A DNA stretch of 31,830 nucleotides from IMG/VR virus record IMGVR_UViG_3300036790_000140, positions 1-31,830 of that record; one strand, given 5' to 3'. The translations under genes were made by a program, and so were the position numbers. The stretch is from a virus. Positions 1 through 31,830 of the stretch are shown here, one piece after another. Position 1 is the stretch's first letter; each line of letters starts with the position of its first letter. The notes under the pieces are model-generated. The model ran no database searches. It had not been told where the DNA came from and saw nothing but the letters and a program-made list of their open reading frames with translations.

Positions 1-1
1 C

Positions 2-973
2 GGACCCCAGGCGGTCGCCAGCGCCCTTGGACCCCAGCACTTCACCGCCTACTATCAACACCTGATCTCGACCCGGCACCTCGGCCCGCATCGGCTGGCC
101 ACCACCATCCGGTACATCCGAGCCGCTTTCAACTGGGCCGCGAAGAATGGCCTGATCCCCCAGCCCGTTTACGGCACTGAATTCGTTCCACCCGATACCA
201 GCCCCGAGGCACTGGCCGTCCAGGGACAGCGGGGCGGCGAGGATGGATTGACGGACGATCTGATTTTCACCACACCGCTGATCGACTGGCTCTTGGATCG
301 GGCGACCCCCATCTTTCGGGCGATGATCTTGCTGACGCTGAACTGCGGCATCGGACCGTCCGATCTGGCCCGGCTTCGATGGAAGCACATCGACTTTGAA
401 ACGCGACGGCTTAGCCTTCGCCGGGGGAAGAACGGCATACGACGCGAAGCCTTTCTCTGGCGGATAACCATCAATGCCCTGCGTCGTGTGCAGACGTTGA
501 AGCACAACCGGGAGCGGATTGAACGTGAGAGGGCCAATGCACTCATCTTCGTCACACGCAATAATCAACCGTTCGTGCGGCGAGAGCGAATCATGCAGGG
601 CGAGAAGATCGTAAAGATAAAGATATCCAACGCCATCAGCGGCACCTTCGGTCGGTGGATCAAGGAAGCGAAGGGGTTGCAACTCATTCCGGCCGAAGCC
701 AAGCTGACCTACTACCACCTGCGTCATACCTTTCGCACGCACGCGGACAACTGCACGGACGCGAACGCAGTAGGTCGTACAATGGGGCGTCCGATCGTTG
801 GCTCTGACCGCCGATATATTCGGAGGCCGATGAAGCTGAATCGACTCAAACGTGTTGCTGTCACAGTGCATCGTCATATTTGGCCTAAGCAAAAACCGAC
901 ACAAACCCCGCAGCCGGCACCGGCCGACGCCGCCGAACCGCTGAAGCCGGGGCAGATGCGGCTTGTTTCGTAG
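2..973 (+). CDS. int: Tyrosine recombinase (phage integrase), 5'-truncated by the window edge
   Basis: Site-specific recombinase that would insert and excise the phage genome. The frame is open from base 2, so the N-terminal DNA-binding part lies outside the window. The first ~80 visible residues fit the end of a core-binding domain (RYIRAAFNWAAKNG). The catalytic domain follows. Box I reads NCGIGPSDLARLRW, box II reads YHLRHTF (the HxxR pair), and the nucleophile Tyr lies in RRYIRRP. The Arg normally in box I (G-[LM]-R) is Gly here, and the usual GH before the Tyr is GR. A basic Pro/Ala-rich tail ends the protein. Its 3' end overlaps the convergent HTH gene by 89 nt. The recombinase call is firm; whether it is active is less sure. 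Confidence 0.88.
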   Translation, partial: GPQAVASALGPQHFTAYYQHLISTRHLGPHRLATTIRYIRAAFNWAAKNGLIPQPVYGTEFVPPDTSPEALAVQGQRGGEDGLTDDLIFTTPLIDWLLDRATPIFRAMILLTLNCGIGPSDLARLRWKHIDFETRRLSLRRGKNGIRREAFLWRITINALRRVQTLKHNRERIERERANALIFVTRNNQPFVRRERIMQGEKIVKIKISNAISGTFGRWIKEAKGLQLIPAEAKLTYYHLRHTFRTHADNCTDANAVGRTMGRPIVGSDRRYIRRPMKLNRLKRVAVTVHRHIWPKQKPTQTPQPAPADAAEPLKPGQMRLVS

Positions 974-1124
974 GAGGCCGCACCACGGCATCCGGGGCAA
1001 TGCGGTAGTTATGCCGCGAGCCAGTGCCCAAATCCTCGGCGTCGAGCCTGCCCTGCTGGATCAGGCGGCGAATCGTCTTGGCACAGACCTTGGCCCTGTC
1101 GGCGTATTCCTGTTCAGTCAACAT
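885..1124 (-). CDS. Small excisionase-like HTH DNA-binding protein
   Basis: A 79-residue protein opening MLTEQEYADRAKVCAKTIRRLIQQG, the winged-helix pattern of MerR-like excisionase/HTH_17 proteins: a short helix, the helix-turn-helix, then a wing (LGTGSRHNYRI). The last 30 residues are Ala/Arg/Pro-rich and are encoded antisense to the integrase tail. The start at 1124 has an AGGG upstream and lies inside the end of the exonuclease gene (11-nt overlap), so it is the last gene of the leftward operon. Position next to the integrase suggests a recombination directionality factor or a regulator of integration. The HTH fold is visible; the role is inferred. Confidence 0.75.
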   Translation of the reverse strand: MLTEQEYADRAKVCAKTIRRLIQQGRLDAEDLGTGSRHNYRIAPDAVVRPPTKQAASAPASAVRRRRPVPAAGFVSVFA

Positions 1125-1704
1125 TGGTTCCCTGCCATTTGTGACGGATCAACCGGACCACCCAGCGGGCGTCATCCAAGGCATCGTGTGGATGCTTCGG
1201 CGGAAACTTTCCCGGACGATAGCACGCTTCCATTCGCTGACAGCATTCCGCGGTATCGGGGAGTGCCGCATCCTCATCCCGCCCATAAAGCGTGCCGGGA
1301 TCAATGGAGCGATGACGAATCCTCTTGGCGACAGTCGGCATCTGCTGCACCAAAAATTGATGGTCGAACCTTCCGTAGTTTTTTCCGGCAGCGGTGATAT
1401 TGGGACGATCGGCCGCTGGTCCTAACTGTGTGGACAGGAATTCATTGAGATAGGTTTCCACTTCCCCAGGTGTTCCATTACGGATATCGTTGGTTGTAAT
1501 CCGCTGGATCAGGGAAGCGTTCATAGCGAGAGCGATTGCACTGCCGCTCAGCCATTCATGTTTGATCGCCATGTGGAAGTGCGGCAACTCGTTAACCGGG
1601 AGGGTCGCATAGCTGCGGCCATCCACTACTGCGGCTATCGAGAGAATCTGACACGTTGCCGGGTCCAGGCCCGTTGTTTCGAGATCAATACTAACGTAAT
1701 TCAT
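1114..1704 (-). CDS. DnaQ-like 3'-5' exonuclease
   Basis: A 196-residue RNase H-fold (DEDD) exonuclease. Exo I is SIDLETTGLD (D7, E9), Exo II is NYGRFD (FD at 113-114), and Exo III is HDALDDAR (H173, D177/D178), which makes it DEDDh type. Such proteins remove nucleotides from 3' ends of DNA or RNA. As the nearby polymerase has its own proofreading domain, this one may act in repair, recombination or degradation of short oligonucleotides. GGAGAAACAGT precedes the start, and the ATG overlaps the stop of the upstream gene (ATGA), so the two are probably translationally coupled. Confidence 0.87.
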   Translation of the reverse strand: MNYVSIDLETTGLDPATCQILSIAAVVDGRSYATLPVNELPHFHMAIKHEWLSGSAIALAMNASLIQRITTNDIRNGTPGEVETYLNEFLSTQLGPAADRPNITAAGKNYGRFDHQFLVQQMPTVAKRIRHRSIDPGTLYGRDEDAALPDTAECCQRMEACYRPGKFPPKHPHDALDDARWVVRLIRHKWQGTNVD

Positions 1705-1961
1705 ACTGTTTCTCCGTTCAAAAGGGTGAGGCGTTCAATCAGATCGTTCACCTTGTCGCGGTTCATCGTCAGTTCGATTCGCAGGCCACCCTCCAGTTGA
1801 AGCGTCCACAGAATGCCCTCACGGGTTGGTTGCAGGCAGCACGATTGCTGCACGCTCTCGTGATTCAACCGCGTCGGCGGGCCTGATCCGCGAAGCGTGG
1901 CCGTGGCCCGGCAACGATCGAAAGCGACCTGCCGACGTTCTTCAACCCAATTCGTTTTCAT
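1701..1961 (-). CDS. Hypothetical protein, 86 aa
   Basis: Not recognised. A soluble small protein with a Cys-containing middle (QQSCCLQPTREG), a strand-rich stretch (GILWTLQLEGGLRIELTMN) and a final helix (RDKVNDLIERLTLLNG). The start at 1961 has GAGG seven bases upstream. It overlaps the preceding gene by 20 nt and the exonuclease by 4 nt (ATGA), so it belongs to the replication operon. No function can be given. Confidence 0.65.
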   Translation of the reverse strand: MKTNWVEERRQVAFDRCRATATLRGSGPPTRLNHESVQQSCCLQPTREGILWTLQLEGGLRIELTMNRDKVNDLIERLTLLNGETV

Positions 1962-2145
1962 CGCACTGCCTCATTACAAAGACCAGTTCGATCCCATCCC
2001 GAGCGCGCAATATCACCTTTGGATTGGCCCGACGCATCACCATCTTCGCGGCGAGCGAGATCAGGATGGACCCCAGACTTTCATCCGTCAGGGATTCCGC
2101 CGAATCGACCAATTGATTCAATTGCTCCTGTGATAGTTCCATCAT
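1942..2145 (-). CDS. Hypothetical protein, 67 aa
   Basis: Not recognised. The frame is open further upstream, but the ATG at 2145 is chosen because it overlaps the polymerase stop as ATGA and follows GGAGAGG at good spacing. It begins MMELSQEQLNQLVDSAESL and is mainly helical and acidic at the N-terminus, then basic around RRANPKVILRARDG. It is coupled to the DNA polymerase gene, so a replication accessory role is possible but unproven. Confidence 0.65.
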   Translation of the reverse strand: MMELSQEQLNQLVDSAESLTDESLGSILISLAAKMVMRRANPKVILRARDGIELVFVMRQCDENELG

Positions 2146-4316
2146 TTCTTGTACCTCTCCGAGAGATAACCTTCCGCGTTGAGCGGCATCCGAGGAGCCC
2201 AATCGGGGACGCGGGACAGTTCCGCGATCGCGGCTTTTAACGCGGCGTCCCCTTCCTCCACGGGCGCCACACCCACCAATTCGTCATGGACATGCAGGGC
2301 AATGTGCTGGCCCTGCTCCTCGCAGCGGAGGCCGGCTTCAATCAGCACATCGCGGCTGATCGCCTGCACAATATTTTCCGTGATGGTCCCGCCCCACAGG
2401 TGCTCCCACTTGTGTTCCAGTTCGTTGTACACTTCCAGTTTGTCACACCGATCATCGGGCACGACCTTCACCCGGACGTACTTCAGTTCCCGGCCGTTGG
2501 GCAGCGTTATCATCACGTCGCAATCGGACGTGGAATCGAAACGCAGGCCGCGAGGCATGACCGTGGGACGTTGGTACTTGGCGGTGTAGAGGAATGCTTT
2601 TTCCACGTCCCGCCAGAACTGAACGATGATCTTGTTCTCAGTGCGGTAGGTTGTTTTGATCCGCTCGGCCATGTCGGCATCGACGGCACCGCCGGCGTAG
2701 TCCACGATCTTCGCGGCACCCATGCCATAGCCGCATCCCAGGATGCCGACTTTGCCGATGGCGTTGCGCGCCCACTTCAGGCGCTCGGCGACGGCGGGAA
2801 GATCGGTGTTTCGCGGCTTGCGGATCGGGCGACCCAGCACCTTGCTGGCGAAGCCGCAATAGATTTCCTCGCCCGCCGCGAAGCGGTCCACCAAATCCCA
2901 CTGGCCGGCGATCCAGGCGAGCACCCTCGCTTCAATCGCGGAGGCGTCGGCAATCACCAGGATGTTTCCCTCCGGGGCAATCAGCAGGTGACGGATGAGA
3001 GCAACCAGACCATCCTTCGGAAGATTCTGAAGGTTGATCTTCTCACCACCCGACCACCGGCCAGTGTGAGCACCACAGTATTTCAAGGGCACCGGCAGAC
3101 GGCCACCGTCCGCCTTGGCCATCCGCATGATTCGTTCGACGCGCTTGATGTGAAGCGGCCATGACTTCACGGCCTGCCGGGCGAGCATCAGGTTGCGGAC
3201 TCGTTCGCTGGAATGATGCAGCAGCAATTCGGTTTCAGGATCGTCCTGGGCGAGCGCCAGGATGTAGCCGCTCTTGCCCACCTTGTAATACTTCTGCGGA
3301 TGATCTTGCACTGCTTCGAGGGCATTGAGGAGCAAACGTTCAAAGGAAATCGTTCCGCTGATCTCCTCGGCGGTCGCCCCAACCACTTCCAACGCCTGAT
3401 TGATCTGTTCTCGGAATTGTTGAATCAGTTCCTCGCCCTTGGCGAAGTCCACCCGCAGCACCGGCTTCGTGAACAGTTCGAGCGTGTGCTGCATGATCTG
3501 CAATTCGCGTTGCGGGTTGGAGAGACGCGGCAGCAAGAGCGTAAACAATTCCCATTCCCGCATCGCGTCGTTGCTGGCGTAGGTCGATAACGCGGTGACT
3601 TGTTCATCTGTCATTAGGGGCCGCTGAACGGGCATCTTCGGCCCACGCTTGCGGCTCTTGGGGATAAACATTCGCTTGCGGAAGGTGCAACCGCTGAACT
3701 GTTCCGTATCGCCTTTAAGCGGCAGTTCAAATTGCTTGGCCAGCGTGTCCAGGCCATGCTTCTGCCGGCTGTTCCAGTGGCGAGCCAGACCCAGCACGTC
3801 AATCAGATGCGGGGGATGAATGTTGAATTTGCGACTGAGGATCGCGGCATCGAACTGGGCATTCTGCATGACAACCGTGCAGTGTTCGAGGTTCGGCCCG
3901 TACTCGTTTTGCAGGTATTTCAGGAATGAGGCGACGTTCTTTTCGCCGATCTGGAATTGCGTGTGATACTCGTAATCCGTAAACGGCGTGAGGCCATCCA
4001 TCGGGGTGAACGCACACCCCAGGATTTCAAAGCGTTTGTCCTGAACATACTCAATCGTGGACAGGGCGGATTCGCTGCTGCCCATGCCGTAGCTGTCATC
4101 GAAATACGTTTCAAAGTCGATAACCACCACATCCAGCGGGTAGCCACAGCGGTTCAGTATCTCGACCCAGGCCGGCTGATACTGATCGTGCATCGGCAAC
4201 AGGTAGTGGGCGAGTTGGTGGTATCGCGTGACAGCGTTTACACGCTGCGGCACGATCGCCCGCGTCGGCGGCGGTGGCGGGGGTTTCGTGAAGATTTGAG
4301 TCGCGGCTTGCGTCAT
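2142..4316 (-). CDS. Family A DNA polymerase with 3'-5' exonuclease domain
   Basis: A 724-residue replicative polymerase that should copy the phage genome. The N-terminal proofreading domain shows VVVIDFET (D67, E69), MQNAQFD (N152, D156) and YASND (Y246, D250). The polymerase domain shows GRWSGGEKINLQNLP near 419, motif A DASAIEAR (457-464), motif B near 514-531 (ARNAIGKVGILGCGYG) and motif C HVHDE (675-679). All metal-binding acidic residues are present and there is no 5' nuclease domain, as in many phage polymerases. A poly-Pro stretch (residues 12-17) follows the start. The start at 4316 overlaps the upstream stop (ATGA) behind AGAGG. No helicase or primase is identified nearby. Confidence 0.95.
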   Translation of the reverse strand: MTQAATQIFTKPPPPPPTRAIVPQRVNAVTRYHQLAHYLLPMHDQYQPAWVEILNRCGYPLDVVVIDFETYFDDSYGMGSSESALSTIEYVQDKRFEILGCAFTPMDGLTPFTDYEYHTQFQIGEKNVASFLKYLQNEYGPNLEHCTVVMQNAQFDAAILSRKFNIHPPHLIDVLGLARHWNSRQKHGLDTLAKQFELPLKGDTEQFSGCTFRKRMFIPKSRKRGPKMPVQRPLMTDEQVTALSTYASNDAMREWELFTLLLPRLSNPQRELQIMQHTLELFTKPVLRVDFAKGEELIQQFREQINQALEVVGATAEEISGTISFERLLLNALEAVQDHPQKYYKVGKSGYILALAQDDPETELLLHHSSERVRNLMLARQAVKSWPLHIKRVERIMRMAKADGGRLPVPLKYCGAHTGRWSGGEKINLQNLPKDGLVALIRHLLIAPEGNILVIADASAIEARVLAWIAGQWDLVDRFAAGEEIYCGFASKVLGRPIRKPRNTDLPAVAERLKWARNAIGKVGILGCGYGMGAAKIVDYAGGAVDADMAERIKTTYRTENKIIVQFWRDVEKAFLYTAKYQRPTVMPRGLRFDSTSDCDVMITLPNGRELKYVRVKVVPDDRCDKLEVYNELEHKWEHLWGGTITENIVQAISRDVLIEAGLRCEEQGQHIALHVHDELVGVAPVEEGDAALKAAIAELSRVPDWAPRMPLNAEGYLSERYKK

Positions 4317-4696
4317 ACCGTCTGCCTCTTTTGGTCGGAGGGTCGGCCCGGACCATCCTGCCGATGAATCACGCCAGGGCCGCGGAAGTGCGTGAACCCG
4401 CGAACCTGTTTGCCCTTCAGGCGGTGAAAGATCATTTGACGCGGATCAATGGCCAGCACTCGCCGCACGGCCACACCGAATTGTGCAGGCGTTAGCAGGG
4501 CCGGCGCTTCAGGTTGATTCAGGTCAAAGCTGGTCATGTATTTCCAGTAAGCGTCGTACAGCGTCGAGAGCGGCATAAAGTCACGCGGATCGCCCTCGTC
4601 GGGATCGGATCGGAATGCCGCCAGGGCATCCAGGAGCACGGCTTCCTCGGGGACGATGCCGCCGACTCGGCTTCGATTACGAATGAGGTAACTCAT
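4313..4696 (-). CDS. Putative winged-helix protein upstream of the polymerase
   Basis: A 127-residue protein of unknown function. Residues ~30-110 (LSTLYDAYWKYM, then LLTPAQFGVAVRRVL, then KGKQVRGFTHFRG) follow the layout of winged-helix domains at the end of D5-type phage primase/helicases: 'choose a start-up helix, then FG..L..L, then a G-x-R-x-R-G-F wing'. That is a pattern match by eye. It overlaps the polymerase by 4 nt and the next gene upstream by 20 nt, so a replication role is plausible. Confidence 0.6.
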   Translation of the reverse strand: MSYLIRNRSRVGGIVPEEAVLLDALAAFRSDPDEGDPRDFMPLSTLYDAYWKYMTSFDLNQPEAPALLTPAQFGVAVRRVLAIDPRQMIFHRLKGKQVRGFTHFRGPGVIHRQDGPGRPSDQKRQTV

Positions 4697-4949
4697 CGCC
4701 CTCGACCACCTTTATACGCACATTCACACTCTGATATCCCAGGATCGTTGTCGCCGAATTCACGGAAAGCGGCTCGCATCCATCGAATCGCACAATCAGA
4801 GTACCGATCCGATAGTAGAGCGCGGGATTTTCGGGCACCCCGCCGATCAGCTTTCCCTCTTTGTGCGGTACACCCGTGAAAAAGCTATCCACCGGGATAC
4901 TGAGTGACGGCATTTCATTACGATTCTTTTTGGCTTTGAAAAATTCCAT
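4677..4949 (-). CDS. Hypothetical protein, 90 aa
   Basis: Not recognised. A Lys/Asn-rich start (MEFFKAKKNRNEMPSLSIPVD) is followed by a strand-rich body (LYYRIGTLIVRFDG, SVNVRIKVVEGDE), which would suit a small beta-barrel or OB-like fold; single-strand DNA binding is only a guess. AGGAG eleven bases upstream of the ATG overlaps the TAG of the previous gene. Confidence 0.62.
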   Translation of the reverse strand: MEFFKAKKNRNEMPSLSIPVDSFFTGVPHKEGKLIGGVPENPALYYRIGTLIVRFDGCEPLSVNSATTILGYQSVNVRIKVVEGDELPHS

Positions 4950-4958
4950 GATGCTCTC

Positions 4959-5465
4959 CTAGATTGCGACCTTTCGGGCGAGAAAGAAACCGCCCGCATC
5001 TGTTCCTTCGAGGCAAAACTTGTCCATGCCTTCGGCCGCGACGGCTTCCAGCAGGGCGATCCGGCTTTCCAACTCCTCGCCGATTTTCTGATTCATCCGC
5101 ACGGCCATCACCGCATCGTAGTAGCCGAGGATGGCGTTGCCGACGTGGAAGTAGAGCGCCAGGAATTTGCTGCCATACTCCCGCGTCCGCTCGGGGTTGC
5201 GGGGATGCCGCCGCACGGTTCGGGGGAAATACGTGTCGGCCCGCTCCCGCAGGGTTGGGCTGATATGCCGGAAGTAGGCATCCAGCATACAGCGGGCCTG
5301 TGTCGGCGAAGCCATCGAAATCACCGCGAGGGCATCCCGGATTCGGATGGCGGCTTTTGCAACCGTTGCAGTTCCGCTGGAACCCGCTGTTGCAGCAGTT
5401 GCTCCACCGACTTCAGGATCGGGCGAAACGACGGGGGGATTTCCTTCGGGTTTTGTCTTAGCCAT
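4959..5465 (-). CDS. Hypothetical protein, 168 aa
   Basis: Not recognised. The first ~40 residues are low-complexity Pro/Gly/Ala/Thr. A helical domain follows (AIRIRDALAVISMASPTQARCMLDAYFRHISPTLRERADTYF in separate helices), then a YFHVGNAILGYYDAVMAVRMNQKIGEE-like helix bundle. GGAG lies eight bases before the ATG at 5465, supporting this start. The low-complexity N-terminus is the part that overlaps the upstream gene (145 nt), so it may have evolved over the end of that gene. Confidence 0.65.
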   Translation of the reverse strand: MAKTKPEGNPPVVSPDPEVGGATAATAGSSGTATVAKAAIRIRDALAVISMASPTQARCMLDAYFRHISPTLRERADTYFPRTVRRHPRNPERTREYGSKFLALYFHVGNAILGYYDAVMAVRMNQKIGEELESRIALLEAVAAEGMDKFCLEGTDAGGFFLARKVAI

Positions 5466-5602
5466 TCGTGTATCTCCAGTAACAGACCCAGGGGCGTATG
5501 TACCAAATGTCCCTGCGGTCCCGGCGTCCGCATCCGCTTATCAAAGGGATCGGCCGCAAATTGCAGGCTCAAATCTCGCGGGTAGTGCTTCGGGCATTCC
5601 AT
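5321..5602 (-). CDS. Hypothetical protein, 93 aa, overlapping its neighbour
   Basis: Not recognised. The middle (LGLLLEIHEWLRQNPKEIPPSFRPILKSVEQLLQ) reads as two well-formed helices and looks like true protein, and without it 136 bases would be empty in an otherwise gapless operon. The start may be ATG 5602 or GTG 5605; both overlap the stop of the preceding gene, suggesting coupled translation, as no clear Shine-Dalgarno is present. Its 3' half shares 145 nt with the downstream gene in another frame on the same strand. Confidence 0.5.
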   Translation of the reverse strand: MECPKHYPRDLSLQFAADPFDKRMRTPGPQGHLVHTPLGLLLEIHEWLRQNPKEIPPSFRPILKSVEQLLQQRVPAELQRLQKPPSESGMPSR

Positions 5603-5832
5603 CACGGCACGTTAATCAGGTTGTCCATGAGGAAGGCCCGAGCGCTGCTTCGGCTTCCGGTGAAAGCGTCAAAGCCGGCGACGGAATCGCGGACCACGAC
5701 ATCATCGCCGATGCGGCTAATGACGTACGGGGCCAATTCCTGTTTGTTCCGGCTGTGCCACACCTCGTCGAGCGTGTTGTCGATTCGGTTGATGATCCGC
5801 TGCCGCTGATTGGTCATTACGTTCGGTCCCAT
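5602..5832 (-). CDS. Hypothetical protein, 76 aa
   Basis: Not recognised. Begins MGPNVMTNQRQRIINRID, with a likely helical N-terminus and a mixed body (VISRIGDDVVVRDSVAGFDA). The start at 5832 has AGGAG six bases upstream, which settles the start. It sits between two other small genes with no gap beyond a few bases. Confidence 0.62.
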   Translation of the reverse strand: MGPNVMTNQRQRIINRIDNTLDEVWHSRNKQELAPYVISRIGDDVVVRDSVAGFDAFTGSRSSARAFLMDNLINVP

Positions 5833-5840
5833 GATTGCTC

Positions 5841-6095
5841 CTATTCATTCAGTAAGGCGTACACTCGTTCACAGTGAAACACCGCTTGTTCCACTGACCA
5901 AAACATTTCACCGCTGGGGGTCATAATCAAACCCCCCTCATACCAGAACGATCCGTAGCACGTTCGCCCCAGGATCGCTTTGCGGAGGCTGGCCCGGTGA
6001 ACGGCCAGGGCATCGACGTGTTGCTGGATCGCAAGCGTCAAGGCCCGTGGCACGTCCGCCAGACTTCGCCCCGATAGTGCCTCCGCGAATGTCAT
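5841..6095 (-). CDS. Hypothetical protein, 84 aa
   Basis: Not recognised. An amphipathic helix-rich first half (LADVPRALTLAIQQHVDALAV) is followed by an aromatic stretch (CYGSFWYEGGLIMTPSGEMFWSVEQAV). The ATG overlaps the upstream gene's stop as ATGA, with GGTGG just upstream. Soluble, no signal peptide. Confidence 0.6.
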   Translation of the reverse strand: MTFAEALSGRSLADVPRALTLAIQQHVDALAVHRASLRKAILGRTCYGSFWYEGGLIMTPSGEMFWSVEQAVFHCERVYALLNE

Positions 6096-6349
6096 ACGCC
6101 ACCCGTGGGAAGATTAAGCGTCAGCTTGACGCCGGTTTCCGGGTCGAGCACTCGCACGGGCATGGCGACGGTCAGATTGCATCCGGCGAAGCTGGCCAGC
6201 CCGTGCCGCTCCAGGTACGCCAGTTGCCGGACCGTGGTCCGACGCAGGATTGTGGCCTGCGGCGGCTTGAGCCGCATCCCAGGAATCACTTGTCCCGTGA
6301 CTTTCGACACCGCCGCGAATTTCCGAAGCTGGGGGATTTTCTGTTTCAC
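6092..6349 (-). CDS. Hypothetical basic protein, 85 aa
   Basis: Not recognised. Basic N-terminal two-thirds (KPPQATILRRTTVRQLAYLERHG) and a beta-rich end (RVLDPETGVKLTLNLPTGG). It starts with GTG at 6349, which forms a GTGA overlap with the preceding stop; AAGGGGG lies upstream. A DNA- or RNA-binding role would fit the charge but nothing more supports it. Confidence 0.6.
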   Translation of the reverse strand: MKQKIPQLRKFAAVSKVTGQVIPGMRLKPPQATILRRTTVRQLAYLERHGLASFAGCNLTVAMPVRVLDPETGVKLTLNLPTGGV

Positions 6350-6594
6350 GATCCGCCCCCTTCCGACAGGTCATGGGGGTGCAGACCCGCCAGGGTGTCC
6401 GGCAAATGAATCTCCGGCTCGGGAATCTCCGGCAGCGGTGTCAGCGTGATTTTCGTCAGCATGGCCCGCTGGGCCTGCAAGGCGTGAATCAATTGATCCA
6501 CTTCATCCAGGCTATAGGCGTGGAGCATACCGATTGAGGGTGTTGGTAGGTCAGCCCCCGGCACGGCCGGGTTGGCGAGAATGACTGTGTTCAT
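6346..6594 (-). CDS. Hypothetical protein, 82 aa
   Basis: Not recognised. Contains a helix SLDEVDQLIHALQAQRAML in the centre and a Pro/Glu-rich tail (TPLPEIPEPEIHLPD). It starts five bases after the zinc-finger gene ends; the ribosome site is weak (AAGG 13 bases upstream). Confidence 0.55.
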   Translation of the reverse strand: MNTVILANPAVPGADLPTPSIGMLHAYSLDEVDQLIHALQAQRAMLTKITLTPLPEIPEPEIHLPDTLAGLHPHDLSEGGGS

Positions 6595-6599
6595 AGGTG

Positions 6600-6932
6600 T
6601 TACCAGCCTTCATCTTCGTACACGGAAGAAACGGGTAGTCCGACTTTCTTTTTCAGTTGATTAAACCTCGCTCGTGCCTGACATTTTAACGCCCGAACAC
6701 GATGCGACCGTTTCACCGCGTATTGCTCCGCCCCTACCTCGACTTGCATCGAGCGATGAATACCGACACAGGTATTACAGCATTGTGATTGGGCGGTGGT
6801 TCGCGGCGGCGTATCCTCCCGCTTGGCGAAACGGATCGGCTCACCGCACCCGCAGCAGAATGCCCGGTAGAATTTCGAGCCAGGGACCAAATCCCCCGCC
6901 CGCGTCCCGTCTTTATATACACGTTCACTCAT
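6600..6932 (-). CDS. Small zinc-binding protein, 110 aa
   Basis: Two Cys clusters (CCGCG at 26-30 and CCNTC at 51-55), about 25 residues apart, would form a zinc ribbon or knuckle. A basic, helical C-terminal half follows (KRSHRVRALKCQARARFNQLKKKVG). Zinc fingers of this size in phages often bind nucleic acid or modify transcription, but no specific family is recognised. It follows the 59-residue Arg-rich gene after four bases. Confidence 0.62.
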   Translation of the reverse strand: MSERVYKDGTRAGDLVPGSKFYRAFCCGCGEPIRFAKREDTPPRTTAQSQCCNTCVGIHRSMQVEVGAEQYAVKRSHRVRALKCQARARFNQLKKKVGLPVSSVYEDEGW

Positions 6933-6936
6933 ACCG

Positions 6937-7116
6937 TTAGCCTGCCTTTGTCTGTTTCAATGCGTGATACAAGCGCTCGCGTCGGCGTTGCCGGTCGCGG
7001 CGTTTCCGACGCCGACGAATCTCCGCCAAATCGTCTTGATAACTCCACGGTTCGGGAGGGCGGAGGTTCGCCAGGATTTCGTCAGCGGTGCGTTCTTTTT
7101 CGGGTTGGCGTGCCAT
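6937..7116 (-). CDS. Arg-rich small protein, 59 aa
   Basis: A short gene read directly from the sequence: it begins MARQPEKERTADEILANLRP and has a long basic helix (about residues 33-48, with 11 Arg/Lys in 16) before LYHALKQTKAG. TAGGA eight bases upstream of the ATG overlaps the stop of the HTH gene before it, and the next gene starts four bases after its stop, so it fits the operon exactly. The basic helix suggests nucleic-acid binding. Frames that overlap it look like shadows. Confidence 0.6.
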   Translation of the reverse strand: MARQPEKERTADEILANLRPPEPWSYQDDLAEIRRRRKRRDRQRRRERLYHALKQTKAG

Positions 7117-7122
7117 GGTGTC

Positions 7123-7338
7123 CTACGCTTTGGGGCTGGTGGTCTGAGCGGCTGTCTTGTCCAAACGACGCAACGCCCCGTAGACGGAAAAGAAAGTGCG
7201 GTGTGCCACCGCACGTCCGATATCCGAACCGAAGTTGTCATAGATCAGGTGAGCTAACTCACGCTGCGGCAAATCAGGATGCAATTGACGAGCGCCGCGG
7301 ACACAATCCAACTCGGACGCAGAAAACTTGCAGGACAT
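7123..7338 (-). CDS. Putative HTH regulator, 71 aa
   Basis: Begins MSCKFSASELDCVRGARQL. The order of helices (SELDCVRGARQLHP, PQRELAHLIYDNFG, RTFFSVYGALRRL) suits a small helix-turn-helix or SANT-like DNA-binding domain. The ATG at 7338 is chosen over one 15 bases upstream because it follows GGAGG with a five-base spacer. It could regulate the early operon; the specific target is unknown. Confidence 0.6.
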   Translation of the reverse strand: MSCKFSASELDCVRGARQLHPDLPQRELAHLIYDNFGSDIGRAVAHRTFFSVYGALRRLDKTAAQTTSPKA

Positions 7339-7402
7339 AATCCCTCCGATCAAAAAGAAATGTTCACTCTACGCAACGGTTAACATCACCGCTGCGTGCC
7401 CA

Positions 7403-8008
7403 TTACTCATTACATTCCATTTGTTCACCGCAAGGGCAAACAGGAAGTCCGACATCAATCCACTTTTGCGAAGTCCGTACCGTGTATCCGCAGGATTCTT
7501 CGGTACAAACCAACTTTCGCATTCGCGTCCCTTGCTTTTTCGGACCGTCACCGCCCTTGCCCGGTAGTAAACTGCGGTGCGGATACTTCGGAAGCGAGCC
7601 CAACCAACCTTTGATCCGCTTTTGTAGTTCAGAAGATGCAACCGTAGCCGTCATCTGGCCTTCGAGTCCGCACGCCACCGCGACATTGCGGAATGCCTTG
7701 CGGTGTCCAGCTTCAATGCCGGCGACGACATGCACTAACTCGTGAATCAGCACGTCAGTTACGCGGTCGGCCTTGTCCAGTTCCGGCGAAATGAAGATTT
7801 CATGGAAGCCATCGGAGGATGCTTTCGCTGACCAGCATTGCCCGATGGCGTGCTGCCCCTTGCCGCCGCGACGGCCGTAAGGGAATCCTACCGACACCCT
7901 GATTTTGTCTGGGAGTTTGTACCCCAGGGGCGTTAGCAGTTCAGCCGACAGGAGAGCCACGGCTTGAACAAGCCAGGACTCGCGCGTCAATGATGTCGAT
8001 GCGGCCAT
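7403..8008 (-). CDS. SprT-like zinc metalloprotease
   Basis: A 201-residue SprT/Spartan-type protein. The active-site helix is VLIHELVHVVAG (HELVH at 89-93), followed by GHRKAF as in SprT-like families. The C-terminal zinc ribbon has Cys 168, 173, 191 and 193 (CTEESCGY and CPCGEQM). Relatives cleave DNA-bound proteins or are linked to transcription, so it may clear protein-DNA crosslinks or act on host proteins. It starts behind GGAG and is the first gene after its own promoter (8033-8070), which matches the two virion promoters, hinting at expression late or together with virion genes. Confidence 0.82.
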   Translation of the reverse strand: MAASTSLTRESWLVQAVALLSAELLTPLGYKLPDKIRVSVGFPYGRRGGKGQHAIGQCWSAKASSDGFHEIFISPELDKADRVTDVLIHELVHVVAGIEAGHRKAFRNVAVACGLEGQMTATVASSELQKRIKGWLGSLPKYPHRSLLPGKGGDGPKKQGTRMRKLVCTEESCGYTVRTSQKWIDVGLPVCPCGEQMECNE

Positions 8009-8032
8009 GAAACTCCAGGATTAGTGCCCTAT

Positions 8033-8070
8033 CTCAATTCTACTGTAACCCGTACTTTCGGACTCGCCAA
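8033..8070 (-). promoter_or_regulatory. Promoter with phage motif, upstream of the SprT-like gene
   Basis: On the minus strand: TTGGCG (8065-8070), a 17-bp spacer, TACAGT (8042-8047) and then AGAATTGAG (8033-8041). The last nine bases are identical to those at the two rightward virion promoters. Predicted transcription start lies near 8034, 25 bases before the gene. Confidence 0.65.
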
Positions 8071-8071
8071 A

Positions 8072-9469
8072 TCAGCCCATTGCTTTTTCGGCGATCTTCC
8101 GCAGGGAAGCATCGAAGTTGGCGACAAAGGCGCGGCCGTTGTGCGTCGTTTCCTCTGCCGCCGCGATGGCTTCCATCATCAAGCCAAACACCAGGGCCGG
8201 CTTTTGTCGCGCCAGCGGCGACGATAGCAACCGAAGGAACGGATGATCCAGATTGAAAGCCATTTGATGATCGCGCCGGACCACAACCGGCGATTTCTCA
8301 CCTAGCTTTTCCTGGGGATACCGCTTCGTTCCGCCCTCCCGCTGACTGCCCTTTGGATCAATGATGGATTGCAACTCCTGCAATAGCTTGGGTGACAGCG
8401 GCGTAGAGGGTACGGCGCTTTCACGGTCACGCCGCACCGATGCCAGGATATACTTTTCCGTTTCCTCTTTCAGCCGGGCAATCAGCCGGTCATCAAATTG
8501 CACGTCATCTTTCTTCACACTGACATGGAAAAACTCATCCAGTTCGCGGCTGAATTCCAATTCGGCCCGGAAATGAGCGCCGACATGATGCCGCAAGTTG
8601 CCGCTGATTCCGAACGTTTCAGCGGCCAGCACTTCGCGTCCATTGCGAAGCAAGTAAAAGCCAGCGTGTTTGTCAATCACTGGGATGGGTGCATCCTCGT
8701 CATCCGGCACGTCAACGATTCGCAACTCCGCTGTTTTGCCAGGGGCGAACGTGATTTGTTTTTGCACTACCCGTTCAGTCCGCGGATCGTCCAGCATGAG
8801 CGGATCAATCTTCACTACCTTATGGTTGTTCACGTAAAACTTCGTGCCGTGGTCAATGTACCGCCGATAGATGCGGCCCATCGCCAACATGAGTTTGTCA
8901 CGGAAGCGGCCGGGATGCGTGTCATCAATGCGATCTATCTTGGAAATGCTGACGATTGTGCCGTGTGGCATGATTCGCTCCAGGTCATTGCGTTTGGCAA
9001 TGCCGCTGGCGGCAACCCAGGCACCGCGTTCCCGGACAAGCGACAGGTCAAGTATCACCTCATGGCCTACGCCGCCTTGCTGAATCGAAGCGACTCGCAA
9101 ATTTTCCCCCAGACTGAGGCCAGCGGCCACAAGTCCGACGCCGAAGCGCCCCAGGTCAGTGGGGTTGTAAACCCGCTGTGAGCCAATGCGGATGGCTTCC
9201 TGCAATGTTGCGGCGTCCATCCCGCCGCCGTTGTCGATGATATTCACCACATGCCCGACGTATTTGCTTTCCCGCTGGGTGGCAATGATTTCAACGTCGA
9301 TGCGGGTTGCCCCCGCGTCAAGGCAGTTATCCACTAGGTCGCAAATGGCCGCGATGGAGCGATAGCCTAGCTCTCGAAACGCTTCAAGCGTTCGGGCCGG
9401 GCCGGGCGTAATGTCCACTTCGTTCACGCGGCCAGCGGCCGGTTTAACAATGACGCTTCGCTGTCTCAT
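8072..9469 (-). CDS. GHKL (HSP90/MutL/MORC-type) ATPase
   Basis: A 465-residue protein with an N-terminal HATPase domain: N-box AICDLVDNCLDAG (residues 41-53), G1 box IIDNGGGMD (77-85) and G2 box GRFGVGL (107-113). The N-box residue that is usually the catalytic Glu is Asp (D44), while the Asn for magnesium (N48) is kept. The middle may be an S5-like transducer domain (KFYVNNHKV, then FYLLRNGREVL). The C-terminal third has no recognised nuclease. Such ATPases act as ATP-driven clamps in repair, chromatin or defence systems. GGAAGGAAT precedes the start and it has its own promoter. Function beyond ATP binding is unknown. Confidence 0.82.
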   Translation of the reverse strand: MRQRSVIVKPAAGRVNEVDITPGPARTLEAFRELGYRSIAAICDLVDNCLDAGATRIDVEIIATQRESKYVGHVVNIIDNGGGMDAATLQEAIRIGSQRVYNPTDLGRFGVGLVAAGLSLGENLRVASIQQGGVGHEVILDLSLVRERGAWVAASGIAKRNDLERIMPHGTIVSISKIDRIDDTHPGRFRDKLMLAMGRIYRRYIDHGTKFYVNNHKVVKIDPLMLDDPRTERVVQKQITFAPGKTAELRIVDVPDDEDAPIPVIDKHAGFYLLRNGREVLAAETFGISGNLRHHVGAHFRAELEFSRELDEFFHVSVKKDDVQFDDRLIARLKEETEKYILASVRRDRESAVPSTPLSPKLLQELQSIIDPKGSQREGGTKRYPQEKLGEKSPVVVRRDHQMAFNLDHPFLRLLSSPLARQKPALVFGLMMEAIAAAEETTHNGRAFVANFDASLRKIAEKAMG

Positions 9470-9501
9470 ATTCCTTCCAATCCCTGTAAAACCCGCCGCT
9501 T

Positions 9502-9530
9502 AGAATACCCTATGCTTTGCCGAAAAGCAA
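9502..9530 (-). promoter_or_regulatory. Likely sigma70-type promoter of the GHKL gene
   Basis: Minus strand TTGCTT (9525-9530), 17-bp spacer, TATTCT (9502-9507). The spacer overlaps a small perfect hairpin (CTTTGC / GCAAAG), which could be an operator or the end of the upstream transcript. The gene starts about 33 bases downstream of the -10. Confidence 0.5.
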
Positions 9531-9552
9531 AGGGATTCTCCTACCGATAACC

Positions 9553-9759
9553 TTATTTGGTCGGGGTGCGGCACGCCGCCAACAGTTGCCGACTCAGACT
9601 CACCGCCTCTTGACAGGTCAGTTGCACCGCAATGTAGTGCATATCCTCCCGGTGGAATCGCAATTCCACATGGTTATCCAGACGTGACACGCCATAGAGC
9701 GCCAGGGGATACCATCGACGCGGAAAAACCATTGCCTTTAGTACATTCGACATTCTCAT
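9553..9759 (-). CDS. Hypothetical protein, 68 aa
   Basis: Not recognised. It reads as a small alpha/beta protein: strands around YPLALYGVSRLDNHVELRF, then YIAVQLTCQEAVSLSRQLLAAC as a closing helix. AGGAG seven bases upstream supports ATG 9759 over the internal ATG two codons later. It lies just downstream of a terminator-like hairpin and follows the repeat-protein gene, so it may belong to the amidoligase block. Confidence 0.6.
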   Translation of the reverse strand: MRMSNVLKAMVFPRRWYPLALYGVSRLDNHVELRFHREDMHYIAVQLTCQEAVSLSRQLLAACRTPTK

Positions 9760-9774
9760 TTTCTTCTCCTGTGT

Positions 9775-9804
9775 TAAGAGCGAAAGGCCGGATGCGAACC
9801 GGCC
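9775..9804 (-). terminator. Terminator-like hairpin after the repeat-protein gene
   Basis: Minus-strand hairpin GGCCGG - 7-nt loop - CCGGCC (9786-9804) followed by TTTCGCTCTT. It starts 13 bases after the stop codon. The T-run is imperfect, so partial termination is more likely than full. Layout and flanks resemble the hairpin at 10472-10501. Confidence 0.5.
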
Positions 9805-9816
9805 AGGGTCACGCGG

Positions 9817-10452
9817 TTATTTCGCTGACTTGACACGACGATCAGTGACGATTTTGGCCGAGCCACCCACATCCTTGATGGTGGCCGAGCCACCCACATC
9901 CTTGATGGTGGCCGAGCCACCCACATAATTGATGGTGGCCGAGTCACGCACATAATTGATGGTGGCCGAGCCACCCACATCCTTGATGGTGGCCGAGCCA
10001 CCCACATCCTTGATGGTGGCCGAGCCACCCACATCCTTGATGGTGGCCGAGTCACGCACATAATTGATGGTGGCCGAGTCACGCACACTGAGGATTCGAC
10101 CCGCTTTGATTTCGTTCACTACCGCTTTACCGCCGAGGATGTAACACCCATCGACGATTAAATCCCGCGTCTCATCGACGATGAGCATTGACTTGGCAAT
10201 CGCCCGTAACTTTTTCTCCGCTTGCGACTCCACATCATCCAGCCATGCCGGGCGAGTATTTTCGTCAATTCGCCAATTCCATTTCGACACGTCCAGCCAG
10301 TTATCGCCGGGCGTCAATTCGACTTTGGCAAACTTCCCAACTTTCGTATCCTTCAAGTCGAACAACCGCACTAATTCAGAGTGCGAATCGACCATAGGGT
10401 GCCACAACACATCACCTTTCGGTGTGATGATTGCGGATAGAAAATTACACAT
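9817..10452 (-). CDS. Protein with nine 9-residue beta-solenoid-like repeats
   Basis: A 211-residue protein. The N-terminal domain (1-120) begins MCNFLSAIITPKGDVLWHP and ends with DLIVDGCYILGGKAVV. The C-terminal part is nine 9-residue repeats of the type V-[GR]-[GD]-S-A-T-I-[KN]-[DY], which would stack as a beta-solenoid rod. The Ser-Ala-Thr-Ile core repeats every turn. Similar proteins of unknown function, with a conserved MCNFLSA-like start and variable repeat number, exist in phages and bacteria (from memory, not checked). An excellent GGAGG precedes the start. It sits directly downstream of the glutamine amidotransferase gene and, like it, starts Met-Cys. A substrate, scaffold or surface role is inference. 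Confidence 0.75.
   Translation of the reverse strand: MCNFLSAIITPKGDVLWHPMVDSHSELVRLFDLKDTKVGKFAKVELTPGDNWLDVSKWNWRIDENTRPAWLDDVESQAEKKLRAIAKSMLIVDETRDLIVDGCYILGGKAVVNEIKAGRILSVRDSATINYVRDSATIKDVGGSATIKDVGGSATIKDVGGSATINYVRDSATINYVGGSATIKDVGGSATIKDVGGSAKIVTDRRVKSAK
9850..10092. repeat. 27-bp tandem repeat array, nine units
   Basis: Nine head-to-tail 27-bp units inside the repeat-protein gene. Two sequence types alternate. Type A has agccaccc...atcctt (encodes GG...IKD) and type B has agtcacgc...ataatt (encodes RD...INY). Reading left to right, unit 1 is a degenerate A, units 2, 5, 6 and 7 are A, units 4 and 8 are B, unit 3 is a hybrid of A and B, and unit 9 is B with a changed end. Copies of one type are identical over 27 bases, so unequal recombination or slippage has acted recently. 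Unit length is in frame, so copy number can change without breaking the gene. Confidence 0.95.
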
Positions 10453-10471
10453 TGGAAACCTCCGTTAAGGG

Positions 10472-10501
10472 TAAAAGCAAAACCGGGGCGCGACTCCCGG
10501 T
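10472..10501 (-). terminator. Intrinsic terminator after the glutamine amidotransferase gene
   Basis: Minus-strand hairpin ACCGGG - 8-nt loop - CCCGGT (10482-10501) followed by TTTGCTTTT. It lies 8 bases after the TAG of the amidotransferase gene and before the ribosome site of the next gene, so it would reduce transcription into the repeat-protein gene. Confidence 0.6.
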
Positions 10502-10508
10502 GGTCACG

Positions 10509-11285
10509 CTATTTGCGGGACGCTTCGCCCATCGCCTCTAGGATGGCATTCATTTCGTTCACGTCATCGCGGGCAATCGCATCGTCAAGTGTGGCGTCAA
10601 GATAGTGCTCTTGCCACTCCGCTTCCGATAGTTTGTCAGGATCGGAGAACAGAGTGCCGCGGAAAGTGCTTCCTTCGCAATCGCCGCCTGACCAGCGGTT
10701 CATAGAGGCACAACCGCGATAGCGAAAGGGGATATCCTTATAGCCGCTGTTACTGAACCACCGCGAGCCATCCCACACGCCGCTATCGGCATTGACAATA
10801 GACACGTTGCCGCACTCGTCCATGAGGATAAACTTATTCGCCGGCCCGATCATTTCGGCCAGCTCGCCGCCGAATACGCCGCTTGTCAATTGTGCGGGTT
10901 CGCGGCACGCTAGGATGGTCCGACAGAAGAATGCAGTGTCGCTTAGGTCACTTGTCGCCGGTGGTTCAATGTCCAGTATGCCATTGTGCACTAAACCTGC
11001 CCGGCCGTCCCCCAGGATATGCGGATGGATATTCACGGTCGAATTGTCGCCATGAGTCGCGTAGCGAAAGTGCACAACGAAATGCGATGTTGCACCGAAC
11101 GCCGCATGATCTTTATAGTACGCCTTGCGAAGCCGCTTGAGACTGTAGAACGGTTTGCGGATAACTAGCTTGCCATCCGCCGCGAACATATAGCCCGCCC
11201 CGTCCGGGTTTGCCGTCCATCCGTTTTTCAGGATATCACGGTCTAACGCCGCATCCCCTTTAGGTTGAAACACCGCTAAGCACAT
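10509..11285 (-). CDS. Class II glutamine amidotransferase-like protein
   Basis: A 258-residue Ntn-hydrolase. It starts MCLAVF, so removal of Met would expose the catalytic Cys. Family signatures follow: NPDGAGYMF (26-34), HFRYATHG (72-79, the substrate-binding Arg) and LVHNGIL (98-104). These domains release ammonia from glutamine, or in some relatives cut gamma-glutamyl bonds. No synthase domain is fused, so a partner must use the ammonia or isopeptide; the amidoligase gene two places upstream is the obvious candidate. GAGGAG lies seven bases before the ATG. The C-terminal 100 residues (RWFSNSGYKD onward) are specific to this protein type and end in an acidic helix. Confidence 0.87.
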   Translation of the reverse strand: MCLAVFQPKGDAALDRDILKNGWTANPDGAGYMFAADGKLVIRKPFYSLKRLRKAYYKDHAAFGATSHFVVHFRYATHGDNSTVNIHPHILGDGRAGLVHNGILDIEPPATSDLSDTAFFCRTILACREPAQLTSGVFGGELAEMIGPANKFILMDECGNVSIVNADSGVWDGSRWFSNSGYKDIPFRYRGCASMNRWSGGDCEGSTFRGTLFSDPDKLSEAEWQEHYLDATLDDAIARDDVNEMNAILEAMGEASRK

Positions 11286-11327
11286 TGCAATCTCCTCATT
11301 AGTTAAGAACGCGTCGCACTGATTACA

Positions 11328-11354
11328 CTTGCCCCCGTTCCAAGCGGGGGCAAG
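11328..11354. other. Perfect 10-bp stem-loop between two genes
   Basis: CTTGCCCCCG - TTCCAAG - CGGGGGCAAG. The stem is perfect and GC-rich, but no T-run follows on either strand, so it is not a classical terminator. It lies three bases after the stop of the 67-residue HTH-like gene and 43 bases before the amidotransferase start. RNA stability or transcript processing is possible. Confidence 0.7.
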
Positions 11355-11356
11355 AA

Positions 11357-11560
11357 TTATGAGTGCATCGAATTGACGTAACCATCCTCATTGACGGTAC
11401 GCCCCAGACTTGCCAGAACGGTTGTCACTTGATGGTTCGGGATATCCAAGTGCTTCGCAATCGTGCGGTAGTCCCGCCGGCGGTACTTCCGATTTTGCAA
11501 CAGACTGCGGGTTGCCATCCGCAAAAGTTTTTCATACTGCCGTTCTTCAATGGACAACAT
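11357..11560 (-). CDS. Putative small HTH protein, 67 aa
   Basis: Begins MLSIEERQYEKLLRMATRSL. The segment RRDYRTIAKHLDIPNHQVTTVLASLGRT reads as a helix-turn-helix. The ATG at 11560 is preferred because GAGG lies five bases upstream; earlier in-frame ATGs at 11605-11611 would overlap the amidoligase end. Placed between amidoligase and amidotransferase genes, it could be the local regulator of the block. Confidence 0.6.
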   Translation of the reverse strand: MLSIEERQYEKLLRMATRSLLQNRKYRRRDYRTIAKHLDIPNHQVTTVLASLGRTVNEDGYVNSMHS

Positions 11561-11597
11561 ACAAACCTCATTTCTGTGGCCGATGGCCACTGTAAAA

Positions 11598-12926
11598 TTA
11601 GTCATGGTCAATCTCTGTCGGATTCCCGATCCATTTCAGCAAATCATGCGACTCGGGACGGCCGATCAAATTTGCCCCCTCTACTTTCATCCACCGGCGG
11701 AAATTCCCCAGCGTCATTTGACCGATGCCATTTCGCTTGACGAATTGAACCAAAGCCGCCACTAACGCGATATTCCGCTTGATGGATTGAACGTCAAGCG
11801 TGCCGCGAAAGATACGGAATTCGATGGTACGGGGATTCTCTAGATTGATTGCCGTATACCGATCGTCATGGCTATTGCCTGATTTCACTTTTTTGCACAA
11901 TCCCCCAGTGCCTTGACCGTCGATTTTCGACCAACGATTGAGCGTATCCCCCTTGCGGCGTGACATACGCTTGATGAATGCCGCATTGTCACGGAAGAAT
12001 GCCAGTAGCTTGAGAATGTCCAACCGCGATAGGCTGGAACGTCCAACGTGAATGTGCATTCCACACGTTGAAGTATCGTATGAACGATACCCCATTTTCT
12101 TTAGCTTCGCGGCCCAACCAAAATCGGCGTGCTGTTTCCAGTATTCCCATGTTGCGGGATGCGAAACGATTTCAAAACCGCTATCTAAGCTGCCATCCTC
12201 TTTGCAGTAGTACAAATCGTGCTCATGCAACCCGGCCGATTCAACGTTGTCCGACTCACAACCTCCCTCATCGACTTCCAATTCAATGCCGAAGAATGTT
12301 GTGATACTTCTACTTCGCACTGGCTCATTCGACGCCCGGAAGAATTCCGCTTCCGGTTTATAGCCGTAGTTGCGAATGGCTCTTGGCTCATCTTCCTCAT
12401 CCGCTTCCTCATCCGCCGCATCGTCATGGCATGATCGGCAAAGCGTATTCCCCGCATCGTCCAAATATGCATCGTCATTGGCGATAACGTCATTACAGTT
12501 TTCACACGTTGAATAGTTATCAACGCAACTCTCGCAAATGCGTTCGCCGGCCGCATTGTCATAATGGGCGGAATCCGTAGCAAAATGGTCATTGCAATCC
12601 GCACATTCCCATGAGCAATCATCGCATCGTGTTTCCGTGAATGAACGGGATGTATAATGCGAACGAATCGTAGTAGTGTGGAATTCATCCCCATCGGTTG
12701 TTGTCCGGCCGCAATGTTCGCACTCAATCACGCAATCGCGGCAGTGCGGAATATCGTCATGCAAAACCGTTTCATCCGCATCGGTGGACGTGTGACAGTG
12801 GGGGCATACGATTTGCCCCGATTGGTCTGATTCAACCTCTAGCGGTGCGGGATGCAATCGTTCAGCAATCGCCGGTAAGTCGCGTGCTGAATCAATGAAC
12901 GGTAACGGAATTTGAATATCAGGCAT
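11598..12926 (-). CDS. Amidoligase (glutamine-synthetase fold) with N-terminal zinc-finger array
   Basis: A 442-residue protein in two parts. The N-terminal part has eight CxxC pairs (41-44, 62-65, 69-72, 101-104, 108-111, 131-134, 141-144, 163-166), enough for four zinc sites of LIM/treble-clef type. An acidic linker (170-181) follows. The C-terminal part matches the putative amidoligase family: FFGIELEVDEGG (211-222), SLDSGFEIVSHP (246-257), CGMHIHVG (288-295) and TIEFRIFRG (367-375). These have the metal- and ATP-binding acids, His and Arg of glutamine synthetase-like COOH-NH2 ligases. Such enzymes form amide or isopeptide bonds, and phage versions are reported next to class II amidotransferases (Iyer, Aravind and colleagues). 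The substrate is unknown; the zinc array may bind it. Confidence 0.87.
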   Translation of the reverse strand: MPDIQIPLPFIDSARDLPAIAERLHPAPLEVESDQSGQIVCPHCHTSTDADETVLHDDIPHCRDCVIECEHCGRTTTDGDEFHTTTIRSHYTSRSFTETRCDDCSWECADCNDHFATDSAHYDNAAGERICESCVDNYSTCENCNDVIANDDAYLDDAGNTLCRSCHDDAADEEADEEDEPRAIRNYGYKPEAEFFRASNEPVRSRSITTFFGIELEVDEGGCESDNVESAGLHEHDLYYCKEDGSLDSGFEIVSHPATWEYWKQHADFGWAAKLKKMGYRSYDTSTCGMHIHVGRSSLSRLDILKLLAFFRDNAAFIKRMSRRKGDTLNRWSKIDGQGTGGLCKKVKSGNSHDDRYTAINLENPRTIEFRIFRGTLDVQSIKRNIALVAALVQFVKRNGIGQMTLGNFRRWMKVEGANLIGRPESHDLLKWIGNPTEIDHD

Positions 12927-12946
12927 GATTAAACCCTTTCAAAATC

Positions 12947-12975
12947 AATATGCCCCATGAATTGCGATTGTGCAA
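12947..12975 (-). promoter_or_regulatory. Possible promoter of the amidoligase gene
   Basis: Minus strand TTGCAC (12970-12975), 17-bp spacer, CATATT (12947-12952). The -35 differs from the phage motif TTGCGC by one base, but the downstream AGAATTGAG is absent. Start would fall near 12940, 14 bases before the gene. Moderate to weak. Confidence 0.35.
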
Positions 12976-12982
12976 ATAACAA

Positions 12983-13051
12983 TTAGCACAATGCCGCATA
13001 GACAAACAGAACTAGCACCAATGCATTACGAAACACTTTGTCAGTTAACAT
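12983..13051 (-). CDS. Candidate 22-residue membrane micropeptide
   Basis: MLTDKVFRNALVLVLFVYAALC: a charged N-terminus and one hydrophobic segment (about 10-22). A G-rich stretch (GGGGGATTT) lies just before the ATG, which is in the arm of the hairpin at 13055-13085, so translation could be hidden by folding. Too short to be certain; it fills a gap of ~170 bases between recognised genes. Confidence 0.3.
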   Translation of the reverse strand: MLTDKVFRNALVLVLFVYAALC

Positions 13052-13054
13052 AAA

Positions 13055-13085
13055 TCCCCCGTCCTACAGTTAAGCGAACGGGGGA
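13055..13085 (-). other. GC-rich hairpin after the 66-residue gene
   Basis: TCCCCCGT - 15-nt loop - ACGGGGGA, perfect 8-bp stem, followed on the minus strand by TTTATGTT. It may be a weak terminator or may hide the ribosome site of the 22-residue peptide. The loop carries CTTAAC and AGGA, as do the neighbouring intergenic regions. Confidence 0.55.
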
Positions 13086-13096
13086 GGAAAGAGGGT

Positions 13097-13297
13097 TTAG
13101 ATCGGGAATTCACGCTTGCGGAAAGCGCCGATTGAGTGTGCCGCTTTCATCCATGCGATAGCGTTCTTTTCGTCGATGGAGCACAAATCGTCCGCACGCA
13201 TCCGGGCGAGTGTTTCGAGTGCTTCAAAAACATCCGCTAGGGAGGATCGGTGGATAATCTGATTCAAAACGCTCATCGTCGATGCATTCAGTGGCAT
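13097..13297 (-). CDS. Hypothetical protein, 66 aa
   Basis: Not recognised. All-helical in appearance: STMSVLNQIIHRSSLADVFEAL, then EKNAIAWMKAAHSIGAFRKR. GAGGG precedes ATG 13297 at about eight bases; ATG 13276 is an alternative. Could be a small regulator or inhibitor, with no evidence either way. Confidence 0.6.
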   Translation of the reverse strand: MPLNASTMSVLNQIIHRSSLADVFEALETLARMRADDLCSIDEKNAIAWMKAAHSIGAFRKREFPI

Positions 13298-13319
13298 ACC
13301 AATACCCTCTTTCTGTCGG

Positions 13320-13478
13320 TTAGAGGTTTTCTGTGTACTCTTTGACGGTCACTTCGCGGACGTTCGGACGATCCGCCAAGCGGGTTTGCAGCATTGCCGC
13401 TGCAATCGCGGTTAGTCCACCACAGCTATTGAAGTGACCACGTTCAAACCACGTTACCTTAAAGAATACGCGACTCAT
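13320..13478 (-). CDS. Hypothetical protein, 52 aa
   Basis: Begins MSRVFFKVTWFERGHFNSCG and ends VREVTVKEYTENL. A short alpha/beta protein. ATG 13478 is chosen over upstream starts because it overlaps the stop of the 32-residue membrane peptide as ATGA and lies nine bases after GAGAGG. Unknown function. Confidence 0.55.
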   Translation of the reverse strand: MSRVFFKVTWFERGHFNSCGGLTAIAAAMLQTRLADRPNVREVTVKEYTENL

Positions 13479-13573
13479 TGATTGCATCCTCTCAAAAAAA
13501 GTAGAATCAAAACATTCGCAACGACAAACGCAACGACGCAAACCCACATTGCACTAACAATCCTTCTCCTCAT
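13475..13573 (-). CDS. Candidate 32-residue single-pass membrane peptide
   Basis: Starts MRRRIVSAMWVCVVAFVVAN and continues with a hydrophobic stretch to LLFLRGCNQ. Three Arg at the N-terminus and one membrane helix would give an N-in orientation. Its TGA overlaps the next gene's ATG. The ribosome site is weak (AGGGAAG directly before the ATG). The fit to the operon makes it more credible than length alone would. Confidence 0.42.
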   Translation of the reverse strand: MRRRIVSAMWVCVVAFVVANVLILLFLRGCNQ

Positions 13574-13658
13574 CTTCCCTATGGCTCGCAAAACACTTGC
13601 GATATCCCTCCCCGCTGCTACAGGGAAGGAAATCGAGAGGGTTTACCGTTTGCCACAA

Positions 13659-13820
13659 TCAGTATCCAGCCCACACTCGCAATTGTGCGAATGAACCCGG
13701 ATAGATGAATCCATGATGCCGGTAACTTTCCCGGACGATGATTTGTCCACCGCTGATTTCCCGGACAAACCAATCGTGTTGACTCGCCCATTCGATTTGC
13801 TGTTTGGTAAACTGATTCAT
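13659..13820 (-). CDS. Hypothetical protein, 53 aa
   Basis: Begins MNQFTKQQIEWASQHDWFVR. The frame stays open upstream to 13991, but ATG 13820 has GAGG eight bases before it and the upstream sequence (His- and Arg-rich) looks non-coding. A small alpha/beta fold is likely. It is the first gene with a good start in the leftward run. A shorter rightward frame overlaps it and cannot be ruled out. Confidence 0.5.
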   Translation of the reverse strand: MNQFTKQQIEWASQHDWFVREISGGQIIVRESYRHHGFIYPGSFAQLRVWAGY

Positions 13821-13980
13821 ACCGATTGCCTCAAAATGTCTGATGCCATGACATACACGATGGATCGGATGAAAGCAAATCCGGGATGCGGATTTTGCCA
13901 GGGGATGAGTCCGATAATGGAAAGCAAGAATGTGGGGTTTGTGATAACCGGGATGCGTCACTAGAGTTATGGCGAAACCC

Positions 13981-14095
13981 CTAATGACCACAGTTATCTA
14001 TTTAATGTACGGGAGGAAAGAGAGTATATGTATATGTGTATGCACATGCACATGCACGCTATGCGTTAGATTAACAGGATAAGTGTGGTCATTAG
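13981..14095. repeat. Inverted repeat with 18-bp arms around an alternating tract
   Basis: Left arm CTAATGACCACAGTTATC (13981-13998); right arm GATAAGTGTGGTCATTAG (14078-14095) is its reverse complement with one mismatch. The arms are 79 bases apart, so they look like paired protein-binding sites rather than a hairpin. A looser match (GTATAACCTTGCGATTAG, 14128-14145) may be a third site. Confidence 0.7.
14024..14059. other. 36-bp perfectly alternating purine-pyrimidine tract
   Basis: Every base from 14024 to 14059 alternates purine and pyrimidine, moving from TA/TG steps to CA/GC steps. Such tracts can adopt Z-DNA under negative supercoiling and the TA-rich end melts easily. It lies almost exactly midway between the arms of the inverted repeat. 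Confidence 0.75.
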
Positions 14096-14230
14096 AGACA
14101 TGAGGAATGACAAGCACTTATGATTTGGTATAACCTTGCGATTAGGTAATTGTTAGGGGTTGTAAGGTAGTAAAGGTGGATTCTGGGGGGCAGATTGGTG
14201 ACTATCCCCGACTACGTTCGCTTCTGACTC

Positions 14231-14326
14231 TCATCGGGAAATCAGATACAGCAAGGTGAACAACCCAATCCCCAACAGCGGCAGCACTGTGAGCGACAGG
14301 ATACAGTATACGATTTGCTTGGACAT
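14231..14326 (-). CDS. Candidate 31-residue membrane micropeptide
   Basis: Starts MSKQIVYCILSLTVLPLLGI and continues GLFTLLYLISR: a Lys near the start, a hydrophobic core of about 24 residues and Arg at the end, a typical single-pass topology. No Shine-Dalgarno is present at useful distance, but a consensus promoter places the transcription start at or within one base of the ATG, so the message may be leaderless. Confidence 0.4.
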   Translation of the reverse strand: MSKQIVYCILSLTVLPLLGIGLFTLLYLISR

Positions 14327-14332
14327 AGCAGG

Positions 14333-14361
14333 GATATACATCCTGATTAAGTTATTGTCAA
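14333..14361 (-). promoter_or_regulatory. Strong leftward sigma70-type promoter
   Basis: Minus strand TTGACA (14356-14361, perfect -35), 17-bp spacer, TATATC (14333-14338). Expected start near 14326. It is the best promoter match in the window and points into the leftward early/accessory operon. Confidence 0.65.
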
Positions 14362-14461
14362 GTAATAGGTTATGGGGCTAGCCTGGGGGTATGACCCTTG
14401 CCTGTGCCGGCCGGGCGGAGGAGTCCCTTATTAGGCACTCGCCACATTTCTAGATTCTGAC

Positions 14462-14484
14462 CTTTACAACCTTTACTTGTAAAG
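14462..14484. promoter_or_regulatory. CCTTTAC repeats, possible operator
   Basis: Direct repeats CTTTAC at 14462 and 14471 and the inverse GTAAAG at 14479-14484, just upstream of the rightward promoter. A related set in the opposite direction (GTAAGG, GTAAAGG) lies at 14162-14176. Spacing and position suit an activator or repressor site. Confidence 0.45.
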
Positions 14485-14507
14485 CTAGGTGCGGCCAGGA
14501 TTTGCAT

Positions 14508-14545
14508 TTGCGCACTAACGATTTGTAGTGTAAACTAGAATTGAG
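14508..14545 (+). promoter_or_regulatory. Virion-operon promoter, copy 1 of phage motif
   Basis: TTGCGC (14508-14513), 17-bp spacer, TAAACT (14531-14536), then AGAATTGAG (14537-14545). The bases ATTTGCGC and the downstream AGAATTGAG are identical to those at 21328-21367. Expected start near 14543, upstream of the leader hairpin and lipoprotein gene. Confidence 0.72.
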
Positions 14546-14570
14546 CCTGGGTGTGGTCGAGACGATTCAA

Positions 14571-14645
14571 GCCGGCCGGAGAACGCGCGAGGTAGCACGC
14601 CACACCCCTCCAAATCTCGTTCGCTCCGGCTGGCCTTTTTTCTTT
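14571..14645 (+). terminator. Hairpin terminator in the leader of the virion operon
   Basis: GCCGGCCGGAG (14571-14581) pairs with CTCCGGCTGGC (14624-14634), 11 bp with one G-U pair, followed by C and TTTTTTCTTTT. The 42-base loop has its own small CGAG/CTCG stem. It lies between the promoter and the first gene, so RNA started at ~14543 would end after about 100 bases unless terminated RNA is prevented. Confidence 0.7.
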
Positions 14646-14663
14646 TGCGTCGTGGGAGGCCAG

Positions 14664-15275
14664 ATGGGAATCACGCTGCGTCGGCTGACAATTTTCGCGC
14701 TCGTGTTTGCACTTGTGCAGTTGGTCGGCTGTGACCAATCACCCCAATCGGTAGTGACGATCGGTGGGCACGCTCCCTCGGATGCCGTTCGTGGCGTCAA
14801 CGTTTTGGTCTATGACGGATCGCTCGATGGGTACGCCGCCGGATGGAAAGAGGAACTGGAGCGACGGTTCCACGACAAGGCGGTCGCCATCCTCTGCCAT
14901 GGCGGGGGACCGGAAGCGGATCATTGGCTGCTGGCGGATAACCCAGGCGGCGGATACGGAACTATGGCTGAGCCGGCGGAGGCATTGGTCGATCGCGTTC
15001 ATGCCGAGTACCCCGACTGCACGGTTATCCTGCTTGCCTGCAATCCCTCGCATTACTCCGTTCATGGCCGACCCTGGCTCTACTACTCGCCGGACTCGGT
15101 GTGGTGCGTGCCAGATCGGGCGGTCAAGCCGTTCGATTCCACAGGCAACGCGCCCTTCGATCATATTCCCGCGGCGACTCAGCCTGTCGAGCCCCATTAC
15201 GATTTGATGGACAACCGATCGGTATCCGAGCCGGGCATCGTCGGCAACGCTTATGAATTTGTGGAGGCGAACTAA
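14664..15275 (+). CDS. Lipoprotein with caspase/CHAT-like His and Cys motifs
   Basis: A 203-residue protein with a lipoprotein signal: MGITLRRLTIFALVFALVQ then LVGC, with the lipidated Cys at 23. The mature part has an alpha/beta pattern. A strand ends in AILCHGGG (H79) and a second in TVILLACNPSH (C126), the placement of the catalytic His and Cys in caspase-fold peptidases (HG ... LxAC). Family membership is suggested by these motifs only. ATG 14664 is chosen because GGGAGG lies five bases upstream and the signal peptide starts there. As first gene of the virion operon, it might be an entry-exclusion or lysis-related lipoprotein. Confidence 0.68.
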   Translation: MGITLRRLTIFALVFALVQLVGCDQSPQSVVTIGGHAPSDAVRGVNVLVYDGSLDGYAAGWKEELERRFHDKAVAILCHGGGPEADHWLLADNPGGGYGTMAEPAEALVDRVHAEYPDCTVILLACNPSHYSVHGRPWLYYSPDSVWCVPDRAVKPFDSTGNAPFDHIPAATQPVEPHYDLMDNRSVSEPGIVGNAYEFVEAN

Positions 15276-15286
15276 CCGGAGCAGTC

Positions 15287-15481
15287 ATGCTCGACGACCT
15301 GCACGATCCGGCGGTGTTTCCGCGGTGGGTGTGCTGGCTGGAAGATAAGTACGGAGAGGGCCGTGCGAATAGATTGGGCGTGGCGAAAATTTGGCGTAGG
15401 GTTCCAGTGGCGAATCCCCGAAGGCAAGCTGCTGGTGCTGCTCGGGTTTTTGTCAATCGGTTTTCAATCGGGAGAAAGTAA
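15287..15481 (+). CDS. Hypothetical protein, 64 aa
   Basis: Starts MLDDLHDPAVFPRWVCWLED behind GGAG (five-base spacer), which favours a real gene. The second half is Arg/Ala-rich and looks less natural; a different frame there (15363-15506) also looks coding. Not recognised. Confidence 0.42.
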   Translation: MLDDLHDPAVFPRWVCWLEDKYGEGRANRLGVAKIWRRVPVANPRRQAAGAARVFVNRFSIGRK

Positions 15482-15506
15482 TGAGCAAAGGCGCAAAGCA
15501 AGGTGA
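15363..15506 (+). CDS. Candidate 47-aa protein with hydrophobic segment, overlapping neighbours
   Basis: Starts with GTG behind GGAGAGG: MRIDWAWRKFGVGFQWRIPE, then GKLLVLLGFLSIGFQSG, a possible membrane-associated helix. It overlaps the end of the previous frame and the start of the next gene. Position and size would suit a small lysis or membrane protein, but the evidence is only the ribosome site and composition. Confidence 0.35.
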   Translation: MRIDWAWRKFGVGFQWRIPEGKLLVLLGFLSIGFQSGESNEQRRKAR

Positions 15507-15900
15507 ACAGGTTCGATTCAGTGCCTCCGTCACGTCCACCGCGGCGTTGAGCGGGACGGCGCTGGTGATGTCCGATCAGAACGGCCTGACGCGGACCCTA
15601 CAGTCTTATGAACGGCTGTTGCTGGATGACATCAACGCGGACTGCCCGGCGAATACGTCGGTGGACATCGTTGATCCAGGCGGGAGCGTGGTCAATCCGC
15701 TGCTCGCCAGCCTGACCAGCGCCACGGGTCTGGCGATCTTCGAGGGTGAAGGTCTGAGCGTGTCGGCAGGCTCGGTGCCGACGATCTCCGTCTCGGCAGC
15801 GGGCACCTTCAAAGTCACCGGCACCGGGCGCGTCATCAATGCCGGCACCCAGGGAATGCGGCCCAACTGGCAATGCAGTCTGATCGGGCGAGGGCTCTAA
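15481..15900 (+). CDS. Hypothetical protein, 139 aa, virion region
   Basis: Not recognised. Ser/Thr/Gly-rich and strand-forming (VSAGSVPTISVSAAGTFKVTGTGRV), typical of small decoration or fibre-like virion proteins. GGGAG lies before the ATG, and its TAA shares a base with the next gene's ATG (TAATG), so it is coupled with the terminase pair. Confidence 0.62.
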   Translation: MSKGAKQGEQVRFSASVTSTAALSGTALVMSDQNGLTRTLQSYERLLLDDINADCPANTSVDIVDPGGSVVNPLLASLTSATGLAIFEGEGLSVSAGSVPTISVSAAGTFKVTGTGRVINAGTQGMRPNWQCSLIGRGL

Positions 15901-16286
15901 TGCCAGCCGCGGCAGGACGATTCAGCAGCCGAGCGCTCACGGGTGAACTGCGTCGGATGGCCAACGAGGCTGTCACCATCACTGATGATGGAACGCCGGT
16001 CACGCGCGAGCAACTTCTGTCGCAACTGATCTGGAAGCAGGCGCTCGGGTGGGACGAGGAAACGTGTGACGATGACGGGAATCGAAAACTGATTAAGCAT
16101 CCGCCGGTGGCGTGGTGCCAACAGTTTTTGTTTGAACGCATCGAAGGCAAGGCCCAGGTCGCGGTGACGGATAACGAGAGCGGCATCAAAGCCGCCGATA
16201 AGGTCCGCGAACTGTCGAAGGATCGAATCAACAAACTGGCGGCGGTGAAGATGGGTCCGCCGTCCCGTAAACCGAAATCGGAATAA
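15900..16286 (+). CDS. Putative small terminase subunit
   Basis: A 128-residue helical protein beginning MPAAAGRFSSRALTGELRRM. Helical segments (REQLLSQLIWKQALGW, WCQQFLFERIEGKAQ, IKAADKVRELSKDRINKLAAVK) fit a small DNA-recognition subunit. Main support is the place directly before, and coupled (TAATG) to, the large terminase. The upstream start at 15873 is rejected because 15900 gives the coupling. Function by position. Confidence 0.55.
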   Translation: MPAAAGRFSSRALTGELRRMANEAVTITDDGTPVTREQLLSQLIWKQALGWDEETCDDDGNRKLIKHPPVAWCQQFLFERIEGKAQVAVTDNESGIKAADKVRELSKDRINKLAAVKMGPPSRKPKSE

Positions 16287-18205
16287 TGGGAAACGTCTTT
16301 GCGGAAAAGCCGGCGCTGGAACCGATTGTGCTGCCGTCCGTCTGGACGTGCCCAATCACCGGGCTCGTTGTTCCCAAAGACCCGGACAAGAATCTCGCAT
16401 GGCGTGCCGATCTGCTGACCGCGGCCGACGCCGACCGTGAGTTGCAGGTCGATCTGTTCACCGCCTGCTCGCAGTCGGAATTGTTTTTCATCAATGCGTT
16501 CTGCTTCACGCTTCGTATCTTTGAGCCGGGCGCGGACGGCAGGCCCCAGCAGGCAGAGAACACCCATCTGCCCTTCGTGACGTGGCCGATCCAGGACGCG
16601 CACATCCTTCGTATCGCTCATGGCATCGACGAAGGCGAATCACTCCTCACCGACAAGAGCCGCGACATGGGCGCGACGTGGGACCACTTGGCCGTGTACG
16701 TGCATCGCTTCCTGTTCCGCGAGGATGAATCTCACCTGATGATCTCGCGTAAAGAGGATGCGGTCGATGTGCTCGACGGTCCGCCAAAGAATTATCCCTT
16801 TGGTTCACTCGCTGATCCTGGCACGCTGTTCGGCAAGATCGACTACATCCTCAGTCGGCTGCCGGAATGGATGCTGCCCCGGATGGTGCGTAAAAAGATG
16901 CACCTCGTCAACCTGGACACCCGCACCCGCATCGACGGCGAATCATCGAACGCGACGGCCGGTTCATCGGATCGCCGCACGTCCATCTTCCTGGACGAAA
17001 TGGCCAAGATGAAAGAGGCCGAGGCGATCAAGCGTTCCACCAAAGACGTGACCGCCTGCCGGCTGGTGTGCTCGACGCCGAACGGTCCGGGCACCACGTA
17101 CAGCAAGTGGCGGATGAGTGGTCAGATCGACGTGATGGTTTTGCCCTGGTGGGAGCATCCTGAAAAGGGACGCGACCGTTATGCCAAGCAGGATGAACTA
17201 GGCCGCTGGCAGATTCGCTCGCCGTTCTATGATCTGGAATGTGAAACGCGGTCGCCGAAGGAAGTCGCCATCGAACTGGACATGGATCATGTCGGCTCGG
17301 GCGACACATTCTTTGAAGCGGCGATCATCGAGCAGCACAAAAAACTCCACGGCCGAAAAGCCAAGCGCCACCAGCACATCACCTTCCGTCCCAAAACGAC
17401 GGATGAGAAAGTGCATGAAGCGATCCGCAAGATGGACATCAAAGCGATCCACTACAACGGCGCGGCGGGGCCGTGGCGTATCTGGTGCGATCTGACCAAA
17501 GGCCGGCCGGATCAAACGCGGACGTACACGATCGGCATTGACATTTCAAAGGGACAGGGTGCCTCCAACAGCACCATGTCAGTCACCTGCAATGAAACAC
17601 GCGAGAAGATCGCCGAGTTTGCAGACGCCAACACGCCGCCCTACGAACTGGCTCGCTTGGCTGTCGCTGCTGCAATTTGGTGTGGGGGTCGCAATCGTCG
17701 CCCTCTCGTTATCTGGGAGAACAACGGCGATCCAGGGTTTGATTTTGGTCGTCAGCTTGTCCATATCTACCATTATCCCAGCATCTATTTTGACCGTGCG
17801 ACAGGCACGGTACGCGAGAAATCCGGCAAGCGTTATGGCTGGCGATCCAATCCTGAAAAGAAAGCCGCGGCGCTAGGACTCCTGCGGCGGGCGTATGCCC
17901 ATGGTCGCTTCCTCAATCACTCGCTGGAAGCGCTCACGGAATGCCTGACCTACATTTCTTATGACGGCGGGGGGATCGGGCCGGCGGAACTGGTCGAGGA
18001 ATCGGAGTCCGCTCGCAAGGCCCACGGCGATCGCGTGATTGCCGACATGCTCTGTTTGGTGGGCATGAAGGATAACAAGCTGGTCCGCGAAGAATATTCC
18101 GGGCCGGAGCGGAGCATCGGCTATCGGCTGAAGCAATTCCGTGACGCCAAGAAAGCCAAAAAGGGTTCGGCCAAACGATTCAACTTTGAAACCGAGGCGG
18201 CTTAA
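16286..18205 (+). CDS. Terminase large subunit
   Basis: A 639-residue packaging motor: ATPase plus nuclease that pumps DNA into the procapsid. The Walker A-like motif is KSRDMGATW (124-132), Walker B is SIFLDEM (233-239) and CSTPNG (262-267) acts as the coupling motif. The RNase H-fold nuclease has its acidic triad in GIDISKG (D419), VIWENNGD (E478) and VIADML (D587). Length and motif order match full-length TerL proteins. It overlaps the upstream stop by one base and is followed two bases later by the portal gene. Confidence 0.93.
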   Translation: MGNVFAEKPALEPIVLPSVWTCPITGLVVPKDPDKNLAWRADLLTAADADRELQVDLFTACSQSELFFINAFCFTLRIFEPGADGRPQQAENTHLPFVTWPIQDAHILRIAHGIDEGESLLTDKSRDMGATWDHLAVYVHRFLFREDESHLMISRKEDAVDVLDGPPKNYPFGSLADPGTLFGKIDYILSRLPEWMLPRMVRKKMHLVNLDTRTRIDGESSNATAGSSDRRTSIFLDEMAKMKEAEAIKRSTKDVTACRLVCSTPNGPGTTYSKWRMSGQIDVMVLPWWEHPEKGRDRYAKQDELGRWQIRSPFYDLECETRSPKEVAIELDMDHVGSGDTFFEAAIIEQHKKLHGRKAKRHQHITFRPKTTDEKVHEAIRKMDIKAIHYNGAAGPWRIWCDLTKGRPDQTRTYTIGIDISKGQGASNSTMSVTCNETREKIAEFADANTPPYELARLAVAAAIWCGGRNRRPLVIWENNGDPGFDFGRQLVHIYHYPSIYFDRATGTVREKSGKRYGWRSNPEKKAAALGLLRRAYAHGRFLNHSLEALTECLTYISYDGGGIGPAELVEESESARKAHGDRVIADMLCLVGMKDNKLVREEYSGPERSIGYRLKQFRDAKKAKKGSAKRFNFETEAA

Positions 18206-18207
18206 TC

Positions 18208-20169
18208 ATGCCCATCACACAAGAAGTTTCTCCGAAGAAATTGCAGGATGCCGTTCAGCGTGGCGTCAAGCGGCTGGCGAATTTTCGCAATGCCCGCATC
18301 CACTTCCTCAAAGAGTACACGGGCTCGTACTACGATCGCACCCAGGGCGAAGTCGGTGCCAACGCGCTCAACCTGATCTTCAACGCCGTCCGCGTGCTGG
18401 TGCCGAACCTTGTGATGAATTTCCCGAAGCACACGTTGATGACGCCGTACCTCCAGATTCGGGACTACGCCTTGAATCTCGGGTTGGCGCTGGATCAGCA
18501 CGATAAGAAAATTCAAATCTGCGACACGTACCGGCGCGCTATCGTCGATGCGATCTTTACCTTTGGCGTTCTCAAAACCGGGCTCGCTCAGAGCAACAGT
18601 GTCTATGCCATCGACGATGAACTGAAGATCGACGCCGGGACCGTTTACACGGAGGCAGTCGATTTCGACAACTTCATCGTGGACCCCAACAGCAAAGAAC
18701 ATTTGTTCCGGGACGCCGCGTTCCTCGGGGACAAGATGGTGGTGCCGCGGAAGATGCTGCTCGACAGCGGCCTATATAACAACGAACTGATCGAGAAGCT
18801 GCCGCGGGCCGGCGACATCGACCGCGAGAAAAAAGCGTTCTCGGTTTCCATGGGCAACATTGAGATCGACGAAAACTTTGCGCTGGAAGATGATGTCGAG
18901 ATCGCGGAATTGTGGATTCCCTCGGCCAACGCCATCGTCACCGTGCCCGGCTCGCCTGACGTGTGCTTCGATGACTATCTCCGCGTGGACGATTACTACG
19001 GCGTGGATGAAGGGCCGTACACGTTCCTCTCGCTGACGCCCCCGGTGCCGGGCAATCCGCTGCCGATCCCCATGGTGGGCATCTGGTATGACCTGCACAT
19101 CCTGGCCAATCGCATGGCCAAGAAAGTGGTCGAGCAGGCCGAGCGGCAAAAGAGCATCGTCGCCTACAAGCGGGCCAGTGCCGACGACGCCAAGGAACTG
19201 GCGGAAGCCGGCGACGGGGAAGCGGTCGCGGTCGATGACCCCGAGGGCGTGGCCACGATCAACTTCGGCGGTCAGCAGAATTCCAACGAAGTGCAACTGG
19301 CGAATCTGCAAAACTGGTTCAACATGATGAGCGGCAACACCAACCAGTTGGGCGGTCAGAACGTGGAAGCCAAGAGCGCCACCGCCGCCAATATTCTTCA
19401 AACCAACTCCGCCACCGGCGTCGAGGATATGAAGGATCAGGTGTATCGCTTCGCCGCCGCCGAGAGTCGCAAACGGGCGTGGTACTTCCACACTGATCCA
19501 CTGATGAAGATTCCGCTCGTCCGCCGTCAACTCACCAACGCCCCCACGCAGTTCATGGGGCCGCAGGGTCCGCAGTGGCTCGCCATGCCGACGATGCAGG
19601 ACATTCAGGTCATCCTCACGCCCGAGGCTCGCCGCGGCGACTTCCTGGACTTCGTGTTCACGATCGAACCGGAGTCGATGAGCCGGGTCGATTCCAAGAT
19701 TCGCCAGCAACAGGCCCAGGCTTTTTGCCAGCAGGTCATGCCGGCCGTAATGACGGCGGCGTCCCTGGGAATGCAGATGGGGATTCCGATCAACGCGGTC
19801 GCACTCCTGATCCGCATGGCCAAGGAAAGCGGCATCGAGTGGCTGGATGAAGTGCTCTACGATCCGCAGTTCCAGCAGCAGATGATGATGCAGATGCTCA
19901 TGGGTCCGCAGATGGGTCCATCCAAGGGCCAGATCAGCGGGCAGCCGAATCAACCCAATCAGCCCAATAGCGGCATCAACGGAATTCTTCAGAACGGTCA
20001 GCCGCCCTCGGTGCAGGGCTCGCCCATGACGACGCCACAGCAGGAACAGAATGCCGGCGCTCAGGGCGGTGCCAATGATGCCCAGCGGATGATTCGTTCC
20101 GTGCTCTCGGGAGCGTTCAAGCCACCGGCGTCGGGAGCGGGTCCGCTTCCCACTGCCAACGGATTCTAA
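18208..20169 (+). CDS. Portal protein
   Basis: A 653-residue protein following terminase. The N-terminal half (FLKEYTGSYYDR, NALNLIFNAVRVLVPNLV) and the 'bound region' near 320-420 (HILANRMAKKVVEQAERQKS, then NQLGGQNVEAKSATAANILQ) fit portal proteins of podovirus-like phages. Portal rings form the DNA gate of the head and dock the terminase. The last ~110 residues are Gln/Met/Pro-rich and probably disordered. Assigned by context and pattern; no catalytic motif exists for this family. Confidence 0.85.
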   Translation: MPITQEVSPKKLQDAVQRGVKRLANFRNARIHFLKEYTGSYYDRTQGEVGANALNLIFNAVRVLVPNLVMNFPKHTLMTPYLQIRDYALNLGLALDQHDKKIQICDTYRRAIVDAIFTFGVLKTGLAQSNSVYAIDDELKIDAGTVYTEAVDFDNFIVDPNSKEHLFRDAAFLGDKMVVPRKMLLDSGLYNNELIEKLPRAGDIDREKKAFSVSMGNIEIDENFALEDDVEIAELWIPSANAIVTVPGSPDVCFDDYLRVDDYYGVDEGPYTFLSLTPPVPGNPLPIPMVGIWYDLHILANRMAKKVVEQAERQKSIVAYKRASADDAKELAEAGDGEAVAVDDPEGVATINFGGQQNSNEVQLANLQNWFNMMSGNTNQLGGQNVEAKSATAANILQTNSATGVEDMKDQVYRFAAAESRKRAWYFHTDPLMKIPLVRRQLTNAPTQFMGPQGPQWLAMPTMQDIQVILTPEARRGDFLDFVFTIEPESMSRVDSKIRQQQAQAFCQQVMPAVMTAASLGMQMGIPINAVALLIRMAKESGIEWLDEVLYDPQFQQQMMMQMLMGPQMGPSKGQISGQPNQPNQPNSGINGILQNGQPPSVQGSPMTTPQQEQNAGAQGGANDAQRMIRSVLSGAFKPPASGAGPLPTANGF

Positions 20170-20185
20170 CTTTTCAGGAGAAGCC

Positions 20186-20491
20186 ATGTCGAAAGCGTCA
20201 GATGTATCGGATGACTCGCAGCAGGAGTATCAGGCGGAGTCGGATGCCGACACCCTGCAAAAGCATCAGGAAATCACCAGTGACACAGACCGCCATCAGC
20301 GGGCGCACGCGAAGCTACAGGAGCGGGCTGGGGTCGCTAAGCAGGCCGCAGCCAAGAGCGGGCGATCGCTGCACCGCAAGGTGAAAGCCGGTCTGAAGAA
20401 AGCGTTCCCGGATAAGTCGGCCGATTCCACGCCGTTTGAAAAAGACGGCAAGAGCGGCGGCACACCCTTTGACGACGCGGCGGAGGCATAA
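20186..20491 (+). CDS. Hypothetical charged protein, 101 aa
   Basis: Begins MSKASDVSDDSQQEYQAESD; a helical, highly charged protein with acidic N-terminus, basic middle (GRSLHRKVKAGLKKAFPDK) and acidic end. AGGAG precedes the ATG. It sits between portal and capsid genes and may be a minor head or scaffold accessory protein. Confidence 0.62.
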   Translation: MSKASDVSDDSQQEYQAESDADTLQKHQEITSDTDRHQRAHAKLQERAGVAKQAAAKSGRSLHRKVKAGLKKAFPDKSADSTPFEKDGKSGGTPFDDAAEA

Positions 20492-20493
20492 CC

Positions 20494-20691
20494 ATGCCCA
20501 TATCGCGCGTGGTCATTTGGACGGTGACGATCGCTTTGGTGATCTATGATATCGTCGCCGCGCTCGCGGGCTGGAGCACAATTTCCGCCCAGGTGCGTGT
20601 GGTGGATCAGCAGACCAGCGGGCTCTTTCGCTGGCTGCTGCTGGGATTGTGGATGCACTTTTTCGTGATGGCCTCCTGGCCTAAGGGATAG
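20494..20691 (+). CDS. Two-helix membrane protein, 65 aa
   Basis: Two hydrophobic segments (VVIWTVTIALVIYDIVAALAG and LFRWLLLGLWMHFFVMASW) joined by a polar loop. Holins have this size and shape, so a holin is possible, but no endolysin gene is near to support it. GGAGG lies eight bases upstream; it follows the previous stop by two bases. Confidence 0.6.
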   Translation: MPISRVVIWTVTIALVIYDIVAALAGWSTISAQVRVVDQQTSGLFRWLLLGLWMHFFVMASWPKG

Positions 20692-20693
20692 CG

Positions 20694-20891
20694 ATGCCCT
20701 GGCAAAGTGAAGCACAGAGGCGATGGGGCAATTCGCCCGAGGGCCATAAGGCGCTGGGCAAAGCCGGCGTCAAGGAATGGAATGACGCCACGGGAAATAA
20801 AAAACTGCCGGAGCGCGTGAAGCGTGCGGCGAAGAAAGTATCGCCGACTGATCGCAGTCAGGCGCTACGAAAAGGAAAAGCGAGCGGGTGA
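20694..20891 (+). CDS. Small basic phage protein, 65 aa
   Basis: Begins MPWQSEAQRRWGNSPEGHKA and continues as a basic helix-rich protein with KKLPERVKRAAKK. The opening 'MP-x-x-SEAQRR-x' is common in short virion-associated proteins of many phages, of unknown function. It starts two bases after the membrane gene. Its end overlaps the stem at 20882-20950. Confidence 0.65.
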   Translation: MPWQSEAQRRWGNSPEGHKALGKAGVKEWNDATGNKKLPERVKRAAKKVSPTDRSQALRKGKASG

Positions 20892-20958
20892 GAGGGCATA
20901 CTTTTATAAAGTTGATCGGTGCTCAACATGCCGGCCGATCCCACCCGCTCTCGATTTT
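20882..20958 (+). other. Structured RNA element between genes
   Basis: GAGCGGGTG (20882-20890) pairs perfectly with CACCCGCTC (20942-20950). A second stem, GATCGG with CCGATC, lies inside the long loop. TCGATTTTATT follows, so it may terminate or attenuate transcription, or protect the 5' end of the zinc-ribbon message whose ribosome site starts at 20961. Confidence 0.5.
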
Positions 20959-20972
20959 ATTGGAGGGTTGCA

Positions 20973-21311
20973 ATGCCGATCTATGACTTTGAGTGCAAGG
21001 CGTGCGGTCACAGTGATGGCGAGTATCGCAAGATGGGAAACTTCGCCCCGGTGGAGAAGTGCCCCAAGTGTGATGCGTTCGAGTACATCAAGCTGGTGTC
21101 CACGCCGCACGCACCGCAGTTGGGATATCACACGCCGATCGAAATGCACTCGATCGCCTGCAACTCGCCGGAGGAAATCCGGCAGATGCAGAGGGCGGGG
21201 ATCGAGATCAGCGTGGACCCCAAGGATGAACTGTTCGGCGTCCCGATCGCCCGCAACCGGGTGGACAAGCTGAAGGCCCTGAAGGTGGCTGGGTTCATCG
21301 AGCGGACGTAA
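20973..21311 (+). CDS. FmdB-like zinc-ribbon protein
   Basis: A 112-residue protein starting MPIYDFECKACGHSDGEYRK, with Cys at 8, 11, 30 and 33 forming a zinc ribbon of the FmdB/regulatory family type. The rest (SIACNSPEEIRQMQRAGIEIS, then KLKALKVAGF) is helical. GGAGGG five bases before ATG 20973 decides this start over one at 20919. Commonly found in phage head regions; role unknown. Confidence 0.72.
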   Translation: MPIYDFECKACGHSDGEYRKMGNFAPVEKCPKCDAFEYIKLVSTPHAPQLGYHTPIEMHSIACNSPEEIRQMQRAGIEISVDPKDELFGVPIARNRVDKLKALKVAGFIERT

Positions 21312-21335
21312 AGCGCAAGTAGTTGTTATTTGCGC
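21312..21335 (+). other. Inverted repeat overlapping the second virion promoter
   Basis: GCGCAA ... TTGCGC, 6-bp perfect arms separated by 11 bases. The right arm is the -35 box, so a hairpin in incoming RNA or a protein on both arms could link upstream transcription with this promoter. Confidence 0.4.
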
Positions 21336-21367
21336 GATTGCCATTGTTGTTGTATACTAGAATTGAG
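21330..21367 (+). promoter_or_regulatory. Virion-operon promoter, copy 2, before the scaffold gene
   Basis: TTGCGC (21330-21335), 17-bp spacer, TATACT (21353-21358), AGAATTGAG (21359-21367). It gives scaffold and capsid genes their own start site near 21365, in keeping with high capsid demand. A small hairpin CCGGC-TTA-GCCGG lies in the leader (21384-21396). Confidence 0.75.
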
Positions 21368-21410
21368 AGAAATCCCTTTTACCCCGGCTTAGCCGGCAAC
21401 AGGAGAGACA

Positions 21411-22511
21411 ATGCCAGGAGAGATCGAGGAGGGTGTTGTGGAGTCGGCGGCTTCGGCCCCGGCTACGGGCAAGTTTGATCGGGAGGCTTTGGCTTCCCGT
21501 ATTTCCACGCAGTTTGATTCCATCATGGCGGAAGCCGATGGGACCGACGAAGCGACGGAAACGGTAGGGGAGGAAACCCCAGCCGAAGTGACCGAGGAAA
21601 CCGCTGCTGCTGCCAAGGAAACACCCGCGGCAGACGAGGCGGAAAAGCCGGCGGAGGAGAAGCCGGCCGGACAGACCGAAGCAGAGCCGGAAGCTGCGGC
21701 GAAACCTGTTGCTGAAAAGGGCAACGCCCCAACCCTTCCTGCCGCGTACCGAAGGTCATTGAAGGCGTATGAATGGACGGACGAGGAGATCGACGCCAAT
21801 CTGAAGGCGATGGGTCCGGCGTTCATTCAGACGGCTGCAAAGATTCACGCCAATCGGAACAAGGAAGTTCAGGATTGGGCGGCTGCCGGGCACGCTGCAA
21901 AGCACGCCCAGACGCAGCCGGCTGCGACTCAGACCGCCGCTGCCCCCGGATTGAAACCCGTGGATGCCGCGGCCCTGAAAAAGCAGTACGGCGATGAAGC
22001 ACTGATTGATGCGATCGTGGGTCCGGTCAATACGGCCATCGAGCAGATCAATCAGATGTTCCCGCAGGTGCAGGCGTATCAGAAGCAGAGCCAAGCGGCC
22101 CAGCTTGAAACGCTCAACCGGCAGGTGGACGGCTTTTTCGGCGGCAAGGAAATGGAGACGTACAAGGAATTGTACGGCACCGCAAACGCCACGCTGACTG
22201 AACCTCAGATGGCTGAGCGGACAAAGGTGCTGGAACTGGCGGATGCGCTGATTGTCGGAGCACGGCAGCAAAAGAGGAATCTGACGCTGGACGATGCTTT
22301 GCAAATGGCCCACGACTCAGTGACCAGCGGGGCAAAGGAACAGGTTGCCCGCGAGAAGATCGCCAAGCAGCTTCAGACCCGGCAACAGGGCATCACCCTG
22401 CGGCCCTCGGGACGGAAGCCTTCCCCAGTCGCTTCACCGGGCGGTGCCCGGAAAGACCTGGAGAAAAAGGTTTCATCCGGTCTGGCCAAAGCATTCAGCG
22501 GGGCGTCGTAA
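21411..22511 (+). CDS. Putative scaffolding protein
   Basis: A 366-residue acidic protein preceding the capsid gene. The first third is Glu/Ala/Pro-rich and disordered. Residues ~110-320 are helical and Gln-rich (INQMFPQVQAYQKQSQAAQ, LADALIVGARQQKRN), and the C-terminus is short and basic (RKDLEKKVSSGLAKAF), as in scaffolds that bind coat protein through a basic end. No protease is seen nearby. AGGAG precedes the ATG. Assigned by position and composition. Confidence 0.75.
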   Translation: MPGEIEEGVVESAASAPATGKFDREALASRISTQFDSIMAEADGTDEATETVGEETPAEVTEETAAAAKETPAADEAEKPAEEKPAGQTEAEPEAAAKPVAEKGNAPTLPAAYRRSLKAYEWTDEEIDANLKAMGPAFIQTAAKIHANRNKEVQDWAAAGHAAKHAQTQPAATQTAAAPGLKPVDAAALKKQYGDEALIDAIVGPVNTAIEQINQMFPQVQAYQKQSQAAQLETLNRQVDGFFGGKEMETYKELYGTANATLTEPQMAERTKVLELADALIVGARQQKRNLTLDDALQMAHDSVTSGAKEQVAREKIAKQLQTRQQGITLRPSGRKPSPVASPGGARKDLEKKVSSGLAKAFSGAS

Positions 22512-22535
22512 CGCGGGCCAAACGAGGAAATCAAC

Positions 22536-23654
22536 ATGGGCGTCGATGCAAGTGCATTGTCTGACCTTCTCGCCACCACCCTTCGGGATTTGCCGAAGGG
22601 TGACTTTGAAGTGATGTGGGATTCGCAGGATTATATTTTCTGCCGAATCTATCAAGAGTCCAAGCGGAAGATCGACGGCGGCACGTCGATCCAGCGTAAC
22701 GTGATTCTCGACCGTCATGGCCGAGCGCGCTATCGCCGTCTTTACGATACCGATCAGCCGACCGTGGATCAGAGCCAGTTCCAGATCAACGTCCCCTGGA
22801 CGCAGATCGGGACCGACTATTCATGGGACGTGGTTGAAATTCTGCGGAACAAAAACTCCGCCAAGGGCTTCATTGATCTGCTGGAATCCCGGCGCGTCGA
22901 GCGCATGTGGGACTTGGCCGAACTGATCGAAACCCGCGGCTGGAGCACGCCGACTTCCAGCACGGACACGCTGTATCCCTACGGCATTCCGTACTACATC
23001 AACTTCCTGAACAACGGCGTGAGCAACGGCGGATTCCTGGGCCAGACCATTCGCTATCAGAATGGCACGACCGGGACGGTTTGCGCGGGCATCGACGGTG
23101 CCGCGGAACCGAAGTGGAACAATTACGCTGATACCTACAACCGGATCGACAACCAGCTTCTCCGCAAGATGCGGTCCGCTGTTCGTCGTACCCGTTTCCG
23201 TCCGGCCCCCAACGTCCAGAAACCCGGCAACGATGCGGTCGGCAAGCTGATCGAGTTGTACGCCGCGGATGACGTTGTGACCGAAATGGAAGATTTGTCG
23301 GATAAGCGTGATGACAACAGCCAGCCGCAGGACTTGGCCGGCAAGATGCTTCACAGCTTCGACGGCGTGACGCACTTCAACCGGATGCCCCTGCGGTACG
23401 TTCCGCAGTTGGATGGCCTGAGCGTCACCGCGGGCGGCGGCGAAGCCTTCACCCCGAATCCCATTTACTGCATCGACTGGAGCAAACTCCAGCCTGTCGT
23501 GCAGGATGGATACTGGATGGAGGAATCCAAGCCGATGGTCGATCGTGGTCAGCACACCACGTTCACCGTGTTCCTCGACGGTTCGCACAACAACCTGTGC
23601 ATCAACCGCCGAACCGCGGGCTGGGTCATGCACAACACGATCCCGTCCAACTAA
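22536..23654 (+). CDS. Major capsid protein
   Basis: A 372-residue protein between scaffold and head-tail genes. An N-terminal helix (LSDLLATTLRDLPKG) is followed by an E-loop-like region (RYRRLYDTDQPTVDQSQFQINVPWTQIG), a long spine helix (NSAKGFIDLLESRRVERMWDL) and a closing beta region (TTFTVFLDGSHNNLCINRR). The order fits an HK97-fold coat protein. GAGG lies before the ATG. A weak hairpin (AATCGG/CCGATT) follows the stop. Confidence 0.82.
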   Translation: MGVDASALSDLLATTLRDLPKGDFEVMWDSQDYIFCRIYQESKRKIDGGTSIQRNVILDRHGRARYRRLYDTDQPTVDQSQFQINVPWTQIGTDYSWDVVEILRNKNSAKGFIDLLESRRVERMWDLAELIETRGWSTPTSSTDTLYPYGIPYYINFLNNGVSNGGFLGQTIRYQNGTTGTVCAGIDGAAEPKWNNYADTYNRIDNQLLRKMRSAVRRTRFRPAPNVQKPGNDAVGKLIELYAADDVVTEMEDLSDKRDDNSQPQDLAGKMLHSFDGVTHFNRMPLRYVPQLDGLSVTAGGGEAFTPNPIYCIDWSKLQPVVQDGYWMEESKPMVDRGQHTTFTVFLDGSHNNLCINRRTAGWVMHNTIPSN

Positions 23655-23710
23655 TCGGGTCAATACCGATTGGCTCGATTGGTCTGGTTTTACTTTAGGG
23701 AGAAACAGTC

Positions 23711-24658
23711 ATGGGATATGGAATCATTGGGTATTCTGTAGCGTCGTCCCCCAACCAGCCGTCCGGCTCGGTGTGGGGCGACCAGTCCGCCTTCGAGGTG
23801 AGCGACGAAGGCACGGGGTACTATTCGTACCTGGACTTCAAAGCCACGTTGCCCACCGTGGCGACGGGTAACGTCGTTCTGACCAACAGCGGCACGCTGG
23901 CTTACAACAGCAGCTTCGATAGCGTGGCAACACTGACCAGCGGTTCGACCGCGGACAATGATGCTTCGCTGTACACACGGCCGCTTGGACCCATCACGCT
24001 GAACAGCGGGAAAAAGGTCTGGTTTGAAGCCAACATCGGCTTGCAGAACATCACCACCGCCAAGGGTGTGTTCATCGGGCTGGCGAACCTCGCCTCGCTC
24101 GGTGCCGGACTCCTGATCGCCGCAGCGTCGGCGACGAAGAACAGCAACACCATCGGCACCGCCAGCGGCGATCAATCGTTCGTTGGTTTCTGGATGCACG
24201 GCGATGCCCTCACCGATTTCGATATCGTGTGGGCGAACACCATCACCACGGCCCTGACCCCCAGCACGATTGTCGCCCCCGGCACATCGGCGACGGGCGG
24301 CGGTGTTGTGGTGGCCGGCGTCCTGGCTTCCAGTCAGACCAGCAACACCCCCAACCCGGCGAACCTGAACTATGCCGCCGGGGCGACGATCCCCGCCGCG
24401 ATGATCGTGGACACGACTTCGCCCTCGCAGGCGAATCTGGTCGCGGGCACGCAGGGATTCGTCAAGTTTGGCATCCGCTTCGATGGCAATCAGTACATTT
24501 ACTTCTACGTGAATGGCCTGCAAGTTGCCAAGCTGCAAGTCACCTCATCCTTCGATGCGGTGAGCAGCTTCGCGGGCATCGTTCAAGTTGTCGCCGGCAC
24601 CAACGCCGTCGAGAAGCTGGACGTGTCCTGGCTGCGGGCCGCGGCCAAGGTTGCCTAA
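23711..24658 (+). CDS. Capsid-associated beta-rich protein (decoration or lectin-like)
   Basis: A 315-residue, Gly/Ser/Thr/Ala-rich protein, almost all strand-forming. The pattern KVWFEANIGLQNI, FVGFWMHGD and FVKFGIRFDGNQYIYFYVNGLQVAKLQ resembles concanavalin/lectin-like jelly rolls seen in virion surface proteins. It follows the capsid gene, has GGGAG before its ATG and ends at a strong terminator, so it is probably made in large amount along with the coat. Confidence 0.65.
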   Translation: MGYGIIGYSVASSPNQPSGSVWGDQSAFEVSDEGTGYYSYLDFKATLPTVATGNVVLTNSGTLAYNSSFDSVATLTSGSTADNDASLYTRPLGPITLNSGKKVWFEANIGLQNITTAKGVFIGLANLASLGAGLLIAAASATKNSNTIGTASGDQSFVGFWMHGDALTDFDIVWANTITTALTPSTIVAPGTSATGGGVVVAGVLASSQTSNTPNPANLNYAAGATIPAAMIVDTTSPSQANLVAGTQGFVKFGIRFDGNQYIYFYVNGLQVAKLQVTSSFDAVSSFAGIVQVVAGTNAVEKLDVSWLRAAAKVA

Positions 24659-24676
24659 CGTCTGATGCAGATTCAC

Positions 24677-24713
24677 GGGTGGGTGAGCCTAACCGCTCAC
24701 TCACCCCTTTTTC
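24677..24713 (+). terminator. Strong intrinsic terminator after the capsid-associated gene
   Basis: GGGTGGGTGAGC (24677-24688), loop CTAACC, GCTCACTCACCC (24695-24706): a 12-bp stem with one G-U pair, followed by CTTTTTC. It would end the capsid transcript 18 bases after the stop codon; no new promoter is seen before the next gene. Confidence 0.82.
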
Positions 24714-24724
24714 CGGGTGACTGA

Positions 24725-26185
24725 ATGGCCGATCCAAATTTACCACTCGTCACGTATCCGATTTCCGAGCCGACTTCCTCGCTGACCTTCCAGGACTTGA
24801 TCCAAGAAGTCGCCCTGAAGATCGGCTGTTCTTCGTATGGGGCGGACGGCACCGGAGCGCCGGCGATCCCCACCGATACACATGATCTCACGCTCTGCCA
24901 GCGGATCGTCAACAAGGCCATCCGCATGTTCATCGTCGATGGTCCGGCCCCGAGCGGCTGGCGCTGGCTCAACGTGATTGCTCAGACCGATCTCTGGCCG
25001 CAGATCGCCTACGATCCGACCGGGCAAACCTACGTCACGGCTTCGTACAACGCCGGACCCAATACCACCACGCTGACACTGGTGACGCCGGCCGTCGCTC
25101 CCGAGCCCTCCACCGTTCCGCCGTTTTATGTTCCGTCGTTTTTCTCGTCGATGGAACTGCGGCAAATCTGGTTGAATGGAAATCCTCCGACCAATACGCC
25201 GGGCTGGTGGCTTCCGGTGGACGAACAAACGCCGGGAACGGCCATCACCCTGGCGTCTTTGACTTCCAGCAGCACCACGGCGACGGCGACCACTTCCTCG
25301 CCGCATGGTTTCAGCAATGGCAACTCGGTCACGATCTATGGCGCGAGCCAGACACCGTACAACGGGCTGTTCACTGTCACCGTTACATCGGCCACCACGT
25401 TCACCTACACGATGAACACCACGGCCACCAGTCCGGCAACAGGAGCGATCTTCGCGGTCCTGGGTGATTATCGCCTGGGCACCGCCTTCACGATCCTCTC
25501 GTACCTGTCGCCCACGCAAATTCTCGTGGACGGCAACGCGACCAATCAGGGTTTCCCCACCAATATTCCGATTGCCTTCGCGGCCAACGGCGACTACACG
25601 CTGCCGGCCAACTTCAGCGGTCAGTATACCGGGGCGATTACGTATGTCGCCAACACCAATCGCGGCATGATCCTTTCCTGGACCGACGAGGCCAGCATCC
25701 GCGAGCGCCGGCAGAATTACAATGTCGAATCGGGCACGCCTTACTGGGCCGCGGTTCGGCTCATGCCCACGCCGTCGTACCAGATTCTCACCAACGCTTC
25801 CGGTCTGATGACCCCGCGGCGTCGGTGGGAACTGATGACGTGGCGGATCAGCAGCGAATTCCTCTCGGTGATTTTCCCGTACTCGCTGGCGTTCAACAAT
25901 CTCGTCAACCTCACCGATCTTTCACCGGCGCCTTTCAGTCACGACGAAGCGATCTTGTCCGCGTGCAAGGCGGTGGCGGAGAAGGAAGTCGAGGATACCT
26001 ACGGGCCGGATTGGGATTACTACCGCAACGTGGCGCTGGTGAATTCCAAACGGATCGACGCCGCCAGCGCCCCCAAACGTCTCGGCTACTTCGGCAATCC
26101 CTATAGCGGGCAGTGGCCCAACATCAAACAGTTCCGCGATTCCCTGTACCAACGTCCGACCGTGCCGGTGTTCGGCCAGTCGTAA
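24725..26185 (+). CDS. Head-tail adaptor (tail tubular A-like) with an inserted beta domain
   Basis: A 486-residue protein. The N-terminal part (SLTFQDLIQEVALKIG, CQRIVNKAIRMFIVDG) and the C-terminal part (ILSACKAVAEKEVEDTYGPDWDYYRNVALVNSKR) are helical, as in adaptors that dock below the portal of short-tailed phages. Residues ~173-246 are an inserted beta-sandwich-like domain (SPHGFSNGNSVTIYG, TPYNGLFTVTV), the 'FCCH-like' repeat of tail proteins. The same domain appears in the protein at 27917-29755. Function is by context and fold pattern. Confidence 0.7.
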   Translation: MADPNLPLVTYPISEPTSSLTFQDLIQEVALKIGCSSYGADGTGAPAIPTDTHDLTLCQRIVNKAIRMFIVDGPAPSGWRWLNVIAQTDLWPQIAYDPTGQTYVTASYNAGPNTTTLTLVTPAVAPEPSTVPPFYVPSFFSSMELRQIWLNGNPPTNTPGWWLPVDEQTPGTAITLASLTSSSTTATATTSSPHGFSNGNSVTIYGASQTPYNGLFTVTVTSATTFTYTMNTTATSPATGAIFAVLGDYRLGTAFTILSYLSPTQILVDGNATNQGFPTNIPIAFAANGDYTLPANFSGQYTGAITYVANTNRGMILSWTDEASIRERRQNYNVESGTPYWAAVRLMPTPSYQILTNASGLMTPRRRWELMTWRISSEFLSVIFPYSLAFNNLVNLTDLSPAPFSHDEAILSACKAVAEKEVEDTYGPDWDYYRNVALVNSKRIDAASAPKRLGYFGNPYSGQWPNIKQFRDSLYQRPTVPVFGQS

Positions 26186-26227
26186 TTTTCTTTTAGCTTC
26201 GCTCCGTGCGATAGCAGAGAGGCTTCC

Positions 26228-27013
26228 ATGCGTTTCAGTTTGGACAATTTTCTGTACGGCATCAAGCAGATCGTCACCGGCGTCAACAAGACGGTGAACA
26301 CGACCGGCACCGCCAATGCGGCGGACGGCGGCATCAAGCGGGATGTGTTCTTCCCCCCGAATGAAATCACCAATTCGGCAGCCACCTTCCCGGCCATCAC
26401 CAACAACACCGCGGGCACCGCGACGACCACCTGGGCGGCGCTCACCGGCACCTATGCGACGGATGTGGCGGAATTCCGAAACATCCTCTCACAAATCGCT
26501 TTGCAGTTGAACGCGCTCAATCTGTCCAACGGCACCACCGACACCGGCGCGATTCCCACCTTCGTCGTGGCCTCTGGCACCAACCCGACCGTGGGTATCG
26601 TCAGCTTTATCGTTCCGCGTGATTACGACGAGGCGAGCGACAACTTCAAACTCCGCATCCCGATCTATCTGGCGAATGCGGATTCCACCATCACCCTCAC
26701 CGGCACGCCGACCACGCAGCCTAATGGCGGCACGGCCACCACCGGCACGCTGGTTTCGGCCACGCTTCCGTTCTCGACCGCGACCGTCGATCTGTCCAAG
26801 ACGCTGCAAGTCGTGGAACTGAATCTCTCCGGGCTCGGTCTGGTCCGCGATGAAACGATTGCGGTGGCCCTGGCGATCGCCGGCACCACCACCGGCAACA
26901 CCTACATCCTGGGCTACGACGTGCATTACGATTCCACCATCGTCAGCTACAACGAGTCCGACACCACCGGGACCGATGGCACGCTGGCCCAGGACGGCAA
27001 CCCGCTTCGATAA
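26228..27013 (+). CDS. Virion protein, 261 aa
   Basis: Not recognised by family. A short helical start (MRFSLDNFLYGIKQIVTGVN) is followed by a beta-rich body with VGIVSFIVPRDYDEASDNFKLRIPIYLANADS and ALAIAGTTTGNTYILGYDVHYDSTIV. Composition (Thr/Gly/Ala) suits a tail or appendage protein. AGAGG is upstream of the ATG; a terminator follows. Confidence 0.62.
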   Translation: MRFSLDNFLYGIKQIVTGVNKTVNTTGTANAADGGIKRDVFFPPNEITNSAATFPAITNNTAGTATTTWAALTGTYATDVAEFRNILSQIALQLNALNLSNGTTDTGAIPTFVVASGTNPTVGIVSFIVPRDYDEASDNFKLRIPIYLANADSTITLTGTPTTQPNGGTATTGTLVSATLPFSTATVDLSKTLQVVELNLSGLGLVRDETIAVALAIAGTTTGNTYILGYDVHYDSTIVSYNESDTTGTDGTLAQDGNPLR

Positions 27014-27033
27014 GTCGTCTGTTTCACAAAGCG

Positions 27034-27068
27034 ACTCTCTCCCGTTTCACCGCGGGAGAGAGTTTTTT
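27034..27068 (+). terminator. Perfect 11-bp terminator hairpin directly before a gene start
   Basis: ACTCTCTCCCG (27034-27044), loop TTTCACCG, CGGGAGAGAGT (27053-27063), then TTTTT. The gene ATG follows three bases after the T-run. The right arm holds the only good ribosome site (GGGAGAG), so the hairpin would both end transcription and hide translation starts. Confidence 0.85.
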
Positions 27069-27071
27069 ATC

Positions 27072-27920
27072 ATGCCCAAGACGCCCATCCCCATCACGTC
27101 GCCGATCAAGGGCATCAGCCGCGTCATGTCACGCGAGCAGCAGCCGGACGGCACCTGCTGGGATGCGCTGAACGTGATGCCTTACGATCTGTTTGGCCGG
27201 GCTCGCGTCAGCCAACGCTTCGGCATCAGCAAGCTGTATAGCGCCCAGATCGGCGACGGCAGCCCGATCCAAGGCGTGATTGCCCCGGCAAGCATCATCT
27301 ACCCCGGCCAGACCTTCAGTGTCCCGCTGAATGGCCTGACCACGTTGGACGGCTGGCCCGGCTCGACGTTTACCTTTCCTGGCCCCTTCGGTCCCTTCGG
27401 CTCGACGGCTTCGCCTTCGGCCTTCACCACGCTGGGCAACTGGGTGTGGGATTTCAAAGTAACGGGGAATATGGGCGTGGCTTCCGATCCAGGATCAGGA
27501 GCGATCGGCACCATGCTCGCGTACACGCCGCTTGGCCCCAGCAGCGGCCCCGGCAACCTCGATAACCTGATTTTCCTGGTGAACGTCAACGGTTCCTTCA
27601 CCGGCAGTTCGGTCTATGAACAGACCGCCGATGTCGGCATCTTCCAGGGCGATCCCGCGGCCAGTTCCTCGTCGTGGCGGAATCTCCTGATTGGTGTCAC
27701 GGGTTCCCTGCAAACGATTCAAACGGGCGCGGCCTGGGAATTTTCCATAACGATCTTCCCGACCGGCAATGTGCAGATCGCGGACCTGACCGACTCCACA
27801 AAGGGCGGCGTGGGAGCGGTCACAGGATTTACGATTGATAAGATGCCGACCCTCAACATCTCTTCCATTTCCTCGGTGTCAGGGGCGCATGTTTCCTTTA
27901 CCTCAATGAAGGTCGAATGA
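27072..27920 (+). CDS. Tail nozzle N-terminal-like protein with lectin-like insert
   Basis: A 282-residue protein starting MPKTPIPITSPIKGISRVMS. The opening (EQQPDGTCWDALNVMPYDL, then FGRARVSQRFGISKLY) is the typical start of nozzle or stabilisation proteins of podoviruses. The rest is a beta-rich domain (WVWDFKVTGNMGVASDPG, WEFSITIFPTGNVQIADL) like a jelly roll. The gene ends in an ATGA overlap with the next gene, which looks like the propeller half of the same protein type. Its start is fixed by the terminator immediately upstream. Confidence 0.65.
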   Translation: MPKTPIPITSPIKGISRVMSREQQPDGTCWDALNVMPYDLFGRARVSQRFGISKLYSAQIGDGSPIQGVIAPASIIYPGQTFSVPLNGLTTLDGWPGSTFTFPGPFGPFGSTASPSAFTTLGNWVWDFKVTGNMGVASDPGSGAIGTMLAYTPLGPSSGPGNLDNLIFLVNVNGSFTGSSVYEQTADVGIFQGDPAASSSSWRNLLIGVTGSLQTIQTGAAWEFSITIFPTGNVQIADLTDSTKGGVGAVTGFTIDKMPTLNISSISSVSGAHVSFTSMKVE

Positions 27921-29755
27921 GCACCGGCGTTTCATTATCCCTCACGGCAACCACCGGCCCGCAGTATGTCACGCCCGTTATCGCGGCGTGCAATGGTTTC
28001 GTTTACATCGGTCAGCCGATCGGCGACACCATTGGCGAAGCCGGCAATCAGGGATCGGCCCCGCTCGTCAGCAATCTGCCGGTGTCCATGTGCTTCCTCA
28101 ACCTGACGATCTTCATGGTGGACGGCACGCACATTGTCACGCTGCCCCTGGCGACGGGGAACGTGACGCCCTACACCAACAGCCAGAGCGCGACACTGGT
28201 ATCTACCGGCAGCACATCGCCCTTCCTCGCCACCGCGACCGTGGACAACACGGATATCTATACCAGCGGCCAAACAATCCTGATCTCCGGTGCAGACCAG
28301 ACCGCCTACAACGGCGAATTTGAAATCACTGTCACCTCACCGACGACGTTCACCTACGAGATCATCGCCGTCAGCGCCCCGACGACACCCGCCACCGGCA
28401 CCATCACGGTCGGCAATATCCTGGGGACCGCCCCCACCAACTGTTCTCTCTGTTGCAACTGGCGCGGACGATTGGTACTGGCCGGCGACTCGGGCAATCC
28501 ACAAAACTTCTACATGGCTCGCGTCGGCACGCCAACCGATTGGGATTACTCGCAGACCGATCCCGCGGCGGCGGTGGCCGGCAACCTCTCGACCAGCGGC
28601 CAGATCGGGGCGGCGATCATCGCGTTGATTCCGTACACCGATGACTACATGCTGATCCAGACCGCGGATTCCATGTGGATGCTCGAAGGCGATCCGGCGG
28701 ACGGCGGAACGATCGTTCGCGTGGCTCAGAACATGGGCGGCATCGGGCCAAACGCCTGGACCCAGGACGCCAGCGCGATTCTGTACTTCATCGCCCAGGG
28801 CGGCATGTATCAACTTCGCCCGGTCTGGGAAATGTTCCAACCGCCGCAGTTGATGACGGGCGGGAACTACGATCAATATTTCCAGGGCCTCAACTACTCC
28901 GATCAGATTTCGATGGTGTTTGATCCTGACAAGCACTACATCTATTTCTTCGACACCCCCGGCGACGGCACCACGGCCGGCACGCATCTGGTTCACGACA
29001 TGCGAAACGGCGGACTCTGGCCCCAGCAGTTCCCGGCCAACATCGGACCGACCGTGACGCTCGCGTACAACCCCACCGGCAGCGGTGTGGATCGTGTGAT
29101 TGTTCTCGGTGGACAGGATGGCTATCTCCGTAAGCTGGACCCCTCCGCTCTCGATGATGACGGCACCGCCATCGACGCCAGCATTGTGCTTGGGCCGTTC
29201 CATCCGACGCCGGAAGCCAGTCTGCTCGGCGCTGTGACGATTGATATGGGCGAAGTGCCCAGCGCCCTGGCCGGGTCCGCTCCGGTGCAGGTGACAGGGG
29301 AAACGCCCAGCGGGACCATCGACGGCAGCAATGCAACGTTCACGCTGGCCGAAACGCCGATCGAGGATACGCAGGAAATTTTCCTGGATGGCACGCGGCT
29401 GGACTCCGTGGATGATTATGTCCTGACCGCCAACTCCCTGGAATTGAATGATGCCCCGGCCGCAGGGTCCACGCTGCTGGCCAACTACCAGTATCTCGGC
29501 GATCCGGCGAACCCCTGGAACGCGGTCGCTTCGATGTTTGCTGGGCCGGATGCGTACTCGGTCACGGAGGGACTGGCCCACAATCAGGCGGTCATTTCCA
29601 TGACGCTGGAGCGCCGGCAGAAAACCATGCGGCAGCGGATGCGGGGCGGCTGGTTCAGCCTGATGATCGCCAACGATCAACTCGATACATTCTTCAGTTT
29701 TGAATCGGCCACGCTGGAATTCATGCCGGCCGGGCGTAACCGGGAGCGGCGATAA
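27917..29755 (+). CDS. Tail nozzle/stabilisation-like beta-propeller protein
   Basis: A 612-residue protein, coupled to the upstream gene (ATGA). Residues 91-166 are an FCCH-like beta domain shared with the adaptor. Residues ~175-420 are propeller blades (CNWRGRLVLAGDSGNPQNFYMA, ALIPYTDDYMLIQTADSMWMLEGDP, YIYFFDTPGD) as in tail tubular B/stabilisation proteins that close the tail tip and guide DNA out. Residues ~455-520 hold another strand-rich insert (SNATFTLAETPIEDTQEIFLDG). The end (RRQKTMRQRMRGGWFSLMIAN) is basic. Confidence 0.75.
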   Translation: MSTGVSLSLTATTGPQYVTPVIAACNGFVYIGQPIGDTIGEAGNQGSAPLVSNLPVSMCFLNLTIFMVDGTHIVTLPLATGNVTPYTNSQSATLVSTGSTSPFLATATVDNTDIYTSGQTILISGADQTAYNGEFEITVTSPTTFTYEIIAVSAPTTPATGTITVGNILGTAPTNCSLCCNWRGRLVLAGDSGNPQNFYMARVGTPTDWDYSQTDPAAAVAGNLSTSGQIGAAIIALIPYTDDYMLIQTADSMWMLEGDPADGGTIVRVAQNMGGIGPNAWTQDASAILYFIAQGGMYQLRPVWEMFQPPQLMTGGNYDQYFQGLNYSDQISMVFDPDKHYIYFFDTPGDGTTAGTHLVHDMRNGGLWPQQFPANIGPTVTLAYNPTGSGVDRVIVLGGQDGYLRKLDPSALDDDGTAIDASIVLGPFHPTPEASLLGAVTIDMGEVPSALAGSAPVQVTGETPSGTIDGSNATFTLAETPIEDTQEIFLDGTRLDSVDDYVLTANSLELNDAPAAGSTLLANYQYLGDPANPWNAVASMFAGPDAYSVTEGLAHNQAVISMTLERRQKTMRQRMRGGWFSLMIANDQLDTFFSFESATLEFMPAGRNRERR

Positions 29756-31569
29756 TGCCCACAGTCAAACCCGGTAACTCCAACCCACTCGACAGCAACG
29801 CCAGCAATCCAAACCGGATGCGGCGTAACTTCCAACGCTTGAAGCGGGGCGGCGTCACTCCACTGATTACTTTGCAGCCGGATTCCGGTTTGGAAATCAC
29901 CGCGGACGGCTTGGCCATCGAAGTGGCGGATACATCCCTGGTGAAATCCGCCGCCGGCGTCGGCGTGAATTTGGAAACGGCCTCGGGCCTGACGATCAAT
30001 AACGGCGTCGGTGTTTTGCTGGCGGATCATTCGCTGCAAACTTCGACGGCCGGTTTGTCGGTGCAGGAAGCGCCGGCGGGCAGCATTCAAACCACGACGA
30101 TGGGCATTGGCCTTCGCGTGGCGGATGCCAGTCTGACTTCGACCACCATGGGCCTCGCGGTCCAGAACAAACCTAACGGCGGCATTCAGACTTCCACCAC
30201 CGGGATCGGCGTGTTGCTGGCGGATACGAGTTTGCAAACGTCCACCGCGGGCCTCTCGGTCAGCCTGAGTGCGACGGGCGCGCTGGCCACCTCGGGCGGT
30301 CTGGGCGTCAAGGTTGATGGCACCACGATCAAGATTACGGGTGATGTGCTGGTGGCAACTGCCAGTGGCAGTGGCACGGTGACGGATGTGGGACTGGCGG
30401 TTCCGACTTCGGTGTTGTCCATCACCGGCAGCCCGATTACGACCAGCGGGACCATGACGATTGGATTGCAGAACCAGAACATCAACACGGTGTTCGCGGG
30501 TCCGGCAACGGGGTCGGCCGGCACGCCAGCCTTCCGAGCGCTCGTGGCGGCGGACATCCCGGCGCTCTCCTACGTTTCGTCCGTGGCGATTGCGGTCCCC
30601 TCGATCTTCTCGATCAGTGGTTCGCCGGTGACGAGCACGGGCACCATGACGATCGGCCTTCAGAATGCAAGCGCTAATACCGTTCTCGCCGGCCCGACTT
30701 CGGGGGTGGCGACCACCCCAACCTTTCGCGCGCTGACCGCGACTGATATTCCGGCGCTGTCCTATGTTACGTCGGTAGCACTTTCGATGCCGGCGGAATT
30801 CTCTGTCGCCAACAGTCCAGTGACATCGACTGGAACGCTCACGGTGACGAAGGCGACTCAGACTGCTAACACGATCTACGCCGGCCCCAGTTCCGGGTCG
30901 GCCGCAGCGCCGACATTCCGGGCCATCACGGGCGCGGATATCGCGTCGGCCACCTTGCCGGTTGTCACCGCTGATCCGTCGTCTCCCTCGGCCGGAATGG
31001 CGTGGTATAATTCCACCACGCTCACGCCCACGCTCTGCGCGGCCAACGACGGCACCAATATCGCGGACGGCCCGATCCCCCTTACTGTATTGTATAGTGC
31101 CCAGCAGAATCAGGTGACGGGAAACACCTCGCCTCAGACGTTACCCAATAGCAGCTTCACTTTCCCCTCGGGTTATCTTAATAAGGCCAATCGCACCCTG
31201 GAATTCTATGGCGTGTTCGCCACGGGAACGTCCGGGGCATCGGCCTCGTTCACCATCAATTTCACCTTGGGCGGGCAGACGTTCCAGCTATACGCCAGCC
31301 CCGTGCTGGCTTCGGCCGGCGGTGATACTCTGATTGTCCAGGGCATCATCGGCATTCGTACAACGGGATCGAGCGGGACATTGTACTACGGCGTGACAGT
31401 GATTGGGTCCAATACTTCGACAGGCGGCTTCACCAACTTTTCTGCGGCGAGCGGGTCGAGCCTTAACTGGACGGGAACGGTCGCCTTCAGCCTCACCGCT
31501 TCATCCTCGGTCACGAATACGTCGAACGTGGTTCAAACCCGTGTGTTCAGTCTAAAAGTGATTTCATAG
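29755..31569 (+). CDS. Tail fibre protein with two families of internal repeats
   Basis: A 604-residue protein. A short N-terminal anchor has NPNRMRRNFQRLKRGG. Residues ~45-200 carry repeats of the type TSTTGIGVLLADTSLQTSTAGLSV, a triple-stranded beta-fibre pattern. Residues ~243-395 hold three 64-residue repeats with N-T-[VI]-[FLY]-AGP-x-[ST]-G and FRALTATDIPALSYV; their Asn codons lie at 30484, 30676 and 30868. The C-terminal 140 residues form a probable receptor-binding head (YLNKANRTLEFYGVFATGTS). Trimeric fibres bind the host surface. It starts as TAATG directly after the nozzle gene. Confidence 0.82.
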   Translation: MPTVKPGNSNPLDSNASNPNRMRRNFQRLKRGGVTPLITLQPDSGLEITADGLAIEVADTSLVKSAAGVGVNLETASGLTINNGVGVLLADHSLQTSTAGLSVQEAPAGSIQTTTMGIGLRVADASLTSTTMGLAVQNKPNGGIQTSTTGIGVLLADTSLQTSTAGLSVSLSATGALATSGGLGVKVDGTTIKITGDVLVATASGSGTVTDVGLAVPTSVLSITGSPITTSGTMTIGLQNQNINTVFAGPATGSAGTPAFRALVAADIPALSYVSSVAIAVPSIFSISGSPVTSTGTMTIGLQNASANTVLAGPTSGVATTPTFRALTATDIPALSYVTSVALSMPAEFSVANSPVTSTGTLTVTKATQTANTIYAGPSSGSAAAPTFRAITGADIASATLPVVTADPSSPSAGMAWYNSTTLTPTLCAANDGTNIADGPIPLTVLYSAQQNQVTGNTSPQTLPNSSFTFPSGYLNKANRTLEFYGVFATGTSGASASFTINFTLGGQTFQLYASPVLASAGGDTLIVQGIIGIRTTGSSGTLYYGVTVIGSNTSTGGFTNFSAASGSSLNWTGTVAFSLTASSSVTNTSNVVQTRVFSLKVIS

Positions 31570-31579
31570 GAGATTCATC

Positions 31580-31830
31580 ATGGCAGGCATCGGCGTCCAA
31601 TCAATGAACATGCTCCCCACGCAACTGGTGCAGGGAGGTTACAACAATGCCCTGAACAGTTTGAATTCGGCTCAGCAACTCAACAACCAAACGGCTTCCG
31701 GCGAACAGTCGCAGGCCCAGCAACAGTTGCAGCAGAATCAGGGTAAGGTACAGCAGGGGCTCATCAACTCCGGCCTCGGCAACACCACCGTCGCCCAGAC
31801 CATGCAGCAAGCGCCCTTGCAAACCTACAA
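31580..31830 (+). CDS. Gln-rich virion protein, 5' part only
   Basis: Starts at ATG 31580 after AGGAG and is open to the window end (83 codons visible). It begins MAGIGVQSMNMLPTQLVQGG and continues with Gln/Asn/Ser-rich helix-forming sequence (QSQAQQQLQQNQGKVQQG). Such Gln-rich proteins after tail genes of short-tailed phages are often internal or ejection proteins; that is a guess. Confidence 0.7.
   Translation, partial: MAGIGVQSMNMLPTQLVQGGYNNALNSLNSAQQLNNQTASGEQSQAQQQLQQNQGKVQQGLINSGLGNTTVAQTMQQAPLQTY

Follow-up and report, generated by a model that had tools for sequence, protein, structure and literature searches.

A conserved amidoligase-glutamine amidotransferase gene pair in phages, probably a glutamine-dependent amide-forming enzyme, beside a repeat protein that most likely does not belong to it

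Introduction

GS-fold ligases use ATP to activate a carboxylate, which is joined to an amine or to ammonia, and glutamine amidotransferases (GATases) of class II release ammonia from glutamine. A phage genome in which genes for both stand in one leftward run, together with a small gene and a gene for a solenoid-repeat protein, raises the question of which of these products work together and what they make. The locus lies in a single virus record, IMGVR_UViG_3300036790_000140, whose 31,830 bases form the window, that is, the whole stretch of DNA analysed here. The original prediction treated the run as one block encoding a possible peptide-tagging system, with the repeat protein as its substrate or display rod. 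The amidoligase-GATase combination has already been published as a phage gene pair (PMC10580990), and cell-wall modification or superinfection exclusion has been proposed for phage amidoligases in PMC10580990, PMC11945000, and PMC11318856, the first of which cites Iyer 2009 for phiEco32. Both the pair and its proposed role in cell-wall or peptide modification are thus on record.

The locus

The run comprises four genes on the minus strand, in the order amidoligase, small putative wHTH protein, class II GATase, and repeat protein, all found where they had been predicted. The features are as follows.

11598-12926, minus strand: GS-fold amidoligase, 442 aa, with a CxxC array (residues 41-166) and a catalytic domain (about residues 210-410)
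12429-12806, minus strand: DNA encoding the CxxC (LIM-like/treble-clef-like) array, residues 41-166, with alternating long and short CxxC spacers
11357-11560, minus strand: small putative winged-HTH protein, 67 aa from the ATG at 11560; the longest ORF extends to 11611
10509-11285, minus strand: class II (Ntn-type) glutamine amidotransferase, 258 aa, assigned by invariant residues and a GlmS profile match
10482-10501, minus strand: terminator-like hairpin between the GATase and repeat-protein genes, ACCGGGAGTCGCGCCCCGGT then TTTGCTTTTA
9817-10452, minus strand: solenoid-repeat protein, 211 aa, an MCNF head domain followed by 9-aa repeats, judged to lie outside the enzyme unit

Terminator-like sites are no more numerous in the region than chance would give, which makes the hairpin at 10482-10501 weak evidence of a boundary. 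No RNA element or tRNA was found in the window.

Other genes of the window deserve mention in their own right. A GHKL ATPase (8072-9469, minus strand) resembles MzaB of the MZA anti-phage system, with an NCBIfam MzaB match of E=6e-21 that lies far under the curated cut-off and a PADLOC match of 1.9e-17; a SprT-like protein (7403-8008) adjoins it. On the virion side, a protein at 29755-31569 (plus strand) matches the Pfam avian adenovirus fibre N-terminus (E=3.6e-7), which is probably a generic fibre repeat. Neither the amidoligase nor the GATase gave a defence-system match.

The amidoligase and its active site

The amidoligase scores 40.5 bits against Pfam PF12224 (E=3.7e-10), above the curated cut-off of 22, and matches PHROG_16683 at E=2.5e-42. 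A search with the single protein found no close relatives in viral contigs, while a search with an alignment succeeded. In an 18-sequence alignment of phage amidoligases, residues G213, E215, E217, E252, P257, G289, H291, R324, E369, and R371 are invariant, and D244, S246, H293, and Y357 are nearly so; the window protein has every one of these residues. The active-site residues had been named beforehand as one point on which the original prediction could fail; the ExE, DGS, GxHxH, R, and ExR motifs are all retained.

The AlphaFold2 model of the protein is of modest quality (pLDDT 70). Its best Foldseek matches are GmaS, a gamma-glutamylmethylamide synthetase (3e-5), PafA (5e-4), glutamine synthetase (5e-4), and YbdK (3e-3), and the whole-chain TM-scores are low (0.2-0.4). 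Because of this modest quality and these low scores, the predicted structure supports the fold class alone, namely that of glutamine-synthetase-like ligases. With exactly eight CxxC pairs, the protein is the GS-fold, CxxC-bearing amidoligase that had been predicted.

The amidotransferase and the small gene

The GATase carries the class II motifs MC, HFRYATHG, HNG, and SDT. It matches PHROG_25883 (E=1.9e-14) and an NCBIfam GlmS-type model (E=2.8e-10, across the GATase part of that model), and reaches 13.7 bits against Pfam GATase_6, below the curated cut-off of 27, a library threshold and not a catalytic feature. A profile of 24 GATase sequences matches the GATase domain of GlmS, 1xff, at E=9.3e-11, as well as solved PurF structures. 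Judged by its sequence, the window GATase belongs to a divergent subfamily that is still recognised through the alignment profile. Across the 24 sequences, M1-C2, H72, R74, T77, N85, H87, P88, H100, N101, G102, D116, S178, and N179 are invariant; the HNGILDIE motif, invariant in 10 GATase sequences, marks a subset of the family.

Between the two enzymes lies the small gene, whose longest ORF (11357-11611) starts at a TTG. Translation more likely begins at the ATG at 11560, which has GAGG in front of it, and would then yield the 67-aa product. The gene is present as predicted, but the wHTH nature of its product is only suggested by Pfam PCI/TrmB matches below the cut-off. L040 and L046, the nearest two relatives, have small genes at the same position whose products are weakly similar (18-25% identity); in most other members the ligase and GATase genes lie too close together for a gene to fit between them.

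The pair is a conserved unit

Loci were recruited separately with each protein, yielding 26 IMG/VR loci for the GATase and 79 viral loci (L040-L118) for the amidoligase, with a few contigs common to the two sets. A GATase adjoins the amidoligase in 75 of the 79 amidoligase-recruited loci, which are the best-scoring ones, so that amidoligases more distant than these may be linked to it less often; two of the exceptions are cut by a contig end, and the remaining two, L083 and L115, carry an amidoligase without a GATase. From the other side, the amidoligase lies directly upstream in 23 of the 26 GATase-recruited loci, and the other three are short of upstream sequence at a contig edge. L034 and L037 are further amidoligase loci without a GATase. 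A contig scan with one GATase peptide pattern returned three loci only.

In these loci the ligase comes first, on the same strand, and the two genes mostly overlap or lie a few bases apart; the window likewise has the ligase first on the same strand. Protein distances among the ligases correlate with those among the GATases (r=0.64 over 52 non-redundant pairs), and none of 2000 permutations gave a correlation as high. The amidoligase followed by the GATase is therefore a conserved same-strand two-gene unit, co-inherited and linked far beyond coincidence, as the pairing of an amidoligase with a class II amidotransferase in the original prediction had led one to expect.

Nothing else joins this unit with comparable regularity. 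No fusion of amidoligase and GATase domains was found, nor a third gene comparably conserved near the pair. Genes for a terminase, a WhiB-like protein, and a phosphoesterase do recur nearby, in no more than 14 of the 59 amidoligase groups, and seem tied to particular lineages. Among the known phages that carry the pair are the Marvin-cluster mycobacteriophages, MEP401/402, MW202733, AciJM_313, and StenR_269. The pair is common in phages of very different hosts, including mycobacteria, Methylophilales, Acinetobacter, Stenotrophomonas, and gut bacteria.

Variations on the gene content were also observed. Some phages have two amidoligase genes and one GATase gene (L007, at 7817-9998, L068, L086, L097, and L066). 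In StenR_269 (L032), two amidoligase-like and two GATase-like genes stand in one 8-kb run with genes annotated as GGCT-, ATP-grasp-, and GS-like, a rich version of the amidoligase-GATase module.

The repeat protein is most likely a chance neighbour

The repeat protein is what it had been taken for. A 27-bp tandem repeat at 9855-10087 (8.6 copies, 94% matches) stands well above chance. The protein opens with a head domain of roughly 115 residues, the first of them MCNF, and AlphaFold2 models the 9-residue repeats behind it as strands in regular succession (pLDDT 82-89 in the repeats), a predicted beta-solenoid. The head domain itself has no Pfam match above the cut-off. Both the head and the GATase start with MC, and the possibility that the head is a degenerate GATase was rejected by a negative profile comparison (probability 0.2%).

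The part proposed for it alongside the ligase, be it as substrate, scaffold, or display rod, did not survive comparison of the loci, and we regard it as very improbable. It draws on same-strand adjacency in one window only, and a terminator-like hairpin stands between the GATase and repeat-protein genes. The head domain was not found in any of the 49 amidoligase-bearing records, many of them fragments, whereas the search did pick up both control records. Conversely, neither an amidoligase nor a GATase occurs in any of the 32 loci recruited with the head domain, whose flanks extend up to 6 kb per side and are often shorter owing to contig ends. The repeat protein's nearest relative shares about 70% identity with it and comes from a record of 45 kb (L039) that contains neither enzyme; Dulem virus 35, whose genome is complete and circular, carries a repeat protein and no GATase. 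Because no co-occurrence was found in either direction, the adjacency in the window is best read as coincidence, and the repeat protein is most likely a chance neighbour unrelated to the enzyme pair. Of the three large genes expected to travel together, only the ligase and the GATase do so; likewise, the four genes do form one leftward run, but not one functional block. Setting the repeat protein aside removes a distraction from the hypothesis.

The phage family with an MCNF or MCRF head (L124-L155 and L033) is of separate interest. Its 9-residue solenoid unit varies among the phages (SATIKDVGG, SQVGKMWGS, GGTLTAMCG, STVQRMYDS, and a pentapeptide-like unit in L127), many of its contigs end inside the repeat array, and another domain replaces the solenoid in L136, L140, L143, L145, L148, L150, and L151.

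The zinc array of the ligase

The eight CxxC pairs of the window amidoligase start at residues 41, 62, 69, 101, 108, 131, 141, and 163, and are separated by spacers of 17, 3, 28, 3, 19, 6, and 18 residues. The same alternation of long and short spacers is found in the relatives L040, L015, L012, and L041; generally, long spacers of about 17-20 residues (27-28 in some) alternate with short ones of 3-9. This spacing resembles tandem double zinc fingers, and matches to LIM models are weak and sub-threshold (E about 0.1).

The original prediction had named the array fused to the ligase and the adjacent repeat protein as features not seen described together. CxxC pairs were counted in the 65 amidoligase clusters whose N-terminal region is long enough: four or more occur in 50 clusters and six or more in 41, with a maximum of 13, and eight clusters have no pair or a single one. 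To judge from these sequences, a zinc array is the norm of the phage amidoligase family and not a peculiarity of the window phage; no description of it was found in the open-licence literature. The Cys-poor amidoligases (L004, L005, and their relatives) have an N-terminal stretch of much the same length that lines up with the array in the 18-sequence alignment but lacks its cysteines, which suggests that the array domain can lose its zinc and that this group is apparently a zinc-free derivative. Amidoligases with an N-terminal region of similar length and few or no CxxC pairs comprise L004, L005, and L049-L060, with exceptions within that range such as L054.

Proposed function and alternatives

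Because the GATase and the ligase are so tightly paired, a glutamine-dependent amidating enzyme is the simplest reading. We consider it probable, if well short of certain, that the two proteins are halves of one glutamine- and ATP-dependent amide-forming enzyme, with a peptidoglycan precursor carboxylate as the leading guess for its substrate and with the repeat protein unrelated. We infer that the GATase, with the N-terminal Cys2 as nucleophile, would hydrolyse glutamine and channel the ammonia to the ligase, that the GS-fold ligase would use ATP to activate a carboxylate as an acyl phosphate, and that attack by the ammonia would then yield the amide. The carboxylate may be that of iso-Glu or diaminopimelate, and amidation of the wall would change the action of the wall-cutting enzymes or receptor-binding proteins of competing phages. 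Nothing in the content of the window points to peptidoglycan specifically. On the host side, AsnB1 (an amidotransferase) and AsnH (an asparagine synthase) amidate peptidoglycan diaminopimelate and D-Asp and, together with MurT/GatD, provide precedents for amidating wall carboxylates (PMC4155827). No measured activity of a phage amidoligase-GATase pair was found in the portions of the literature consulted.

The peptide-tagging idea goes further than the evidence, since the GATase partner points first to ammonia supply, that is, to amidation, and no tag peptide was found; nor is there a candidate for a Pup-like tag, as the C-termini encoded by the block's small ORFs are ...HS and ...TK, not Glu or Gln. 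A related alternative is a peptide or isopeptide ligase with editing. The ligase would then attach a peptide or a single amino acid to a carboxylate on a protein or on a stem peptide, and the Ntn-type GATase, instead of supplying ammonia, would act as an amidohydrolase that trims or reverses the product. GS-fold relatives do include the peptide-bond makers PafA and YbdK, and richer phage modules (amidoligase, ATP-grasp, COOH-NH2 ligase, and GGCT) suggest the building of unusual peptide linkages. However, no ATP-grasp or GGCT family match was found among the window proteins scanned. The glutaminase motifs of the GATase are preserved, the oxyanion motif HNG among them, and its profile matches the glutaminase domain of GlmS best. 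We hold this alternative to be unlikely. Quite unlikely, in our estimate, is an auxiliary metabolic role, in which the pair would make a small amidated metabolite or raise host nitrogen assimilation, as proposed for Phage-ZRK32; similar genes are read as nitrogen-metabolism AMGs in PMC10945688. Against such a role, an enzyme acting on small molecules would not be expected to carry the family-typical zinc array, which hints at a target that is macromolecular or scaffolded, and no other metabolic gene is conserved beside the pair.

Returning to the amide-forming enzyme, the zinc array most likely docks a substrate or partner. A bolder extension, which we think less likely than not, is that the pair represents a two-subunit amidating enzyme, glutamine-dependent and widespread in phages, in which the ligase is steered by a LIM-like tandem zinc-finger array to one specific macromolecular target, and that array length, and even the presence of the cysteines, vary among phages because the docking partner varies. 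Amidation directed in this way at proteins or the cell wall of infected cells would be a class of activity not recognised before. As a tight two-gene unit, with a zinc array in most members and nothing else consistently linked, the locus narrows the problem to one enzyme pair.

Comparison with known systems

The Pup ligase PafA has the same GS-like ligase fold as the window amidoligase. It is not known to have a GATase partner, and, unlike in the PafA system, the small proteins of the window block lack a Pup-like C-terminal Glu or Gln. The ligase folds of MurT/GatD and AsnB1/AsnH, those of a Mur ligase and an asparagine synthetase, differ from that of the window ligase; GatD is not known to belong to class II, and synthases of the AsnB1/AsnH type carry a class II GATase domain. 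In function, these host enzymes combine a ligase with a glutaminase to amidate a carboxylate (PMC4155827), and the window pair would work alike.

The putative peptidoglycan-modification module of LUZ24-like phages and StenR_269 contains an amidoligase and a GATase, as the window does (PMC11945000), but adds a COOH-NH2 ligase, ATP-grasp, and GGCT, none of which was found among the window proteins scanned. Closest in arrangement are the Marvin-cluster mycobacteriophages, the OM43 phages MEP401/402, and MW202733, which share with the window the same two families in the same order, strand, and adjacency. The identity of the window proteins to theirs is only about 27-34%, and the window differs from them in the small wHTH-like gene between the enzymes, a feature it has in common with L040 and L046.
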